From the NCBI GenBank assembly GCA_016208305.1, contig JACQYI010000059.1, positions 1-64,000 on the forward strand: a stretch of 64,000 bases of DNA. Direction: 5' to 3'. Positions 1 to 64,000 of this stretch are shown piece by piece. Source of the stretch: Oscillatoriophycideae cyanobacterium NC_groundwater_1537_Pr4_S-0.65um_50_18 (GTDB lineage: Bacteria > Cyanobacteriota > Cyanobacteriia > Elainellales > Elainellaceae). The position numbers and the translations under genes are program-made. Every line of letters starts with the position of its first letter. Within the stretch, counting starts at the first letter, position 1. The notes under the pieces are model-generated. The model was not told the origin of the DNA. It ran no database searches and was given only the letters and a program-made list of their open reading frames with translations.

Positions 1-447
1 CGCAGAGTAGGCAACGCAGATCCAAGGACGCATGCCCAAACGGTAGGACAGTTCCCATTCACGTCCCATGTAGCAGAACACGCCAATCAGGAAGTGGAAA
101 ACCACCAACTGGTAAGGGCCACCGTTGTACAACCACTCATCTAGGGAAGCGGCTTCCCAGATGGGGTAGAAGTGTAGACCGATCGCGTTAGAAGAAGGCA
201 CAACAGCACCGGAGATGATGTTGTTGCCATACATTAGAGAACCTGCAACAGGCTCGCGGATGCCGTCGATGTCAACGGGGGGTGCGGCGATGAAGGCGAC
301 GATGAAGCAGATGGTGGCGGAGATCAGGGTGGGGATCATCAGAACGCCGCACCAGCCGATGTACAGGCGGTTGTCGGTGGAGGTGACCCACTCACAGAAT
401 CGCGCCCACAGGTTGGCGCTTTCGCGCTGCTGTAGTGTTGTTGTCAT
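1..447 (-). CDS. psbA: Photosystem II D1 protein, N-terminal 149 residues (cut by window edge)
   Basis: D1 is the reaction-centre subunit of photosystem II in the thylakoid membrane; with D2 it carries the electron-transfer cofactors. The reverse-strand translation begins [14 protein letters not shown] and runs without interruption through the first two membrane helices to ICVAYSA at residue 149; the remaining ~210 residues of the usual 360 lie beyond base 1. Residue 130 is Glu (in YMGREWEL), the form typical of high-light or stress-induced D1 isoforms; the low-light form has Gln. Residue 33 is Cys (IGWCGV) where most D1 proteins I recall have Phe. The start is the ATG at 447, preceded by an AT-rich leader with a clear sigma70 promoter. 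Cyanobacteria usually hold several psbA copies, so this is one of a family. Confidence 0.98.
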
Positions 448-503
448 GATTGATGAGTGCTTAATGTTAAAGGAATGTATTTAGGCGATTGCCTATGGGA
501 TTC

Positions 504-533
504 AATATAAGGGTTTACGTTAAGGAATGTAAA
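504..533 (-). promoter_or_regulatory. Predicted psbA promoter
   Basis: On the reverse strand TTTACA (533-528) and TATATT (509-504) are separated by 18 bases, a good sigma70-type promoter about 60 bases upstream of the psbA start codon. This spacing and a short AT-rich leader are usual for psbA. Transcription start not known; inference from consensus. Confidence 0.65.
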
Positions 534-709
534 GGAAACTGAGAACAGATTCACTCATAAGATCTATAAGTTATCTTTATAGGACAAGTGGTAAGGCAAG
601 CTATGTTTGATGCAGACCCCGTTCCTAGCTAGATATTTGAAAATATCTGATATTAGAAGTATCTCCTGGACTATCAAAGCAAAGGGATTGATTTTCGAGG
701 TATCACGCC

Positions 710-1246
710 GTGCAAGATCAAAAGCAGACCCAAGAGCCGCAAATGCCATCCGTACTGCAAAACTCGGTTGTGGTATTTTCTAGAAACTATCTCCCTCTAG
801 CACGGGTCAATATCAGACGTGCCGTTATGCTCTTAGTGAATGGGCAAGCGGAGTCACTCGACTTGAGCAGCAGCAAAATTTGGCAGGTGCGATCGCCCAA
901 CTTAGTCCTTCAGGTGCCTGAGCATATCCGGCTCACGATGGGCAATCCTGAGCGAATTTGGAAGGTGCCCCCCGTCAACCGTCGGGAACTGCTACGACGA
1001 GATAATCACGTTTGCCAATACTGTGGCAGCGCCAAAAATTTGACGATCGATCATGTTATTCCTCGCTCTAAGGGCGGGTTACACACCTGGGATAACGTTG
1101 TTACGGCTTGTGAAACCTGCAACAACAAGAAGAGTGATCGCCTTTTGTTTGAAACAGGCATGACTCTAAAAGCAAGACCCAAAGCGCCTATGCATCCTGC
1201 GATCGCTTTTGCAGAGCAGTTTTGGCGCGAGCAAGAGGGGCACTAG
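710..1246 (+). CDS. HNH endonuclease family protein
   Basis: A 178-residue protein with a C-terminal HNH nuclease fold (about residues 88-145). Visible motif parts are Cys102-x2-Cys105 and Cys134-x2-Cys137, which would hold a structural zinc, the IDH pair (Asp114-His115) with the catalytic His, and Asn129 in WDNVV. The N-terminal 85 residues are a cyanobacterial extension (FSRNYLPLARVNIRRAVMLL) seen in widespread chromosomal HNH proteins of unknown job rather than in homing endonucleases. The GTG start at 710 is preceded by GAGG at a fitting distance; an ATG at 743 is an alternative. Target and role are unknown; DNA nicking is inferred from the family only. The stop codon overlaps that of the convergent pentapeptide gene. 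Confidence 0.85.
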   Translation: MQDQKQTQEPQMPSVLQNSVVVFSRNYLPLARVNIRRAVMLLVNGQAESLDLSSSKIWQVRSPNLVLQVPEHIRLTMGNPERIWKVPPVNRRELLRRDNHVCQYCGSAKNLTIDHVIPRSKGGLHTWDNVVTACETCNNKKSDRLLFETGMTLKARPKAPMHPAIAFAEQFWREQEGH

Positions 1247-1740
1247 CAACCGAGTGATTCGCGAGTATCTACTCCCGTCACAGGATTAGTTCCACTGGCC
1301 GTTTTGCAGAGCATGAGAATTTGGGAGCGATCGATCGTTGCAAAAGTGAAATCTGCTCCCGTAATCTTGGCATCTTTGAAGTTTGTCTTCAGCATCATGG
1401 CAGATTCAAGAATGGCATCTGTTAAATCAGCGCCTCTCATGTCAGTAATGTAGGCGATGCCGTTACTAAAGTCAGCGGCGTGAAAGTTAGCCTCCTTTAG
1501 AACCGCTCCATTAAATACAGCCCCTTGCAGGTTAGCGCCGCTAAAGTTTGCGCCCTGAAGCTTGGCATCGCCAAATTCTGCTCTCGACAAATCTTGACCC
1601 GAAAAATCTTTTGTTGAGGCCGCGACATCATCAAAGGCGCGAATAGCCCCAGAACTGGCTGCGATCGCTACACCCGGAGAGCAGGTAACCATGATGAGTA
1701 GAGCAAGTAAAAATCCAAAGATAGTCTGAAGAACACGCAT
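1243..1740 (-). CDS. Exported (lumenal) pentapeptide-repeat protein
   Basis: A 165-residue protein with a Sec-type signal peptide (hydrophobic core 7-22, likely cleavage after AIA near residue 27) followed by pentapeptide repeats of the A(D/N)Lxx type over about residues 45-135, for example GANFSGANLQGAVFNG. Such repeats fold into a right-handed quadrilateral beta helix. The Cys-containing tail (LCKTASG and LGC) resembles thylakoid-lumen pentapeptide proteins of cyanobacteria and plants whose molecular function is not known. Location in the lumen or periplasm is inferred from the signal peptide. Convergent with the HNH gene; both stop codons share the palindrome CTAG. Confidence 0.85.
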   Translation of the reverse strand: MRVLQTIFGFLLALLIMVTCSPGVAIAASSGAIRAFDDVAASTKDFSGQDLSRAEFGDAKLQGANFSGANLQGAVFNGAVLKEANFHAADFSNGIAYITDMRGADLTDAILESAMMLKTNFKDAKITGADFTFATIDRSQILMLCKTASGTNPVTGVDTRESLGC

Positions 1741-1917
1741 GGTACGAGGAGGGAATAACTTCGCTAGACCCTATCAAAATTAACATTTTTTAACGTCAGT
1801 TTTAAGCGATCGAGATCTGCCTCTAGTACCGGGGTATAGCATGTTGCCTCAGATTCAACCTCTACTGATAAGCGAAAGATAGGCTATCCTGTCTGTTAGC
1901 TGCACTTCTTTACCGCT

Positions 1918-2391
1918 ATGCTCTCTAGCCCTCAATCTCCACAGTCGGGTCTAGCTTCTGTTCTAACCTGTGGCCTACTGCGTCGAGTTCACCACATTGC
2001 GCTCCATGTTAGGGATATCAACGCCTCCCGTCTTTTCTATGGCAATCTGCTAGGATTGCGTGAACTTCAAGGGGATGAGGTGCCTGAGACACTGCGCCAA
2101 GCTTTTGAAGCTGGAGAAGCGGCAAATTTCATTACGCCTGATGGCACCATTCTGGACTTGTTTTGGAAGCCCAATCTCAATCCGCCCCATGTTGATCCAC
2201 GCCAGGAGTTTACTCGTGCGGGACACTTGGCGTTTGACATTGATCCTCAATGGTTCGATCACGCCGTTGAAGTGCTGCATCAAAATCAAATTGCCATTGA
2301 TCATGGCCCTGTGACTCGTCCTACCGGACGGGGCATCTACTTTTATGACCCAGATGGGTTCCTTGTAGAGATTCGTTGCGATCCAGCATGA
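1918..2391 (+). CDS. VOC (glyoxalase/bleomycin-resistance) family protein
   Basis: A 157-residue vicinal-oxygen-chelate protein with the two beta-alpha-beta-beta-beta halves expected of the fold. Likely metal ligands are His26 (VHHIALHV), His103 (AGHLAFD) and Glu151 (GFLVEIR), so it is probably a metal enzyme, a glyoxalase-like or dioxygenase-like member. YFYDPDGFLVEI is the hallmark C-terminal motif. The substrate cannot be read from the sequence. The ATG at 1918 is used; the ~20 residues before the domain are poorly constrained, so a later start is possible. Stands alone, with sipA 71 bases downstream on the same strand. Confidence 0.85.
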   Translation: MLSSPQSPQSGLASVLTCGLLRRVHHIALHVRDINASRLFYGNLLGLRELQGDEVPETLRQAFEAGEAANFITPDGTILDLFWKPNLNPPHVDPRQEFTRAGHLAFDIDPQWFDHAVEVLHQNQIAIDHGPVTRPTGRGIYFYDPDGFLVEIRCDPA

Positions 2392-2462
2392 TTCCAAGCG
2401 CAATCTTAGAGAATGTTAAATTGATCTCCTGTTTTTTCCCCATTCCATTTCTTTAACATTCT

Positions 2463-2690
2463 ATGGCCGAAACTCAGGAATTTGCAGTGGGCGATCGCGT
2501 TCGAGTCACTGCCCTTCCCGCCTATGTTAAAACCGCCGAACCGATGCCGATGCTGCGTCCTCCCAACGTGATTCATTTGGGAGAGGAGGGAATTGTCATC
2601 GATCGTCGTCCAGGTGGGTTTTGGGGTGTGCGCTTTTCCAGGGGTATGTTTTTGATGGATAGCCAGTATATCGAAGCAGTGGCAGAGTAG
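2463..2690 (+). CDS. sipA: NblS-interacting protein SipA (DUF3148)
   Basis: A 75-residue all-beta protein with an SH3/KOW-like start (FAVGDRVRVTALP) and the block AEPMPMLRPPNVI characteristic of SipA (Synechocystis Ssl3451 family). In cyanobacteria SipA binds and stimulates the histidine kinase NblS (Hik33), which controls high-light, nutrient and phycobilisome-degradation responses with RpaB/SrrA. The length matches the family. ATG at 2463 follows an AT-rich leader. It may be co-transcribed with the VOC gene upstream, but 71 bases lie between. Confidence 0.9.
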   Translation: MAETQEFAVGDRVRVTALPAYVKTAEPMPMLRPPNVIHLGEEGIVIDRRPGGFWGVRFSRGMFLMDSQYIEAVAE

Positions 2691-2780
2691 GACTCTAGTT
2701 CCCATCGAAGAATCTTCAAAGAATCTGTATGGCCTTTGAAGGTCTAGCGGTCATAAGAGTGAGTTAGTAGATTGAGATTT

Positions 2781-2850
2781 TCCCGTCTACTCATCCACCC
2801 GTCTACCTATCCACCCCTCTCCCCCAGCACGTCAGTTAATTATAGACAGA
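2781..2850. repeat. Heptad-type C-rich repeat element, copy 1
   Basis: A pyrimidine-rich run of 7-base units of the type CCCGTCTA/CCCATCTA followed by CCAGCACGTCAGTTAATTATAG. The same arrangement (heptads, then a CAC-GTCAGTTA end) recurs near 9011-9118, with related heptad runs near 24280, 28387 and 60618. No gene overlaps it. Confidence 0.7.
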
Positions 2851-2888
2851 CCTCTAGCGGCAGGTTGTAAACAGCGATCGCTAGAGTG

Positions 2889-4106
2889 TTACCGCACAAA
2901 ATTCGCTGGGTCTTGATCTCGCCGATGTTTAACGGGAATCGGCTCGCCTTGGCGATCGCCTGCAAGGGCGGCTGTTGCTTCCAGAGCGGCTCTCAGCCTC
3001 TTGGCGGCATAGATAGACATATCACGGGGGACATTGATGCGATCGCGCAAATAGCGCAAAGCAATATCAGAACCGGGAGGCGGCGGACAGTCTTGCCCCG
3101 TCATGAGATGGGTCAGGGCGCACCGCAAGGCTTGATCCATCAAGGAGTCATCTGCCGGATTAACTCGAATAATGTTGACATGGTGCTTGAGTACGCGGTA
3201 AAGCGCCTCGGCGCGAGAAGTTTCAGGTTCTGGGTAAGCTACATCGGGCAGCTCATCCCAGGGGCCTTGATCCACTCGAGCTTTGTTCATTTGCATCTGC
3301 GGCTCTCCGTTTTCCCAGCAGCCTCCCATTTGGGGCGGCAAATCATGGGCATGGGTGTGAAAGTCGCTCTGGGTTCCTCTATAGGTTGGGCGGCTTTCCA
3401 TAGCTGCAAACCACTCAGCCAAGCGAGGATTAGCCTCTCGCAAAGAATACCCTTTGTAGTAGTAAAGGCTGGCATTCATGCGTTCGACGTAGGGCGTAAA
3501 GATCACATCAGCAGTGCCAAACTCCTCTAAGAAATAAGGGCCAGGCGTGCGACCTAGAGCCTCTTCGACCTTAGCAACCACTCCAATAAACTGATTGCGA
3601 TTCCCCTGCTCTTGCCTTTCCGAACTGGTTGGATAACAAAGCCAAGCACACCAGGCTCTAAATAAAAGTCGTTCTAGCTGTCGCAAAGGCAACACTGCTG
3701 GATGTTTCATGCCTAAGCCCAGAGAGCCAAAGACTTGCTCTAAGGCAATCAAAATATCATCGCTCTCTGTAATAATGCGATCGTCTAGCTCAAGGGCGGG
3801 GAGCATTCCTGAAGGAACCTTGCGCTTGTACCAGATTTCTTTCTCGCCGTAGCAAAACATGGTAACTTTTTCGATCCGGTAGGGGATCTGCTTTTCCTCT
3901 AGCCACAACCAGATTTTTTGGCAGTAGGGGCACCAAGCGTGGTTGTCACGGTAGAGCGTTACCCGCACATCAGCTTCAGTTTGACCAAATAGCCGCAGAC
4001 GGGCTTGCGCATTGGTCGGGCCATTGACCAGATCGACCTGAAAATCTGTCAAAGCTTCCAATTCTGTCCAGCTTAGAGGGGCGATCGTTGCTGCTGTGGG
4101 TGTCAT
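2889..4106 (-). CDS. Glutathione S-transferase family protein with CPYC active site
   Basis: A 405-residue protein (421 if the GTG at 4154 is used) with an N-terminal thioredoxin/glutaredoxin-like GST domain: the motif CPYC lies at residues 59-62 (from the ATG at 4106), followed by the cis-Pro strand [12 protein letters not shown] helical GST C-terminal domain follows (to about residue 260), then ~140 further residues of unknown function. The longer-than-usual length (GSTs are ~200-230) and CxxC centre suggest an omega-like or glutathionyl-reductase type. Probable role is thiol-dependent redox or detoxification; substrate unknown. No strong ribosome binding site distinguishes the two starts; the ATG is preferred because the extra 16 residues look unconserved. 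Confidence 0.75.
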
Positions 4107-4363
4107 GTTTGAGTAGGAAGCTATAAGTCTGTCGGAGTTTACCAGCGGCGTCACTCACCATTCTTGACACGAAACGCTGCCCTTTCATCTTAAAACTGAA
4201 TTCTTTCAGATGGCTGCAATCTCTGGCGCTGCTTAAGACAACAAGCTATTCGGTGGGCGATGCGAGAGTGGGTAAGGTGTCAAACCCCACCATCCCACCA
4301 TCTAGTTTTGGTACAGCACAAAGCAGCACTGCACCAAAACTATGAATGGATGCTTACGTCCCT

Positions 4364-5650
4364 TTAAGGAATATTAGAGGCAGTTTCTAGGTTAAACAGC
4401 GTTTGCAACGTTTGCATCGCGTGCCGCCGAGCTTCAATATCCTGCTGGGCGCGCAACTGCACCATAGGGTCATGCAAGATTTTGTTGACGATGCCGCGCG
4501 TCAGAGCCTCAATGATTTCTTGATGCTTTTCACCAAACTCTGATCCGAGCCGAGACAGCGCTTTTTCTAACTCCTGAGTGCGGATCGTTTCAATTTTATT
4601 GCGGAGGCTGCTAATCGTAGAGACGGTTTCGAGCGATCGCCACCACACATCAAACGCCTCAACTTCCTCATCTAAAATGCCTTCAGCTTCCATTGCCATT
4701 TGGCGACGGCTTTCCTGGTTTTGCGCCACGACCGCTTTGAGGTCATCCACATTAAAGGCGTAGACGTTGTGTAAATCGTTAACGTCAGAATGGACGTTGC
4801 GCGGCACCGCAATATCAAACAGCATCAGAGAACAATGTGCTTCGATCGCTCCCTCTAGCTTGGCGCGATCGAGCAGAGGTTCCGTAGCGGCTGTGGCGGT
4901 AAACACCAGATCGGAAGTCGAAATCACCTCCATCATGTCGGCCAGGGTGTGGAGCTGAAGCTCTACATCTTTAAACTGCTGAGCCAATTCCCGTGCACCT
5001 TCGATCGATCGATTCACCACGCAGATCTGCGTTGCCCCTTTAGAGAGCAAATGCTGCACGACCAAACGCGACATTTTGCCCGCACCCAGAACGGTGACTC
5101 GGCAAGCCGATAGGTTTTGGACTTTCAGTGCCGCCAGCTCGACGGCAGCCGAGCTAATCGAAACTGCGCCAGTGCCAATGCTGGTTTCAGTTCTAACCCG
5201 CTTTCCGGCGGTAAGAGCCTGCTTAAAGAGCTGGTTAAGGATGCGCCCGACGCCGTTATATTGCTGCCCAACCTTGTGAGTATGCTTCACCTGCGCCAGA
5301 ATTTGCCCTTCGCCCAAGACCAGGCTATCTAGCCCTGCCGATACCCGCATCATGTGCATGACGGCATCCTGGTGCAGCAGGGTAAACAGATAGGGGCGGA
5401 GCTGATGGACGAGCAATTTGCCGTATTCTGCCAAGAATTGCGTTACTTCCCGCACGCCAGGCTCTGTTTCGCTTGTGACGACATAGACCTCCAAACGGTT
5501 GCAGGTGCTGAGAATGGCGGCTTCTTCAATATGGGGATAGCTGCAAAGATGAGCGATCGCAGCTTCCATTTGCGGGGTGGGAATGCTGAGCTTTTCGCGC
5601 ACTTCCACCGGGGCTGTTTTGTGACTCAGACCCACAACAACAATATTCAT
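4364..5650 (-). CDS. hemA: Glutamyl-tRNA reductase
   Basis: Catalyses the NADPH-dependent reduction of glutamyl-tRNA(Glu) to glutamate-1-semialdehyde, the first committed and most regulated step of tetrapyrrole synthesis (haem, chlorophyll, phycobilins). The 428-residue product opens [20 protein letters not shown]; the catalytic Cys50 is in [11 protein letters not shown]. The NADPH-binding domain ([10 protein letters not shown], ~190) and the C-terminal dimerisation helix follow. A TTG 12 bases upstream is open too, but the ATG at 5650 has GGGAGG 5-6 bases before it and gives the family-typical N-terminus. No neighbour appears to be in an operon with it. Confidence 0.97.
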
Positions 5651-6121
5651 TCGTCCTCCCAAACGATTTTCTCTTTGTGCAGCGCTGCTTTCGGGTCGCC
5701 CTTACGGCAGCGTAAATCAGCTTTTATCGAATGATTTGCACAGTTGACATGAATAAACTTGGCAATAAACCTGGTATCTCTTATCTCTGGCATCTAAAGC
5801 CGCACCGATTAACCGAGCCTTGACTCAAACTATCGGTACAGAGTTCGGTATAGGGAAAGTCTACCAATTCGAGAGAGCCTGTAGAGAAACCGAGCGGGTC
5901 TGGAGTGGGGGCGATCGCGTAAATTTTTATGAATTCGACCTTTTGCAACCCAAAGGACTGGGGAGACGTTACCTGCAACGCCTCCCCGTCCTTCTATTGC
6001 CTCTTTCCTGGTATTGCCTAAAATTTCATCGATAAAATCAGCAACACCTTTTCGCCTTAATCTATCTTTGCCTTAATCTAGCGAATCTAACGGATCTGCA
6101 TAGGTTAAGGATTGCCAGAGA
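5651..6121. other. Intergenic region between hemA and glpX
   Basis: About 470 bases with no convincing gene; small open frames on both strands here overlap each other and have no recognisable product. It must hold the hemA promoter. A hairpin at about 5956-5990 (GGGGAG..CTCCCC with inner CGTT..AACG) lies downstream of glpX and could act as its terminator, though no strong T run follows. Confidence 0.5.
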
Positions 6122-7162
6122 TTAATAGCTTAACTGCACAGACTTAGGCTCTTTGAGCATGTGGATCGTTTCTACAAATCGAGCCGTCTTGGACTGGTTG
6201 GAAATTACCAAACTGTGAGTCCGAGAGCCACCCTTAAAGAAGCGCACGCCCTTCATGAGCGTCCCGGAGGTAATGCCACAGCCCGCAAATAGCACCGTTT
6301 GACCCGAAGCCAATTCCTCAGCTTCATAGACGCGATCGGGGTCGGTAATGCCCATAGAAGTCAATCGCTCGATGTTGGCCTCTTTGCTTTCACCAATTAG
6401 CCCTGTTTTGACGATCGCCGGATCGTAGATCAGCTGTCCTTGGAAATGTCCGCCCATACAGCGCATGGCTGCTGCGGAAATCACGCCCTCTGGTGCTGCG
6501 CCGATGCCCATGAGCGCATGGACGTTAGTGCCTTCAAAGGCGCAGGAGATAGCTGCCGACACATCACCATCTGAGATCAGGCGGACTCTGGCTCCTGCTT
6601 CCCGGATTTCTTTGATCAAGTCATTGTGGCGATCGCGCTTCATGACGATGACCATCAGTTCATCAATCGGGCGATCGAGACATTCCGACAAAATCTTCAG
6701 GTTTTCGGTGGCAGATTTGCGAATATCGACTTTGCCTTTAGCTGCCGGAGGAGCCGCCAGTTTGTTCATGTAAAAGTCGGGTGCGGCGAAGAGTCCACCC
6801 TTCTCGGAAATGGCAAGCACAGCCATAGAACCAGGCTGACCATAGGCGCAAAGGTTGGTGCCTTCACAAGGGTCAACAGCAATGTCAATCTCAACCAGCT
6901 CATCGGGGTTACAGTAAGCCTTGGCATCCTCACGGGTACAAATGCCCACTTCTTCACCGATGTACAGCATGGGCGCATCGTCCCGCTCGCCTTCACCAAT
7001 CACGATGCGACCACGCATGTGAATCTTGTTCATCCGCTCTCGCATAGCTTCTACTGCCACGCGATCCGCTTCATTCTTGTCGCCCTTGCCCATCAAATGA
7101 GCCGAAGCGATCGCTGCTTGCTCAACCACTTCAATGATTTCTAAACCGAGCGTGCTTTCCAC
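6122..7162 (-). CDS. glpX: Class 2 fructose-1,6-/sedoheptulose-1,7-bisphosphatase
   Basis: The cyanobacterial bifunctional F/SBPase of the Calvin cycle and gluconeogenesis, removing the C1 phosphate of FBP and SBP in the cytosol. The 346-residue product begins [15 protein letters not shown] and shows the metal-binding motifs [11 protein letters not shown] and VDPCEGT, and [10 protein letters not shown]. The frame stays open upstream, but a GTG at 7162 has GGAGGG 8 bases before it and reproduces the usual family start, so it is chosen over the TTG at 7177. Highly conserved throughout, with no odd residue noticed. Confidence 0.97.
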
Positions 7163-7330
7163 CGGATTACCCTCCAACTGCTGATTTTGCGTCGTTTTGC
7201 GGACTACGCTTCGTACAAAAGTTTATCAGAATTGGGGATCACGATTTCATCTGCTCGATCGGATCGCGCCAAATCACCCCAACCGATCGCAAAATAAAGT
7301 TCCCCCACTCTCTTCCCTCTCCCCCTCCCC

Positions 7331-7882
7331 ATGCTCCTCCCTCCCTCTTCGCTCCACCTTCTCCAAGAAATTTTGGCAAACTCTCCCGTGGGCGAAGTCT
7401 TACCTGCGATCGCTCAGCTCAACTTACCCGACTGGTGGCTAGCCGGAGGCGCAGTGCGAAACACCGTCTGGCGATCGCTATTGGGCGAGACTTGCCAACT
7501 GGGAATTAAGGATTTTGACATCGCTTTTTTTGATGCCACAGGCGATCGCCAGCAGGAGCTAGAGGCAAAAGCGATCTTAACGGCTCGCTATCCCCACTAT
7601 CTGTTTGATGTCAAAAATCAGGCGAGCTTTGCCCGCTGGCGATCGGGACGGCAAACCTACAACAGTACTGAGGCGGGCATTAGCGATTGGCTGCATACTG
7701 CGACGGCTGTAGGCGTGCGGCTAGAGGCAGACACCTGGCAGTTTTTCACGCCCTATGGCCTAGAGGATTTGTTTGCAGGAGTCGTTCGCCCTACGCCAGC
7801 TCACGTAGGTGATCCGATCGCTCAGCAAAAAGCAGATTCGTTTCTGCAAAAATGTCCTAACCTCACGCTGGCTGCTAATTAA
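7331..7882 (+). CDS. Nucleotidyltransferase-family protein (NTP_transf_6-like)
   Basis: A 183-residue protein with the pol-beta-like nucleotidyltransferase pattern: GGAVRNTVW followed by the metal-binding pair in KDFDIAFFD, then the FARWRSG block. This matches the small family of YP_/COG3575-type nucleotidyltransferases of unknown substrate. The ATG at 7331 directly follows a C/T-rich stretch with no clear ribosome binding site, so the start is not secure. It ends inside the last 8 bases of the convergent hydrolase gene. Confidence 0.75.
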   Translation: MLLPPSSLHLLQEILANSPVGEVLPAIAQLNLPDWWLAGGAVRNTVWRSLLGETCQLGIKDFDIAFFDATGDRQQELEAKAILTARYPHYLFDVKNQASFARWRSGRQTYNSTEAGISDWLHTATAVGVRLEADTWQFFTPYGLEDLFAGVVRPTPAHVGDPIAQQKADSFLQKCPNLTLAAN

Positions 7883-8918
7883 ACCATTCCAAAACGCGAT
7901 TCCAGGCCCACCAGATGTCAGGGTCTTTGGCTTGCTGCTGACAGGCTTTGCTGCTGATGTAGCCCACATGGCCCCCATGCTCGGTCACAACCAAATCGAT
8001 CGCCGGATTCTGGGCGCAGGCATCTTCTAGATCGGGGACGATCGTCGGGTCAAACATGGGGTCATCGGCGGCATACAAAATCAGCGTGGGTTTAGCAAAC
8101 GTATCAAGCTGATAAAGAGGACTGCTGGCTTTGTAATAGTCCCCAACAGTCGCAAAGCCTAGCTTGCCGATGACCAATTCCTCATCAAACGTCCAAATGT
8201 TGTGAACGCGACTCAGGGCTGCCGGATCGATCGCCCCAGGATGACATTCACTGATCCGATCCGCCAGAATTCTCAGCTGCTTGGTGATGGCCTGATCGAG
8301 CGATCGGCCAATCGCGCTTTTGTCCAGATAGCTCAAAGAGCGCTGAGATTCCAGGCTAGGACAAATAGCGGCTCCCCCAGCAATTTCTGATTCTGCTAAG
8401 CCCAAGTCGCTGCCCCAAGTTGCCACGGTTTGTGCTGACTTGATCGCCCACAGCGCCAACTGCCCGCCCAGAGAATAGCCCGTAAACCAAAAAGGTGCCG
8501 GACAGCCCATTGCCTTAGCTTTTGCAGCAATGCGGACAAAATCCTCTCCCTCATACAAACCATCTGAGGTGAGGGTGGGCGACAGCTCAGCCGTTTTGCC
8601 ATGCGCCCGCCAGTCAAAGAGAACGATCGCGTAGCCCTGAGCAAACGCCTTGCGCCCCAAAATCTTGAGGAACCACTGGTTGTCGAGATCGCCTGTAATG
8701 CCGTAAGTTGCGACGATCGTGCCTCTGGGGTTTTGAGGAATCGCCACTTTACCAAAAATGGGTACGTCCTCTGCCCCCACAAAAACTTGAGGCTGATAGT
8801 CTGGCTCTGGCTCAGCAATATGCTTCTCCCAGGTTTGGCTCATCTTGAGGGCGACATGCAGGGTCATCGCTAGACCATTTTGCAGACTCCAAGGAGGACT
8901 GTAGGAAAATTGATGCAT
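7875..8918 (-). CDS. YheT-type alpha/beta hydrolase
   Basis: A 347-residue alpha/beta hydrolase. The oxyanion strand is GTIVATYGITGD, the nucleophile Ser is in GYSLGGQLALWA, and the acid and base look to be the Asp in DDPMFDP and His in EHGGHVGY. This arrangement and length fit the YheT/ABHD1-3 family of medium-chain esterases with unknown physiological substrates. An ATG further in (MTLHVALKM) is possible, but the 8918 ATG is kept. Convergent overlap of 8 bases with the nucleotidyltransferase gene. Confidence 0.85.
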   Translation of the reverse strand: MHQFSYSPPWSLQNGLAMTLHVALKMSQTWEKHIAEPEPDYQPQVFVGAEDVPIFGKVAIPQNPRGTIVATYGITGDLDNQWFLKILGRKAFAQGYAIVLFDWRAHGKTAELSPTLTSDGLYEGEDFVRIAAKAKAMGCPAPFWFTGYSLGGQLALWAIKSAQTVATWGSDLGLAESEIAGGAAICPSLESQRSLSYLDKSAIGRSLDQAITKQLRILADRISECHPGAIDPAALSRVHNIWTFDEELVIGKLGFATVGDYYKASSPLYQLDTFAKPTLILYAADDPMFDPTIVPDLEDACAQNPAIDLVVTEHGGHVGYISSKACQQQAKDPDIWWAWNRVLEWFN

Positions 8919-9010
8919 GGATTAATGGAATGGCAGGGATAAAGGGACGACTTTTTGCAAGGCTTACCCTCAGAAAAAAAGTCGTTTATAAAGTCATTTA
9001 GGGATCAGTC

Positions 9011-9118
9011 AAGTCATAGTTGACGGGTGGATAGGTAAAGGAATGGATAATAGTTTCCCATCTATCCATCTACCCACTCACCCATCTACCCATACACCCC
9101 AACACGTCAGTTATGACA
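9011..9118. repeat. Heptad-repeat element with terminal inverted repeats, copy 2
   Basis: Begins AGTCATAGTTGACG and ends CGTCAGTTATGACA, so the ends form an imperfect terminal inverted repeat of about 14 bases. Between them lie GGGTGGATAGGT and its partner CCCATCTATCCATCTACCC, then heptads CCCACTCA/CCCATCTA. Lies between the YheT hydrolase and hisC genes. It could fold into a long hairpin; function unknown. Confidence 0.7.
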
Positions 9119-9133
9119 TTGGTGTGGGTACGG

Positions 9134-10198
9134 CTAAACTAAAGACAGCAACGCTTCGAGCAACATCTGATTCTGTTCTTCTGTGCCGATCGTGATTCTT
9201 AACTTATCGGCCAGACCGGGCTGCTTAAAGTAGCGGACTAAAATGCCGCGCTGCTTCAGTGCCAGATAAATTTGCTCGGCACTATTTTTGGCCTCGCCCG
9301 TGGCAGGTGGCTGTGCCAACAAAAAGTTAGTTTGAGACTCCTCCACCTGAAAGCCCAACTGCTTCAGGTCGATCGTCAATTTTGACCGAGAAATCTTGAC
9401 TTTTTCAGCACAGGCGTTTTTGTAAGCCTGATCGCGCATGGCAGCCGCACCTACGGCACAGGCGATCGCATCAATGTTATAGCTATCTTTCACCTTAAAC
9501 AGTCCACTTAGCAGCGTGGGGTGGGCGATGCCAAAGCCTAAGCGCAGCCCTGCCAAAGAGTAGCCTTTAGACAAGGTGCGGCTAATAATGACATTCTCAA
9601 ATTCTTTGACCAGTGGCAGAGCGGTTTCATTGGCAAAGTCAACATAGGCTTCATCGATGACGAGAACGCCAGAGAGCTTCGCGGCCAGATGCCGGAGGTC
9701 ATCGATCGGCACCACATGCCCGGAAGGACTGTTGGGTGAGGCAATAAACGTGACGGCTCCATTAGCAGCCGCTAGGTCATCGATCGGTAAACGGTAGTCG
9801 GCTCCATAGGGAATTTCGATCGTCTGGGCGGGCTGAATCTCCGTCAACGTCCGGTACAGCACATAGGTAGGCATGGGATACACGACCTTGCGCCCAGACT
9901 CTGCACAGCTCCGCACAATGACATTCAGCACATCGTCGCTGCCGTTGCCCACGATAATCCAGTCGGGTGGAACCTCTAAGACTTCGCTGATTGCCTGCCG
10001 AAACTCATTGGCATAGGGATCAGGATAGCGCCGCAGCCATTCACTATCTAGATTTTGCAGAACTGCGATCGCCTCTGGAGAGGGCGGATAGGGATTTTCG
10101 TTGGTGTTGAGCTTGATGATATTGGAGCCTGGCTTCGGCTGTTCACCCGGAACATAGCCAGCCATGATGTCAACGTTGGGGCGAAAGTAGGAAGTCAT
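9134..10198 (-). CDS. hisC: Histidinol-phosphate aminotransferase
   Basis: PLP enzyme of histidine synthesis, converting imidazole-acetol phosphate and glutamate to histidinol phosphate; fold type I. The 354-residue product has N-terminal LNTNENPYPPSP, Asp182 in VIDEAYVDF (binds the PLP nitrogen) and the Schiff-base Lys211 in SRTLSKGYSLAGLRLGFG. Related enzymes act on aromatic amino acids, and cyanobacteria often have two HisC-like paralogues, so the substrate is inferred. No other his genes are nearby. Confidence 0.92.
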   Translation of the reverse strand: MTSYFRPNVDIMAGYVPGEQPKPGSNIIKLNTNENPYPPSPEAIAVLQNLDSEWLRRYPDPYANEFRQAISEVLEVPPDWIIVGNGSDDVLNVIVRSCAESGRKVVYPMPTYVLYRTLTEIQPAQTIEIPYGADYRLPIDDLAAANGAVTFIASPNSPSGHVVPIDDLRHLAAKLSGVLVIDEAYVDFANETALPLVKEFENVIISRTLSKGYSLAGLRLGFGIAHPTLLSGLFKVKDSYNIDAIACAVGAAAMRDQAYKNACAEKVKISRSKLTIDLKQLGFQVEESQTNFLLAQPPATGEAKNSAEQIYLALKQRGILVRYFKQPGLADKLRITIGTEEQNQMLLEALLSLV

Positions 10199-10339
10199 GA
10201 ATTCAGTGATCGCGTCAGTAATGGCATCTGCCCATTATCTAGCTTAAAGAATTCTCATGAATTTAGTTTCTGATTGAAGGGGCTACTCTTATTCCAGTTT
10301 GTCTATTTGAAGTCCATCTATATCAAGTCTGTTCAAGTA

Positions 10340-11359
10340 TCAGCCAGAACCCTCGTCCTCTGCGTCAGGTTCTCCGGTCAATCGCCCCACAGCCTGATTT
10401 CGCCCTCGCGCCTTGGCCTGCAACAGGCGATCGTCTGCTCGTTTGAGCAAGCTTGTGCCTTTGGCATCATCGCTCGGCCGTAGGGTAGCCACCCCTGCAC
10501 TCACCGTCACCGTCAGATCTAGCTCATCGTCGATGGCAAAAGGCTGTTCACCAATGAGCTGACACAGCCGCTTGGCGATCGCCAGGGTTTCCCGACAGCC
10601 CGTGTCGCTGAGGATGACGACAAACTCTTCGCCGCCATAGCGGAAGGGTGTGTCGTAAAACCGCAGATTGTGACGAAGGCGTGCTGAGAAGAGCTGAAGG
10701 GTGCGATCGCCCACCAAGTGGCCGTAGGTATCGTTGATCGCCTTGAAAAAATCGACGTCTAGCATGATGACGCTAACCGGCTCATCGCGGCTACGGGCAT
10801 TTTGAATCTGCCGAGGCAGCTCCCACTCAAAAGCCCGACGATTGTTGAGTTCTGTTAGAGGATCAGAAAGAGCGATCGCTGACAGCACATCATTGGTACG
10901 CATCAGTTCTCGATGGTTTTGCACCTGCCGTAGCCCTACCTGCACCTGCGCCTGAAACCATCGGCTCTGAGCCGCAAAACTAGATGCCAGGTGAGGCTGA
11001 TGCTGTAAGGGCAGCCAGAGATAGGCATCTGCTCCTGCTTCTAAACTCTCAATGCGAGCTTCAACCTCGCGATCGCGAGTGGGTGCGCTGTTTACCGATT
11101 GATTATCGGTTTGGTCATCGATCTGAATACAGTAAATCCAGGCAATTCGACTCTGAACTTTGATCTGACGGCACAAATCCAAACTGCCCGCTTGGCTGGC
11201 TTGAATCACCAGTAGATCAGGCTGTTGTGCCTGAATAATTTGCATCGCCTCAGCGGGATCGCTTGCCCTCTCTACGGTAAAGCTTTCCAGATTAGGAATT
11301 AAGCTCAGAAGGCCAGCTTGAAAATCATTGTTTCCTACTAAGAGAATTGATGCATCCAT
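10340..11359 (-). CDS. Diguanylate cyclase with pseudo-receiver domain
   Basis: A 339-residue protein predicted to make cyclic di-GMP. The C-terminal GGDEF domain has GGEEF at 242-246, the metal-binding DVDFFKAIND, and an intact product-inhibition I-site RFYD at 233-236, five residues before GGEEF. The N-terminal ~125 residues look like a CheY receiver (ILLVGNNDF; PDLLVIQAS), but the phosphoacceptor Asp is replaced by Gln53 and the acidic pair is NN, so it should not be phosphorylated. A helical linker (~130-165) joins the domains. Monocistronic, upstream of and divergent from alaS. Input signal unknown. Confidence 0.88.
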   Translation of the reverse strand: MDASILLVGNNDFQAGLLSLIPNLESFTVERASDPAEAMQIIQAQQPDLLVIQASQAGSLDLCRQIKVQSRIAWIYCIQIDDQTDNQSVNSAPTRDREVEARIESLEAGADAYLWLPLQHQPHLASSFAAQSRWFQAQVQVGLRQVQNHRELMRTNDVLSAIALSDPLTELNNRRAFEWELPRQIQNARSRDEPVSVIMLDVDFFKAINDTYGHLVGDRTLQLFSARLRHNLRFYDTPFRYGGEEFVVILSDTGCRETLAIAKRLCQLIGEQPFAIDDELDLTVTVSAGVATLRPSDDAKGTSLLKRADDRLLQAKARGRNQAVGRLTGEPDAEDEGSG

Positions 11360-12044
11360 TAACGTTGGGGAAGCCTATCTTGATCATGAACTGATTGCCC
11401 TGAGGTGTGAGGAGACACAAACCATAGCACCTCAAAATCAACGCTGAATCGCACCCTGCTGTGGCTATTGCCTGCTCTATCGCTTGCTCTGTAGTATCCC
11501 TTGCAATGTCTCCCTATGAAGCGTGTTTCTAAAGTGAGTTAGAGCAGTGAATTTTTGACGTTTCATGCCGAAAACGTAACTTTAATCAAACGGAGCCTAT
11601 TATTTTTCGGATTGGGCTGACTTAATATATGGGGCTTTTGTCATGTGCTCATAACACTACGATCGCTTCTACTCTTGTGCTGCTAAATTTGAACTTGCCA
11701 ATTTTTTGTTGAGTCAAGCATTCATCCACAGATCGGCTCATGGTCTGAACCCAAAATACCTCCGTAATTTTAAGCTTATCTGCACGTTAAGTTACCTACA
11801 ACATAAGCTGCACGGATTCCAAAAAATTCTAAAGTTTCTCGCATTCCGTTCACATAAGCGGAATTACAGAAATTTCAATTATACGGGATACAGTCATACT
11901 GAGATCAGTATTGTATAAAATTTGCACTAAAGAAATGGGAATGTCAAATTTGTCGAATCTGGCAACATGATCGAGAATAGAAAGCTATGGCTCCTTCATA
12001 AAAATTGCCATTCGCTTCTTTAGTCCTGCTACGGAATTCTATCC
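11360..12044. other. Gene-poor spacer upstream of alaS
   Basis: About 685 AT-rich bases between the divergent diguanylate cyclase and alaS genes. No tRNA, repeat family member or conserved small gene was recognised; one open frame of 70 codons (11706-11918) has an unremarkable composition and no ribosome binding site. It must hold both promoters. Confidence 0.5.
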
Positions 12045-14669
12045 ATGTCCCCTTTTCTCAGCGGCACTCAAATTAGACAAACTTTTCTGGATTTCTATGC
12101 GGCTAGAGGGCATCAGATTTTGCCCAGCGCCTCGCTTGTCCCAGAAGATCCAACTGTGCTGCTGACGATCGCCGGGATGCTGCCCTTCAAGCCCATCTTT
12201 TTGGGACAGCGCCAATCTGAGTTTCTCCGCGCCACCACCTCCCAAAAATGCATTCGCACCAACGACATTGAGAACGTGGGACGAACAGCGCGGCACCATA
12301 CATTTTTTGAAATGTTGGGCAACTTTAGCTTTGGGGACTATTTTAAGGAGCAGGCGATCGCTTGGGCTTGGGAGCTTTCGACGCAGGTGTTTGGGCTACC
12401 GCCAGAAAATTTGGTGGTCAGCGTGTTTCAAGAAGATGACGAAGCCTTTGCCATTTGGCGTGATCAGATTGGCATTCCGGCTCACCGGATTCAGCGCATG
12501 GGTGAGGCCGATAACTTTTGGGCATCAGGCGCGACTGGCCCTTGTGGCCCTTGCTCCGAAATTTATTATGACTTTCATCCTGAGCTGGGCGATGCTCACA
12601 TTGACTTAGAAGATGACTCCCGCTTCATTGAGTTTTACAACTTGGTGTTCATGCAGTACAACCGCGATGCGGAGGGCAATCTGACTCCGCTTCAGGCAAG
12701 GAACATCGATACAGGTCTGGGACTAGAGAGGATGGCACAAATCCTGCAAAAAGTGCCCAATAACTACGAGACGGATCTGATATTGCCGATTATCAAAACT
12801 GCTGCCGAAATTGCCGGAATTGACTATACTCAGGCCGACGAAAATACCAAAGTCTCCCTAAAGGTGATTGGTGATCACGTCCGGGCGGTTGTGCATATGA
12901 TTGCCGATGGCATCAACGCCTCTAATCTAGGCCGGGGCTATGTCCTGCGGCGGCTGATTCGGCGGGTAGTGCGGCATGGGCGGCTTATCGGCATTGAGAA
13001 AGAGTTCACCTCTAAAGTGGCTGAAACGGCGATCGCCCTCTCGGAAATCGCTTACCCCCTCGTGCGCCAGCTCGAAAAGCAAATTAAAGCGGAGCTACAG
13101 CTTGAGGAGTCTCGCTTCCGCGAAACCCTCGATCGCGGCGAAAAGCTGTTGGCAGAAGTGATCGAGAAAGTGGGTGAGAAAGGCGAAATCTCCGGTCATG
13201 ATGCCTTTGTTCTCTACGATACTTTTGGCTTTCCCCTAGAGCTAACTCAGGAAGTGGCTGAAGAAAAGGGGCTAACCGTCGATGCTGAAGGCTTTGCTGC
13301 CGAAATGGATCAGCAGCGCCGACGATCGCAGGCCGCGCATGAAACCATTGATCTCACGGTGCAGGGGACGCTAGACACGCTGGCAGAAACCTTAGACCAA
13401 ACGCAGTTTCTCGGCTATTCTCAGGTGGCTAGCGGCGCTGTGGTTCAGGTGCTGTTGGTGGGGGGGCAGTCTGTTGCGACGGCCTCGGCAGGAGATGAAG
13501 TGCAAATCATCCTTGACCAAACGCCCTTTTATGCAGAATCTGGCGGCCAGATTGGCGATCGCGGCTATCTCTCTGGCGATGAGACGCTGATCCGAGTCGA
13601 GGATGTTCAGAAGAGTGGCAGTCTGTTTGTCCACTATGGGCAAATTGAGCGGGGAGCGCTAAAGGTGGGCGATCTCGTCACGGCGCAAATCGATTTGGCC
13701 TGCCGTCGGCGTGCCCAGGCTAACCACACGGCTACCCACTTGCTTCAGGCGGCACTGCGGCAGATTGTCGATGAAAACATCGCCCAGGCCGGGTCGCTTG
13801 TCTCTTTCGATCGCCTCCGCTTTGACTTCAACTTACCCCGCGCCGTTACGGCGGCAGAGCTGCAAAAAATTGAGGAGCAAATTAACACCTGGATTGCTGA
13901 AGGGCATCAGGCAGAGATAGAAGTGATGGCGATCGCTGCTGCCAAAGCCAAAGGGGCGATAGCCATGTTTGGCGAAAAGTATGGCGACGAAGTGCGGGTG
14001 ATTGACTTTCCTGGCGTGTCGATGGAGCTGTGTGGCGGTACCCATGTGGCCAATACGGCAGAGATCGGGCTGTTCAAGCTGATTTCTGAGTCGGGTGTGG
14101 CGGCAGGCATTCGCCGGATTGAGGCGGTTGCAGGTCTGGCAGCGCTGGAATACCTAAGTCTGCGGGATAAAATTGTGCGAGAGCTAAGCGATCGCTTCAA
14201 GGCCAAACCGGAAGATCTGACCGATCGCGTGATGGCGCTGCAAACTGAGCTAAAGAATACCCAAAAGCAGCTAGAGGCGGTAAAGGGTGAACTGGCTCTG
14301 GCAAAATCTGACCAGTTGCTGAGTCAGGCCGAAGCGATTGGCTCGTTTAAGATCTTGGTGGCTTCTCTAGCAGAGGTTGATGCAGAATCCTTGAAGACGG
14401 TCGCAGAGCGACTGTTGCAAAAGCTGGGAGAAGGGGCGATCGTCCTGGGTTCTGCCGAGGCTGAGAAAGTGAACTTGGTGGCAGCCTTTAGCCCTGGTGT
14501 GAATCAGAAAGGTCTGCAAGCCGGAAAATTTATTGGGGCGATCGCTAAACTCTGCGGCGGCGGTGGCGGCGGGCGACCCAATCTGGCACAGGCAGGTGGT
14601 AAAGATGCTAGCAAGCTGCCAGATGCCCTAGCAGCGGCTCAGATGCAGCTCCGGGAGGGGTTAGGTTAG
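12045..14669 (+). CDS. alaS: Alanyl-tRNA synthetase
   Basis: Charges tRNA(Ala) with alanine in the cytosol. The 874-residue protein has the full family architecture: class II catalytic core ([16 protein letters not shown]; motif [15 protein letters not shown]), tRNA-recognition helices, the editing domain with zinc ligands in NHTATHLL and ELCGGTHV, a coiled-coil ([19 protein letters not shown]) and a C-Ala domain ending in the glycine-rich [15 protein letters not shown]. Length and motifs are normal. ATG at 12045 gives the usual start. Single gene with no obvious operon partner. Confidence 0.98.
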
Positions 14670-14890
14670 TTTCAACACAAGCTCCTCTCCGTATTTCTAC
14701 TCCCATAATTTCACTATTATTGGGCGTTTCTTCACACCTCCTTTGCGTAATTTTGGGCTTAGCGCGATTAGTCTTGAGATGAGGCGAGTTCAGACGCCTG
14801 TTCAAGGAAGTGGCAGACAGAAATGGGGGCTCATTGCCTGTCTGCCTGCCTTGAGCTTTAAAGTTCAGACTGCAAAGTTCAGACCGCACC

Positions 14891-15958
14891 TTAGAGTCTG
14901 CCTGTCAAAAAGTAAGTAACCATTTCGCCTTTGCCTTTGACCTCGATCGCACCTCGTTGTTCAAACGCATACTTGTGCTTTAGCAATTCGTAGGTTTGGG
15001 CAGTCACCTGAATCCGTCCTGGCAGACCGTGAGACTCCATGCGGCTCGCAGTATTTACCGTGTCACCCCAGAGATCATAGGTAAACTTGGTAGTGCCAAT
15101 GACGCCCGCCCGCACCGATCCGGTATTGATGCCCATGCGCATCATGAGCGGTTGTTCGGGTTGCCTAGGCAGAGGGGGAACGGTGAACCGGGCAATCTCT
15201 TTTTGCATATCTAGCGCCAGTTCCGCCACCGCTTCGGCATGATCCGATCGCGCTGTGGGCAGCCCGCCTACGACCAAATAGGCATCGCCAATGGTCTTAA
15301 TCTTCTCCAAGCCATATTGATCTACCAGGCGATCGAAGGTTGAAAAAATCTGGTTGAGAAGCTCTACTAATTCTGTCGAAGAGAGTGCTGCCGAAAGCTC
15401 TGTAAAGCTGACAATATCGGCAAACAAAACGGTAACTTCGGCAAAACTATCAGCGATCGTCTTTTCTCCTTTTTTGAGGCGATCGGCAATCAGCTTCGGC
15501 AAAATATTTAACAGCAGCCGCTCGGACTTTTCTTGCTCAGTCTGAATTTGCTTTAAAAACGCCTGCTCTTGATCGCGAAGCCGCTTTTTCTCCAAGCTGG
15601 CTCCAATTCTGGCTTTTAGCAGGGTTGGGTTAAAAGGCTTAAATAAATAGTCTTCGGCACCTAGCTCAATGCAGCGCACCACACTGTCAATATCGTCTAA
15701 AGCCGAAATCATGATCACTGGAATATGGCGTAGGGTCGCATCAGATTTGACATGTTCCAAAACCTGATAGCCATTCATACCAGGCATCATGACATCCAGC
15801 AGGACTAGATCAAAGGGCTGTTGGCGCAGGGTCGCTAAAGCTTGGAGTCCATCTTCTGCCAACACAATACTGTGCCCTTGCTTGGTCAGGCGGCGCGAGA
15901 GCAAATCTCGATTCATTTCGTTGTCGTCTACGATCAGCACTAGACCCTGATCAGCCAT
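14891..15958 (-). CDS. Receiver-class III adenylate cyclase
   Basis: A 355-residue response regulator with a nucleotide-cyclase output. Residues 5-120 are a receiver with phosphoacceptor Asp55 (LVLLDVMMPG) and Lys107; a coiled linker (124-165) leads to the class III cyclase domain. Metal-binding Asp181 (LFADIVSF) and Asp225 (IGDAYLVV), transition-state Asn302 and Arg306 are present. The purine-specifying residues are Lys221 and Asp295, the pattern for ATP, so cAMP is the likely product. The frame is open 36 codons upstream but the ATG at 15958 starts the receiver domain. Probably works with the stand-alone receiver 214 bases upstream on the same strand. Confidence 0.9.
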   Translation of the reverse strand: MADQGLVLIVDDNEMNRDLLSRRLTKQGHSIVLAEDGLQALATLRQQPFDLVLLDVMMPGMNGYQVLEHVKSDATLRHIPVIMISALDDIDSVVRCIELGAEDYLFKPFNPTLLKARIGASLEKKRLRDQEQAFLKQIQTEQEKSERLLLNILPKLIADRLKKGEKTIADSFAEVTVLFADIVSFTELSAALSSTELVELLNQIFSTFDRLVDQYGLEKIKTIGDAYLVVGGLPTARSDHAEAVAELALDMQKEIARFTVPPLPRQPEQPLMMRMGINTGSVRAGVIGTTKFTYDLWGDTVNTASRMESHGLPGRIQVTAQTYELLKHKYAFEQRGAIEVKGKGEMVTYFLTGRL

Positions 15959-16172
15959 GTTGGCAGCTCTTCTGTGAGATGGAATGGGGAAAGAAAATAA
16001 GTAAGGTGGACAAACCAAAATCTGCTTTGGCTTAGCTATACTGTAGCCGCCCGAAGGTTCTGTCAAGTAGTCTTCCAGGATTTTGCGATCGCTAGACCAT
16101 TACTGGCTTGAAGTTCTTTATGGGAGAGTATTCTCTATAAAAAATAAAAGAGCTATAAAACCGGATAGATCG

Positions 16173-16550
16173 CTAGGCGGTAGCGGCTCGGCAGATCAGC
16201 AGCTGAATTTTGCCCAAAAGTCGAGGAAACTCTACAGGTTTGGTGTCGTAGTCGTCACAGCCTGCCTCTACGCATTTCTGGCGATCGCCTGACATGGCAT
16301 GAGCGGTCAAGGCAATAATCGGAATATTTTGAGTCATGGAAGTTTGTTTAAGCTGGCGTGTGGCTGACCAACCATCCAGGATAGGAAGGCTCATATCCAT
16401 CAAAATCAAATCTGGAAATTCGGCTTGAGCCATCTCAACACCCTGCTGTCCATCAGTGGCAATTACCACCTGAAATCCTTTACGTTCCAACCGACGAGAC
16501 AGCATATCTCGATTCATTTCGTTATCTTCTACGAGCAGTATTTTAGGCAT
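16173..16550 (-). CDS. Stand-alone CheY-like response regulator
   Basis: A 125-residue single receiver domain: acidic Glu8-Asp9, phosphoacceptor Asp52 (DLILMDMSLP), Thr in IALTAHAM and the conserved Lys in YDTKPVEFPR. It resembles receivers found as partners of hybrid kinases. It is closest in position to the receiver-cyclase gene just downstream on the same strand, and the two share the N-terminal signature VEDNEMNRDMLSRR / VDDNEMNRDLLSRR, which suggests duplication. No kinase gene lies nearby. Confidence 0.9.
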   Translation of the reverse strand: MPKILLVEDNEMNRDMLSRRLERKGFQVVIATDGQQGVEMAQAEFPDLILMDMSLPILDGWSATRQLKQTSMTQNIPIIALTAHAMSGDRQKCVEAGCDDYDTKPVEFPRLLGKIQLLICRAATA

Positions 16551-16953
16551 CCTACTTCCGTCCCTACTTCACTTTTGCATCAGCTTTTTGGCTCAAACGA
16601 GCTAAAAGTGAACCTGCAAGCGATAAGCGAACCTGCGTTATTCCAGCGCAAAGCGCCATAAAACGACTTCACATCACAACTGCGGACTTTAGACTCTAGA
16701 GATGGAAGCAATCCAACTCTAAAATCCTAAGAACCTTGAATTGGAGGCTACGTAGCTGCCTATTGGGGAGCTACATTAACAACACAATCTATTTCGGTAT
16801 CCCTCAATTTACGGGAAACTCCGTTCAAAAATTCAAGATAGATGCAATTACATAGAGGATTCCCGCAAAATGGCTTGAGATAACGGTTGTTATTGCTGAG
16901 ATTTATAACGATCGCTCTGTGTGAATTCAGGATTGCAGACAGATCAACCTGTC

Positions 16954-17002
16954 ATAGTTTTTTGGAAGTGCCGCGCTCTGCGCGGCACTTCCAAAAAACT
17001 AT
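16954..17002. repeat. Perfect 22-bp palindrome with GC-rich centre
   Basis: Left arm 16954-16975 and right arm 16981-17002 are perfectly complementary around the 5-base loop CTCTG. T run, GGAAGTGCCGCG, its complement, then an A run: on either strand the stem is followed by A rather than T, so it is not a canonical intrinsic terminator. Sits downstream of the SNF2 gene, between it and the receiver gene. Confidence 0.85.
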
Positions 17003-17025
17003 TGGATCTTATTTAATCCATAGTC

Positions 17026-17136
17026 CTAAGAGGATATTTGAAAAGTCCAACTAGGGGTAGCGAAACGTTTCAGATCCCCCTAAATCCCCGCGCTATAGCG
17101 CCGCTGCGCTGGAAAAAAGGGGACTTCAAATATCCT

Positions 17137-17140
<4 letters not shown>
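17026..17140. mobile_element. MITE-like element with terminal inverted repeats (copy 1)
   Basis: The ends are GAGGATATTTGAAAAGTCC (from 17030) and GGACTTCAAATATCCTC (to 17137), an inverted pair with two extra As on the left. The inside carries AACGTTTCAGATCCCCCTAAATCCCC and a GC palindrome (CGCTATAGCG). The same ends and inside recur at 53092-53262; the same right end occurs at 40411-40429. No transposase: at ~115 bases it would be non-autonomous. The stop codon of the SNF2 gene (TAG, bases 17137-17139 on the reverse strand) falls inside the right end. Confidence 0.7.
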
Positions 17141-20520
<3,380 letters not shown>

Positions 20521-20727
20521 ACCTGACTCTCCAAACGTTGCAACCGCTGCTAAAAAACCAGAGGAAAGCTCAACTTCTCTGGAGATTCCCTGGAGGGCGC
20601 AGTTTCATCTGCAATGCTGGACTTATTGTAGCGCTCAGAGGTTAGAGAATTGAGCATCTACCAGCACTTTACTTGACTCCCCTGACTTGCATGAGTTTGT
20701 AAGGCTGCTGACCCAATTAAAACCAAG

Positions 20728-20774
20728 AACTTTTTTGAGAGCATAGGGCGAAGCCACACGCGCTCAAAAAAGTT
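20728..20774. repeat. Inverted repeat downstream of the GNAT gene
   Basis: AACTTTTTTGAG (20728-20739) and CTCAAAAAAGTT (20763-20774) are perfect complements around a GC-rich 23-base loop. It lies 3 bases beyond the stop of the GNAT gene, which reads toward it, so it may mark its 3' end, although the T run precedes the stem. Confidence 0.65.
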
Positions 20775-20776
20775 TT

Positions 20777-21286
20777 TCAAGTTACTGATGTGAAGATCCT
20801 TAAGGACATTTGGATAGTCGGCAGTGAAGGATTAGATGGCAGCACATCTCGCTTGCCTGTGTCTACAAAACCCACTTTCCTATACAGTCCCATTGCCTTA
20901 ACGTTTCCTTCTGTCACCCAAAGCTCCAATTGGGTTTGGTTGCGTTGCTGTGCCCAAGTCAGGATTTCTGCGATAAGTGCAGAACCGACACCATGACCCC
21001 GACAGGTTGGATCGACCCACATGCCGCCAAGATGACCAATTTTAGAATCTTGGCGATCGACGAGACCAAAGGCAAACCCAACCACGCGTCCTGCTTGCTC
21101 AGCCAAAAACATCACATGACTATTAGGTTGACTAAGCGAATGGGTTAACCTTTCCCAGTAAACCTGTGGCTGAGTCTGCGCTTGTTGCAAAGTTTCTGCG
21201 AAGGCATTGGGAGAGTCGGCCAAAGCATGTAACCGGATTTCACGGAACAACGGCGCTTCATGCGGTTGTAATGTGCGAATCTGCAT
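20777..21286 (-). CDS. GNAT-family N-acetyltransferase
   Basis: A 169-residue acetyltransferase. The acetyl-CoA site is in MWVDPTCRGHGVGSALIAEIL (R/QxxGxG/A), followed by LWVTEGNVKAMGLYRKVGF, the typical final motif of RimI-like members. Substrate unknown. The frame continues 17 codons upstream, but the ATG at 21286 has AAGGGAT just before it and begins MQIRTLQPHEA as in relatives. Upstream lies a small palindrome (21313-21346). Confidence 0.85.
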   Translation of the reverse strand: MQIRTLQPHEAPLFREIRLHALADSPNAFAETLQQAQTQPQVYWERLTHSLSQPNSHVMFLAEQAGRVVGFAFGLVDRQDSKIGHLGGMWVDPTCRGHGVGSALIAEILTWAQQRNQTQLELWVTEGNVKAMGLYRKVGFVDTGKRDVLPSNPSLPTIQMSLRIFTSVT

Positions 21287-21312
21287 ATCCCTTGGACTTG
21301 TCTCAAATAGAG

Positions 21313-21346
21313 TCAGGATTTTTATGGCACGACACAAAAATCCTGA
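21313..21346. repeat. Short palindrome upstream of the GNAT gene
   Basis: TCAGGATTTTT and AAAAATCCTGA are perfect 11-base arms around ATGGCACGACAC. Located 27 bases upstream of the GNAT start, so it could be a protein-binding site or a member of the palindrome family with GC-rich centres. Confidence 0.6.
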
Positions 21347-21529
21347 TGTATCTCAGAAGCTTCACCTCAGATCTGCCTTAATGACGATCGAATTGAAGCA
21401 GCTTGCTTCCTTCTGGTAGAGAAATTATTGAATTTATCAGGATAGGTTTGTACGTATGAAATGGCTCTGACCTGTGCGTCGATCCGTGAAGGAGCGTGGG
21501 TCAGTCAACGAATTTTCGAGGGATGACTT

Positions 21530-21736
21530 ATGTTCGATCGCGTTTTAATTCAATCTCAAGCTCTGCGTGAACGCGCCATTGTCGTTCCACCAGAGCCGCC
21601 ACTGCCACCTGCACCGATGCCATCACCGACGCCAAGCCCTTTACCTGATCCTCTGCCACCAACGCCTACGCCCAATCCTCCCTATCCGTCCCCAGTGCCA
21701 GCACCCGAAGAGTTGCCTGAACCAATTCGGGATTGA
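21530..21736 (+). CDS. Small proline-rich hypothetical protein
   Basis: A 68-residue open frame in which over a third of residues after position 18 are Pro (PPLPPAPMPSPTPSPLPD). GAGG lies 8-9 bases before the ATG at 21530, supporting translation. It has no signal peptide or membrane segment and no known domain; the proline-rich part is probably extended (polyproline II). The neighbours give no clue. The repetitive CCx codons could also make the frame open by chance. Confidence 0.45.
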   Translation: MFDRVLIQSQALRERAIVVPPEPPLPPAPMPSPTPSPLPDPLPPTPTPNPPYPSPVPAPEELPEPIRD

Positions 21737-21831
21737 GGGTGCTGCCTCTGCTTGAGTTTCACCTAAAGGCGCATGGGCGAACCCAGATGCGTATTAAGCA
21801 GAGCTTAGGAAGAGGCAAGGTACATTTCGTC

Positions 21832-21947
21832 GTTAGGGGAGCAGATATTTTGAATGATGAGAGAGTGGGATGATGGGAGAGCGAACAATGGCGATCGCAT
21901 TATCCCACCCTTCCGCTCTCGTAACATTCAGAGGCTCCCCCAACTGC
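21832..21947. repeat. Hairpin repeat element, copy A
   Basis: About 116 bases from GTTAGGGGAGCAGATATTTTG to GAGGCTCCCCCAACTGC. It is a long imperfect hairpin: GGGGAGC/GCTCCCC, GAATG/CATTC, GAGAG/CTCTC and TGGGATGAT/ATTATCCCA pair in register around a HIP1-bearing loop. A second copy is at 30201-30334 with base changes that largely keep the pairing. It lies downstream of pnp. Confidence 0.8.
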
Positions 21948-21992
21948 TGGATGCGCCCGAAGAGTCCAAGTGATCTGAGCTAATGAAACAAC

Positions 21993-24143
21993 TTACTTTT
22001 CAGCAGACTCGCGGGCAGCAGCAGCTTCATCGGGGTGAATGCCCAATCGCGTCAGGTTGACCCGACCGCGATTATCGATTTCGCGCACTTTAACGATGAC
22101 TTCATCGCCCAGTGCCACTTCGTCTTCCACCTTGCCAACGCGATAATCTGCCAGTTGCGAGATGTGAACCATGCCCTCTTTACCGGGCAAAAATTCCACA
22201 AATGCGCCGATGGGAATGATGCGCGTTACCTTACCGACGTAAACATCGCCTGCGCTGAGCTTGCGGGTCATACCTTCAATGATGGCACGCGCCTGCTTTG
22301 CCTTAAGGCCATCTACCGCAGAAATGGTGACGGTACCATCGTCATCAATATCCACCTTAGCTCCTGTTTGCTCGGTAATGCCTTTGATGGTTTTGCCACC
22401 TGGGCCAATGACCATACCAATCAAGTCGGTATCGATCTTGATGGTGAGCAGACGTGGGGCGTAAGGCGAGAGATCAGTACGAGGTTGATCGATCGTCGCC
22501 AGCATTTTCTCCAAAATATGGATGCGGGCAGGTCTTGCCTGATTGATGGCATCGGCGATAACGCTAATGGGCAATCCGGTGATCTTCATGTCCATTTGTA
22601 GGGCTGTGATACCGTGGTCGGTACCTGCCACCTTAAAGTCCATGTCGCCCAAAAAGTCTTCGATACCCTGAATGTCAGTCAGGATGCGGACTTCCTCACC
22701 TTCCTTGATCAAGCCCATAGCAGCACCGCTGACAGGCTTGCTCAGCGGAACTCCCGCATCCATCAAGGACAAAGTAGAGCCACAGACCGAACCCATTGAA
22801 GTAGAGCCATTGGAAGACAGCACTTCAGACACGACCCGAATGACGTAGGGAAACTCTTCCTTAGGCGGCAACACAGGCACCAAAGCCCGTTCTGCCAAGG
22901 CACCATGTCCTACTTCCCGCCGACCGGGCGATCGCATCGGTCTGGTCTCACCCACTGAGTAGGGGGGGAAATTATAGTGATGCATGTAGCGCTTTTCTTC
23001 ATCAGGATGCAAGTCATCCATGTCTTGCGCGTCGCCCGGAGTGCCCAACGTGACGACAGACATCACCTGCGTCAGCCCACGCTGAAACAGTCCGCTGCCA
23101 TGAACTCGATTGGGTAAAACACCTGTGCGGCAAGAGATGGGGCGTACCTCATCTAGCTTGCGACCATCAACCCGCACATTGTCTTCTACAATTTGACGGC
23201 GCATCAGCTTCTTGGTGATGCCCTTAAAGGTGTTGCCCAACGCCTTAGAGTTAGCCGCCGCCGCTGTGCGAATAGAATCCTCTTCAGGAAGTTCAGCGAT
23301 CGCCTCTACTACAGTGGCTTTCACTTCATCTAGAGCCGCATCCCGCTCGGCTTTGGTGAGGGAGAACTGAGCCAGGATATGCTTTACAGAATCGGTAACG
23401 CGATCGCCGATAAAGTTTTCTAGCGTCGGATCAACAGGGGGTTCAGTCTCTTGCACTAGCTCAATGCCAAGCTCTGCCATCAGATCGCGCTGTGCTTGAA
23501 TCAGATCGGCCACAACCTCATAGCCAAACTCGATCGCTTCAATAATGTCTTGCTCAGGTAGCTGGTTGGCTCCTGCCTCGATCATAATGACGCCATCAGG
23601 TGAGCCTGCAACCACTAGATCCAGATCGCCTGCCTCAATCTCGCTATAGGTCGGATTGATGATGAAGTCATCGCCAATTAATCCGACCCGCACAGCTGCC
23701 ATAGGGCCATTGAACGGGATTTTGGCCAACAATGTGGCGATCGAAGCCCCGGTTACGGCTAAGACATCGGGCGGCACTTTCTCATCCATAGAAAGTGTGG
23801 TGGCGACAATTTGAATATCATCCCGTAGCCAACCCGGAAATAGAGGCCGCATGGGGCGATCGATCAAACGGCTAATCAGCGTAGCCCGCTCTGGCGGACG
23901 GCCCTCACGACGCAAAAACCCTCCCGGAATGCGTCCGGCTGCATACAATCTTTCTTCGTAATCGACCAGCAGCGGCAGGAAATCAATTCCTTCTCGTCCC
24001 GATGCTCGTGTAGCTGTCACCAAAACTGCGGTGTCGCCTGACTCTATCAACACAGAACCGCCTGCTTGCGGTGCAAGCAGACCTACTTTCAGCCGAATAT
24101 CCCTTCCATCGAAGGATATTGACTTGTCTATTTCGTTGATCAT
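21993..24143 (-). CDS. pnp: Polynucleotide phosphorylase
   Basis: Phosphorolytic 3'-to-5' exoribonuclease and, in reverse, RNA polymerase; in cyanobacteria it also makes RNA tails and degrades mRNA as a trimer. The 716-residue product has two RNase PH domains (first at ~1-225, with [13 protein letters not shown]; second ~310-545, with [15 protein letters not shown] and [13 protein letters not shown]), then KH ([15 protein letters not shown], ~565) and S1 ([22 protein letters not shown], ~630-700) domains. Length and motifs are normal. ATG at 24143. Single gene. Confidence 0.98.
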
Positions 24144-24226
24144 GAAGCGCTTAATCCTTGGCTAATGTCCTCTTTTTTCTTCTGAGGCAATCGTAACACT
24201 GATATTCAGATAGCGCTTCATTGAGA

Positions 24227-24360
24227 TGGGGGGAGGGAGGGAGAGAAGGAGAGAGGAAGGGAACGAGGGAGAGAGATGAGGTTTATTCACCCGTCTACTT
24301 ACCTACTCACCCACTCACTCGCCCACTCACCCACTCACCCACTCACCCACTCGCCCACTT
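24227..24360. repeat. G-rich then heptad (CCCACTCA) repeat tract, copy 3
   Basis: A purine tract (GGGGGGAGGGAGGGAGAGAAGG) followed by heptads CCCGTCTA, CCTACTCA and at least eight CCCACTCA/CCCACTCG units, ending one base before the stop of the channel gene. G-rich and C-rich halves could pair or form quadruplexes. Same family as the other heptad tracts. Confidence 0.7.
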
Positions 24361-26040
24361 CTACCGCCCTCTGCCTTTAAACGAGTTGAGCCATTCTCGA
24401 ACTTGCTCTCCGGCAACATCGCGTCCGCCTAAGCCAAAGGCGAGTGCGATCGCCACTGCAATGGCTCCCAACAGCAGACCAAAGGCCAGGTTGACAATGC
24501 TGCTGGCAATGCCCATTTGCTGCAAGGCCATAGCGGTAACGAGAGCAATGATGGCAATTCGGGCGGTTTGTCCCAAAATTTGCGCCTGGTTGTTGCCAGA
24601 TGCGGTAATGAGCTGAAAGGCAAGATTGGCCAGGTATAAGCCTACGCCAAAAATGATTACGCCTACCAGAACGCGAGCCGCAACAGCTAGGATGCCGTTA
24701 ACGATCGCTGTTAGCACAGGTAGCCCAATCACTTCGGTGGCGGCAACTGCACCAAATAGGATAATGCCCACCAACACGACAATGCCCGCAATTTCTGAAG
24801 GCGTGCGGCTGGGCAAAGGTGGCGTGATTGCCCTTCGGGAAGTCACATCTTCTTCTGCCAAAATATCTTCGGGGAAGGGTGGCGTGACGACAGGAGCAAT
24901 GGAGGGCAAACCCAGCCAGCCGAAGATGTTGTCGAAACCAATGCTGGTAAGGATACTGGCCACTAAATCAGCCACAAACCGCCCGATGACGTAGAACAAC
25001 ACCAAAATCAAGGCTGCGGTAAAAATCTGCGGCAGCGTGGTGAGAATTTGCTCCAACATGCGGGTAGCGGGTGCAGAAATCGCCTGGACTTCCAGAGCGT
25101 TTAGAGCTGCGATCGCCGTTGGAATCAGCACCAAGACATAGACGATCGTACCCAATAGACCCGACAGAGACATGCCGCCTGCCGACCGAGTCAAGCCTAC
25201 TCTTCTGCCGAGCTGATCGGTGCCGACTGCCGCCAAAAGGTTGGTGACAATTCCCCGCACCACGCGAGCAATCAGCCAGCCTACCGCCCCAATAATTACT
25301 GCCGTCAGGATTTTGGGCAATGCCGAAAGCACCTGATCGAGCAAATTCTGGACGGGAGCCAAAGGGCCTTGAAGTTCAAGGACATCCAGAATCAGCGGCA
25401 AGAAGAACAGCAGGATAAACCAGTAAAGGGCGTTTCCTAGCGTTTCATTTAATAAAAAGGGGCTGCTTTCACCTGTTTGAGAAGCAAGGCGATCGTCTAA
25501 ATTGAACCGCGCCAGCCCTCTTGTCAAAATCGTTTTAGAGAGCGTTGCCAACAACAGCGCCACTCCCAGCAGCAAGGCTGCACTACCTAACTTCGGGAGG
25601 TAGCTAAAAATTTGCTCTAGAAATCTGTTGAGCGGAGCTGATACGGCCTCTAGGCGCAGGGCATTGAGAAAAGCGACGATCGCAAATGCCATGATCACCC
25701 AAAACACCAGCAGCGAGATCCATTTCTCGATCGGGGGTGAGTCGTCTCCGGCAGGCCGTCCGGTCATCCAGTTGGCGATGCGATTGTCGATGCTGGTGCG
25801 ATTCAAGATGCCTTTGACAACCGAAGCCACCACCAGCGCTATCAGCCAACCCAAAATCAGGAGAGCGATCGCTCCTAAAATACTGGGCAGGTAAGTGCCA
25901 AGCTGTGTGAGAAAACCTGGCTGAACAAGTTGAATCGAGCCAGGTTGACCGGGGGTGGGGTCAACCTGAGCCAGTTGAAAAATCTTAGAGATTGGCGGTT
26001 GCCAGAGAATACGTACAGGTGAGCACCAAAACTGATCCAT
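24361..26040 (-). CDS. Mechanosensitive ion channel-like membrane protein (TM_helix repeats)
   Basis: A 559-residue polytopic protein with repeated units of a Pro-containing loop and transmembrane helix (LPxILxAxxxLxxGWLIA), as in the conserved TM-helix (CmpX/MscS-related) family. At least three such units are seen (TYLPSILGAIALLILGWLI, near 48; LPKILTAVIIGAVGWLIARVV, near 238; LPQIFTAALILVLFYVIGRFV, near 340) and more hydrophobic helices near 430-545 including a glycine-rich stretch. A proline/glutamate linker (~370-410) splits it. The family is annotated as mechanosensitive channel or c-di-GMP-related membrane protein; activity is inferred. ATG at 26040 is uncertain because the first 40 residues are not conserved. 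Confidence 0.8.
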   Translation of the reverse strand: MDQFWCSPVRILWQPPISKIFQLAQVDPTPGQPGSIQLVQPGFLTQLGTYLPSILGAIALLILGWLIALVVASVVKGILNRTSIDNRIANWMTGRPAGDDSPPIEKWISLLVFWVIMAFAIVAFLNALRLEAVSAPLNRFLEQIFSYLPKLGSAALLLGVALLLATLSKTILTRGLARFNLDDRLASQTGESSPFLLNETLGNALYWFILLFFLPLILDVLELQGPLAPVQNLLDQVLSALPKILTAVIIGAVGWLIARVVRGIVTNLLAAVGTDQLGRRVGLTRSAGGMSLSGLLGTIVYVLVLIPTAIAALNALEVQAISAPATRMLEQILTTLPQIFTAALILVLFYVIGRFVADLVASILTSIGFDNIFGWLGLPSIAPVVTPPFPEDILAEEDVTSRRAITPPLPSRTPSEIAGIVVLVGIILFGAVAATEVIGLPVLTAIVNGILAVAARVLVGVIIFGVGLYLANLAFQLITASGNNQAQILGQTARIAIIALVTAMALQQMGIASSIVNLAFGLLLGAIAVAIALAFGLGGRDVAGEQVREWLNSFKGRGR

Positions 26041-26642
26041 AAATCCTACCCTTTGAGCGAATACAGGGCTAATTCAACGCAGATGCCGTCAGAGAATAAT
26101 CAGAGGCGCGGCAGCTTGGGGCAGACAGTTTCTAAAAACTTTGCCATGCGCTGATAGAACTTTAAGGCTTAAGAGGCCATAAAACTAGCAAACACCGTTA
26201 CACTATTTCGCTCGTTAGAGATTGACTTCCGCCTTTAGGCTGAAATGCGACCCAAAGAGCCGACTTTTCTCTCATGAATGTTGTTAGGACAAGAGAGCGC
26301 TCATGGGGTTTTGAGCTAGTCTACGCGCAACCCAAAACCCAAAACAGTTAATTTTCCAAAGCACCGAGCACCTTGGAAGATCAACTTTTAAGAAAATTGG
26401 AGAGTATTTACAATCTCCTGAGATTAGAGTTTTGTGGCACGCGCCACAAAATCCTAAAAGCTGGATTTCAAAGGTGCTCCACGCCTTTGAAATCCAGCTT
26501 TTAGAAGAAATAGGAGAATAACGCCTTCCAGCAAAATTGCTGAGCGCAGGTCTCAAAAATACTGCTGTGGCTCGTTATTGCAGCACCATTCCAGTAAAGT
26601 AAAAAAAGGAAAATTCACAGAATCTACTGAGCTTTTGATCCT
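26041..26642. other. Intergenic region with nested palindromes
   Basis: 600 bases without a convincing gene, between the divergent channel and SRPBCC genes. It is mainly AT-rich; its notable content is the palindrome pair at 26430-26504. An open frame on the reverse strand (26284-26556) crosses the palindromes and is not believable. Confidence 0.5.
26430..26504. repeat. Two adjacent perfect palindromes
   Basis: TTTTGTGGC-ACGC-GCCACAAAA (26430-26451) is followed at once by a 21-base perfect inverted repeat, arms 26454-26474 and 26484-26504 around TGCTCCACG. The pair lies upstream of the SRPBCC gene and downstream of nothing obvious. The centre ACGCGCC resembles those of the other palindromes in this window. 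Confidence 0.85.
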
Positions 26643-27086
26643 ATGTCGTCTGAAGTGTTTGAGCAGTCGATTCAAATTCATGCCAGCGCCACTGCCGTAG
26701 AGCGATGCATCACAGATTTGACGCTGATGCACCGCTGGCTCAATCCTGCGCTGCGCTGTGAGCCGATCGGATCTTGGAGTACAGCGTTAGGCAGTAAAAG
26801 CCGTTTTGTGATTCAGATTCCTCTATTGCAGCCCACCCTCAAGAGCGTCGTGGTCGAGCGAGAGCCAGGACTAGTCGTTTGGGAATTCAGCGGCTTCTTC
26901 AAGGGACGCGATCGCTGGGAATGCCAACCCAATGAAAAAGGGACACACCTAATCAACCGCTTCGAGTTTAATATTCCCAATCCGCTAGTGCGCTACGGCT
27001 TCAATCAATTTGCTGCAAGCTGGACAAAACAGGATATGCAGGATCAACTCCGGCGTTTCAAAAGAGTAGCAGAGGAGATTAATTAG
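26643..27086 (+). CDS. SRPBCC (START/Bet v 1-like) family protein
   Basis: A 147-residue single-domain protein with the lipid/ligand-binding SRPBCC pattern: FEQSIQIHASATAVERCITDLTLMHRWLNP at the start, central beta strands with LVVWEFSG, and a C-terminal helix (RYGFNQFAASWTKQDMQDQLRRFK). Ligand unknown; relatives are annotated as polyketide-cyclase-like. ATG at 26643 fits the domain start exactly. No operon partner. Confidence 0.82.
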   Translation: MSSEVFEQSIQIHASATAVERCITDLTLMHRWLNPALRCEPIGSWSTALGSKSRFVIQIPLLQPTLKSVVVEREPGLVVWEFSGFFKGRDRWECQPNEKGTHLINRFEFNIPNPLVRYGFNQFAASWTKQDMQDQLRRFKRVAEEIN

Positions 27087-27161
27087 TCTGTCTCTTGTCT
27101 GCATGGAGCTTACATTGGATTGAGTCTATATTAGGTCATTAGGAGAGGTAGTTAGAAGTCA

Positions 27162-27629
27162 TTAGGCGATGAGAAATTCATCCAGATTGACTTCAATCCT
27201 GATATCTCCCATGTCTTTGTAAACCTGCCAGACACTGCTGTTGCGATGTAGCAAAGAACCTTTGTGGGTAACGCAAATTGCAACTGAGGCTTCTACATTA
27301 GGGCCTCGGAATAGCGTTGCAGAGTCTTTTGCATATCCACCTAAGTCATATTGATCGCAGGTGATTGTTTCTTCGATCGCAATAAAGGTTTTCCCGACCG
27401 TTGCACATCGCTGCTGAATAGCGAAGAGTCTACGCCTGATCTCATGCAAACACTGCTCAGGCGGCAGGTCTTTTGCAGTGTGGAGGGCAGCATAAATGCT
27501 TTGGCGCAGCTCTTGCTTAATCTGTTCTCGCTGATTTTCGACCTGGACTTTTTCGCTTTGTGCCTTTGTCTCAGCTTGAGCATCTTTTTGTAAAAGTAAG
27601 GGCATCACCGAAGAGATAAGTAAGGTCAT
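27162..27629 (-). CDS. Small exported hypothetical protein
   Basis: A 155-residue protein I do not recognise. The first 19 residues are hydrophobic and end in AQA, a possible signal peptide. A charged helical, probably coiled-coil stretch (SEKVQVENQREQIKQELRQ) follows, then a mixed domain with five Cys (EQCLHEIRRR; RCATVG; TITCD; AICVTHKG). It lies 26 bases after, and on the same strand as, the exported paralogue at 27656-28093, so the two are probably one operon. Function unknown. Confidence 0.6.
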   Translation of the reverse strand: MTLLISSVMPLLLQKDAQAETKAQSEKVQVENQREQIKQELRQSIYAALHTAKDLPPEQCLHEIRRRLFAIQQRCATVGKTFIAIEETITCDQYDLGGYAKDSATLFRGPNVEASVAICVTHKGSLLHRNSSVWQVYKDMGDIRIEVNLDEFLIA

Positions 27630-27655
27630 GAAGAGACTCCCAGAGAAGGAAAATA

Positions 27656-28093
27656 TTAGGGACGAACAATGACTGGAAAAATGAGTTCAAAAGGCTGAAA
27701 TGTATCGTCTTTCGATTGTCCCGATAGAACGACGGTATAACTGTCGGCTGCCGGGAAGGTGATCATAGCTTCGATCGCCTGAGATGCTTTTGTGGATGCG
27801 GTAGACAAGGGAATATTTTGAGCGATCGTCTGGTTGGCAGAGTTGTAAATAGCAACCTGACAAGCACAACTTTCGGGAGGAATTAGGCCGCCACCTCGCT
27901 GGGTCAGCACAAATTGCATAGGGCTAGCTTGATTGGCCTGAGGCGTATCATTGGGTTCTAGATGAATAGAGGCTCCAACTGAGTTAGAACTAGCCACCTG
28001 CTGTCGATAGGCGATCGAAGGTAAAGTGCCTATTAACGGAGCAAAGGCAATACCAAATACGGATAATATGAAAATCGGCAAAATTCTATGCAT
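27656..28093 (-). CDS. Exported conserved protein, paralogue of 28966-29394
   Basis: A 145-residue protein with an N-terminal signal peptide (~1-30) and a predicted beta-sandwich domain. Shared with the divergent gene at 28966 are IHLEPNDTP, the CACQV pair of Cys, IYNSANQTIA, and the end FQPFELxxPVxVRP. I recall this pattern from conserved cyanobacterial exported proteins of unknown function. The CxC pair could be a disulphide or metal site. Probably transcribed with the gene downstream (27162-27629). Confidence 0.75.
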   Translation of the reverse strand: MHRILPIFILSVFGIAFAPLIGTLPSIAYRQQVASSNSVGASIHLEPNDTPQANQASPMQFVLTQRGGGLIPPESCACQVAIYNSANQTIAQNIPLSTASTKASQAIEAMITFPAADSYTVVLSGQSKDDTFQPFELIFPVIVRP

Positions 28094-28323
28094 GGAAATA
28101 TTTCAGTTTGTCTTGTGGAGAAACTGCTCAATGAATAACTAAGGATGCTGAAAAGACTGGGTAGGAGCAACTCTAAGGACAAAGAGAAGAGCTGCCTTGC
28201 ACTCCTAAAAACCTGACTTCATTCTAGCTGGCGCATGTCTGTTACTTGCTAATATAACAGCTCCGATCGCTTCCAACAAGAGGGAGTTTGGCTTTTCGTC
28301 AGCAATCTGACTTCTTTTTAGGC

Positions 28324-28360
28324 TAATTGGAACATATTTTTCAAATAAGCATTCCAATTA
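28324..28360. promoter_or_regulatory. Inverted repeat TAATTGGAA..TTCCAATTA
   Basis: Perfect 9-base arms at 28324-28332 and 28352-28360 in the spacer between the divergent exported paralogues. The core TAATTGGAAC recurs in a second, near-perfect inverted repeat at 28592-28630. Could be paired regulator sites or transcript hairpins; inference only. Confidence 0.4.
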
Positions 28361-28386
28361 TAAATAAATTCACATCTGCCGCTTTG

Positions 28387-28505
28387 TAGGAGTATGTGGG
28401 TATGTGAGTGGGTGGGTAGACGGGTAGACGGGTAGAGGGAAACTCTTAACCACTCACATACTCACCCACTCACCCACCCACCCACTCACCCAGTCAGAGA
28501 TGTCA
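28387..28505. repeat. Heptad-repeat element, copy 4 (both orientations)
   Basis: GTGGGTATGTGAGTGGGTGGGTAGACGGG on the left and CCACTCACATACTCACCCACTCACCC on the right are mostly complementary, so the element is a long imperfect hairpin made of heptads. Sits in the spacer between the divergent exported genes. Confidence 0.75.
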
Positions 28506-28591
28506 GGGCAGTTCAGCTTTGTATTCAGCTTTGTATTCAGCTACACTAGCCGATAGAGCTTAGAGCGATCGCAGAGTCTACCGCCAAGATT

Positions 28592-28630
28592 TTTTAATTG
28601 GAACTTTAAAAAAGGTGGTTCTAATTAAAA
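28592..28630. promoter_or_regulatory. Near-perfect inverted repeat sharing the TAATTGGAAC core
   Basis: TTTTAATTGGAAC (28592-28604) and GTTCTAATTAAAA (28618-28630) pair with one mismatch around TTTAAAAAAGGTG. Same core as the repeat at 28324-28360. Confidence 0.4.
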
Positions 28631-28965
28631 TAAACTGCTAGAATCACAGCGAGGGGGTAAACATCCTCTAGGTTCTGAAGCAGGGGTAAGCCATGCTTAA
28701 CCCATGCATTATCAAGGCTTTCGGTTAAGGTAAGAGCTGACTTCAGCGCTACTCAACCCTAAAGTCTATATTGATACTCTAGCATTCTGCCTCTAGCACT
28801 CTGATCTGCGGCTTTTCTGCACTTCAGGCAATTGATCTTGCCGAAACTGATCAGAAATGGTCTTAGCCCCCCATTCTGATAAACTTTTGCTCGCTTATGT
28901 CTGCAATATGTGCAGCAGACTTGGGCGATCGATTCTTTCCTATCACTCCCAATCTGGTAATCGTC

Positions 28966-29394
28966 ATGCACAAATATCTTTCTTTACTTGTCTCTATTGT
29001 GTTGGTACCAGCCCATATTTTCATGGACATGCCCCACGCGATCGCTCATCAACCTTTAGCGCTAGAAGATGTTCAAGCCACTGTTCATCTTGAGCCTGAT
29101 GATTCTCCCTATGCCGAACAGCCTAGCCCCACCTGGATTCACCTGATGCGATCGGATGGTGAAACTGTCCCTTTAGCAGACTGCAACTGTAATGTAGTGG
29201 TCTACGATTCTCTCAATCAAGCGATCGCGCGTCCGTCATTGGCGGCAGTCTCAGCCGAGGGGCATGAACAGCTCATGGGGACAAGCATCACCTTCCCAAA
29301 AGCCGGAGACTATCGGCTTGTGTTTGCCGGACAGTCTAGAAGCGAAGCCTTTCAGCCTTTTGAACTTGAGATTCCAGTGACTGTGCGTCCTTAA
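28966..29394 (+). CDS. Exported conserved protein, paralogue of 27656-28093
   Basis: A 142-residue exported protein starting MHKYLSLLVSIVLVP, with a signal peptide that probably ends near AIA-H. The domain carries VHLEPDDSP, CNCNVVVYDSLNQAIA and FQPFELEIPVTVRP, closely parallel to the divergent gene upstream. The frame is open 23 codons further (28897), but those residues are not signal-like, so the ATG at 28966 is preferred. Function unknown; a periplasmic beta-sandwich with a CxC pair is inferred. Confidence 0.75.
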   Translation: MHKYLSLLVSIVLVPAHIFMDMPHAIAHQPLALEDVQATVHLEPDDSPYAEQPSPTWIHLMRSDGETVPLADCNCNVVVYDSLNQAIARPSLAAVSAEGHEQLMGTSITFPKAGDYRLVFAGQSRSEAFQPFELEIPVTVRP

Positions 29395-29608
29395 ATTTCA
29401 CATCAGAGCGATCTTCTGATTAAAAGAAGGGCAAGCGCTGCATTATTCTTGCAGTCCGATCGTATAAATCCATAGTCGTTTTGACAGGCGTTGTGTTTGC
29501 AGTCTGCCAAATTCATTGCTGGCTATCTAAATCTTGAGCTGACTGCCTAAACTCTGAGCCATTGACTCTCAAAAGCCCTGCCTTGAATCTTCAAATAAGA
29601 GGTAAATT

Positions 29609-30172
29609 ATGCGACAAATTAGCTTAGGTCTAACGATGGCAATCACCACAGCCCTACTGGGTTCATGGGCGTATGCAACTGAGTTTTCACTGCCCTACAG
29701 CGCTGATCTGGATATCGATATCGCAGATATCAGCGACGCATCTACCCAGATTTCTGCCACCCCTTCGAGTGAGGCTGTGACAAGCGATCGCGTTTCAGAC
29801 AGCGAAAGTCTGTACTACTTTACGGTGGTCATGCCCCAGAATGCAGAGCCATTCTCCAGGCTATCGTTTAGTGAACTGAGTCGGGATGCATCTGCAATGC
29901 CCATGCGATTTGATCTGATCAACGCTGAAGCCTTTGTTGGCACTCCAGGGGAGACAGGCGAAGCGATCGATTCTGTCGCATGGATGGATGAAACAGGAAC
30001 TTTTTGGATTGAGTTCAACCCTTCGCTTGCATCAGGAAAAACATTGACAGTTGCGCTTAAAGCCCCCAAGCCGCAGTCTGGGAAAACTTATGAATATGGC
30101 ATTGCAGCCTACACCGCAACAAGGACGCCTATGGCTATATTTGCTGGAAACAAAACGCTGACCATTGATTAG
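29609..30172 (+). CDS. DUF2808 exported protein
   Basis: A 187-residue protein with a signal peptide (cleavage likely after SWAYA near 23) and the DUF2808 domain, recognised by YYFTVVMPQNAEPFSRLSFSE, the FDLINAEAFVGTPG block and VALKAPKPQSGKTYEYGIAAY. This is a cyanobacterium-rich secreted family of unknown function. The ATG at 29609 follows GAGGTAAATT. It is on the same strand as the exported gene upstream but 214 bases away. Confidence 0.85.
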   Translation: MRQISLGLTMAITTALLGSWAYATEFSLPYSADLDIDIADISDASTQISATPSSEAVTSDRVSDSESLYYFTVVMPQNAEPFSRLSFSELSRDASAMPMRFDLINAEAFVGTPGETGEAIDSVAWMDETGTFWIEFNPSLASGKTLTVALKAPKPQSGKTYEYGIAAYTATRTPMAIFAGNKTLTID

Positions 30173-30200
30173 CGCTTGGAAACAGAGGGTGCATCTTGTC

Positions 30201-30334
30201 ATTAGGGGAGCAGATATTTTGAGTGATGGGAGAGGGGGATGATGGGAGAGGGGGATGATGGGAGAGCGAGCAACGGCGATCGCATCATCTCACCCTCTCG
30301 CCCTCGTAACATTTGGAGGCTCCCCCAACACTGC
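30201..30334. repeat. Hairpin repeat element, copy B
   Basis: Second copy of the element at 21832-21947, here about 134 bases, with the same ends (ATTAGGGGAGCAGATATTTTGA and GGAGGCTCCCCCAAC). It carries one additional 16-base unit (GGGAGAGGGGGATGAT). Lies downstream of the DUF2808 gene and TolC gene, which converge on it. Confidence 0.8.
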
Positions 30335-30363
30335 TCTTTGCCGAGATCTTTGCAATTGAGAAC

Positions 30364-32274
30364 TCATTGCGTTGAGGCTTGCTGTGTCACTTCTGAGGGC
30401 GTGCTTGGTGCCACCTGACCGAGTGAAACCTCAGGATTAGTCTGACTGATCGATCGCTGTAGGGCTGCCAAGGCACGGTTATAGCCTAAAATCGTTTGCA
30501 GGCGGTTGCTTTCGGCGCGGGTTAGCTCCGTTTGCAGTCGAGAAATATCAGCTTGGGTATCCACTCCTGACTGAAAGCGTAACCGAGCCAAGTTCAAAGC
30601 TCCTGCGGCAGCCTCTACTGCCTGGGCGGCGGTTTGCGTATTGTCAAAATTAGACTGTAACGACAGATAGGCTTCTTCTACCTCTAGGCGAATTTGGTCG
30701 CGAGTGTCTGCAAATTGGGCTTCAGCGATCGCCACATTGACCGCTTGCTGTGCCGCTCTCGCTCTAGATGCGCCTCCGTCCAACAACCGCCAGCTCACTC
30801 TTGCTCCAACCTGATAATCATCCTCTGTTCCTTCCGCTTGAAGGATAGAATTTTGCACATTGTAATTGGCAAAAACTGAGACTTGAGGTTTTACCTCGGC
30901 CAAAGCAGCCCGCCGCTGCTGCTGACCAATCTCGCGTTGCACAAGCTGCTGCTCTAGCTCTGGGCGATTTTGGTAGGCCAAAAGAATGGTTTCTTCCAGG
31001 TTTAGATTCCAGTCTCCTGCCATTTGAATCGGGTCTGCGGCTGTTAAGCCCACAGACTCCGCAATATTGAGCTGTCGTTTGATCTGGCGACGTACCACCT
31101 GTTGTTGGCTCAAGGCAATGACTAACTCTTGGCGAGCATTGGCTAAATCGACCTCAGTTTGAAGGCGATCGAATCGGGTGCCAATGCCAGCCTGCTCTGA
31201 AGCAACGGCATTGCGTAAGCTTAATTCCGCCTGCTCTGAAGCGGCCTGAGCAATTTTTACCTGCTCATCTGCTTGCTGAAGGTCGTAGTAGGCGTTCATC
31301 ACATCTAAAGCCAATGTTTCAGACACCGTTTGAACTTGCAGGGCTTGAGTACGGAGCTGGCCTTCAGCGACTCGAATCAGGGCCGATCGCCGCCCCGAAG
31401 TATAGACATCGTAGTTGATTGCGAGCGATCCCCCTAGCAAGGCATCCAGGTCGCTGTCTTGGTTGCCCGGTTGTGCACTTAAGTCAGCCGTTGCATCTAA
31501 GGTAGGCGAGTTGGCCGCTTGCGCTTCCTGCAAGGCCGCCCGCGTCTGTTCTAGCTGTAGCGCAGCGATCTTGAGTTCTAGGTTGTTCTGTCGCGCTAGC
31601 TCTAAGGCTTGCTCTAGCGTAATGGGCACAATCTGTCGGGTTTGAACTTCGTCTTGCTGGGTGGGGCGGAAAAGATTTTGGGACGGGGCCAAGTCATCCA
31701 TGTCGGATGGCTCTGGTTCTGGCTCCGGCTCTGGTTCTGCTGGCTTTGCTTTGGGCTGAGCTGGCTCTGCTGCGGGTGCTGGAGAAGAGTTGCCTGCTGG
31801 CTCTGCGATCGCTGCTGGCTCGGCTTCAGCGGGCAAGGCGGGTAGTGGTTCTGCGGCCTGGGTCTCCCTGCCCTGAGCCGGAGCAGGAACCGGAATATCG
31901 ATCGCCTCTGCCGTTTCCACGTTTACGACCAGAGGTTGAGTTTCTAAAGCCAGAGCCTTCAGGGACAATCCCGCCAAAGAGGGTGCGATCGGCAGGGGAG
32001 GGATCGGCATGGGGTCGATCGGGATAGGAGCGATCGGTAGGGGAGCAACCCGCGATGAAAATTCTGGAATGCCTGTAGGAGAAAGCGGGCTTTCTGGAGG
32101 CGCAATGCTTTCTGGGGGCGCCAGGTCTAAAGGTGCAGTGTCGGCTACAGGAATATCGACATCGGGCACGGGTAAACGCTGCGTGGTCGTTAGGGGGTTG
32201 GCGATCGCCTGCTGGTTAATATCTTTAGCCAGAATAGCGGCGAAAGCACAAACTGTAGCAACTGAAATATGCAT
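30364..32274 (-). CDS. TolC-family outer-membrane efflux protein with proline-rich N-terminal region
   Basis: A 636-residue protein. After a signal-like N-terminus come ~190 residues rich in Pro, Ala and Glu (PIDPMPIPPLPIAPSL; EPEPEPEPEP), probably flexible in the periplasm. From about residue 215 it has two outer-membrane-efflux repeats: ITLEQALELARQNNLELKIAALQLEQTR and ETILLAYQNRPELEQQLVQR, with the long alpha-barrel helices expected of TolC. It would form the outer-membrane exit duct for exporters such as DevBCA-type complexes. It is not in one operon with the devBCA genes 4 kb away. The disordered insert is a cyanobacterial trait. Confidence 0.9.
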   Translation of the reverse strand: MHISVATVCAFAAILAKDINQQAIANPLTTTQRLPVPDVDIPVADTAPLDLAPPESIAPPESPLSPTGIPEFSSRVAPLPIAPIPIDPMPIPPLPIAPSLAGLSLKALALETQPLVVNVETAEAIDIPVPAPAQGRETQAAEPLPALPAEAEPAAIAEPAGNSSPAPAAEPAQPKAKPAEPEPEPEPEPSDMDDLAPSQNLFRPTQQDEVQTRQIVPITLEQALELARQNNLELKIAALQLEQTRAALQEAQAANSPTLDATADLSAQPGNQDSDLDALLGGSLAINYDVYTSGRRSALIRVAEGQLRTQALQVQTVSETLALDVMNAYYDLQQADEQVKIAQAASEQAELSLRNAVASEQAGIGTRFDRLQTEVDLANARQELVIALSQQQVVRRQIKRQLNIAESVGLTAADPIQMAGDWNLNLEETILLAYQNRPELEQQLVQREIGQQQRRAALAEVKPQVSVFANYNVQNSILQAEGTEDDYQVGARVSWRLLDGGASRARAAQQAVNVAIAEAQFADTRDQIRLEVEEAYLSLQSNFDNTQTAAQAVEAAAGALNLARLRFQSGVDTQADISRLQTELTRAESNRLQTILGYNRALAALQRSISQTNPEVSLGQVAPSTPSEVTQQASTQ

Positions 32275-32587
32275 AACCTTCCTGAGTTGCTCGGTACAAT
32301 CGCAAAGTCAGTGTCGGCACCCTCAGCCAGTAAACCAGGGTTGAGATCTAGGGGTGTTTGGCGCTGTTGACTTGAGAGATGAATTTTCTGCTAGAGAGTC
32401 ACGCCGCAACTCGTCAACAAAAAATTTATCTCCCCTTGAGCAAGGCCATTTATTCCAAAGATCGGCTGAAAATCGACTTAAAGGGTGCCAGTCCTCATAT
32501 ATTGAATACAGAGCAAGGCTCAAGGGTCAGGAAAATCGATCGGGATTTACAATAGCTAAACCAACAGCAAAAAAATCTTTTAAGAGC
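32275..32587. other. Spacer between tolC-like gene and galE
   Basis: About 310 bases; no gene, RNA or repeat family member recognised. It contains the promoter of the TolC-family gene and the 3' end of galE. Confidence 0.4.
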
Positions 32588-33616
32588 CTAACCATGTCTC
32601 TTCTGGTGCCAGTTCCAAGCATGGGTCAAAATGCTTTCGAGATCGGCATATTGAGATTGCCAGCCCAGAGTTTTCTGCGCTTTGGCGCTGCTGCCCACTA
32701 GCGCTGGCGGATCTCCAGGACGGCGATCGCACGCGACAACTTTAATGGTGCGCCCTGTCACCTGTTGCGCCGCATCAATCACTTCCTGGACAGAGAAGCC
32801 ATTGCCGTTGCCCAAATTAAAAGCGTTGCTCTCGCCATTCTCCAAAAGATATTTCACGCCTAAAACATGAGCATTGGCTAGATCGCTGACATGGACGTAG
32901 TCGCGAATGCAGGTGCCATCCGGAGTGGGATAATCTGTGCCAAACACAGAAATAGAATCACGCTTACCCATAGCGGTCAGCAGGATCAGAGGAATTAAGT
33001 GGGTTTCAGGGCTGTGATCTTCTCCCAAACGACCGAGCGGATCTGCGCCAGAAGCATTGAAGTACCGAAAGCAAACCGACTTTAACCCATAGGCAACATC
33101 AAAATCAGCCAAAATTTGCTCAACCATCAGCTTGCTCATGCCGTAAGGGTTGATTGGCGATTGGGGATGATCTTCGGCAATGGGGACAGCTTGAGGAACG
33201 CCATAGGTGGCACAGGTCGAAGAGAAGACAAACTTCTTGACATTGGCGGCTACCATTGCCTCTAGCAGAGTCAGCGTTCCCAAAACATTGTTCCGGTAAT
33301 ACTTGCCTGGGTCGCTAACCGACTCGCCCACGTTGATGAAAGCGGCAAAGTGCATGACAGCCGCAATGTTTTGACTGGCAAACAGGCGATCGAGCAAAGG
33401 GCGATCGCTAGTGTCGCCCACAATTAGCTCTACCTTGAGTTCGTTGTCCACTAGCTCTCGGTGCCCATAGGACAAGTTGTCAAGCACTACGACTTCAAAT
33501 CCGGCTTGCTGCAAAGCCAGCACTGCATGAGAGCCGATGTATCCAGCTCCGCCTGTGACTAAAACCGCAGGTCTATCTTGTGAACGCACTGCCTGGAAAC
33601 TGACTGCCTGTGACAC
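32588..33616 (-). CDS. galE: UDP-glucose 4-epimerase
   Basis: Interconverts UDP-glucose and UDP-galactose, feeding galactolipid and polysaccharide synthesis; NAD-dependent extended SDR. The 342-residue product shows the Rossmann motif VTGGAGYIGSHAV at ~20, the catalytic Ser/Thr (FSSTCATYG) and YGMSK (Tyr-x3-Lys). The GTG at 33616 follows AAGGA at a good distance. Standard length. No neighbour belongs to the pathway. Confidence 0.95.
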   Translation of the reverse strand: MSQAVSFQAVRSQDRPAVLVTGGAGYIGSHAVLALQQAGFEVVVLDNLSYGHRELVDNELKVELIVGDTSDRPLLDRLFASQNIAAVMHFAAFINVGESVSDPGKYYRNNVLGTLTLLEAMVAANVKKFVFSSTCATYGVPQAVPIAEDHPQSPINPYGMSKLMVEQILADFDVAYGLKSVCFRYFNASGADPLGRLGEDHSPETHLIPLILLTAMGKRDSISVFGTDYPTPDGTCIRDYVHVSDLANAHVLGVKYLLENGESNAFNLGNGNGFSVQEVIDAAQQVTGRTIKVVACDRRPGDPPALVGSSAKAQKTLGWQSQYADLESILTHAWNWHQKRHG

Positions 33617-33966
33617 GATTTGCCATCCTTAACTGCTAATAATTGCCCTGTCGGTAATGATCTGGACGAGCTGTTGATGTCTCTAAAATTGAACCGATCC
33701 ATTACTCGAACCCGTTGCCCCACTTTAAAGCCATATTTCCTCTGAGTTATAGCAGGCATCCCCTAGGGTTCCTAGGACAGGATTTACATTTTGGCCAAAC
33801 TTTGCTCAAACTTTAAGCAAGCTTACGAATAGCGCAACGGGCTGATCGCATCCCGATCGCTGCACCCCCGCATTTCAGGGCAGATTTTGCAGCCGTAAAC
33901 CGCTCAAAAAATCAACGGGCAAAACAGAGCTTAGACTAAACTCAGTCTTACTTGCATCTTAACTTC

Positions 33967-35598
33967 ATGATGATTGCCTTTTCGATCGCGGTCGGCAACC
34001 TGTCTCTTTCTACTGCTCCACCTGCTGCTTCACTGACCGAAAAAGGAGTGGCAACCTTTGTTCCTGATCTGATTATTTTGCTGTTAGTGGCTACGACGGT
34101 TGCCCTCCTATCTCGCCGCTTGCGGATTCCTTATGTCACAGGGCTGGTGCTGGCAGGGCTGGCGCTGACCGAATTTCTACCCAATTATCGGATTGGTTTA
34201 GAGTCTTCTCTGATTTTGAATCTATTCTTGCCGATTCTGCTGTTTGAAGCCGCTATCAATACGGATATCAGCCGCTTGCGCAGCACAATGAAGCCGATCG
34301 CCATGTTGGCTATTCCTGGGGTCATTGTGTCTACCGGGGTAACGGCAGTGGGGTTGAAATTTGCCTTAAGCCTGGATTGGGTTTCGGCGCTGCTGCTGGG
34401 AACTATTCTGGCAATTACAGATACTGTCTCAGTCATTGCCGTGTTTAAAGAAGTGGCTGTGCCCTCTCGCTTGACCACCATTGTCGAAGGAGAAAGCCTG
34501 CTAAACGATGGCGTAGCGCTGGTGTTATTTAACCTAGTCTTGCAGGTTCACTATAGGGGTTCTGTCTCTTTTACAGAAGGAGTACAGCAATTTTTTATTG
34601 TGATTGTGGGAGGAAGTCTGGTTGGTTTGGCGATCGGCTATCTCAGTGCCGGGTTAATGGAGCGATCGGACGATAACCTCAGCAGCATTTTGCTTACGGT
34701 GGCGGTGGCGCTAGGCACCTATCAGGTAGGTCACTTCATTGGCGTTTCTGGAGTAGTGGCCGATGTGGTGGCCGGACTGTGGGTGGGTAATGTGGGGCTG
34801 TCCCATCGGGCCTCGGCCTCTAACCGGGTCACACTCTATAGCTTTTGGGACTATGCCGGATTTGGGGTCAACACCTTTATTTTTCTGCTCATCGGTGTAG
34901 AGGTAGATCTGCCGACGCTGTGGCAAACTTTTCCGGCTGTCTTAGTCGCCATTTTGGCCTATCAGGCAGGGCGAATTTTAAGCGTTTACCCGCTGTTAGC
35001 CTTACTCAACAGGTTCGATCGCCCTATCTCGATGCGCTGGCAGCATGTGCTGTTTTTGGGCAATATCAAAGGCTCGTTGTCTATGGCGCTAGCGCTCAGT
35101 TTGCCTGCCAGCCTGCTGGGGCGAGGCTATTTAATTGCGATCGTCTTTGGCAGCGTTTTGCTGTCGCTGGTGCTGCAAGGCTTGAGCCTGCCTTGGTTGG
35201 TAGAGCGGCTTAATTTATCGTCGGTGTCGCCAGAGCGGCAGCAAACGGATGAACTGAGGGCACAGCTGATCACATCGAAGGCGGCGCAAGATGAGCTAGA
35301 TGGAATGCTGAAAGCAGGCATCTTGCCCAAAGCAATTTATGAGGAGATGCGATCGCTCTATCAAGTCCGAATTGCCAAAGCCGAGAAAGCCCTGCGCGAT
35401 CTCTACAATCAATGGTCGATGGATGTGGCTACCGGAAAGGATAATCCTTCGCGGCTAGATGGGGTGCGCCGCCGTTTGCTCTTAGCTGAGAAAGTAGCCT
35501 TGACGGATGCAGTACGCAAACGAATTTTGCCTGAAAGTACGGCTGAGGTGCGGCTTCAGCATATCGATGAGAAGCTGCTGAGCTTAGAGGATGACTAG
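33967..35598 (+). CDS. Na+/H+ antiporter (CPA1 family, NhaP-like)
   Basis: A 543-residue cation:proton antiporter of the plasma or thylakoid membrane. About 12 hydrophobic segments cover residues ~25-415, with the family signatures FLPILLFEAAINTD, LLLGTILAITDTVSV and the ion-binding motif EGESLLNDGVALV (the ND pair). A cytosolic C-terminal region (~420-543) is helical. It would control sodium, potassium and pH. ATG at 33967 or 33970 is chosen; a TTG at 33952 is also in frame and no ribosome site decides. Confidence 0.93.
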   Translation: MMIAFSIAVGNLSLSTAPPAASLTEKGVATFVPDLIILLLVATTVALLSRRLRIPYVTGLVLAGLALTEFLPNYRIGLESSLILNLFLPILLFEAAINTDISRLRSTMKPIAMLAIPGVIVSTGVTAVGLKFALSLDWVSALLLGTILAITDTVSVIAVFKEVAVPSRLTTIVEGESLLNDGVALVLFNLVLQVHYRGSVSFTEGVQQFFIVIVGGSLVGLAIGYLSAGLMERSDDNLSSILLTVAVALGTYQVGHFIGVSGVVADVVAGLWVGNVGLSHRASASNRVTLYSFWDYAGFGVNTFIFLLIGVEVDLPTLWQTFPAVLVAILAYQAGRILSVYPLLALLNRFDRPISMRWQHVLFLGNIKGSLSMALALSLPASLLGRGYLIAIVFGSVLLSLVLQGLSLPWLVERLNLSSVSPERQQTDELRAQLITSKAAQDELDGMLKAGILPKAIYEEMRSLYQVRIAKAEKALRDLYNQWSMDVATGKDNPSRLDGVRRRLLLAEKVALTDAVRKRILPESTAEVRLQHIDEKLLSLEDD

Positions 35599-35634
35599 TG
35601 TTTTGCCTGCTCATCTCGTTAATTTGGCGATGAA

Positions 35635-35663
35635 TTAGAAGGTGCGCGGAGCGCACCTCCTAA
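35635..35663. terminator. Hairpin between convergent antiporter and TetR genes
   Basis: TTAGAAGGTGCGC and GCGCACCTCCTAA pair with one mismatch around GGA. The antiporter gene ends 37 bases to the left and the tetR gene 21 bases to the right, so it suits a two-way terminator, although only short A/T runs follow. Confidence 0.6.
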
Positions 35664-35683
35664 AATGCCTTCTAAAACAAATT

Positions 35684-36346
35684 TCATCGATCCGATCGCG
35701 CTCCCGTAATAATGGCAATCAAGTTATTGACAAAGCGATCGCGTTCCATCACCAGAATATCTTTGCCATGCAGCATTTCTTGGACAATGAGAAAATGCAC
35801 CAACGCCCCGACAAACACACGCGCTGTGGCTTCTGGATCAGCCAAATCGAGATGCGGGCAATCCGTGAGGTATTGGCAAAGCTTTCTAAACGCCGTCTGC
35901 TCGATATTGCGAACGAACGCGCGTGCCAATTGCGGAAAGCGCTCTGATTCTCCCAAAATCAGCCGCATGAAGTTGAGAAATTGCGGCTCATTTGTTCCTA
36001 CATCAAGCGCTCGATTGGCAAACTCTCGCAAAACAATGTGAGGCTCCGTTTGGAGCATCTGAGCATCTGCCGTCCCAAAAATTGAGCGGAATTTTTGCTC
36101 GACCAACCGTTGAATCAGGGCAATAAACAAAGTTTCTTTGTCCTGAAAATGGCTATATACCGTAGCTTTTGAGACTTTTGCGGCGATCGCCACCCGATCC
36201 ATACTGGTCGCCGTATAACCATGCGCCAAAAACTCCTGCATCCCGCCTTCTAAGATGGCTTCACTTTTTTCTGGGGAGAGGTGTCTATCGGCGCGTCCGG
36301 GTTTTCTCTGTCTCATGCCGTTTTGTCTTCCTTGAGGCTGAGTCAT
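35684..36346 (-). CDS. TetR/AcrR-family transcriptional repressor
   Basis: A 220-residue DNA-binding regulator. The helix-turn-helix lies at ~30-75 (TSMDRVAIAAKVSKATVYSHFQDKETLF); the rest is an effector-binding helical domain with the TetR C-terminal pattern (AcrR type, RLILGESERFPQLARAFVRNIE). It is divergent from the devB-x-devC-devA exporter operon and probably represses it, and itself, until a ligand binds. A candidate operator (36364-36376) lies in the shared promoter. A second in-frame ATG 30 bases in (36316) has GGAAG upstream and could be the true start. Confidence 0.93.
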   Translation of the reverse strand: MTQPQGRQNGMRQRKPGRADRHLSPEKSEAILEGGMQEFLAHGYTATSMDRVAIAAKVSKATVYSHFQDKETLFIALIQRLVEQKFRSIFGTADAQMLQTEPHIVLREFANRALDVGTNEPQFLNFMRLILGESERFPQLARAFVRNIEQTAFRKLCQYLTDCPHLDLADPEATARVFVGALVHFLIVQEMLHGKDILVMERDRFVNNLIAIITGARSDR

Positions 36347-36356
36347 GAATTTTAAC

Positions 36357-36386
36357 TTGACATGACTATACTAGTCGGTTTAGTTT
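36357..36386 (+). promoter_or_regulatory. Predicted devB promoter overlapped by an inverted-repeat operator
   Basis: TTGACA (36357-36362) and TAGTTT (36381-36386) are 18 bases apart, reading toward devB. The spacer holds the inverted repeat GACTA-TAC-TAGTC (36364-36376). A repressor bound there would block RNA polymerase, the usual layout for TetR-controlled efflux genes. The divergent tetR start is 11 bases to the left, so both genes could be controlled. Inference from motif positions. Confidence 0.55.
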
Positions 36387-36443
36387 AGTTTGAGAGAAAC
36401 CTCTCGACTATTCCTCTGTTGCTTCATTTAGGAGGCATCCATT

Positions 36444-37652
36444 GTGCAGAATCTCGCCCCAGAAAGTTCACAAGCCCGCCTCAAAACCAAGCCACGGCCA
36501 AGCCTTCTCAACTCTCGGTGGGCGATCGGTGTCGCGATCGCCCTGGGGATCGGTGGCATTGCTCTAGGGCTGTGGCGAGGGTATGCCATCTCATCAACGC
36601 CTGCTGAAGAGGTGACGCGTGAGCTAAAGATTACAACGGTAACGGCCTTGGGGCGACTGACCCCACGCGGCGAAGTGATTCAGCTCTCGGCTCCCACATC
36701 CAGTCAGGAAAGCCGGATTGACCGATTGTTATTGCAGGAAGGCGATCGGGTGAAAGCGGGTCAAGTGGTTGCCATTCTCGACTCGCACGATCGCCTAAAA
36801 GCCTCTCTGGCAGAAGCTCAAGAGCAGGTGAACGTGGCTGAAGCCCAGCTTGCCGTGACCCAAGCCGGAGCGAAACAGGGCGAAATTGCCGCACAGCGTG
36901 CCGAAATTGCCCGACTGGGGGCAGAACGTCAAGGCGATGTGGTGGCACAAGCGGCAACAGTAGATCGGCTAGAGTTAGAGCTACAAAATGCTCAGACTGA
37001 GTTCGATCGCTATCAATCGCTGTATGACGAAGGAGCAACCTCGGCTTCGCAACGCGACAGCAGGCAACTGATTCGAGACACAGCCCAAAAGTCTTTGCAA
37101 GAGGCGCAGGCGGCTCTCGATCGCCTGCGGTCTGCGAGTCCGGCAGAGCTGAATAAAGCAGAGGCCACCCTAGCTCAAATCGCCGAGGTGCGTCCGGTCG
37201 ATGTGCGCTCGGCTGAAGCCGAAGTGAATCGGGCGATCGCGGCTCTAAAACAAGCGCAGGCCAGCTATAGCCAAACGCTGGTGCGATCGCCTGTTGATGG
37301 AGAAGTGCTGTATGTTCACACGCGATCGGGCGAAGTGGTTTCAACAGATGGCATCGTGGAGCTGGGACAAACGCGGCAAATGCAGGCGATCGCAGAAGTC
37401 TACCAGAGCGATGTAGGCAAGGTGCAGACGGGGCAGCGGGTTCGGGTGGTGAGTGAGGCGATTGCTGGTGAGTTGACGGGAACGGTTGAGCGGGTTGGTT
37501 CTCAGGTGCGGCGACAAACGATCGTCAACACTGACCCAAGCACCAATATTGATGCCAGGGTGGTTGAGGTTCATGTTGCGCTAGATGAGATCTCTAGCCA
37601 AAAAGCTGCCAAATTTACGAACCTCCAGGTTCAGGTCATCATTGAGCAGTGA
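36444..37652 (+). CDS. devB: DevB-like membrane-fusion protein (HlyD family) of an ABC exporter
   Basis: A 402-residue periplasmic adaptor with one N-terminal membrane helix (~30-50, VAIALGIGGIALGLWRGYA), a biotinyl-lipoyl half motif (SRIDRLLLQEGDRVKAGQVVAILD), a long coiled coil (~110-250) and the second half with beta-barrel (YSQTLVRSPVDGEVLYVHTRSGEVV). With DevC and DevA it forms the export pump known from heterocyst glycolipid export and lipid or peptide export in other cyanobacteria; TolC-like proteins complete the path. GTG at 36444 follows TAGGAGG. The substrate is unknown; DevB is used in the family sense. Confidence 0.9.
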   Translation: MQNLAPESSQARLKTKPRPSLLNSRWAIGVAIALGIGGIALGLWRGYAISSTPAEEVTRELKITTVTALGRLTPRGEVIQLSAPTSSQESRIDRLLLQEGDRVKAGQVVAILDSHDRLKASLAEAQEQVNVAEAQLAVTQAGAKQGEIAAQRAEIARLGAERQGDVVAQAATVDRLELELQNAQTEFDRYQSLYDEGATSASQRDSRQLIRDTAQKSLQEAQAALDRLRSASPAELNKAEATLAQIAEVRPVDVRSAEAEVNRAIAALKQAQASYSQTLVRSPVDGEVLYVHTRSGEVVSTDGIVELGQTRQMQAIAEVYQSDVGKVQTGQRVRVVSEAIAGELTGTVERVGSQVRRQTIVNTDPSTNIDARVVEVHVALDEISSQKAAKFTNLQVQVIIEQ

Positions 37653-37760
37653 TTTGAGAGGCTGAGAACCTTCATCTTTTGGGGTCAAAAAATGGGTTTC
37701 TTGGCAGAAGTTTTGTTGGGTCTATTTTCTGCTTGTCGTTAAAGCCTTGAGGTCACCCAC

Positions 37761-38270
37761 ATGAAAAATAAAAGTACTGAGGTTGTGCTAGTACTCGCAT
37801 TGCTCTTTCATCTTCAGTGGTTTTTTGGAAATCTCTATGAAGAGATCCTGACGCCTAACAGCATTGTTGCCTCGGCTGAAAAAATCAATGCATACAACAG
37901 CTATTTTGTGATTACAAAGCCCTATTACTATTACGTTCCGCTAACGCAGATTGGGTTTTTAGGAGTCTTATTTCTCGCCTTCTTTAAAACAGGTCTATCT
38001 TCTCAAGTTAGCGTACTACTGCGGCGTGCAGCAGTGTTATCAGGTATAGCAACGGTGCTCACAGGTTACATTGTGACTCAATATAACCTCAAGATGTTTT
38101 TTGGCAACGTCGATCGCCTGCAAGCCAAAATTCATCTTCTATATCTAGAATGGGCTATCCTCAATGGATTTAGGATCCTCCTCGTGGGAACCACAATATT
38201 CTTTTTATATCAAGCCTATCGAATTCTACTCATTCAATCTTCTAGCCCTATCAATTACTCGAAACGATAG
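37761..38270 (+). CDS. Four-helix membrane protein inside the dev operon
   Basis: A 169-residue protein with four hydrophobic helices (about 8-25, 58-76, 88-106 and 135-155) and no recognised domain; a conserved-looking amphipathic part lies at 30-55 (EILTPNSIVASAEKINAYNSYF). It sits between devB and devC on the same strand, 2 bases before the devC start, so it is translated with the exporter. Classical devBCA operons have no such gene. It could be an accessory subunit or immunity/effector protein. ATG at 37761 is preceded by GAGG. Confidence 0.8.
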   Translation: MKNKSTEVVLVLALLFHLQWFFGNLYEEILTPNSIVASAEKINAYNSYFVITKPYYYYVPLTQIGFLGVLFLAFFKTGLSSQVSVLLRRAAVLSGIATVLTGYIVTQYNLKMFFGNVDRLQAKIHLLYLEWAILNGFRILLVGTTIFFLYQAYRILLIQSSSPINYSKR

Positions 38271-38272
38271 CC

Positions 38273-39448
38273 ATGATAAAACTGATGCAACAGCTTCGGC
38301 GGCGCACACCGCTCGGATGGCTTCAGCTTAGCCACGAAAGAGGTCGTCTGTTGGTTGCCCTGGCAGGAATTGCCTTTGCAGACGTGCTGATGTTTATGCA
38401 GCTTGGCTTTCAGAGTTCGCTCTACGACAGCAATACGCGCGTCAATCGTGCCATGCTGGCAGATATTATCCTGATCAGCCCCAAAGCCCTTAATTTGCAA
38501 AACCTATCGACCTTTTCGCGACGGCGGCTGTTTCAAGCGATGGATGTTCCGGGCGTGCAAACCGCAGGGGCGCTCTATGTCAACAGCATCACCTGGCGAA
38601 ATCCCCAGACTCGTCTCAATGCGACCGTCCAGGTATTAGGATTTGACCCCGATCGCCCTGCCTTTAACCTGCCGGAGGTGAACCAACAGCTCAGCAAACT
38701 GAAGCTGCCAGATGTTGTCCTTTTCGATCGCGGCGCTAGGGGCAAATATGCAGAAGCTATTGCCCAACTGGATCAGGGAAAGACGGTAACGACAGAGGTC
38801 GAACGGCGGACTCTGACGATCGCAGGATTGTTTAAGCTAGGAGCTTCCTTTGGTGCCGATGCCAGTTTGATGACCAGTGACCAGACCTTTCTGCGGCTGT
38901 TTCCCCGTCGAGATGCTGCCAGCATTAGTTTGGGGCTGTTGCGGCTGCGTCCTGACTCCGATCCGCAGCAGGTGGTTGCGGCCTTAAAAGCGCATCTGCC
39001 CTCTGATGTGCGTGTCCTCACAGCTGAGGAATTTGTGCAGTTTGAGGAAAACTATTGGAGAGTCGCCAGTCCGGTTGGCTTTGTGTTTGGGTTAGGAACA
39101 GCGATGGCGTTTGTCGTCGGCGTTGTGATTGTTTATCAAGTGCTATCCACCGACGTTAATGCTCATCTCAAAGAATATGCAACCTTTAAAGCGATGGGCT
39201 ACCACAACGGCTATTTATTGAGCATTGTCTTTGAAGAAGCCATTATTCTGGCATTTCTAGGCTTTATTCCGGGTGCTTTACTGCCGATCGGACTGTATGC
39301 CCTAGCAGCCAAAGCCACAGCTTTACCGATTTATATGACCTTCACCAGAGCGGTATTGGTTCTGGTGCTAACGGTGGTCATGTGTGCGCTTTCGGGGGCG
39401 ATCGCGACGCGCAAGCTGCAATCGGCTGATCCGGCTGATATGTTTTAG
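38273..39448 (+). CDS. devC: DevC-like ABC transporter permease
   Basis: A 391-residue MacB/FtsX-type permease with four transmembrane segments: one near 28-48 (LVALAGIAFADVLMFMQLGF), then a large periplasmic domain (~50-260), and three near 268-290, 315-345 and 355-380. The signature GWLQLSHERGRLL near the start and ADPADMF at the end are typical of DevC. It forms the membrane channel with DevA (ATPase) and DevB (adaptor). ATG at 38273, 2 bases after the preceding stop. Confidence 0.93.
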   Translation: MIKLMQQLRRRTPLGWLQLSHERGRLLVALAGIAFADVLMFMQLGFQSSLYDSNTRVNRAMLADIILISPKALNLQNLSTFSRRRLFQAMDVPGVQTAGALYVNSITWRNPQTRLNATVQVLGFDPDRPAFNLPEVNQQLSKLKLPDVVLFDRGARGKYAEAIAQLDQGKTVTTEVERRTLTIAGLFKLGASFGADASLMTSDQTFLRLFPRRDAASISLGLLRLRPDSDPQQVVAALKAHLPSDVRVLTAEEFVQFEENYWRVASPVGFVFGLGTAMAFVVGVVIVYQVLSTDVNAHLKEYATFKAMGYHNGYLLSIVFEEAIILAFLGFIPGALLPIGLYALAAKATALPIYMTFTRAVLVLVLTVVMCALSGAIATRKLQSADPADMF

Positions 39449-39459
39449 GAGAGTGGAAC

Positions 39460-40155
39460 ATGACTGTTGCCATTGCCGTTCAACATCTCAATCATTATTT
39501 TGGTCACGATCGGCTCCGTAAGCAGGTCTTATTTGACATCAATCTTGAAATTAATGTGGGCGAAATTGTCATCATGACTGGCCCTTCTGGCTCTGGAAAA
39601 ACCACGCTGCTCACCTTGGTGGGAGGATTGCGATCGGCTCAGTCGGGCAATTTACAAGTTCTCGGCCAAGAGCTATCGGGTGCGAGTGCCAAGCAGTTAA
39701 CGCAAGCGCGACGGCACCACGGCTACATCTTTCAGGCACACAATTTACACACCAGTCTGACGGCTCTGCAAAATGTCAGGATGGGCTTAGAACTCCACTC
39801 TGGTCTTTCATCGGCGGAGATGCAAACTCGTGCGGCTGAGATACTCAATCAAGTGGGTTTGAGCGATCGCCTCCATTACTATCCTGATGACCTGTCCGGT
39901 GGACAAAAACAGCGGGTGGCGATCGCCCGTGCTCTGGTGAGTCATCCGCAACTCGTCTTGGCCGATGAACCGACGGCTGCTTTGGATAGCAAATCAGGGC
40001 GAGATGTGGTCAATCTCATGCAGGCTCTTGCCAAAGAGCAAGGCTGCACCATTTTGCTCGTTACCCATGACAACCGGATTCTAGACATTGCCGATCGGAT
40101 TATTCATCTAGAGGATGGATCACTCAAGCAAAATACTTTGGGAGCGCAACTCTAA
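39460..40155 (+). CDS. devA: DevA-like ABC transporter ATP-binding protein
   Basis: A 231-residue ATPase of the MacB/LolD type: Walker A GPSGSGKTTL at ~41, Q-loop YIFQAHNL, signature LSGGQKQRVAIARAL, Walker B LVLADEPTAALD, and the switch His in LLVTHDNRIL. It powers the exporter formed with the two genes upstream; 11 bases separate it from devC, with AGGAG before the ATG. Standard length. Confidence 0.95.
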   Translation: MTVAIAVQHLNHYFGHDRLRKQVLFDINLEINVGEIVIMTGPSGSGKTTLLTLVGGLRSAQSGNLQVLGQELSGASAKQLTQARRHHGYIFQAHNLHTSLTALQNVRMGLELHSGLSSAEMQTRAAEILNQVGLSDRLHYYPDDLSGGQKQRVAIARALVSHPQLVLADEPTAALDSKSGRDVVNLMQALAKEQGCTILLVTHDNRILDIADRIIHLEDGSLKQNTLGAQL

Positions 40156-40325
40156 TTCTGATGCAGAGCCAACTGGGTTTGCTCCCCCCCTAACCCCCTT
40201 TCAAAAGGGGGGAGCCGAACTCAAAGTCCCCCTTTTGTTGGCGAAGCCTTCCCGAAGGGTAGGGGAATTTAGGGGGATCTTGCAGCACTTGGATACCTTA
40301 TCCGAAATGTGTGTACACGGTAGTC

Positions 40326-40375
40326 CAATTCTGGGGGATTTTCAGTCAGGTTTTGTTCAAAATCCCCCAGAATTG
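40326..40375. terminator. 17-bp perfect stem in the devA / GDYXXLXY spacer
   Basis: CAATTCTGGGGGATTTT (40326-40342) and its exact complement (40359-40375) enclose a T-rich loop. Lies between convergent genes in a stretch rich in CCCCCT/AGGGGG motifs. Likely blocks read-through from both sides; it is not followed by a T run, so a termination role is inferred from position only. Confidence 0.55.
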
Positions 40376-40410
40376 AGGGATGTAGGGGGCGGTTCGGGTC
40401 GTAATTTTGA

Positions 40411-40429
40411 CTTTTCAAACATCTTCTAA
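40411..40429. repeat. Right end of the MITE-like family (copy 3)
   Basis: CTTTTCAAACATCTTCTAA matches the right ends of the elements at 17140 and 53262, with AGGGGG-rich DNA to its left as in those copies. The reverse-strand TAG stop of the GDYXXLXY gene (40426-40428) falls within it. The left end of this copy is not clear. Confidence 0.55.
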
Positions 40430-41115
40430 TCGTACTTTCGATCGCTAACCCACAAATTGGTCAAAACCGCGTTGCCGTTACTGTCTACTTTGATATCGAC
40501 TTTGAACGCCTGTTGGCTTTGGCTTTGGGTCTGGCGAATGTCGTCGTTAATCTGGTTCCGCCGATTTTCAGGCATATAGTAAGTTTCTAAGCCGTAGGTA
40601 ATGTTCCAGCCGTTGTACTTGCCTTTGAGCGCTACCTGGTTGTCGGCCAGATCGGTGGGGCGATCGCGGCTAATTTTCACAGGCTTCCAGGCTTGGGGCT
40701 GAGGGGTGTTGGCTGAGGCGGGAGCCTGCAAAACAACGTAGAAGTTGGTGTCTTGGCCTTGCGGCTGTTGGCTTAACCAGGTGCCGCCGGGCAGTTTGCT
40801 CAGCGCTCCCTGATCGGAAATGTCATAGCTCAAAGTTTGGGAGTAGCCGCGCAGCAGATCATAGGGATCGACTGGAACAGTTTGCAAGGTCACGGTGGTA
40901 CCTGAAACATAGGTGTAGGCATTCTGTACCGGAGTCGCCAAAATCAGCACAGATTGCAGCGCTAGGGGAATCCACAAGCGCCACCCCGGCAGTCTGCGGG
41001 GCAGGGCTTCCGGCTGAGGGATTGGGGGGCTTAACGGTTCGGGCTGTAGCGGTTGAGGCTGGGTAATTTCAGAAGGAACTTCAGGCGGAACTTCGGGTGG
41101 TATGAAGGAAGTCAT
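40426..41115 (-). CDS. GDYXXLXY-domain membrane-anchored protein
   Basis: A 229-residue protein with a Pro/Glu-rich cytosolic start (residues 1-40, PPEVPPEVPSEITQPQPLQPE), one membrane helix (~48-66) and a periplasmic domain with the motif LLRGYSQTLSYDIS (GDYxxLxY family, first residue changed). The family is almost always next to DUF2157, as here: its ATG overlaps the DUF2157 stop by 4 bases (ATGA), so the two are translationally coupled. Function unknown; probably a two-part membrane complex. Its stop codon lies in a dispersed repeat end. Confidence 0.85.
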   Translation of the reverse strand: MTSFIPPEVPPEVPSEITQPQPLQPEPLSPPIPQPEALPRRLPGWRLWIPLALQSVLILATPVQNAYTYVSGTTVTLQTVPVDPYDLLRGYSQTLSYDISDQGALSKLPGGTWLSQQPQGQDTNFYVVLQAPASANTPQPQAWKPVKISRDRPTDLADNQVALKGKYNGWNITYGLETYYMPENRRNQINDDIRQTQSQSQQAFKVDIKVDSNGNAVLTNLWVSDRKYD

Positions 41116-42563
41116 GGGTTTTTCTCCTGAGAGGCTTGAACAAATTTCGGTGGGTGAAGTTTGATTTTGCGCTCAAACCACAGGCCAGCCAGAATCACCC
41201 CAATCCCGCAGGCGGCAAAGGCGATCGACTTGAGCAGCAGATCGGTGTCATATTCCACAGTGCGGCTGAGAATGCCTAGCACTAGCAGCAATATGCCTCC
41301 CCAAAAGGTTTGGCGATGACCCAGCGCCAGCCCGTCTCGAATCAGGCCGATGGCTAGCAAAAACAGCAGGACATTGATGAGAAACGTGGACAGATCCGGA
41401 AAGGGGCTGATCTCAAAGTTGAGAACAAACACTCCTGCGAGCAGAAGCAGCATGACGGCCACAAAGCCGCTATTCAGAAACTTTTCCTGGAAACGCGATC
41501 GCTTCTGACGAGCAAGCGCTAGCCATCCTAACCCTGCCACAAGGCTAAACAACAGCAGATCGATCAGGGACTGCCAGCTAAAGGGAGATGAAACAAAAAA
41601 CAGGCTTGGCGATCCGGTTGGGCTGAGCCACAGACCCCTAAAAGAGAACAAATAGAGGATAAAGCTCAAGCCCACGAGAGAGAGGCTGCGGGCGATCGCC
41701 TGGAAAGGTTGGGGCGGAGCCACCGGGCTAGAGGCGCGTCGAGGCGTGCGAGAAAATCGCCACAGGTCGGAACTAAAGCTCCAGAGTAGGGCGGGTGGAA
41801 CCGTACAGGCGATCGCCATGCCCCAGCCGGAGGTCGGGTTTCCCCCGTCCCAGCCCCAAGGCAGCCCATTGAGTGTTAGGGCAGTGGCCGTCAAAACAGC
41901 GCTGAAACCGAACAGCACCCGCGATCCGCTCCAATAGGCTAGGGGCAGAAAAAGGAGGGTGGCAATTAGCGGCATATGGATCACAATGAGCTGCCAGGGC
42001 AAAGAGGCTTGTCCCCCTGTCCAATCGAACCAACCCAGCACATAGCCGATGCTGAGCAAAATTAGCGATAGGATGCTGAGGGAAACCAGCCGTAGCCCAT
42101 GCGCCATCATGACAACACCTAAGCCCCAGACCAGCAGCAGTTCGTAAAAATCGCCTGTCTGGTGAAACATTTGAGCCATGAGGGCAATATTGGCTCCCAA
42201 GATCAGGGCACCCAGCAGCAGCAGCCCATGTCCGAGCTTTTGGTAGCCTTTGGGAGATGGCGATCGCCATAGGTAAAAGCCAGCCGCATTCACACCTACA
42301 AACAGGCTGAGCAGCAGAACGACCTTGAAGCCTCGTGTCCAGTCTTGCCAGTTGGCAGCAACAAAGGTAATGACCGCTAACCCTAACAAAATGCCGCCTA
42401 AGCTCATCAAAATGGTAATGAAGCGGTTGCTGGCATCTTTTTCTAAATTTTGAAACTGATAACGTTGCGCGAGTTGCTCATGAACCGTGGCATCAATGAG
42501 TCCTTCCGACCACCATTTTTCGGATTCTTGACGAAGCTGACGACGAAATTTTTCTGTCACCAT
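41112..42563 (-). CDS. DUF2157 polytopic membrane protein
   Basis: A 483-residue protein starting with a small cytosolic domain (EKWWSEGLIDATVHEQLAQRYQF, DUF2157) and followed by about 12 transmembrane helices from residue ~45 to ~465 (LGGILLGLAVITFVAANW is the first). Relatives are unassigned membrane proteins, encoded with GDYXXLXY partners. A TAAAGGA site lies 8 bases before the ATG at 42563. Transport activity is not established. Confidence 0.88.
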   Translation of the reverse strand: MVTEKFRRQLRQESEKWWSEGLIDATVHEQLAQRYQFQNLEKDASNRFITILMSLGGILLGLAVITFVAANWQDWTRGFKVVLLLSLFVGVNAAGFYLWRSPSPKGYQKLGHGLLLLGALILGANIALMAQMFHQTGDFYELLLVWGLGVVMMAHGLRLVSLSILSLILLSIGYVLGWFDWTGGQASLPWQLIVIHMPLIATLLFLPLAYWSGSRVLFGFSAVLTATALTLNGLPWGWDGGNPTSGWGMAIACTVPPALLWSFSSDLWRFSRTPRRASSPVAPPQPFQAIARSLSLVGLSFILYLFSFRGLWLSPTGSPSLFFVSSPFSWQSLIDLLLFSLVAGLGWLALARQKRSRFQEKFLNSGFVAVMLLLLAGVFVLNFEISPFPDLSTFLINVLLFLLAIGLIRDGLALGHRQTFWGGILLLVLGILSRTVEYDTDLLLKSIAFAACGIGVILAGLWFERKIKLHPPKFVQASQEKNP

Positions 42564-42597
42564 AGGGGTGATCCTTTACATAGGGATGATGAATGAG

Positions 42598-42720
42598 GTT
42601 GAAGTGGGAGGGAGGGAGAGAGAGGGAGAGTGGGAGGGAGGGAGAGTGGGAGAGAGAGGGTGTGGGGGGTTGTGAGGGGTTGTATGGGAATTGGCGGCAG
42701 GTTTCAAATATCCTCTAAGA
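42598..42720. repeat. G-rich purine tract and solo repeat end
   Basis: GGGAGGGAGGGAGAG units repeat from 42606 to 42660, followed by GTTGTGAGGGGTTGT. At 42701-42720 stands GTTTCAAATATCCTCTAAG, a lone end of the MITE-like family. The purine tract could form G-quadruplex or triplex DNA upstream of the DUF2157 gene. Confidence 0.6.
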
Positions 42721-42851
42721 TATTGAGGTTCTCTTAGGTTAGGGTTTGCTTTTGGGACAGTTCGCTGGTCTGGTACGATCGCTCTTGGTTTTGCTTAATT
42801 TCGCTTTAAATTTTGCCTAGCTCATTCCATTAATAAAATTCTTAATATTCC

Positions 42852-43457
42852 TTGAGTTACTATCATCAACAACCCGACGTTTTTTCAATTTCTCAGCTCA
42901 GTAAATTACGAGATAAGATTCTGAGCTGTCCTTATTTTGTCACCAATAATCTCAACCGAGATTTTATTAAGACAAAAGGATTTTCGGTTGTGTTTCGCCG
43001 ATCGCACATTGGCGAAGTGGAGCGGCAGTTTCCTTTTTTCAAACGCTATTTAGATGTAGCGCTTCAGCCGGACTGTAATGCGTTTTATTTGAATCCGTTG
43101 CAGCTTCGGGAAGGTTCTCAAGTTTATCCCCATATCGATCGGTCTTTGCGGTCGTATTGCAAAACGATCGAACCGCCGGATGTGGTCAGCGTTCTGTATA
43201 TTCAGGTGCCAGAGGGAATGCGGGGGGGAGAGCTGGTGCTGCGCGATCATCGACGACAGGTGGGAGAGATTAAGCCTCAAGTAAACACACTGCTGAAATT
43301 TCAGGGCAATTTAACGCATTCGGTGAAGGCTGTGGAGACGGTTGGCTTTCGGCTGAGTCTAGTTTGTGAACAGTACAGTTTGGTGGAAGCCGAGCTGGAA
43401 GAGATTCCAGAGTTCACGGTAGAGTCTAGAGCTGCAAAGGTAAAGCTGAAGTCTTAA
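42852..43457 (+). CDS. 2-oxoglutarate/Fe(II)-dependent oxygenase family protein
   Basis: A 201-residue jelly-roll oxygenase. The Fe(II) triad is visible as His and Asp in YPHIDRSL (HxD) and the His in NLTHSVKAV; the Arg in GFRLSLVCEQY would bind 2-oxoglutarate. A 2OG-FeII_Oxy prolyl-hydroxylase-like or rhizobactin-like type is likely; the substrate is unknown. The frame has only a TTG (42852) near its 5' end and no strong ribosome site, so the start is uncertain. Single gene; the 21-bp repeat array begins 15 bases after its stop. Confidence 0.72.
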   Translation: MSYYHQQPDVFSISQLSKLRDKILSCPYFVTNNLNRDFIKTKGFSVVFRRSHIGEVERQFPFFKRYLDVALQPDCNAFYLNPLQLREGSQVYPHIDRSLRSYCKTIEPPDVVSVLYIQVPEGMRGGELVLRDHRRQVGEIKPQVNTLLKFQGNLTHSVKAVETVGFRLSLVCEQYSLVEAELEEIPEFTVESRAAKVKLKS

Positions 43458-43471
43458 TTTAGAAACCTAAA

Positions 43472-43723
43472 TCCGAAATGCGAATACTTGAGCACGATGT
43501 TGAGGAACCCCAACACGACATTCAGGTATTCAAATTTGATCGCCAAGATCTCAAATACGATGTTTGACAACTAAAACACGATGTTGAGGAACCCAATTAC
43601 GGTATTCAGGTACTTCAACACAATATTCGAGTACCCAAATTCGATATTGAGGAACCCAATTACGATATTCAGGTATTCAGAGCCGATCGCCGGGATCTCA
43701 AACACGATCGCCCTAAACATATT
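43472..43723. repeat. Twelve-unit 21-bp degenerate tandem array
   Basis: Twelve consecutive units of exactly 21 bases, from 43472 (TCCGAAATGCGAATACTTGAG) to 43723. The consensus is close to CACGATATTCAGGTAYYCAAA. Higher-order order is visible: units 2-5, 6-7 and 9-12 repeat the same unit types (A-B-C-D, A-B, A-B-C-D). The length is a multiple of three and the array is open in one forward frame only from 43581, giving a heptapeptide repeat, with in-frame stops elsewhere. Coding is not established. Confidence 0.9.
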
Positions 43724-43902
43724 TCAAGGTACAGGGCTACTTTTATATTCGAGCCTTAAATGCGTCTCAGTAAAATTAATTAAGGACTTCTGGTTCACGG
43801 AGAAAAACGCTCTGCTATTTACTGATTCTTGCTCAGGGAAACCGTCTGAACGGCTGAGTAAAGTACGAAAGTAAACGTGACCTGATTGGACAGGGGGTAT
43901 TT

Positions 43903-44313
43903 ATGGCACGTCTGAAACGCGGTTCTAGCGTGTTGGATAAAGCAATGCGCCGGAGTGCCGGGATGCGATCGATCAATGATTCATTAGAGTTTGGCGCTGG
44001 GTTGAGTTTGGCAGGATATGATGCCCGGATTCAGGCTCTGCAAGAACAGCTTTTTCGCTACAACACGATGCTTTCGACGCTCGATGAGATGGCAGGAACG
44101 GTGAGTTTGATGGAGCAGGAATTGCGGGGTTATTCGGAAAAGATGCTGATGGGAGTCGTGACGCGATACGGCAAGGATAGTTTGCAGTACGTACAGGCAG
44201 GCGGCACGCCCCGCAAACGCACTACTCGCGCGAACGCTGCGCCGATAAAGACGATCGCCTCAGCTGCACCTATGGAAATGAATGGAAATGGGGCAAAGGT
44301 GATGGCGAATTAG
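43903..44313 (+). CDS. Conserved cyanobacterial hypothetical protein
   Basis: A 136-residue basic protein without signal peptide. A helical core (RIQALQEQLFRYNTMLSTLDEMAGTVSLMEQELRG, ~45-82) is probably a coiled coil; then comes MLMGVVTRYGKDSLQYVQAGGTPRKR, a block I have seen in cyanobacterial hypotheticals, and a low-complexity tail. No function known. The ATG at 43903 follows GGGGGTATTT. It stands alone between the tandem array and the LRR gene. Confidence 0.72.
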   Translation: MARLKRGSSVLDKAMRRSAGMRSINDSLEFGAGLSLAGYDARIQALQEQLFRYNTMLSTLDEMAGTVSLMEQELRGYSEKMLMGVVTRYGKDSLQYVQAGGTPRKRTTRANAAPIKTIASAAPMEMNGNGAKVMAN

Positions 44314-44468
44314 TGCGGCTAGGCTATCTGTTTTGGGTTGAGAAAGCGCGATCGCTCATTCCTGATAATCGGCACTCTCTGCCTGTTAGAGCGCTGAACA
44401 TCATTGGGATAGGCGATCGCTTTTTCTCCTGCTACAGTAGTCGATATCTTTCGGTTCTATGAAAATCC

Positions 44469-46127
44469 ATGACTCGCGACGAGCTGCTGCAACTTATCGA
44501 TCGCGCCCAGCAGGAAGGGTGGGAAGAACTTGACTTGGCTGGCAATGACTTGGAGGAGCTGCCGTCCGAGATTGGCAGGCTAACTCACCTTAAGACTCTC
44601 ATTCTAGGTAAATGGGATGAGAAAGAAGGGTGGAAAGGTAATAATCTGAGCAGCCTGCCCCCAGAAATTGGTCAACTGAGCAACCTGCAATCCCTTGGCC
44701 TCAATGTCAATTCACTGAGCAGCCTGCCTGTGGAAATCACTCAATTGAGCAACCTGCAATCCCTGTGTCTCAACCGTAATTCGCTGAGCAGTCTGCCTGC
44801 GGAAATCGTGCAACTGAGCAACCTGCAATCCCTTGATCTCAGCTACAACTCTCTGAGCACGCTGCCCCCAGGAATCGGTCAAATGAGGAATCTACAATCT
44901 CTAGACCTCGGTGCTAATTCGCTGAGCAGCCTGCCTGTGGAAATCGTGCAGCTAAGGAATCTGCAATCCCTTGATCTCAGCTCCAATTCGCTGAGCAGCC
45001 TGCCTGCGGAAATCATGCAGCTAAGGAATCTGCAATCCCTTGATCTCAGCTCTAATTCGCTGAGCAGCCTGCCTGCGGAAATCGCTCAACTGAGCAACCT
45101 GCAATCTCTAGACCTCGGTGCTAATTCGCTGAGCAGCCTGCCTGCGGAAATCATGCAGCTAAGGAATCTGCAATCCCTAGGCTTCAGTTCCAATTCGCTG
45201 AGCAGCCTGCCTGCGGAAATCATGCAGCTAAGGAATCTGCAATCCCTTGACCTCGGCAACAATTTGCTGAGCATCCTGCCCTCGGAAATTGGTCAACTGA
45301 GCAACCTGCAATCTCTATCCCTCAACCGCAATTCGCTGAGCAGCCTGCCTGTGGAAATCATGCAGCTAAGGAATCTGCAATCCCTAGGCTTCAGTTCCAA
45401 TTCGCTGAGCAGCCTGCCTGCAGAAATCGTGCAACTGAGCAACCTGCAATCCCTTGATCTCAGCTACAACTCTCTGAGCACGCTGCCCCCAGAAATCGCT
45501 CAACTGAGCAACCTGCAATCCCTTGATCTCAGCTACAACTCTCTGAGCACGCTGCCCCCAGAAATCGCGCAACTGAGCAACCTGCAATCTCTAAACCTCA
45601 GCAAAAATTTGCTGAGTAGTTTGCTTGCGGAAATTGGTCAACTGATGAATCTGCGATCTCTATGCCTCCGTTACAATTCGCTGAGTACGCTGCCCCCGGA
45701 AATCGCTCAACTAAGCAACCTGCAATCCCTTGACCTCAGAGAAAATTTGCTGAGCAGCCTGCCCCCAGAAATCGGTCAACTGAGCAACTTGCAATCCCTT
45801 GACCTAGGTGCCAATTCGCTGAGTACGCTGCCCCCGGAAATAGTGCAACTGAGCAACCTGCAATCCCTTGACCTCAGCTACAATAAGCTGAGCAGCCTGC
45901 CTGTGGAAATCACTCAACTGAGCAACCTGCAATCCCTTGACCTCAGCTTCAATTGGCTGAGCAGCCTGCCCCCAGAAATCGGTCAACTGAGCAACCTGCA
46001 ATCCCTTGACCTCAGCTACAATAAGCTAAGCAGCCTGCCCCCAGAGATTAGTCAACTGAGCAACCTGCAATCCCTTGACATCAGTGCCAATTCGCTGAGT
46101 ACGCCGCCCCCGGAAATCGGTCATTGA
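44469..46127 (+). CDS. Leucine-rich repeat protein, 21 repeats, Roco-like N-terminus without GTPase domain
   Basis: A 552-residue protein. The N-terminus (MTRDELLQLIDRAQQEGWEELDLAGNDLEELPSEIGRLTHLKTLILGKWDEKEG) matches by eye the start of cyanobacterial LRR-Roco proteins. From ~58 come 21 repeats of exactly 23 residues (LSSLPxEIxQLSNLQSLDLSxNS), giving a horseshoe solenoid for protein binding. The last unit, LSTPPPEIGH, is the point where relatives go on to the GTPase (Roc-COR) domains; here a TGA stops it. DNA of the repeats is highly alike, which suggests recent expansion. A small gene overlaps the stop in TGATG. Partner unknown. Confidence 0.9.
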   Translation: MTRDELLQLIDRAQQEGWEELDLAGNDLEELPSEIGRLTHLKTLILGKWDEKEGWKGNNLSSLPPEIGQLSNLQSLGLNVNSLSSLPVEITQLSNLQSLCLNRNSLSSLPAEIVQLSNLQSLDLSYNSLSTLPPGIGQMRNLQSLDLGANSLSSLPVEIVQLRNLQSLDLSSNSLSSLPAEIMQLRNLQSLDLSSNSLSSLPAEIAQLSNLQSLDLGANSLSSLPAEIMQLRNLQSLGFSSNSLSSLPAEIMQLRNLQSLDLGNNLLSILPSEIGQLSNLQSLSLNRNSLSSLPVEIMQLRNLQSLGFSSNSLSSLPAEIVQLSNLQSLDLSYNSLSTLPPEIAQLSNLQSLDLSYNSLSTLPPEIAQLSNLQSLNLSKNLLSSLLAEIGQLMNLRSLCLRYNSLSTLPPEIAQLSNLQSLDLRENLLSSLPPEIGQLSNLQSLDLGANSLSTLPPEIVQLSNLQSLDLSYNKLSSLPVEITQLSNLQSLDLSFNWLSSLPPEIGQLSNLQSLDLSYNKLSSLPPEISQLSNLQSLDISANSLSTPPPEIGH

Positions 46128-46306
46128 TGCTCTTAAGGTCAAAGCCAACTATTTTGGTATTTGTCCTGCTGGGTGTTTTTCAGCTCCGCATGGACGATCG
46201 CGTTTCCGAGAAAATTTTTGGAGAGTTAGTCACTCTTGCGATTGAGCAGTTGACCGTACTAGGCGGCATCTTCAAGCAAATTTTGAAGCTGTTTGGTAAA
46301 GCGTAA
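46127..46306 (+). CDS. Small membrane-anchored hypothetical protein after the LRR gene
   Basis: A 59-residue frame beginning at the ATG that overlaps the LRR stop (TGATG), so it would be translated by coupling. A hydrophobic helix (PTILVFVLLGVFQL, ~8-21) is followed by a charged/amphipathic helix (EKIFGELVTLAIEQLTVLGGIFKQILKLFG). It may be a genuine partner, or the debris of the C-terminal part of a Roco protein; no similarity to Roc or COR motifs was seen. Ends 20 bases from the convergent lipase gene. Confidence 0.45.
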   Translation: MLLRSKPTILVFVLLGVFQLRMDDRVSEKIFGELVTLAIEQLTVLGGIFKQILKLFGKA

Positions 46307-46325
46307 GTTCAAAAAGAGATCGGTT

Positions 46326-47777
46326 TTAGACAAACCGAAAAGAGGATGTGAAGTTAACTTCAGTGGTTCCTTGAATGATGCCGATCAGTTCACTTCCTCC
46401 GTTAAGATTCAGATAAATTCCGGTTCCTGTGGGCAGCGTTTCAGAAGTTTGCTTGAGTTCATATTGCAGCGCTTCTCCATGAAGTTGGATGGTATCCCGA
46501 TCGCTAAAATCAGTCACTAAGGCGTAACCATCACGATTCACGCTATCCGTTCCTTGATCGGTATAAAATACTTGCGATCGACTCCCCAAGATAAAGCGAT
46601 CGTCCCCGGTTCCGCCCGTTAACTGATCGATCTCGCCCTCTCCCGGTCGAGTCATATTGAGATTCACGCCAATCAATCGGTCTGAGCGATCGCCACCCAA
46701 CAGGGTATCGTTGCCCGCTCCGCCTACCAGTAAGTCTTCGCCTTGCTCTCCTGCCAAAACATCTTGTCCGTCGCCGCCCTCTATGCGATCGCTGCCCGTA
46801 CCACCCTCAAGTCGATCGTTGCCCCCTTTGCCCAAAATAATGTCATCGCCCTGTGCGCCATCAGCACTGTTGTTTTGCCCGTTTCCGACCAGCAGATTAT
46901 TTTGATTCGCCGCCAGTGCCGATCGAATCTGGAGAGCTAAGCCAATAAACGAAAATCCTGGGGAAGTTCGCAGGTTCTCGACTGCCTTTCTAGAGGTCAA
47001 AGCTTCAGCCAATTTGGGATTGACGGCACGATAGGCAGCTAAAAACTCAGCATAGTCTGAGTCTTGATTGAAATTGAACTCAGGTCGATTCAGCCGCTCT
47101 ACCGAAATTGGAGTTTGCAGGAGTCCAGTAGGAGAGGAGAGGAGCCGTCTGAGGAGGTGCTTATCAAGAATCGCTAGGGGATTAATGGCCGGGTCAGGTA
47201 AGGACTGGAGAATGGCTGTTCCGGGTAAGAAAGCAGAGCCGCCCAGACTAACAAGATCGCCCTGAATCAGGTAATGGGTGACATTTTGCGCCTGTCCCCC
47301 ATTTTGTTGGAATAGGGCTACGGCTGCTTGGCTGGTGCCAGGAGAATTAAAGGTAACAACCCGATCGATTTGCGATGTTAGCGTGGCAGCCGCGAGTTGA
47401 GCGATCGCCCCTCCCATACTATCCCCCACCAAATCAGGCTTTCGCTGAGCCTGCGTTGCTTGGGCTATCCAGGTGGCGATCGCAGGCTGATTAGCGGTAA
47501 ATTGATTGGCTCCAATTCCCTGCGGATCGGCATTGGCTCTATCATCTATAAATTCGTCCGTTCCCCGAAATACCAGAACAGGCGGCTTTTCAGGCGTAGT
47601 CGAAAGCAAACCAACTGCTTGAAACCCTGTGGTTGCATCCTTAAATTCTCGATCAATGCGATAGCCAGACTGAGCTAAAAAGGCTTGAACAAGCGTTTGA
47701 AATTCGGCTTTGTCAAAAACATAGGCGACTTCTTTCGCCAAGATCTCGTAAACCGGAGCTAGAGTGTCTATACTCAT
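46326..47777 (-). CDS. Lipase-like protein with RTX calcium-binding repeats
   Basis: A 483-residue protein probably secreted by a type I system. The N-terminal ~300 residues form a class-3 lipase-like fold: nucleophile motif [12 protein letters not shown] (GxSxG) near 120, strand [10 protein letters not shown] and a likely acid in [10 protein letters not shown]. From ~310 lie glycine/aspartate nonapeptide repeats ([20 protein letters not shown]) that bind calcium in a beta-roll, ending in a C-terminal beta domain as in T1SS substrates. No exporter genes adjoin. ATG at 47777. Activity is inferred from the fold. Confidence 0.85.
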
Positions 47778-48019
47778 AAAATCAGATGGTTTAATCAGAT
47801 TAGAATTAGCCGAACGGCAGCAGACTCAACATCAGCTTTTTGGAAGATTGAAAAGTCCTCACAAGTTGCTGATAACCCGATGTTCTACTTCTATTGGTGG
47901 ATGCTTACCGTTGTAACTGTATTCCATAATTACGATGACGTTGCCATATGTCCAGAAAGAGTAGGGCTTATGGATGGCGTTCAGTAGCGAGATGATAGTG
48001 AGTAGGCAGGTAGCGAGCA

Positions 48020-48739
48020 ATGGGCGATATTAGTGTTGCATTAATCGAAGATCACGATCTAACGCGAGTTGGATTGCGGGCAGCATTGCAGAGGAAAGAA
48101 GGGATTCGCGTTGTGGGAGAGGCAGCCAATGCTTCCCAAGGGCTAAGGCTTTTGGAGACTTCTAGACCCGATGTTGCAATCGTTGATATTGGTTTGCCCG
48201 ATATGGATGGCATCGAGCTGACGCGCAGATTCAGGCAGTTTCAAGCTCAGACTGAAGGCCAAGCCACCAAAGTTTTGATTCTGACTATGCATGACAGCGA
48301 AGACTCTGTGCTGGCCGCTTTTGCAGCAGGTGCTGACTCGTACTGCATGAAAGACATCAGCACAGATAAGCTCATGGAAGCCCTGCATTCGACCTACGGC
48401 GGCAATTCTTGGATTGATCCTGCGATCGCCAGCATTGTGCTGCGACGGATGCGGCAAACTGCCCCCGCTGCGGCTGGAGCCACTGAAAACAAGACCGTTT
48501 CGATCGGCGCTGTTGATCCTGACTTTGGGCAACTGATTGAAAATGCCCCCTTAACGGAGCGCGAACTAGAGGTGCTAGAACTGATTGTGGCGGGCTGTAG
48601 CAATGCCACGATCGCTGAAAAGCTTTACATCACCGTGGGTACCGTCAAAACCCATGTGCGTAATATTCTGAATAAACTCTGTGCCGATGATCGCACCCAA
48701 GCTGCGGTACTGGCATTGCGATCGGGCTTGATCGGATAG
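48020..48739 (+). CDS. NarL/FixJ-family response regulator
   Basis: A 239-residue two-component regulator: receiver (1-125) with Asp56 in AIVDIGLPDMDG and Lys in SYCMKDIS, and a LuxR-type helix-turn-helix (~175-238) with LTEREXEVLELIVAGCSN-like ATIAEKLYITVGTVKTHV. A ~45-residue linker separates them. It lies upstream of a run of stress-type small genes on the same strand and could control them; the spacing (287 bases) argues for a separate transcript. The kinase is not nearby. Confidence 0.93.
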   Translation: MGDISVALIEDHDLTRVGLRAALQRKEGIRVVGEAANASQGLRLLETSRPDVAIVDIGLPDMDGIELTRRFRQFQAQTEGQATKVLILTMHDSEDSVLAAFAAGADSYCMKDISTDKLMEALHSTYGGNSWIDPAIASIVLRRMRQTAPAAAGATENKTVSIGAVDPDFGQLIENAPLTERELEVLELIVAGCSNATIAEKLYITVGTVKTHVRNILNKLCADDRTQAAVLALRSGLIG

Positions 48740-48790
48740 TGCTATTGGATTTGTATGCTGACCTACAGGTTAGCCTATCTTGGTCGTAAA

Positions 48791-48840
48791 ACTCTGGCGG
48801 TTGAACTTGCATTGCAGCAGTGCAAGTTGCAGGGCAGAGT
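48791..48840. terminator. Nested hairpin after the response regulator
   Basis: AACTTGCA/TGCAAGTT inside ACTCTG/CAGAGT gives a two-stem hairpin 52 bases past the regulator stop. No strong T run follows, so termination is inferred from position. Confidence 0.4.
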
Positions 48841-49025
48841 TCAGTATTTCGATCGCAACTAACTATAGAAGAGCTATTGCTAGAAGAATAGGAAAGCCAA
48901 ATCGCACGCCTATGCCTTTAGCTAGATTATGTGGACAGCGATCGCACCTCCGTAGGTAGACGAAACTTTCCCAGATTTCCTGGATACTGAACTTAATCCA
49001 TTTTTATGCGTTTAAGGACGAGATT

Positions 49026-49385
49026 ATGAGCAGCCAAGATGTTACTCCAGATACCTACGATCGTGGTATTGTTCCTGCTGAGACAGCCGCCCGCATCGAA
49101 CGAGAAGGCGAACTCTATAAGCATGTTCCTGAGCAAGGTGAAGCTGAAAGCGCAGAGGGCGATATCGACACCACGGGTGGATATACGGTTGATAAGGAGG
49201 GGCTGCTAAATAACTATGCAGTTGAGCCGGAAATGTACTACGAGGTGCCAGGCGACATGCGTGAGCAGGAAGCGGCATTGGCGGCTGAACGTGCGCAGGA
49301 AGTAGCCGAAGTGAATGACACCGATGAAACGGGTAAGCTTACCGAAGACGGAGACCGTCGGGGCAAAGGAACTGGCATCATCTAG
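49026..49385 (+). CDS. Acidic conserved hypothetical protein
   Basis: A 119-residue, strongly acidic protein without Cys or membrane segment. Stretches such as EREGELYKHVPEQG and YAVEPEMYYEVPGDMR are distinctive; I recall cyanobacterial hypotheticals of this kind but no assigned domain. Likely partly disordered. It is followed by a strong terminator at 49445-49484, so it is transcribed alone. Its place among CsbD and PRC-barrel genes suggests a stress link; inference only. Confidence 0.7.
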   Translation: MSSQDVTPDTYDRGIVPAETAARIEREGELYKHVPEQGEAESAEGDIDTTGGYTVDKEGLLNNYAVEPEMYYEVPGDMREQEAALAAERAQEVAEVNDTDETGKLTEDGDRRGKGTGII

Positions 49386-49444
49386 AGGTTAGCAGTTTTT
49401 TGACTTGTGCTTTGAGATCGCTACTTTGAAGTGAGTTTAAGCCT

Positions 49445-49484
49445 TAATTTCCCTTGTGCTGAGCATAGGGGAAATTATTTTTTT
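49445..49484 (+). terminator. Intrinsic terminator
   Basis: TAATTTCCC (49445-49453) pairs with GGGAAATTA (49469-49477), followed by a run of seven T. Sixty bases after the stop of the acidic-protein gene. Confidence 0.85.
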
Positions 49485-49771
49485 AAACAAAAGTATCTCG
49501 CTTAAATTCAAGTAAAGTGGCTACGGCTGTAGAACGCTGACATGAGTATTTCTTGAAGGCGTAAGTTGCGTTCACAATAGCCCTACAAAATAATTTATCC
49601 AAGAGATCTATTTTTTTAGAGGATTCTATTAGGATTTCTACGCAAATTTCAGTATGGCATGCGTAAAAACAATCACTCTCTTGGTAGAGGCTCTGCTCTC
49701 TTGCAGTCGTTATAGTTAATACATTCGATTGAATAGATCGATAAATTAAAAAACAGTTAACGAGGTACATC
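49485..49771. other. Spacer upstream of the CsbD gene
   Basis: About 290 AT-rich bases; an open frame on the reverse strand (49483-49821) overlaps the CsbD gene and has no recognisable product. Holds the CsbD promoter. Confidence 0.4.
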
Positions 49772-49954
49772 ATGAGTATCGAAGATAGAGCAAAAGCAGT
49801 TGCTAAAAACATCGAAGGCAAAGCTCAAGAAACGCTCGGAAATGTGACAGGTGACCCTGAAGATCAAGCTGCTGGCAAGGCAAAGCAAGCTGAATCCAAA
49901 GTGCGTCATGCTTCTGAAGATGTAAAAGATGCAGCTAAAGATGCCTTGAAATAG
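49772..49954 (+). CDS. CsbD-family stress protein
   Basis: A 60-residue protein of the CsbD family, small general-stress proteins controlled by alternative sigma factors in other bacteria. Typical pattern: MSIEDRAKAVAKNIEGKAQETLGNVTGD at the start and lysine/alanine-rich amphipathic helices after (EDVKDAAKDALK). It resembles a short LEA-like protein. ACGAGGTAC before the ATG is a fair ribosome site. A hairpin terminator follows at 50053. Confidence 0.92.
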   Translation: MSIEDRAKAVAKNIEGKAQETLGNVTGDPEDQAAGKAKQAESKVRHASEDVKDAAKDALK

Positions 49955-50009
49955 ATGCTTTAATTTAGGACTAGATTTTGAAGAATCTACCCTACTTTAG
50001 ATAAGGCGC

Positions 50010-50089
50010 ATCCTTTAACTGAGAAACATCAAAAACAATAGGTTAAAGGATGAGTGAAGGTTTGGGTACTATCCAGACCTTCACTTTTT
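50010..50089 (+). terminator. Two hairpins, the second an intrinsic terminator
   Basis: ATCCTTTAAC/GTTAAAGGAT (50010-50051) is followed by AGTGAAGGTTTGG/CCAGACCTTCACT (50053-50085) and TTTTT. The second is a classic intrinsic terminator for the CsbD gene; the first may be a competing or 3'-protective hairpin. Confidence 0.8.
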
Positions 50090-50317
50090 ATTAGGAAATA
50101 GTCTAGAGTTAACTGCTCTGACATCATCCTCCCATCCATAGATAGATCATCTGAAACTGCGCTGAATCTCACGCCAAAGAGTGATTCCGATCGCCAGACT
50201 TATCTCGTTTAATAGAATGAGAAGCACGTAAAGATTTATAAATTGAAATGCTTTCGCTGCACGAACAAAGCTTTCGCGGTTCAGCTATGAATTTGTTAAC
50301 TTGGGAGTCACAAAACA
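50090..50317. other. Spacer between CsbD and the 50318 gene
   Basis: No gene, repeat or RNA recognised; probably holds the promoter of the following small exported protein gene. Confidence 0.4.
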
Positions 50318-50554
50318 ATGCCACGGTTAGTCGGTAAAACCTCAAATGGAAGTGCTTATATCGCTCTACTGTTGCTAGCTGCTGTAGGCGTAGCGGGTAC
50401 GGCTGAGTACATGGGAGTTACAGATGCAGTACCTGGTTTTGGCAAAAATTCCGTAGGTGAGCTGGGTGAGCCTTCTGGAACTTCCAGCTCTGCGCTACAA
50501 CCGCCTCAGGGTCAGATATTTGAGCAACCCAACGGTTCGAGTGTCCAGCCCTGA
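50318..50554 (+). CDS. Small membrane-anchored hypothetical protein
   Basis: A 78-residue protein with a hydrophobic helix (AYIALLLLAAVGVAGTAEYMG, ~13-33) near the N-terminus and a glycine/serine/proline-rich tail that would be periplasmic. No Cys lipobox. Gene and spacing suggest transcription with the PRC-barrel gene 109 bases downstream. I do not recognise the family. ATG at 50318 lies after GGGAGTCACAAAACA. Confidence 0.65.
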   Translation: MPRLVGKTSNGSAYIALLLLAAVGVAGTAEYMGVTDAVPGFGKNSVGELGEPSGTSSSALQPPQGQIFEQPNGSSVQP

Positions 50555-50663
50555 TTAGCAACCTCTCTCAATCTCAACAGACGTAAGTCAGCAGAGGCGA
50601 GTTGCTAAGGTCAGCATAAAACAAGATATACACCGTAGAAAACATTTGTAAGGAGGGTTAGAC

Positions 50664-52457
50664 ATGCGTAAGGGAAGCGACATTTTAGGTAAGCCAATTG
50701 TGGCGTATGACAGTGGCGAAAAGTTTAGCCGTGTTAAAGACCTCGTTTTTGATCAAGACAGCAATCAACTGTTGGCCTTATTAGTTGAAGAAGGGGGCTG
50801 GTTTAGCGACGCTCAGGTCATTCCCTTTCAAGGGGTGCAGGCGATCGGTTCAGATGCTGTGATCGTTCCTTCTGAGAGTACTGTGGTTCGCGTCAGCCAA
50901 GTTCCTGAAGTGAAGCGAATCTTGAGCCACAACAATATACTCAAGGGTACACACATTCTGACTACAGATGGTCGTGACTTGGGAAGAATGATTGACCTGT
51001 ATTTCGACGAGCAAACAGGCGTCATTGATGGCTATGAAGTATCTGGTGGACTCTTTGCCGATGCTTATTCGGGTCGCTCTTACGTTCCTGCACCTCACAC
51101 CCTAAAAATTGGGGAGCATGTGGCTTTTGTGCCTTCTGAAGTAGCTGACTTGATGGAAGAGCAGGTTGGCGGCATTAAAGCAGCGATGATGACGGCAGGT
51201 GAAAAGGTGCAGACTGCGGCACAGACGGCTGGCGAGAAGATTCAGGGCGCAGCTCAAGAGACGGGCTATAAGCTGCAAGAGGCAGGCCGCAGCGCTATGG
51301 TTTCTGCCACAAATCTGGTTGTCGATCCGGTAGAGCAAAAGGAATTTGCGATCGGCAAGGTTGCTCAAAATACGGTCACAGCCGTAGATGGTACGGTGAT
51401 TGTCCGAGCTGGAGAAACGATCAAGCTGCTGAACGTTGAATGGGCAGAAGAAAAAGGTGCGCTTGATCTGCTTTATCAATCAGCGGGGGGTGATGTTCGG
51501 CAACGGGCGAATCAGCGTCTTCAGGCCAGCGCGCAAGATGCGGGTGTGAAAATTCAGGGCATGGCCGATCGCGCTACCGAAAAGCTGCAAGAGGTGCGCC
51601 AAGATACGACTACGGCTATCACTCGGTCTATCATCAGTCCGGCTGAGCAAAAAGCATTTGCGATCGGTAAAGTGGCGGATTGGACAGTGGCCGCTCCCAA
51701 CGGGGTTCTTGTTGTACTGGGCGGTCAGACAGTCACCTTATCTATGGCAGATTATGCTGAGCAAACGGGTGTCCTTAATGAACTCTATCGCGCGACTGGA
51801 GGTCGCCTACGGGATCAGTTGGTGCTGAAGGCAGACAGTACAGCAGCAGGTTATGTTGTAGAACAGGCCAAGGGTCGTCGCGTTCAGCAAATCGTGCGGA
51901 CTCGCAGCGGTCTGATCGTAGCGGCTCCAGGCCAGATTGTTACAGATGCCGTGATCGATCGAGCAAAGATGCATCAAGCAGAGCGAGACTTGCTGAATGC
52001 TGTGGGACTTTCTACGACAACGGCGATTCGCTATCGAGCTAATGGGACGGTGACGCAGGTCAATGGTCGATTTAACACCACGACTCAGACCGCAGGATCT
52101 CAGCTCTCAGGCAGCACAGCGCAAATTAAAGAAGGCGTTCGCAGCCTGTGGGAGCAGCTTAAAATCACCGCAACTGATTTACAGGAGCGTAGCGTTCGCA
52201 CCGTTGAGGAACAGCGGATTAAGGGGGCCTTGGGTCGCCCGGTGACGCGCGTCATCTTGGATGAGAATGACGATGTGATTCTGAACGTGGGCGAACTAAC
52301 GACACACCAAGCGATCGAGAGTGCGCGACAGGCAGGCGTGCTGGATGTGTTGCTCAGCTCTATCTACACTCAGTCTCCTCAGTTCTCCAAGGCAGAAATG
52401 CAGGCTCCTGAGGCAGGGAGTGCCGCTCTACCCCCTGCTAGCGCAATGCGCAAATAA
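50664..52457 (+). CDS. PRC-barrel domain protein with repeated amphipathic regions
   Basis: A 597-residue protein. Two PRC-barrel domains are visible at ~4-75 (SDILGKPIVAYDSGEKFSRVKDLVF) and ~88-165 (LTTDGRDLGRMIDLYFDEQTGVIDGYEV), then alternating amphipathic LEA-like helices (AAQTAGEKIQGAAQETGYKL) and three more barrel-like repeats starting IGKVAxxTVxAxxGxVxVxxGxxI (~225, 335, 430). Proteins like this are often membrane- or RNA-associated stress factors; in cyanobacteria they sit with CsbD-type genes, as here. AAGGAGGG precedes the ATG at 50664 by 8 bases. A perfect terminator follows. Confidence 0.85.
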   Translation: MRKGSDILGKPIVAYDSGEKFSRVKDLVFDQDSNQLLALLVEEGGWFSDAQVIPFQGVQAIGSDAVIVPSESTVVRVSQVPEVKRILSHNNILKGTHILTTDGRDLGRMIDLYFDEQTGVIDGYEVSGGLFADAYSGRSYVPAPHTLKIGEHVAFVPSEVADLMEEQVGGIKAAMMTAGEKVQTAAQTAGEKIQGAAQETGYKLQEAGRSAMVSATNLVVDPVEQKEFAIGKVAQNTVTAVDGTVIVRAGETIKLLNVEWAEEKGALDLLYQSAGGDVRQRANQRLQASAQDAGVKIQGMADRATEKLQEVRQDTTTAITRSIISPAEQKAFAIGKVADWTVAAPNGVLVVLGGQTVTLSMADYAEQTGVLNELYRATGGRLRDQLVLKADSTAAGYVVEQAKGRRVQQIVRTRSGLIVAAPGQIVTDAVIDRAKMHQAERDLLNAVGLSTTTAIRYRANGTVTQVNGRFNTTTQTAGSQLSGSTAQIKEGVRSLWEQLKITATDLQERSVRTVEEQRIKGALGRPVTRVILDENDDVILNVGELTTHQAIESARQAGVLDVLLSSIYTQSPQFSKAEMQAPEAGSAALPPASAMRK

Positions 52458-52480
52458 AGGCGCAAGATTAGCATCGCTAT

Positions 52481-52517
52481 AAAAAGTCTGTGGGCGCGAA
52501 GCGCCCACAGACTTTTT
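52481..52517 (+). terminator. Perfect 17-bp intrinsic terminator (bidirectional form)
   Basis: AAAAAGTCTGTGGGCGC (52481-52497) and its exact complement (52501-52517) with loop GAA; the stem ends in five T on either strand. It closes the PRC-barrel gene and could also stop the convergent TMEM14 gene. Confidence 0.92.
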
Positions 52518-52599
52518 ATCATGACAGCTATTAGTAAATGGTTATTAATGCAAGGCTGTCAACAGCAGGCTATCAATGGTGAATGAAATACAGCGAAGG

Positions 52600-52914
52600 T
52601 TAGGCTATTAACTGACTCAGCATCACGCCTAGTGCCGGAACACCCAAAATTAGCATCAAACCAGCCGGCATAAACTTACGGGTTTTGAGAAATCGCATTA
52701 CAAATGCGGCCATGAGCACGATCGTAATCCCTGTCGCCAGAGGCAAACCCCAAGGCTGTCCTTGCATCTGCCCGATCGCACTGATCAGCAGCACAATGCC
52801 ACAGCCACAGCCCGCCAAGAGCGAAACCTTACTTTTTGCCTGAGCGTAGCCCATAATGCCGCCGATAATAGCAAGAATGCCATAGGCGATCGCCGCAATT
52901 ACACCTGGATTCAT
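52600..52914 (-). CDS. TMEM14 family membrane protein
   Basis: A 104-residue protein with four helices (residues ~4-22, 28-48, 55-75 and 80-100), glycine-rich like the TMEM14/FAX family (IAYGILAIIGGIMGYAQAKSKVSLLAGCGCG). Family members are proposed fatty-acid or lipid exporters of plastid envelopes in plants; function in cyanobacteria is not settled. The upstream ATG (52920) is only 1-2 bases from AGGAG, so the second ATG at 52914 with the proper distance is chosen. Confidence 0.9.
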   Translation of the reverse strand: MNPGVIAAIAYGILAIIGGIMGYAQAKSKVSLLAGCGCGIVLLISAIGQMQGQPWGLPLATGITIVLMAAFVMRFLKTRKFMPAGLMLILGVPALGVMLSQLIA

Positions 52915-53091
52915 CGTCATCTCTCCTAGCTGAAATATGTGTGAGAACGTGAGAACTTTTGTATTTTTGAAAATGAGTCTTTCAAACAATCAGTAGCTTC
53001 AGGTCAATTCACTTTGGGTTCAACGGCTCAACGATATTGAATCCAAGTAAGGAAGTTTGCCGCCGCTCCAGAGGGGTAGCGACAAAACCCT

Positions 53092-53262
53092 TTAGAGAAT
53101 GTTTGAAATAGTCCAACTATGGGTAACGAAACGTTTTAGATCCCCCTAAATCTCCCTTAAAAAGGGGGACTTTGAATTCATTTCCCCCCTTTTTAAGGGG
53201 GGCAGGGGGGATCAACAGGTGCCTCAAATCACAGCCGACCACTTTTCAAACATCCTTTTAGA
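53092..53262. mobile_element. MITE-like element with terminal inverted repeats (copy 2)
   Basis: TTAGAGAATGTTTGAAATAGTCC on the left and ACTTTTCAAACATCCTTTTAGA on the right are an imperfect inverted pair; the left arm continues AACTATGGGTAACGAAACGTTTTAGATCCCCCTAAATC, the same as copy 1 at 17045-17095. The inside has CCCTTAAAAAGGGGG and CCCCCCTTTTTAAGGGGGG palindromes. Non-coding. Lies between the TMEM14 gene's 5' side and cpeR. Confidence 0.75.
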
Positions 53263-53289
53263 CTTATATATCGATTTCAATTGAGTGAC

Positions 53290-53655
53290 TTAAACCTGGG
53301 GGTCAAACCGAGTCCGAAAACTACCGTATTTCAACCAATACTGTTTCAAATTATGGCAAGGTGTGTGCAAACTCGCTTTGGCTTGATACAAAACGACTTG
53401 ACGATGATCCCCCATCCAAATTTTGCTAGTAGGCTCAACGGTAATCACCGAGCCGCCTAGCGCCGTGACACAATCGCCAAAGCGATCGACTGCGCTATAG
53501 TCTACAGTCTCAAAAACAAAAAAATTACCTGAGCAGATTAAATGCCGACTCCGAATCCAGCACTGCATTTTTTTCTGTGCTTCTGGGGGCAGCATCTTGG
53601 CTTCAATAGATTCCAGTTGGGATATGGAAATGTCACAGGATAGCTGGGACTTCAT
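53290..53655 (-). CDS. cpeR: Phycoerythrin operon activator CpeR
   Basis: A 121-residue cytosolic protein, last gene of the cpeCDESTR order. In Fremyella diplosiphon CpeR is required for expression of cpeBA (phycoerythrin subunits). No classical DNA-binding motif is seen; the visible pattern is an alpha/beta domain with SAVDRFGDCVTALGGSVITVE and a basic, aromatic tail (HNLKQYWLKYGSFRTRF). The assignment rests on length, position and remembered family pattern. The ATG at 53655 lies inside the end of cpeT (23-base overlap), suggesting coupling. An alternative upstream start at 53694 would lengthen it by 13 residues. Confidence 0.85.
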   Translation of the reverse strand: MKSQLSCDISISQLESIEAKMLPPEAQKKMQCWIRSRHLICSGNFFVFETVDYSAVDRFGDCVTALGGSVITVEPTSKIWMGDHRQVVLYQAKASLHTPCHNLKQYWLKYGSFRTRFDPQV

Positions 53656-54250
53656 GGGCGAAACTCTCTCGCTTTTCAAACCGTAAAGGGCCAAAAGTCG
53701 ATCCCCAAACCTGCTGATGTGTATTGATATCTAAGCCTTTGTCTAGGCTGACCCAAGTCGTCTCTGTGACTTCAACGGCACTGTCTAGATAGGTCTGACA
53801 GCCATTCTTCTCAATCAAACAAAGATTTCCAGGTTCTACACTGCCGCGAAACAGGTTGCCCTCTCGTTTAAAAACCATAGAGCAGTGATAGCGGCGATCG
53901 ATGCAGTCTGGGGTAATGGTTTTTAGAATGTTGAGATCACGAGCCGATCCGGCGTAGTAAATCGCATTTTTTAAGCTGTAGTTTTCGATATAAATGTGAT
54001 CGCCTTGGTCAACGAGCCGATGCACGCCTTGCCGATAGGGTCGCCACAAATCATAGTCGTAGACCTGCTCTGAGTAGAGTCCGATACCTGAGAAAAACTC
54101 AAACGGCAGGGGACGAAAAAAAACGTGAATATGGGCGTAATCTCTGGAGTTTTCCTGCGCCTGTTTGGCATTGCTAAAATCTCCTGCCATCCAGCGCGCC
54201 AGCGTCACCAAATCATTTGAGGTATCAGCAATAGGTGGTAAAGAGGTCAT
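53633..54250 (-). CDS. cpeT: Phycoerythrin chromophore lyase CpeT (CpcT/CpeT family)
   Basis: A 205-residue chromophore lyase of the CpcT/CpeT fold, attaching a bilin to the beta-subunit Cys near position 153-165 of phycobiliproteins. Recognised by DLVTLARWMAGDFSN, HIHVFFRPLPFEFFSGIG, YSEQVYDYDLWRPYRQGVH and CSMVFKREGNLFRGSVEPG. In this operon the likely target is phycoerythrin beta (CpeB). 32 bases separate it from cpeS, and it overlaps cpeR. GAAAGGG precedes the ATG at 54250. Confidence 0.95.
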   Translation of the reverse strand: MTSLPPIADTSNDLVTLARWMAGDFSNAKQAQENSRDYAHIHVFFRPLPFEFFSGIGLYSEQVYDYDLWRPYRQGVHRLVDQGDHIYIENYSLKNAIYYAGSARDLNILKTITPDCIDRRYHCSMVFKREGNLFRGSVEPGNLCLIEKNGCQTYLDSAVEVTETTWVSLDKGLDINTHQQVWGSTFGPLRFEKRESFAHEVPAIL

Positions 54251-54282
54251 ACCCTTTCATGCAATGGAAAGTAATACAGCAT

Positions 54283-54816
54283 CTACGTCTCAACTTCTTG
54301 ACGGATTTCCGAAGAAAACGAAGCCGTCACCACTCCCGTACCTGCACTGGTTTTGATAAGAGACACCCGGCAACGGACATTAGGATTGACAAACCAGATC
54401 TTCTCTTCGGCAGCCGCGCGATCGTATGCGGTTGTCAGCACAAACGTGCCGTCTTCTGTGAGGTAGTAGTCCCCAACAGCGGCGATCGTTTCTGCATAAC
54501 CCTGATCTCGCAGCAGCTTGCCGCGTTTGGCGTGATGGGGGTCAGGGACAGGCACTAACACACAGTCTCCCTTCACAACCTCACTGTCTTCCCAATCCGA
54601 CTGACCTTCCCAACTCATGCGAAATGGCGAAACGGCAGTTTTAACATCCACTTCGTAAGCTTTACAGAGTTCAATCACAGCGGGATCATCCAAGGAGAGA
54701 GAGACAATGTCAATCTCAGACTGCACAGCTTCAAAATGACCGAACGCCAAGTGATGGGCGCTGCGCTGCGATCGCCAACGCCCGATCGAATTTTCAACAA
54801 ACTCCGTAATATCCAT
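54283..54816 (-). CDS. cpeS: Phycoerythrin chromophore lyase CpeS (CpcS/CpeS family)
   Basis: A 177-residue lipocalin-like lyase that adds the chromophore (phycoerythrobilin here) to the conserved central Cys-82/84 of phycobiliproteins. Recognised by SIGRWRSQRSAHHLAF near the start, DCVLVPVPDP, YYLTEDGTFVLTTAYD and EEKIWFVNPNVRCRVS. Position in the cpe operon indicates PE beta Cys82. It is separated from cpeE by a 227-base spacer containing a hairpin and a repeat element. Whether it is CpeS or the CpcS/CpcU type is decided here by context. Confidence 0.9.
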   Translation of the reverse strand: MDITEFVENSIGRWRSQRSAHHLAFGHFEAVQSEIDIVSLSLDDPAVIELCKAYEVDVKTAVSPFRMSWEGQSDWEDSEVVKGDCVLVPVPDPHHAKRGKLLRDQGYAETIAAVGDYYLTEDGTFVLTTAYDRAAAEEKIWFVNPNVRCRVSLIKTSAGTGVVTASFSSEIRQEVET

Positions 54817-54850
54817 TCCCGTTCGACTTTCAGTTCAGTTCATCTTGCCG

Positions 54851-54904
54851 CTATTTTGGCGAGGCGGGCGCAGCACACCCTGCCCAGCACACCTGCCAAA
54901 ATAG
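54851..54904. terminator. Stem-loop between cpeE and cpeS
   Basis: CTATTTTGGC (54851-54860) and GCCAAAATAG (54895-54904) are perfect complements with further GC pairs inside (GGCGGGC..GCCC). It sits 34 bases upstream of the cpeS start and would be a read-through control or RNA processing site between the linker half and the STR half of the operon. No T run. Confidence 0.5.
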
Positions 54905-54918
54905 CAGTTCCAGACTTT

Positions 54919-55009
54919 TGTAGGTTGGGTTGAGGCACGAAACCCAACATAGGCAGAAACCCAGCATCGCCTCAGGCGTTGGGTTTCGCTTTGCGAAACC
55001 CAACCTACA
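54919..55009. mobile_element. GTAGGTTGGGTT-type MITE-like element
   Basis: TGTAGGTTGGGTT (54919-54931) and AACCCAACCTACA (54997-55009) are 13-base terminal inverted repeats; inside are GAAACCCAACA and GGGTTTCGCTTTGCGAAACCC. The motif GTAGGTTGGGTTTCG is a widespread dispersed repeat in cyanobacteria. It is inserted in the cpeE-cpeS spacer of the operon. Confidence 0.8.
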
Positions 55010-55043
55010 CAGGTTATTTAATCCACGATCCTAAACACTTTGA

Positions 55044-55799
55044 CTAAGCGACTTCCGTGATGCTCAAAATTTTACCGCCTGTCTTTTGAATGCTGCGGAT
55101 CTTTTGAGAAAGCTGGCTGTAGCTCACCTCAAAAGTGGCAGCACTTTGGGTAACACGGGCAAAGTTTGCTTTAGAGACTGCAATCCGGAAACGCTTGCCT
55201 GTGTTGCTGTAAGCTCCAGAACCGTTGCTAGGAGACACAATCTTAGTGGGCAAGTTGCCGCCCAAATCGCTAATCAGCCTAGCCGCTTTACCTGCATCAT
55301 GGGCAGCAAATCCGCGACTCAGCGCAAAGGTGCGGTTAAACCCAACATTCTTGATACCCGCCTGGGTTTGATTGCCGCGCGTATAAGGCACCACATTGTT
55401 GCCAAAGCTGGTCGTGTACTCATCACTACCAATGTAGGAATCAATCTCAGCTTCGTACCCTTGCGTGTTGTAAGTGTACACATGCTCGGCAATTTCAGCC
55501 TGATCCTGTGGAGCACGACCCAAGAGATGCTTAAAATTCAGCTCAATAAAGCGATAGGGAGAAGATGTTTCAAAAAAGAGAGAACGGTAGAGATCAGACT
55601 GAGCCACAGCTCGGACAAACCCTACAACATCAATGTCACCATTCCGCAACTGCGACTCTGCACTGATGAGCCGCTGATTGTCTAACACATGAGCATTGCC
55701 CAAAACTTGCCGATAGACCGCTCGAATCACGGTCTGCAAATCATCTTCAGTTGCGTTGGGACGTAACTCAACAGCTTCTGTTTCCACCCAAAGTGCCAT
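55044..55799 (-). CDS. cpeE: Phycoerythrin rod linker CpeE
   Basis: A 251-residue phycobilisome rod linker for phycoerythrin hexamers. The N-terminal PBS_linker_poly domain (~20-150: [69 protein letters not shown]) sits in one hexamer and the C-terminal CpcD-like domain (~200-250, [19 protein letters not shown]) joins the next. Sequence blocks fit the CpeE of F. diplosiphon best among CpeC/D/E. Third gene of the operon; 100 bases after cpeD. Confidence 0.9.
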
Positions 55800-55899
55800 A
55801 TCAGTAATTCCTTAAATCTAGAGAATCTAAAGGGGAGTGAAAAAGGTAAAAAATTGAAAATGAATAAATTGGGGCGGGTGATGCCCGCCCCAGTTGCCG

Positions 55900-56649
55900 T
55901 TAGGCAATTTCGGTGATGCTGATGATCTTGCCCGAAGTGCGGTTAATTCGCTGAATTTGAGGCGTCATTTTGCTGGCTGAGACAATGTACTCAGTCGCGC
56001 TGACCCGGCGAGGGCTATCAAACTTTGACCCTGCCACCAAAATTTTGAACCGTTTTTCGGTGCCAGAACCAATCACCGTAGCTGTAGAGGGCTTGATTTC
56101 AGTGGCGCTGTTGGTAGCAACGGCATAGACCAACTGAGAAGCCTGCACAGCACTGTCGATTTGAGCTGGGCCACGATCGATCGCAAAAATGCGGTTGTAG
56201 CCAACTTGCTTAGCATTCGCTTCGCTGCTCTTGCCGCGAGAGTAGGGAACGACGTTTTCGCCAAAGGCGGCCTGATACTCATCGCTATCGATATAGGAAT
56301 CGATTTCAGCTTCGTAGCCTTCGGCCACACAGCGGACGATGTGCTCAGAAACCTCTCTTTGATCCTGGGGGGCACGACCTAGCAAATGTAGAAAGTTGAG
56401 TTCTACAAAGCGGTAGGGGGCGCAAGACTCAAAGTAGCGGCTGCGGTAAAAGTCGGACTTGGCGACCGACCGGACAAATTCACGGACGCTGATGGAGCGA
56501 TCGCACAACTGCGATTCTGCCGTCACCAAACGCTCGCTATCCATCACATGGGGGTTGCCCAAAACCTGCTTGTAAACATTCCGAATGACCGTTTGAACTT
56601 CGTCTAAGCCACTGCCAGCCCAGAGTTCAATAATCGAGGAGGATGCCAT
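55900..56649 (-). CDS. cpeD: Phycoerythrin rod linker CpeD
   Basis: A 249-residue linker of phycoerythrin hexamers with the same two domains as CpeE: PBS linker (~12-145, [63 protein letters not shown]) and CpcD-type (~195-248, KRFKILVAGSKF..KIISITEI). The start MASSSIIELWAG is typical of CpeD. Lies 44 bases after cpeC and 100 before cpeE. AGGAGATAGATTTCA before the ATG provides a ribosome site. Confidence 0.92.
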   Translation of the reverse strand: MASSSIIELWAGSGLDEVQTVIRNVYKQVLGNPHVMDSERLVTAESQLCDRSISVREFVRSVAKSDFYRSRYFESCAPYRFVELNFLHLLGRAPQDQREVSEHIVRCVAEGYEAEIDSYIDSDEYQAAFGENVVPYSRGKSSEANAKQVGYNRIFAIDRGPAQIDSAVQASQLVYAVATNSATEIKPSTATVIGSGTEKRFKILVAGSKFDSPRRVSATEYIVSASKMTPQIQRINRTSGKIISITEIA

Positions 56650-56693
56650 TGAAATCTATCTCCTAAAGTTTTTAAGTTTTGACCTGGGTGGCG

Positions 56694-57554
56694 CTACACC
56701 ACCGTAATGCTGGCAATCACGCCACCTTGCTGGTGAATCCGCTGATATTCCTGGGACAGTTTTTCGTAAGGCACCAGAAAAACCTGGTTGGCACGACGGA
56801 ACTTGGAAATGTTGTTGAAGGTTTTTGCCCGGTAGCCCGTAACTTCAATCCGGTAGACCTTACCTTCAGCGCCAGCGCCCACACCCAGACGGGTACGAGG
56901 ATCGATAGGGGGTGGAGAGAATGCCGCCCCATCGCTGGCAGGAGAAACCACTGCTTTGGGGGTTTGCTGAATTACAAGAGCGTTGAGCTTAGGAGTCTTG
57001 CCCGACAAATCGCCCTTGAGGCTGCTGCTAGAAGCGCCCCGCACCAGTTGGAAGGTGTGGGTAAACTGCACCATGCTCTGGCAAGCTTCGGTCTTGTAGC
57101 CCCGAATGTAGGGAACGAAGTTTTCGCCAAAGGTGGTTTGATACTCATCGCTATCGATATAGGAATCGATTTCAGCCTCAAATCCTTCAGTATCAAGGAT
57201 TGTGCTGTGCATCCGCATCTCTTCTAAATCCAGCGGCGGACGACCCAGCAAATGCCGGAAGTTAAGTTCGATCGCCCGATAGCGCGCACAGCTTGTGAAA
57301 AAGCGAGAACGGTAAAGCTCAGACTTGGCCACTGCCCGGACAAACTCACGGACGCTATAGGCACCCCGCTTAAACTGAGATTCTGGAACAACGAGACGTT
57401 CGCTTTCCATGACGTAGGCATTGCCTAGCACCTGGCGATAGACAGCCAAAATGATGATTTCTGCTTCTTCTTGCGAGCGACCGGGCACCCATTCAACGGG
57501 AGGGGTTTCATCAAACAGGCTGACCCCTAAGCGCGAAGCTGGTCCAAAAGCCAT
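56694..57554 (-). CDS. cpeC: Phycoerythrin rod linker CpeC (core-proximal PE linker)
   Basis: A 286-residue linker. The N-terminus MAFGPASRLGVSLFDETPPVEWVPGRSQEEAE is the CpeC signature, followed by the linker domain (~30-155, VREFVRAVAKSELYRSRFF, FRHLLGRPPLDLEEM) and a longer middle than CpeD/E (~160-230), then a CpcD-like domain ending GVIASITVV. It links the first phycoerythrin hexamer to the phycocyanin rod. First gene of the operon; promoter and an L-box lie upstream. AGGAGATGCTGTGTA precedes the ATG at 57554. Confidence 0.95.
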   Translation of the reverse strand: MAFGPASRLGVSLFDETPPVEWVPGRSQEEAEIIILAVYRQVLGNAYVMESERLVVPESQFKRGAYSVREFVRAVAKSELYRSRFFTSCARYRAIELNFRHLLGRPPLDLEEMRMHSTILDTEGFEAEIDSYIDSDEYQTTFGENFVPYIRGYKTEACQSMVQFTHTFQLVRGASSSSLKGDLSGKTPKLNALVIQQTPKAVVSPASDGAAFSPPPIDPRTRLGVGAGAEGKVYRIEVTGYRAKTFNNISKFRRANQVFLVPYEKLSQEYQRIHQQGGVIASITVV

Positions 57555-57621
57555 TACACAGCATCTCCTGGTTAACGAGAGAGGTTAAGATTGTTTCAAA
57601 ACGTAAAGAAATCTAAGGTTG

Positions 57622-57683
57622 CCCACTCAGATGAATCAGGCTAGTGGGTTGACTGGCTTGAAGCAGAACGGTCAGTTCTCAAG
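57622..57683 (-). promoter_or_regulatory. cpeC 5' leader hairpins
   Basis: In the ~200-base leader: CCCACT/AGTGGG (57622-57648) and CTTGA..GAAC/GTTC..TCAAG (57657-57683). In F. diplosiphon the green-light Cgi pathway acts on the cpeC leader after transcription starts. No U-run follows either stem, so attenuation here is a hypothesis. Confidence 0.35.
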
Positions 57684-57757
57684 CAAATCATCCTAATTTC
57701 CGAATGTTCAAGCTTTTTAGACAGGTTAGTTTTATACGCTTTGTTATGATTGATTTT

Positions 57758-57785
57758 CTTATAAGGGCGTAACACTGAATGTCAA
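57758..57785 (-). promoter_or_regulatory. Predicted cpeC promoter
   Basis: TTGACA (57785-57780) and TATAAG (57763-57758), 16 bases apart, on the reverse strand and about 205 bases upstream of cpeC. An 8-base perfect inverted repeat TCAAGATT-CATA-AATCTTGA (57782-57801) overlaps the -35 box. Confidence 0.65.
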
Positions 57786-57817
57786 GATTCATAAATCTTG
57801 ATGGAATATACAATATT

Positions 57818-57835
57818 TTGCACGCGCTTTGCACA
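57818..57835 (+). promoter_or_regulatory. RcaC L-box upstream of cpeC
   Basis: TTGCACG-CGCT-TTGCACA at 57818-57835 matches the L-box TTGCACA-N4-TTGCACA at 13 of 14 fixed positions (only the seventh base differs). It lies on the strand opposite to cpeC transcription and ~33 bases upstream of the predicted -35. RcaC, the response regulator of type III chromatic acclimation, binds this element. Confidence 0.8.
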
Positions 57836-57879
57836 AAAGGTTCCGGAGTAAAATTGTGCAGATGGGCACTGGAACAGGA

Positions 57880-58557
57880 CTAGCGTTCTTTGGGCATCGC
57901 AGATTCCAAGGCAGCCGCAACGACGTAGTGATTGGGATCTTGCTGGAGCTTTGTCAAAATTAACTGTGCCTGCGGGTCAGAGGTTCGGGTCAGAGCTGTA
58001 GCGGCTCTCCAGCGATCGCGCCAAAACTCTGCCTGCGCCAGTGCCGTCAGTAGGGTCAGTGCCTCAGCATGAAAAGGGCGATCGAGCAGATTCCCTAGCG
58101 CCAAAATGCCCGTTTCTTTGACCGTCTGGGTTTCATCCTGTAACGCCTCGCGGATGACGGCCAGCAGCACCTCATCTTGATCGCTCTCCATCAAAATTGA
58201 GAGAATCGTTTGCCGAGTGAGCCAGTGGCGATGGCGCTGAAACAACTGCTGGAGGAGTGGAACAGATTTCTCGCCAAACTCAAACAGCGAATTGGCAATT
58301 TCTGCCAGCACGTTATCGTCGGTTTCTCGTGCCAGCAGGTCTTTGAGCACCTGGAACGAAGTGTCTGTGCGATGGTTGCCTAAGCCCATGACCGCTAGGC
58401 GACGGCAGAGAAAATCTGGCTCAGCCGCCAGCCGCTGAAGGATCGGGATGGCCAACTCAGAGGGGGCTTGTGCCAATTCATCCAGAGCGGCTTTGCGCTG
58501 ATCGAGGGCAGGCGATCGCAGAGAAGATTCAAGCTGAGTCAGGCGATCGGCATCCAT
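57880..58557 (-). CDS. HEAT-repeat protein (NblB/CpcE-related)
   Basis: A 225-residue all-helical protein of HEAT/phycocyanobilin-lyase-type repeats (~6 units, for example LAIPILQRLAAEPDFLCRRLAVMGLGNHRTD and RDRWRAATALTRTSD). The CpcE/CpeY/NblB group acts in bilin attachment or phycobilisome breakdown; this one cannot be assigned to any, and it lacks a CpcF-like partner. Lies 325 bases upstream of cpeC on the same strand, with the cpeC promoter in between. Confidence 0.82.
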   Translation of the reverse strand: MDADRLTQLESSLRSPALDQRKAALDELAQAPSELAIPILQRLAAEPDFLCRRLAVMGLGNHRTDTSFQVLKDLLARETDDNVLAEIANSLFEFGEKSVPLLQQLFQRHRHWLTRQTILSILMESDQDEVLLAVIREALQDETQTVKETGILALGNLLDRPFHAEALTLLTALAQAEFWRDRWRAATALTRTSDPQAQLILTKLQQDPNHYVVAAALESAMPKER

Positions 58558-58676
58558 AATTTTCCTTGCCTAATTTTCTTTGCCTAATGTTCCTTGCCTA
58601 TGGGTTTTGGACGAGACTCGCTCAATCCAAGGGATTATGGAATGTCCCTCCACAGTCCCTCTCGTAAATATTCGGA

Positions 58677-59381
58677 CTACTCGGTTGCTCCAGCACGCCT
58701 CAGCAGTTCAGTTGCCTGGGCAGATCGAAAGGACTGACGAGCCTCGCTCAGAGCCGTTGCTCCCCAGCGATTTTGAGGCCGGAAATCTGCGCCATGCGCC
58801 AATAAAAGAGTCATGGTTTCTAGATCGCCCTTGGCAGAAGCCATCATTAACGGTGTCCAGCCACCCAGATTAGCGGTATTCACTTCGCCCCCCAGATCAA
58901 TTAAGGCTTTAACGCTGTAGGTATGGCCGCGATCGGCAGCGAGATACAGCGCCGTGTCGCCAATTTTGTTAACGGCATTGACCTCAGCCCCTAGCGCTAC
59001 CAAACGCTGCACTAGATCAGTCTGGCCATGCCGCGCCATCGCCATTAAGACGGTTTCTTGGTAGGAATTGCGATCGTCGATACTGCTGCCGCGATCGAGC
59101 AAGAGCTGCACAATATCGCGGCGATCGCCCTCGGCAGCAAACATCAGTGCCGTGTAGTGGGCTGAATTCTTAGCATTCACATCAGCACCGCGATCGAGCA
59201 AGAGCTGCACAATGTCAACATAGCCTTCGGTGGCCGCCCACATGAGGGCTGTGTTGCTGGCTCCTACAGGAGTGACTCCGCCTGTGGTGTTGGCATCGGC
59301 ACCTTGTGCCAGCAGGCTCTCCACAGCAGCAGTGTCTCCTTTAATGATCATGCGGATCAGGTCTTCATTGAGCGAGGGCAT
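58677..59381 (-). CDS. Ankyrin-repeat protein
   Basis: A 234-residue protein of about six ankyrin repeats (TALMWAATEGYVDIVQLLLDRGADVNAKN is canonical), a pure protein-interaction solenoid with no other domain or signal peptide. The partner is unknown. The frame opens at a TTG (59396), but the ATG at 59381 is chosen; neither has a clear ribosome site. The next gene upstream on the same strand begins 480 bases before, with stop 31 bases away, so they may be one operon (59861 to 58677). Confidence 0.85.
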   Translation of the reverse strand: MPSLNEDLIRMIIKGDTAAVESLLAQGADANTTGGVTPVGASNTALMWAATEGYVDIVQLLLDRGADVNAKNSAHYTALMFAAEGDRRDIVQLLLDRGSSIDDRNSYQETVLMAMARHGQTDLVQRLVALGAEVNAVNKIGDTALYLAADRGHTYSVKALIDLGGEVNTANLGGWTPLMMASAKGDLETMTLLLAHGADFRPQNRWGATALSEARQSFRSAQATELLRRAGATE

Positions 59382-59411
59382 AGGCTTAGAAAGCAATTTT
59401 TCGTGGATCAG

Positions 59412-59861
59412 TTAAAGAGCGACTTTAAAGATGCTGTCAGCAGGTTTCTGAGCCACAGTCGCCTCCCAAGCGATCGCTTGCAGAAAAGCCTCACCTGAGC
59501 GCGTTTCTACGACATCTACACCCCAATCTCCAGGCTGTAGCGAATCAGGAGAGTCGCTGGTGGGCGGTGTTGTTTTGATGCCTCCCAAAACCAGAATTTC
59601 GGGAATGGCGCTTCCGGTTCGGCGCTTATTGGCCAGCGCTTGGGCACAAAGCTCTCCAACCTGCGACGGCGAATATTCGGCAGTAGGAAATAAAATTTCG
59701 ACAATCCAATGGGGGTTGTTCACCTGCCGACAGGACAAAGCCTCAGGCAGACTCAAGCGAAACACGTCAACAAATTCTTCCCGACTCAGAGCAGGCACAA
59801 GGTCTGGAGGGACATCGAAGTTATGAGAGAGCAGTAGCCGCCCCTGAAGGTTATTACTCAC
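59412..59861 (-). CDS. Hypothetical protein upstream of the ankyrin gene
   Basis: A 149-residue soluble protein, probably alpha/beta (LLLSHNFDVPPDLVPALSREEFVDVFRLSLPEALSCRQ; WIVEILFPTAEYSPSQVGELC; IPEILVLGGIKTTPP). No domain recognised; sequence style is that of conserved cyanobacterial hypotheticals. It ends 31 bases before the ankyrin gene, in the same direction. Confidence 0.7.
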   Translation of the reverse strand: MSNNLQGRLLLSHNFDVPPDLVPALSREEFVDVFRLSLPEALSCRQVNNPHWIVEILFPTAEYSPSQVGELCAQALANKRRTGSAIPEILVLGGIKTTPPTSDSPDSLQPGDWGVDVVETRSGEAFLQAIAWEATVAQKPADSIFKVAL

Positions 59862-59951
59862 AATAGGTCACTCACAATAGGTCACTCAAAAGGGTCTGGG
59901 TTGTGATGATCTCATCTTTCTCAACGAGTCTCAACTAGACTATCATCCACG

Positions 59952-60587
59952 CTACTCGGTAACGCGATCGGAACAGGGTAAAGCGATCGGATTCGGATCA
60001 GGTAATCGCACGAGAGGGTTTCTGTTTTGTGCTGCCGCAGCCACCGTTTTTTCGATGCGCTGCAATCGAGTTTCTAATCGTTTGGCACTGTCTACCCAAA
60101 AGAGAATATTTTTTTTGGATGAATTGCTAAAGGCTGCGAAGTTGCGGTTGGCGATCGGATCAGCAGCCAGCGCTTGCTGTAAGTCTGTCGGGATACTTAA
60201 AGCTTCGATCGCATCTAATGTCGTCCAAGAACCATCTTGTTTCGCGGCCTCAATCTTCTCTTGCCCAGCCTGCGTCATCAATCCTTGTACGATCAGTTCT
60301 TCAATATATTGCTTATTTAGTTTTGACCAAACGCTCTTGGGTTTTCGAGGGGTAAAAATCTGCTGATAGCGTTCTGTATCCAACGATTTCACTTTGCTAT
60401 CAATCCAGCCGAAGCATAGAGCTTCTTTTACGGCTTCACTGTACTGAACGCTGGGTTTGCCACTTTTTATTTTGTAGTAAATCAACCATATTCCAGGCAA
60501 AGTGCGATGATTTTCTGCCAACCATTCTCGCCAAGCTAGGCGATCGCAGGCATATACCGTTTCTAGCTGATCTTCAAATTTCGCCAT
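59952..60587 (-). CDS. YdeI/OmpD-associated family protein
   Basis: A 211-residue protein of the YdeI (bacteriocin-resistance-like) family: RLAWREWLAENHRTLPGIWLIYYK at the start, VKEALCFGWIDSKVKSLD (family hallmark), FTPRKPKSVWSKLNKQYIEEL, and a C-terminal helical domain. Its molecular role is unknown. The ATG at 60587 is preferred over the TTG four codons upstream. Alone on the reverse strand. Confidence 0.88.
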   Translation of the reverse strand: MAKFEDQLETVYACDRLAWREWLAENHRTLPGIWLIYYKIKSGKPSVQYSEAVKEALCFGWIDSKVKSLDTERYQQIFTPRKPKSVWSKLNKQYIEELIVQGLMTQAGQEKIEAAKQDGSWTTLDAIEALSIPTDLQQALAADPIANRNFAAFSNSSKKNILFWVDSAKRLETRLQRIEKTVAAAAQNRNPLVRLPDPNPIALPCSDRVTE

Positions 60588-60995
60588 TGCAGGAGCCAAG
60601 ATAACGGTATCAACTTATATGCTGGGGTAGACGAGTAGATGAGGGTTTCCCATTCACCCATTCACCCATTCACCCGCCAACCATGACTTAATTGACCACG
60701 AGAAGAACGTGACTTGAACTATGGATAGAGGTGGCTAGAGAAATCAAAAAGAATAGAAAACACGCTATCCGATACCGTATTTTACAAAAAATGCAACCCA
60801 AAAACCGAAGATGAGAATAGGCTTGGACTAAAAGTTACACCTAAATTAGAACCGCTGTCGGCTACCCAGACTCTCTGCATCCCTCATAAAATGAGGCCGT
60901 GCCAGGACAGTCTCAAGCACACCCTATCCCCAAACACATCATCATGGTTATCTCATAATATTTTCATTAGCCGATCGAATCAGGAAGCGCTCACT
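60588..60995. other. Spacer with heptad-repeat element
   Basis: About 400 bases between divergent YdeI and dienelactone hydrolase genes. Contains the heptad element at 60618-60700; the rest is AT-rich with no gene recognised (an upstream open extension of the hydrolase frame is unlikely to be translated). Confidence 0.5.
60618..60700. repeat. Heptad-repeat element, copy 5
   Basis: GGGGTAGACGAGTAGATGAGGGTTTCCC then three ATTCACCC units and CCATGACTTAATTGACC, which parallels the end of copy 2. Same family as at 2781, 9011, 24227 and 28387. Confidence 0.65.
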
Positions 60996-61754
60996 GTGCA
61001 AATCACCAAACGTAACGTCAGCTTAGTGGTCGATGATAGCTTGATGCGGGTTTATATCGCGGCTCCCCAGCCTACCGGACGCTATCCTGCTATTTTGTTC
61101 TACTCAGATATTTATCAGCTAGGCAGCCCAATTACCCGCCTTGCCGATCATTTGGCCGGCTATGGCTATGTTGTTGCAGCTCCAGAGATTTTTCACCGCA
61201 TTGAGCCGATCGGCACCGTGATTGAGCCTAACGACTTGGGTCGGATGCAGGGCAATGATGCTGCGCGACGAACAGCGATCGCCCACTATGATGCCGATGC
61301 CCAAGCCCTCATCGAGTTTTTTAAGCAAGAAAGCCAAAAGCCAGAGAGCAATATTGATCCGCAGAAGATTGGCACAATGGGCTTTTGTATTGGCGGTCAT
61401 CTGGCGTTTCGGGCCGCCTTCCTCAGCGAGGTTAAAGCGGCAGTTTGCTGCTATCCTACCGGAATTCACAATGGCAAGCTAGGGCGTGGTGTCGCAGATA
61501 CGCTATCCCGCATGGGTGAAATAAGAGGCGAATTGCTTCTGGTGTTTGGCTCGATCGATCCCCATGTTCCCGCAGAAGCCCGTGAAACGATTGTTCAAGG
61601 GTTGCAAAACGCCCAAGTCTCCTATGCGTTCTCGCTTTATGAAGGCGCTAATCACACCTTTATGCGCGATGACGGCGATCGGTTTGACCCCGTGGCAACC
61701 GATCGCGTCTGGGCAGAGGTCACCGCGTTTTTGAGTCGCGTTTTCCAAGGGTAA
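60996..61754 (+). CDS. Dienelactone hydrolase family protein
   Basis: A 252-residue alpha/beta hydrolase. The catalytic triad is Cys131 (MGFCIGGHLAF), Asp188 (FGSIDPHVP) and His220 (EGANHTFMRDD), as in dienelactone hydrolase, where Cys replaces Ser. Preferred substrate not known; in cyanobacteria such proteins probably act on lactones or esters. The open frame begins at 60891, but the GTG at 60996 has AGGAAG 8 bases upstream and gives the normal family start MQITKRNVSLVV. Confidence 0.85.
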   Translation: MQITKRNVSLVVDDSLMRVYIAAPQPTGRYPAILFYSDIYQLGSPITRLADHLAGYGYVVAAPEIFHRIEPIGTVIEPNDLGRMQGNDAARRTAIAHYDADAQALIEFFKQESQKPESNIDPQKIGTMGFCIGGHLAFRAAFLSEVKAAVCCYPTGIHNGKLGRGVADTLSRMGEIRGELLLVFGSIDPHVPAEARETIVQGLQNAQVSYAFSLYEGANHTFMRDDGDRFDPVATDRVWAEVTAFLSRVFQG

Positions 61755-62019
61755 GTACTTATCCCTAATATGTTTACGAGATTTCGAGTGACATATCTAT
61801 TTCAGGTGACATAATTAAGAATAAAGGATGGCATGCAGTAGTTCTTACGTACTAAATAATTAATTTCCGAGTAAGATTTAACAAAAGTATTATCTAACTG
61901 TGTCTGTGTATGGCGATTATGCAAATTGATTATTGCAGATGAACTTAGTGCCAGCATTCTCAATGTTTGAGTATGATTAGTTAAAAACGCAAAACCAGAA
62001 CCACAGCGTAGCAATATAC
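61755..62019. other. AT-rich promoter region of the protease cluster
   Basis: 265 AT-rich bases with GTGACATA repeated directly at 61788 and 61806 (18 bases between starts), possibly an operator. No gene found. Confidence 0.4.
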
Positions 62020-62340
62020 ATGGCAACAAAATTAATAAAGTTAGAAGACGGAACTCTAGTAGAAGTAGAAATTCCTGAAGGTCAGCCAGTGCAAATTTCT
62101 AGCAGATTTGCAGAGCGAGTTGATACAACCTTTGAAAAAGTTAAGCCACTATTAATCAATACTTGCAAGCCAATTATCGAAGCATGTAATGAGCTTAGTC
62201 AGAATGTAACAATCGAGCAAGTCGAAGTACAGTTGGGCTTAACATTTGAGGGAGAGGGGAATATTTATATCACAAAAGCTAAGGCTGGAGCTAATTTGAC
62301 GGTTAAACTACTAATTAAGCCAAAACAAAGATCGCAGTAA
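62020..62340 (+). CDS. Trypsin-co-occurring domain (Trypco1) family protein
   Basis: A 106-residue cytosolic protein of the Trypco1 (CU044_2847-like) type: LEDGTLVEVEIPEGQ at the start, a helical middle (ERVDTTFEKVKPLLINTCKPIIEACNEL) and a C-terminal strand block EVQLGLTFEGEGNIYITKAKAGANLTVKL, the most recognisable part. Such proteins are almost always encoded next to trypsin-like proteases, and here the protease starts 3 bases after its stop. Proposed role is a partner or regulator in protease-based conflict systems. AT-rich DNA without HIP1 sites. Confidence 0.85.
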   Translation: MATKLIKLEDGTLVEVEIPEGQPVQISSRFAERVDTTFEKVKPLLINTCKPIIEACNELSQNVTIEQVEVQLGLTFEGEGNIYITKAKAGANLTVKLLIKPKQRSQ

Positions 62341-62343
62341 GGT

Positions 62344-63531
62344 ATGTCTTCAGATCTAAAGAACTCAGTTTTTACAGTTTATAAGAGCGCCAATGGCAAC
62401 CTCTTCGAGATGGGTACTGGTTTTATTATCGGAAAAAAAGATAATGCAGCTCTTGTTCTGACCTGTAATCATGTGATCAGCGATTTTAGAGGCACAGAAA
62501 CAATACTGGTTGAACGTTGTTCTGCTACAGTTATCGCTTCTGGAGTAGAAAACGGTATTGATTTAGCCATTTTAAAGGTAGAGGATTTACAAAACAAGCC
62601 CATAGTTAATCTTAGATCAGGAGGAGGGCAGGAGGAGAGTTCTTTTTTGATATTTGGAGGTTATCACTATGGTAAAGACTGGAATAGTCAACTATTAAAA
62701 GGCAAACTAGGTAGACCAGCATATAAAAATCAGCATATTTCAGCTTGGGATTTAATAATGACTGATGGTTATACCCTGAAACACGGTTATAGCGGATCTC
62801 CCGTGATGGATGAACGGAGTGGAGAGGTCATAGGTATAGTTGATTCCTTGGAAAACGATGGAAGTAGGGGACGAGCAATCTCTATAGAAGCTCTCAAAAT
62901 TTGCTTAAAGGGAAGTGAAATTGAAGAGCACATACGCATTGATTGTCCTTCCGATGTAAGGTCAACTAGCATTGAGTCAATTAACATACTCGATGATTGC
63001 TGTTCGTTAAGCTTAGAGAGTGCTCCTAAAAAACCAGAAGTCTTTTCACTTTCACTAACCGCTTGTTTTGGTGAGCATATTGTGGATGAGTTCGCAGTAG
63101 GAATTAGTGTTAAAAAAGGTGACTTAATCTTGAGAATAGATGAAGGTAGCTTAAGTGAAATAAGTATGCAAGGTAGCACATCTTGTGAAGTTCACCGTAA
63201 AGGATTGAATACAAAACAGGCAGCATGGGAGTTATCGCCGAAGTTAGGTTCAACAGTACTTCGGGGAGAAATCAAGAAACAAGAAATAGCTACCTTGGCA
63301 CTATCTCAATCGTCAAAATGCTACATAGAGGTCATATTTAAATCATATCCAAGATCTATCATTATAGAATATCTTGGAGATTGGTTTTTAGGCGAATGTG
63401 AGGAAAAGGCTAAAGAAGAAAAAATAATCTTCATAGTTAGAACAAAAATAATCGCAATCCTAAAATCTCGCAGCAAGTTTGAGCCAAATAGCAATGCTTT
63501 ATTCTTCAGTATGCATAGTTGCAATTTATGA
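62344..63531 (+). CDS. Trypsin-like serine protease with a C-terminal domain of unknown function
   Basis: A 395-residue S1-type protease. The triad is visible: His43 (LTCNHV), Asp73 (GIDLAIL) and Ser150 (HGYSGSPV). The protease domain spans ~5-200; residues ~210-395 form an extra domain rich in beta strands that I do not recognise (FSLSLTACFGEHIVDEFAVG; TKQAAWELSPKLGST). No signal peptide, so it acts inside the cell. 4-base overlap (ATGA) with the TPR gene downstream. Like its neighbours it is AT-rich with no HIP1 octamers. Confidence 0.88.
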   Translation: MSSDLKNSVFTVYKSANGNLFEMGTGFIIGKKDNAALVLTCNHVISDFRGTETILVERCSATVIASGVENGIDLAILKVEDLQNKPIVNLRSGGGQEESSFLIFGGYHYGKDWNSQLLKGKLGRPAYKNQHISAWDLIMTDGYTLKHGYSGSPVMDERSGEVIGIVDSLENDGSRGRAISIEALKICLKGSEIEEHIRIDCPSDVRSTSIESINILDDCCSLSLESAPKKPEVFSLSLTACFGEHIVDEFAVGISVKKGDLILRIDEGSLSEISMQGSTSCEVHRKGLNTKQAAWELSPKLGSTVLRGEIKKQEIATLALSQSSKCYIEVIFKSYPRSIIIEYLGDWFLGECEEKAKEEKIIFIVRTKIIAILKSRSKFEPNSNALFFSMHSCNL

Positions 63532-64000
63532 ATCATGAGAAAACTGCCGAAGATCTTGGAAACCTTATTGGTCGCCTTAAAGCAGCACAGACAGATGATT
63601 TTTTAGCGCTAGCAGCAATTGCTGGATTGGACGCAAAGGATTTCACAGGTGATGAGCTAGAAAGGTTCGGACAAGATGAAGCAGCAATTGTTGCGTATGC
63701 CAACGAGTCAATCCTTCAACCTGATAATGATGTACCTCAAAGCCGTAGGGCTAAATTGCTTAAAAAGCTAGGTAGGTATGAGGAATCCCTAGAAGCTTAC
63801 AAGCAAGCTATTGAAATTAAACCTGATAATTCCATAACTTGGAGCCAGAAAGGCTCGATCTTAGAGGAATTGAGTCGTTATGATGAGGCACTTCAATCTT
63901 ATGAAAGAGCTATCAATCTTAATCCTGCCAACTCTAAAACTTGGAGTCAACGAGGTGCCACTCTAGCAAAACTAGGTCGCCATGTTGAAGCTGTCGTTTC
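63528..64000 (+). CDS. TPR-repeat protein, N-terminal part (cut by window edge)
   Basis: The frame starting at the ATG at 63528, which overlaps the protease stop in ATGA, stays open to the window end (157 full codons). The first ~50 residues (EDLGNLIGRLKAAQTDDFLALAAIAGLDAKDFTG) form a helical domain whose AGLDAKDF resembles the lead-in of pentapeptide proteins in such clusters. From ~75 come tetratricopeptide repeats (RYEESLEAYKQAIEIKPDN, RYDEALQSYERAINLNPAN). Its C-terminal part, possibly an effector, is off the edge. Confidence 0.9.
   Translation, partial: MNHEKTAEDLGNLIGRLKAAQTDDFLALAAIAGLDAKDFTGDELERFGQDEAAIVAYANESILQPDNDVPQSRRAKLLKKLGRYEESLEAYKQAIEIKPDNSITWSQKGSILEELSRYDEALQSYERAINLNPANSKTWSQRGATLAKLGRHVEAVV

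Follow-up and report, generated by a model that had tools for sequence, protein, structure and literature searches.

The sequence at positions 57818-57835 of the window (the whole 64,000-nucleotide stretch of DNA analysed here, part of contig C54 of a 6.94 Mb genome) is, with high confidence, a predicted RcaC-binding L-box of the phycoerythrin operon cpeCDESTR, at which phosphorylated RcaC would repress transcription in red light during type III chromatic acclimation (CA3). This type of regulatory switch is already known from other strains and the site is a well-conserved new example of it; the direction of phosphorylation, the binding and the repression would follow the pattern established in Fremyella diplosiphon and Synechococcus PCC 7335. 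What is new is that RcaC, as we infer, contacts the promoter region from one fixed side of the DNA helix. In addition, a single promoter predicts a full CA3 strain in a filamentous cyanobacterium related to Drouetiella.

The L-box, promoter and leader of cpeC

The plus-strand sequence TTGCACGCGCTTTGCACA, which reads TTGCACG-CGCT-TTGCACA, agrees with the L-box TTGCACA-N4-TTGCACA at 13 of 14 positions, the sole mismatch being G instead of A as the seventh base of the first half-site, and is the only match with at most two mismatches in the 64 kb window. It lies in the gap between the ORF of a HEAT-repeat protein (57880-58557, minus strand; a weak NblB match, below the cut-off) and cpeC, 264-281 bp upstream of the cpeC ATG at 57554, and is inverted with respect to this minus-strand gene. 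A preliminary description had proposed this site, with the same number of matching positions, and had placed it near a predicted cpeC promoter in reverse orientation; coordinates and sequence proved exact, the site is indeed inverted, and TTGACA-16 bp-TATAAG lies downstream of it. The promoter was read directly from the sequence (minus strand, 57785-57780 and 57763-57758); it escaped a simple sigma-70 scan, since TATAAG does not end in T. Transcription probably starts near 57751. The complete gene order cpeCDESTR is present on the minus strand, including a predicted CpeR that is 77-87% identical to the correspondingly placed ORF of the closest relatives listed and matched no HMM family. The features are as follows.

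57818..57835, plus strand: predicted RcaC-binding L-box TTGCACG-N4-TTGCACA, opposite in orientation to cpeC and likewise positioned in other genomes
57782..57801, no strand assigned: conserved inverted repeat TCAAGATT-TATG-AATCTTGA, between L-box and -35 and overlapping the -35
57780..57785, minus strand: predicted -35 TTGACA of the cpeC promoter, from the sequence and a constant 22-nt offset to the -10 in correctly anchored aligned promoters
57758..57763, minus strand: predicted -10 TATAAG of the cpeC promoter, from the sequence; conserved
57555..57756, minus strand: 5' leader of cpeC, about 200 nt, modestly structured by folding
56694..57554, minus strand: cpeC, phycoerythrin rod linker, 94% identical to Drouetiella hepatica CpeC, with linker and CpcD-type matches
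55900..56649, minus strand: cpeD, phycoerythrin rod linker
55044..55799, minus strand: cpeE, phycoerythrin rod linker
54283..54816, minus strand: cpeS, bilin lyase (Pfam CpeS, 6.7e-62)
53633..54250, minus strand: cpeT, bilin lyase (Pfam CpeT/CpcT, 2.3e-69)
53290..53694, minus strand: predicted cpeR, activator of phycoerythrin genes, 134 aa, from position, size and identity to relatives

The leader bears on the most serious alternative, namely that RcaC does bind but cpeC responds to colour mainly through attenuation in the leader (the Cgi pathway), the L-box serving for fine adjustment. In F. diplosiphon cpeC is under both Rca and Cgi control, and the leader of about 200 nt found here folds better than its shuffled versions (z about -2.2). 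Against this, 12 leaders yielded no conserved consensus structure and single-sequence z-scores span -3.3 to +1.6. A dominant role of attenuation is in our view the less likely reading, but one of appreciable probability. An extra IF3 was considered as a marker of Cgi and discarded as uninformative: the genome contains only one ordinary infC, which neither proves nor excludes the pathway.

Chromatic acclimation genes in the same genome

The components that control of cpeC by RcaC would need are encoded together on contig C46, where rcaE, rcaF, rcaC, pcyA and cpcB2A2 with linkers form one run. RcaC (651 aa) has the domain order receiver, winged helix, Hpt, receiver; aspartates occupy positions 51 and 576, and the Hpt histidine lies in AHKLAGTLG. 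RcaE shows the order PAS-GAF-PAS-HisKA-HATPase; its GAF domain (residues 167-342) matches the solved RcaE GAF 7ckv (1.7e-72) and keeps C253, E222, L254 and K266, which we take to be the bilin cysteine and the protochromic triad. Both pcyA and cpcB2 are preceded by an L-box in gene orientation, with one mismatch at -49 and no mismatch at -241, respectively. Outside this cluster, cpeB is located at C41:715015, and a pair of adjacent genes for further bilin reductases, at C41:203348 and 204234, would be pebA and pebB. With pebAB assigned in this way, the CA3 gene set including cpeBA, cpeCDESTR and pebAB is present. Directly downstream of the two reductases a third cpcBA pair was observed, followed by two ORFs resembling HEAT-repeat lyase subunits (C41:196000-209000, local 5738-8930).

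Red light drives RcaE-RcaF-RcaC phosphorylation, and phospho-RcaC activates pcyA and cpc2 from forward L-boxes and represses a green-light operon from an inverted, more distant one (PMC8256508); the geometry of the putative cpeC L-box fits this orientation rule. By analogy, RcaE would in red light phosphorylate RcaF, which would phosphorylate RcaC, and a phospho-RcaC dimer would occupy both direct half-sites, which are spaced by 11 bp, in inverted orientation and some 70-85 bp ahead of the point where cpeC transcription starts, lowering transcription of cpeCDESTR. The resulting loss of CpeR would lower the other phycoerythrin genes, and the same RcaC on forward-oriented L-boxes would activate pcyA and cpc2. 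Dephosphorylation of RcaC in green light would then release cpeC.

The arrangement thus resembles the RcaC L-box regulon of Fremyella diplosiphon/Tolypothrix PCC 7601 and Synechococcus PCC 7335 in the direct repeat with its 11-bp period, in the orientation of the boxes (forward at pcyA and cpc2, inverted and more distant at a green-light operon; PMC8256508) and in the presence of rcaE-rcaF-rcaC. It differs from the known strains in that rcaEFC, pcyA and cpc2 stand in one cluster, and from the known L-box in that its first half-site ends in G. Moreover, the inverted L-box of PCC 7335 is located at pebAB (PMC8256508), whereas here it is found at cpeC and no TTGCACN-N4-TTGCACA occurs near the pebAB candidates of the genome. 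The CcaS/CcaR system of type II chromatic acclimation (CA2) also controls phycoerythrin-associated linkers by red and green light (PMC9415938), but its regulator and site differ from RcaC and the L-box.

Conservation of the site and its association with rcaC

For comparison, 700 bp upstream of each of 80 cpeC loci from public genomes were analysed. An L-box with at most two mismatches was found in 25 of the 80, every one inverted, and one with at most one mismatch in 22, while 20 permuted motifs, tried on these regions in 1600 tests, never reached one mismatch and reached two in 6 cases. In Drouetiella hepatica, the nearest relative, TTGCACGGGGTTTGCACA stands at exactly -281, and the N4 spacers differ among the more than 20 other genomes sharing the cpeC site. 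When the promoter is set beside those of Drouetiella, Nostoc, Tolypothrix, Calothrix, Elainella and Pseudanabaena, the inverted L-box, the palindrome with the -35, the -10 and the leader start all align. Pseudanabaena SR411, a CA3 strain by pigment measurements (PMC11377992), has its cpeC L-box at -198. Many genomes thus share the L-box at cpeC, which is no peculiarity of Fremyella.

Most cpeC sites have T or G as the seventh and last base of the first half-site, where the pcyA and cpc2 sites have A; in detail, the Nostocales cpeC sites read TTGCACT-N4-TTGCACA. Because T or G is usual at this place in cpeC sites, the mismatch is, judged by the aligned sequences, a feature of the promoter class and not a sign of decay or weakness. 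Some weakening of binding is conceivable, but relatives show the mismatch too.

The palindrome between L-box and -35 has the consensus TCAAGATTTAYAAATCTTGA in relatives, its right arm overlapping the -35, and its exact match is unique to cpeC in the genome under study. It was considered as a regulon-wide operator and rejected, as the other matches in this genome have at least three mismatches and occur at control frequency. Several cpeC promoters that have neither L-box nor rcaC share the right arm, suggesting that the palindrome is older than RcaC control or independent of it.

For the distribution of rcaC, orthologues were accepted at a minimum of 53% identity over the full length, or of 66% over the N-terminal receiver and DNA-binding part, and RcaC paralogues of 38-46% identity were left uncounted. 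By these thresholds, rcaC is present in 21 of the 25 genomes with a cpeC L-box and in 15 of 54 cpeC genomes without one (Fisher p = 5.5e-6, which is optimistic since the genomes are related and hence non-independent). No orthologue was found behind four L-box-positive loci, which belong to three Nostoc genomes (L047, L049 and L082, searched at E <= 1e-100) and one small metagenome-assembled genome, and 15 genomes with rcaC have no cpeC L-box with at most two mismatches. Genome-wide, TTGCACN-N4-TTGCACA occurs 43 times in 16 genomes with rcaC, at least once in each, and once in 12 genomes without an orthologue, the reversed pattern serving as a control with one occurrence across all 28. Most L-boxes in the rcaC-containing genomes precede pcyA, cpcB2 or cpeC. 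The association is therefore strong, although short of absolute.

These data also bear on the remaining statements of the preliminary description. It had named rcaC and further L-boxes at pcyA and cpc2 as what to search for, and the same genome indeed encodes an rcaE-rcaF-rcaC cluster with the right domains, within which pcyA and cpc2 each have an L-box. It had held that an equal frequency of the motif at random sites would speak against a role, and the genome-wide counts with and without rcaC are far from equal. Its view that red/green acclimation is likely for this strain is supported at the sequence level by the gene set, the L-boxes, their conservation and the rcaC association.

A different regulator of the OmpR/PhoB class, either RpaB-like or one of the RcaC paralogues, might occupy the site in place of RcaC. 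Indeed, the genome encodes two RcaC-like proteins of 40-41% identity on C56 and C76, and a neighbouring element, TTTAYAAATCTTGACATT, presumably resembles the HLR1 box of RpaB. However, within the rca cluster the L-box motif also stands before pcyA and cpcB2, its abundance tracks the RcaC orthologue, and paralogues at the 40% level are also found in genomes without L-boxes, all of which makes such a regulator a very improbable occupant.

Least probable of all is a chance or relict match of the 18-mer without any role: some two matches with at most one mismatch are expected per genome, some of those in this genome fall within coding regions, and three Nostoc genomes seem to retain the cpeC site without rcaC, but the expectation in the gap of about 1e-4, the permuted motifs, the co-occurrence with rcaC, the orientation and near-equal distance kept in the sister genome and more than 20 others, and the intact rcaC of this genome all argue against it. 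In detail, the expectation from the composition of the window for at most one mismatch on both strands is 9.6e-5 in the 325-bp gap upstream of cpeC and about 2.2 in 6.94 Mb. Eight such matches were observed in the genome, two of them exact; both exact ones and the sites at cpeC, pcyA and a cpcB gene on contig C47 lie upstream of genes.

Helical spacing and possible further RcaC targets

If RcaC represses cpeC from the inverted L-box, the spacing of the site offers a clue to how. The distance between L-box and -10 is 51, 61-62 or 71-73 bp depending on the lineage, and 72 bp here; the outlier, 85 bp, belongs to Nostoc CHAB 5715, a genome in which the search revealed no rcaC. Compared with random placement, phasing at 10.5 bp is significant at p = 1.5e-4, or at p = 1.3e-3 when only the three cluster centres count as independent, with the distance at locus L076 taken as 61, read by hand. 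These helical steps suggest a same-face contact of RcaC with the polymerase or a neighbouring factor. Slippage by one repeat retains a small chance as the source of the steps, a period of 11 fitting the spacing almost as well as 10.5 bp; it leaves unexplained, however, the Lyngbya HA4199-MV5 locus, in which the L-box is unchanged but the interval from it to the -35 is shorter by 10 bp.

We tentatively put forward a wider proposal, which we consider possible but rather doubtful as a whole: RcaC repression would be face-dependent, the inverted L-box standing whole helical turns from the -10 and RcaC contacting the polymerase or a protein on the palindrome at 57782-57801, and the regulon would reach a cell-surface glycan operon on contig C49. 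The helical spacing rule offers a cheap and direct test of how one regulator activates or represses according to orientation and distance.

The evidence for this glycan operon is an exact L-box with a third half-site at the same 11-bp period, inverted, at C49:149811-149839 (C49:141000-159000, local 8812-8840), 251-279 bp before an operon of an RfbH-like aminotransferase and a glycosyltransferase. No close RfbH-like homologue (E <= 1e-100) was found in 16 relatives with rcaC, and the operon as a target of RcaC is only a suggestion. On C47, a second cpcBA operon is preceded at a distance of 354 bp by an L-box with one mismatch that points the same way as the genes (C47:96000-106000, local 4927-4944; cpcB at 5281). 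The closest relatives of this operon, in Elainella saxicola and Elainella Prado103, have similar L-boxes at -348 and -383, suggesting that it may be a second red-light phycocyanin operon.

Two observations were made in other genomes. An inverted L-box stands about 107 bp before a gene with GAF and PHY domains in three Nostocales genomes (G256, G250 and G246), possibly a further RcaC target. In Leptolyngbyaceae CSU_1_3, tandem L-boxes with three half-sites are located 58 bp before a Crr6-family gene (G249:C40:7606-7634).
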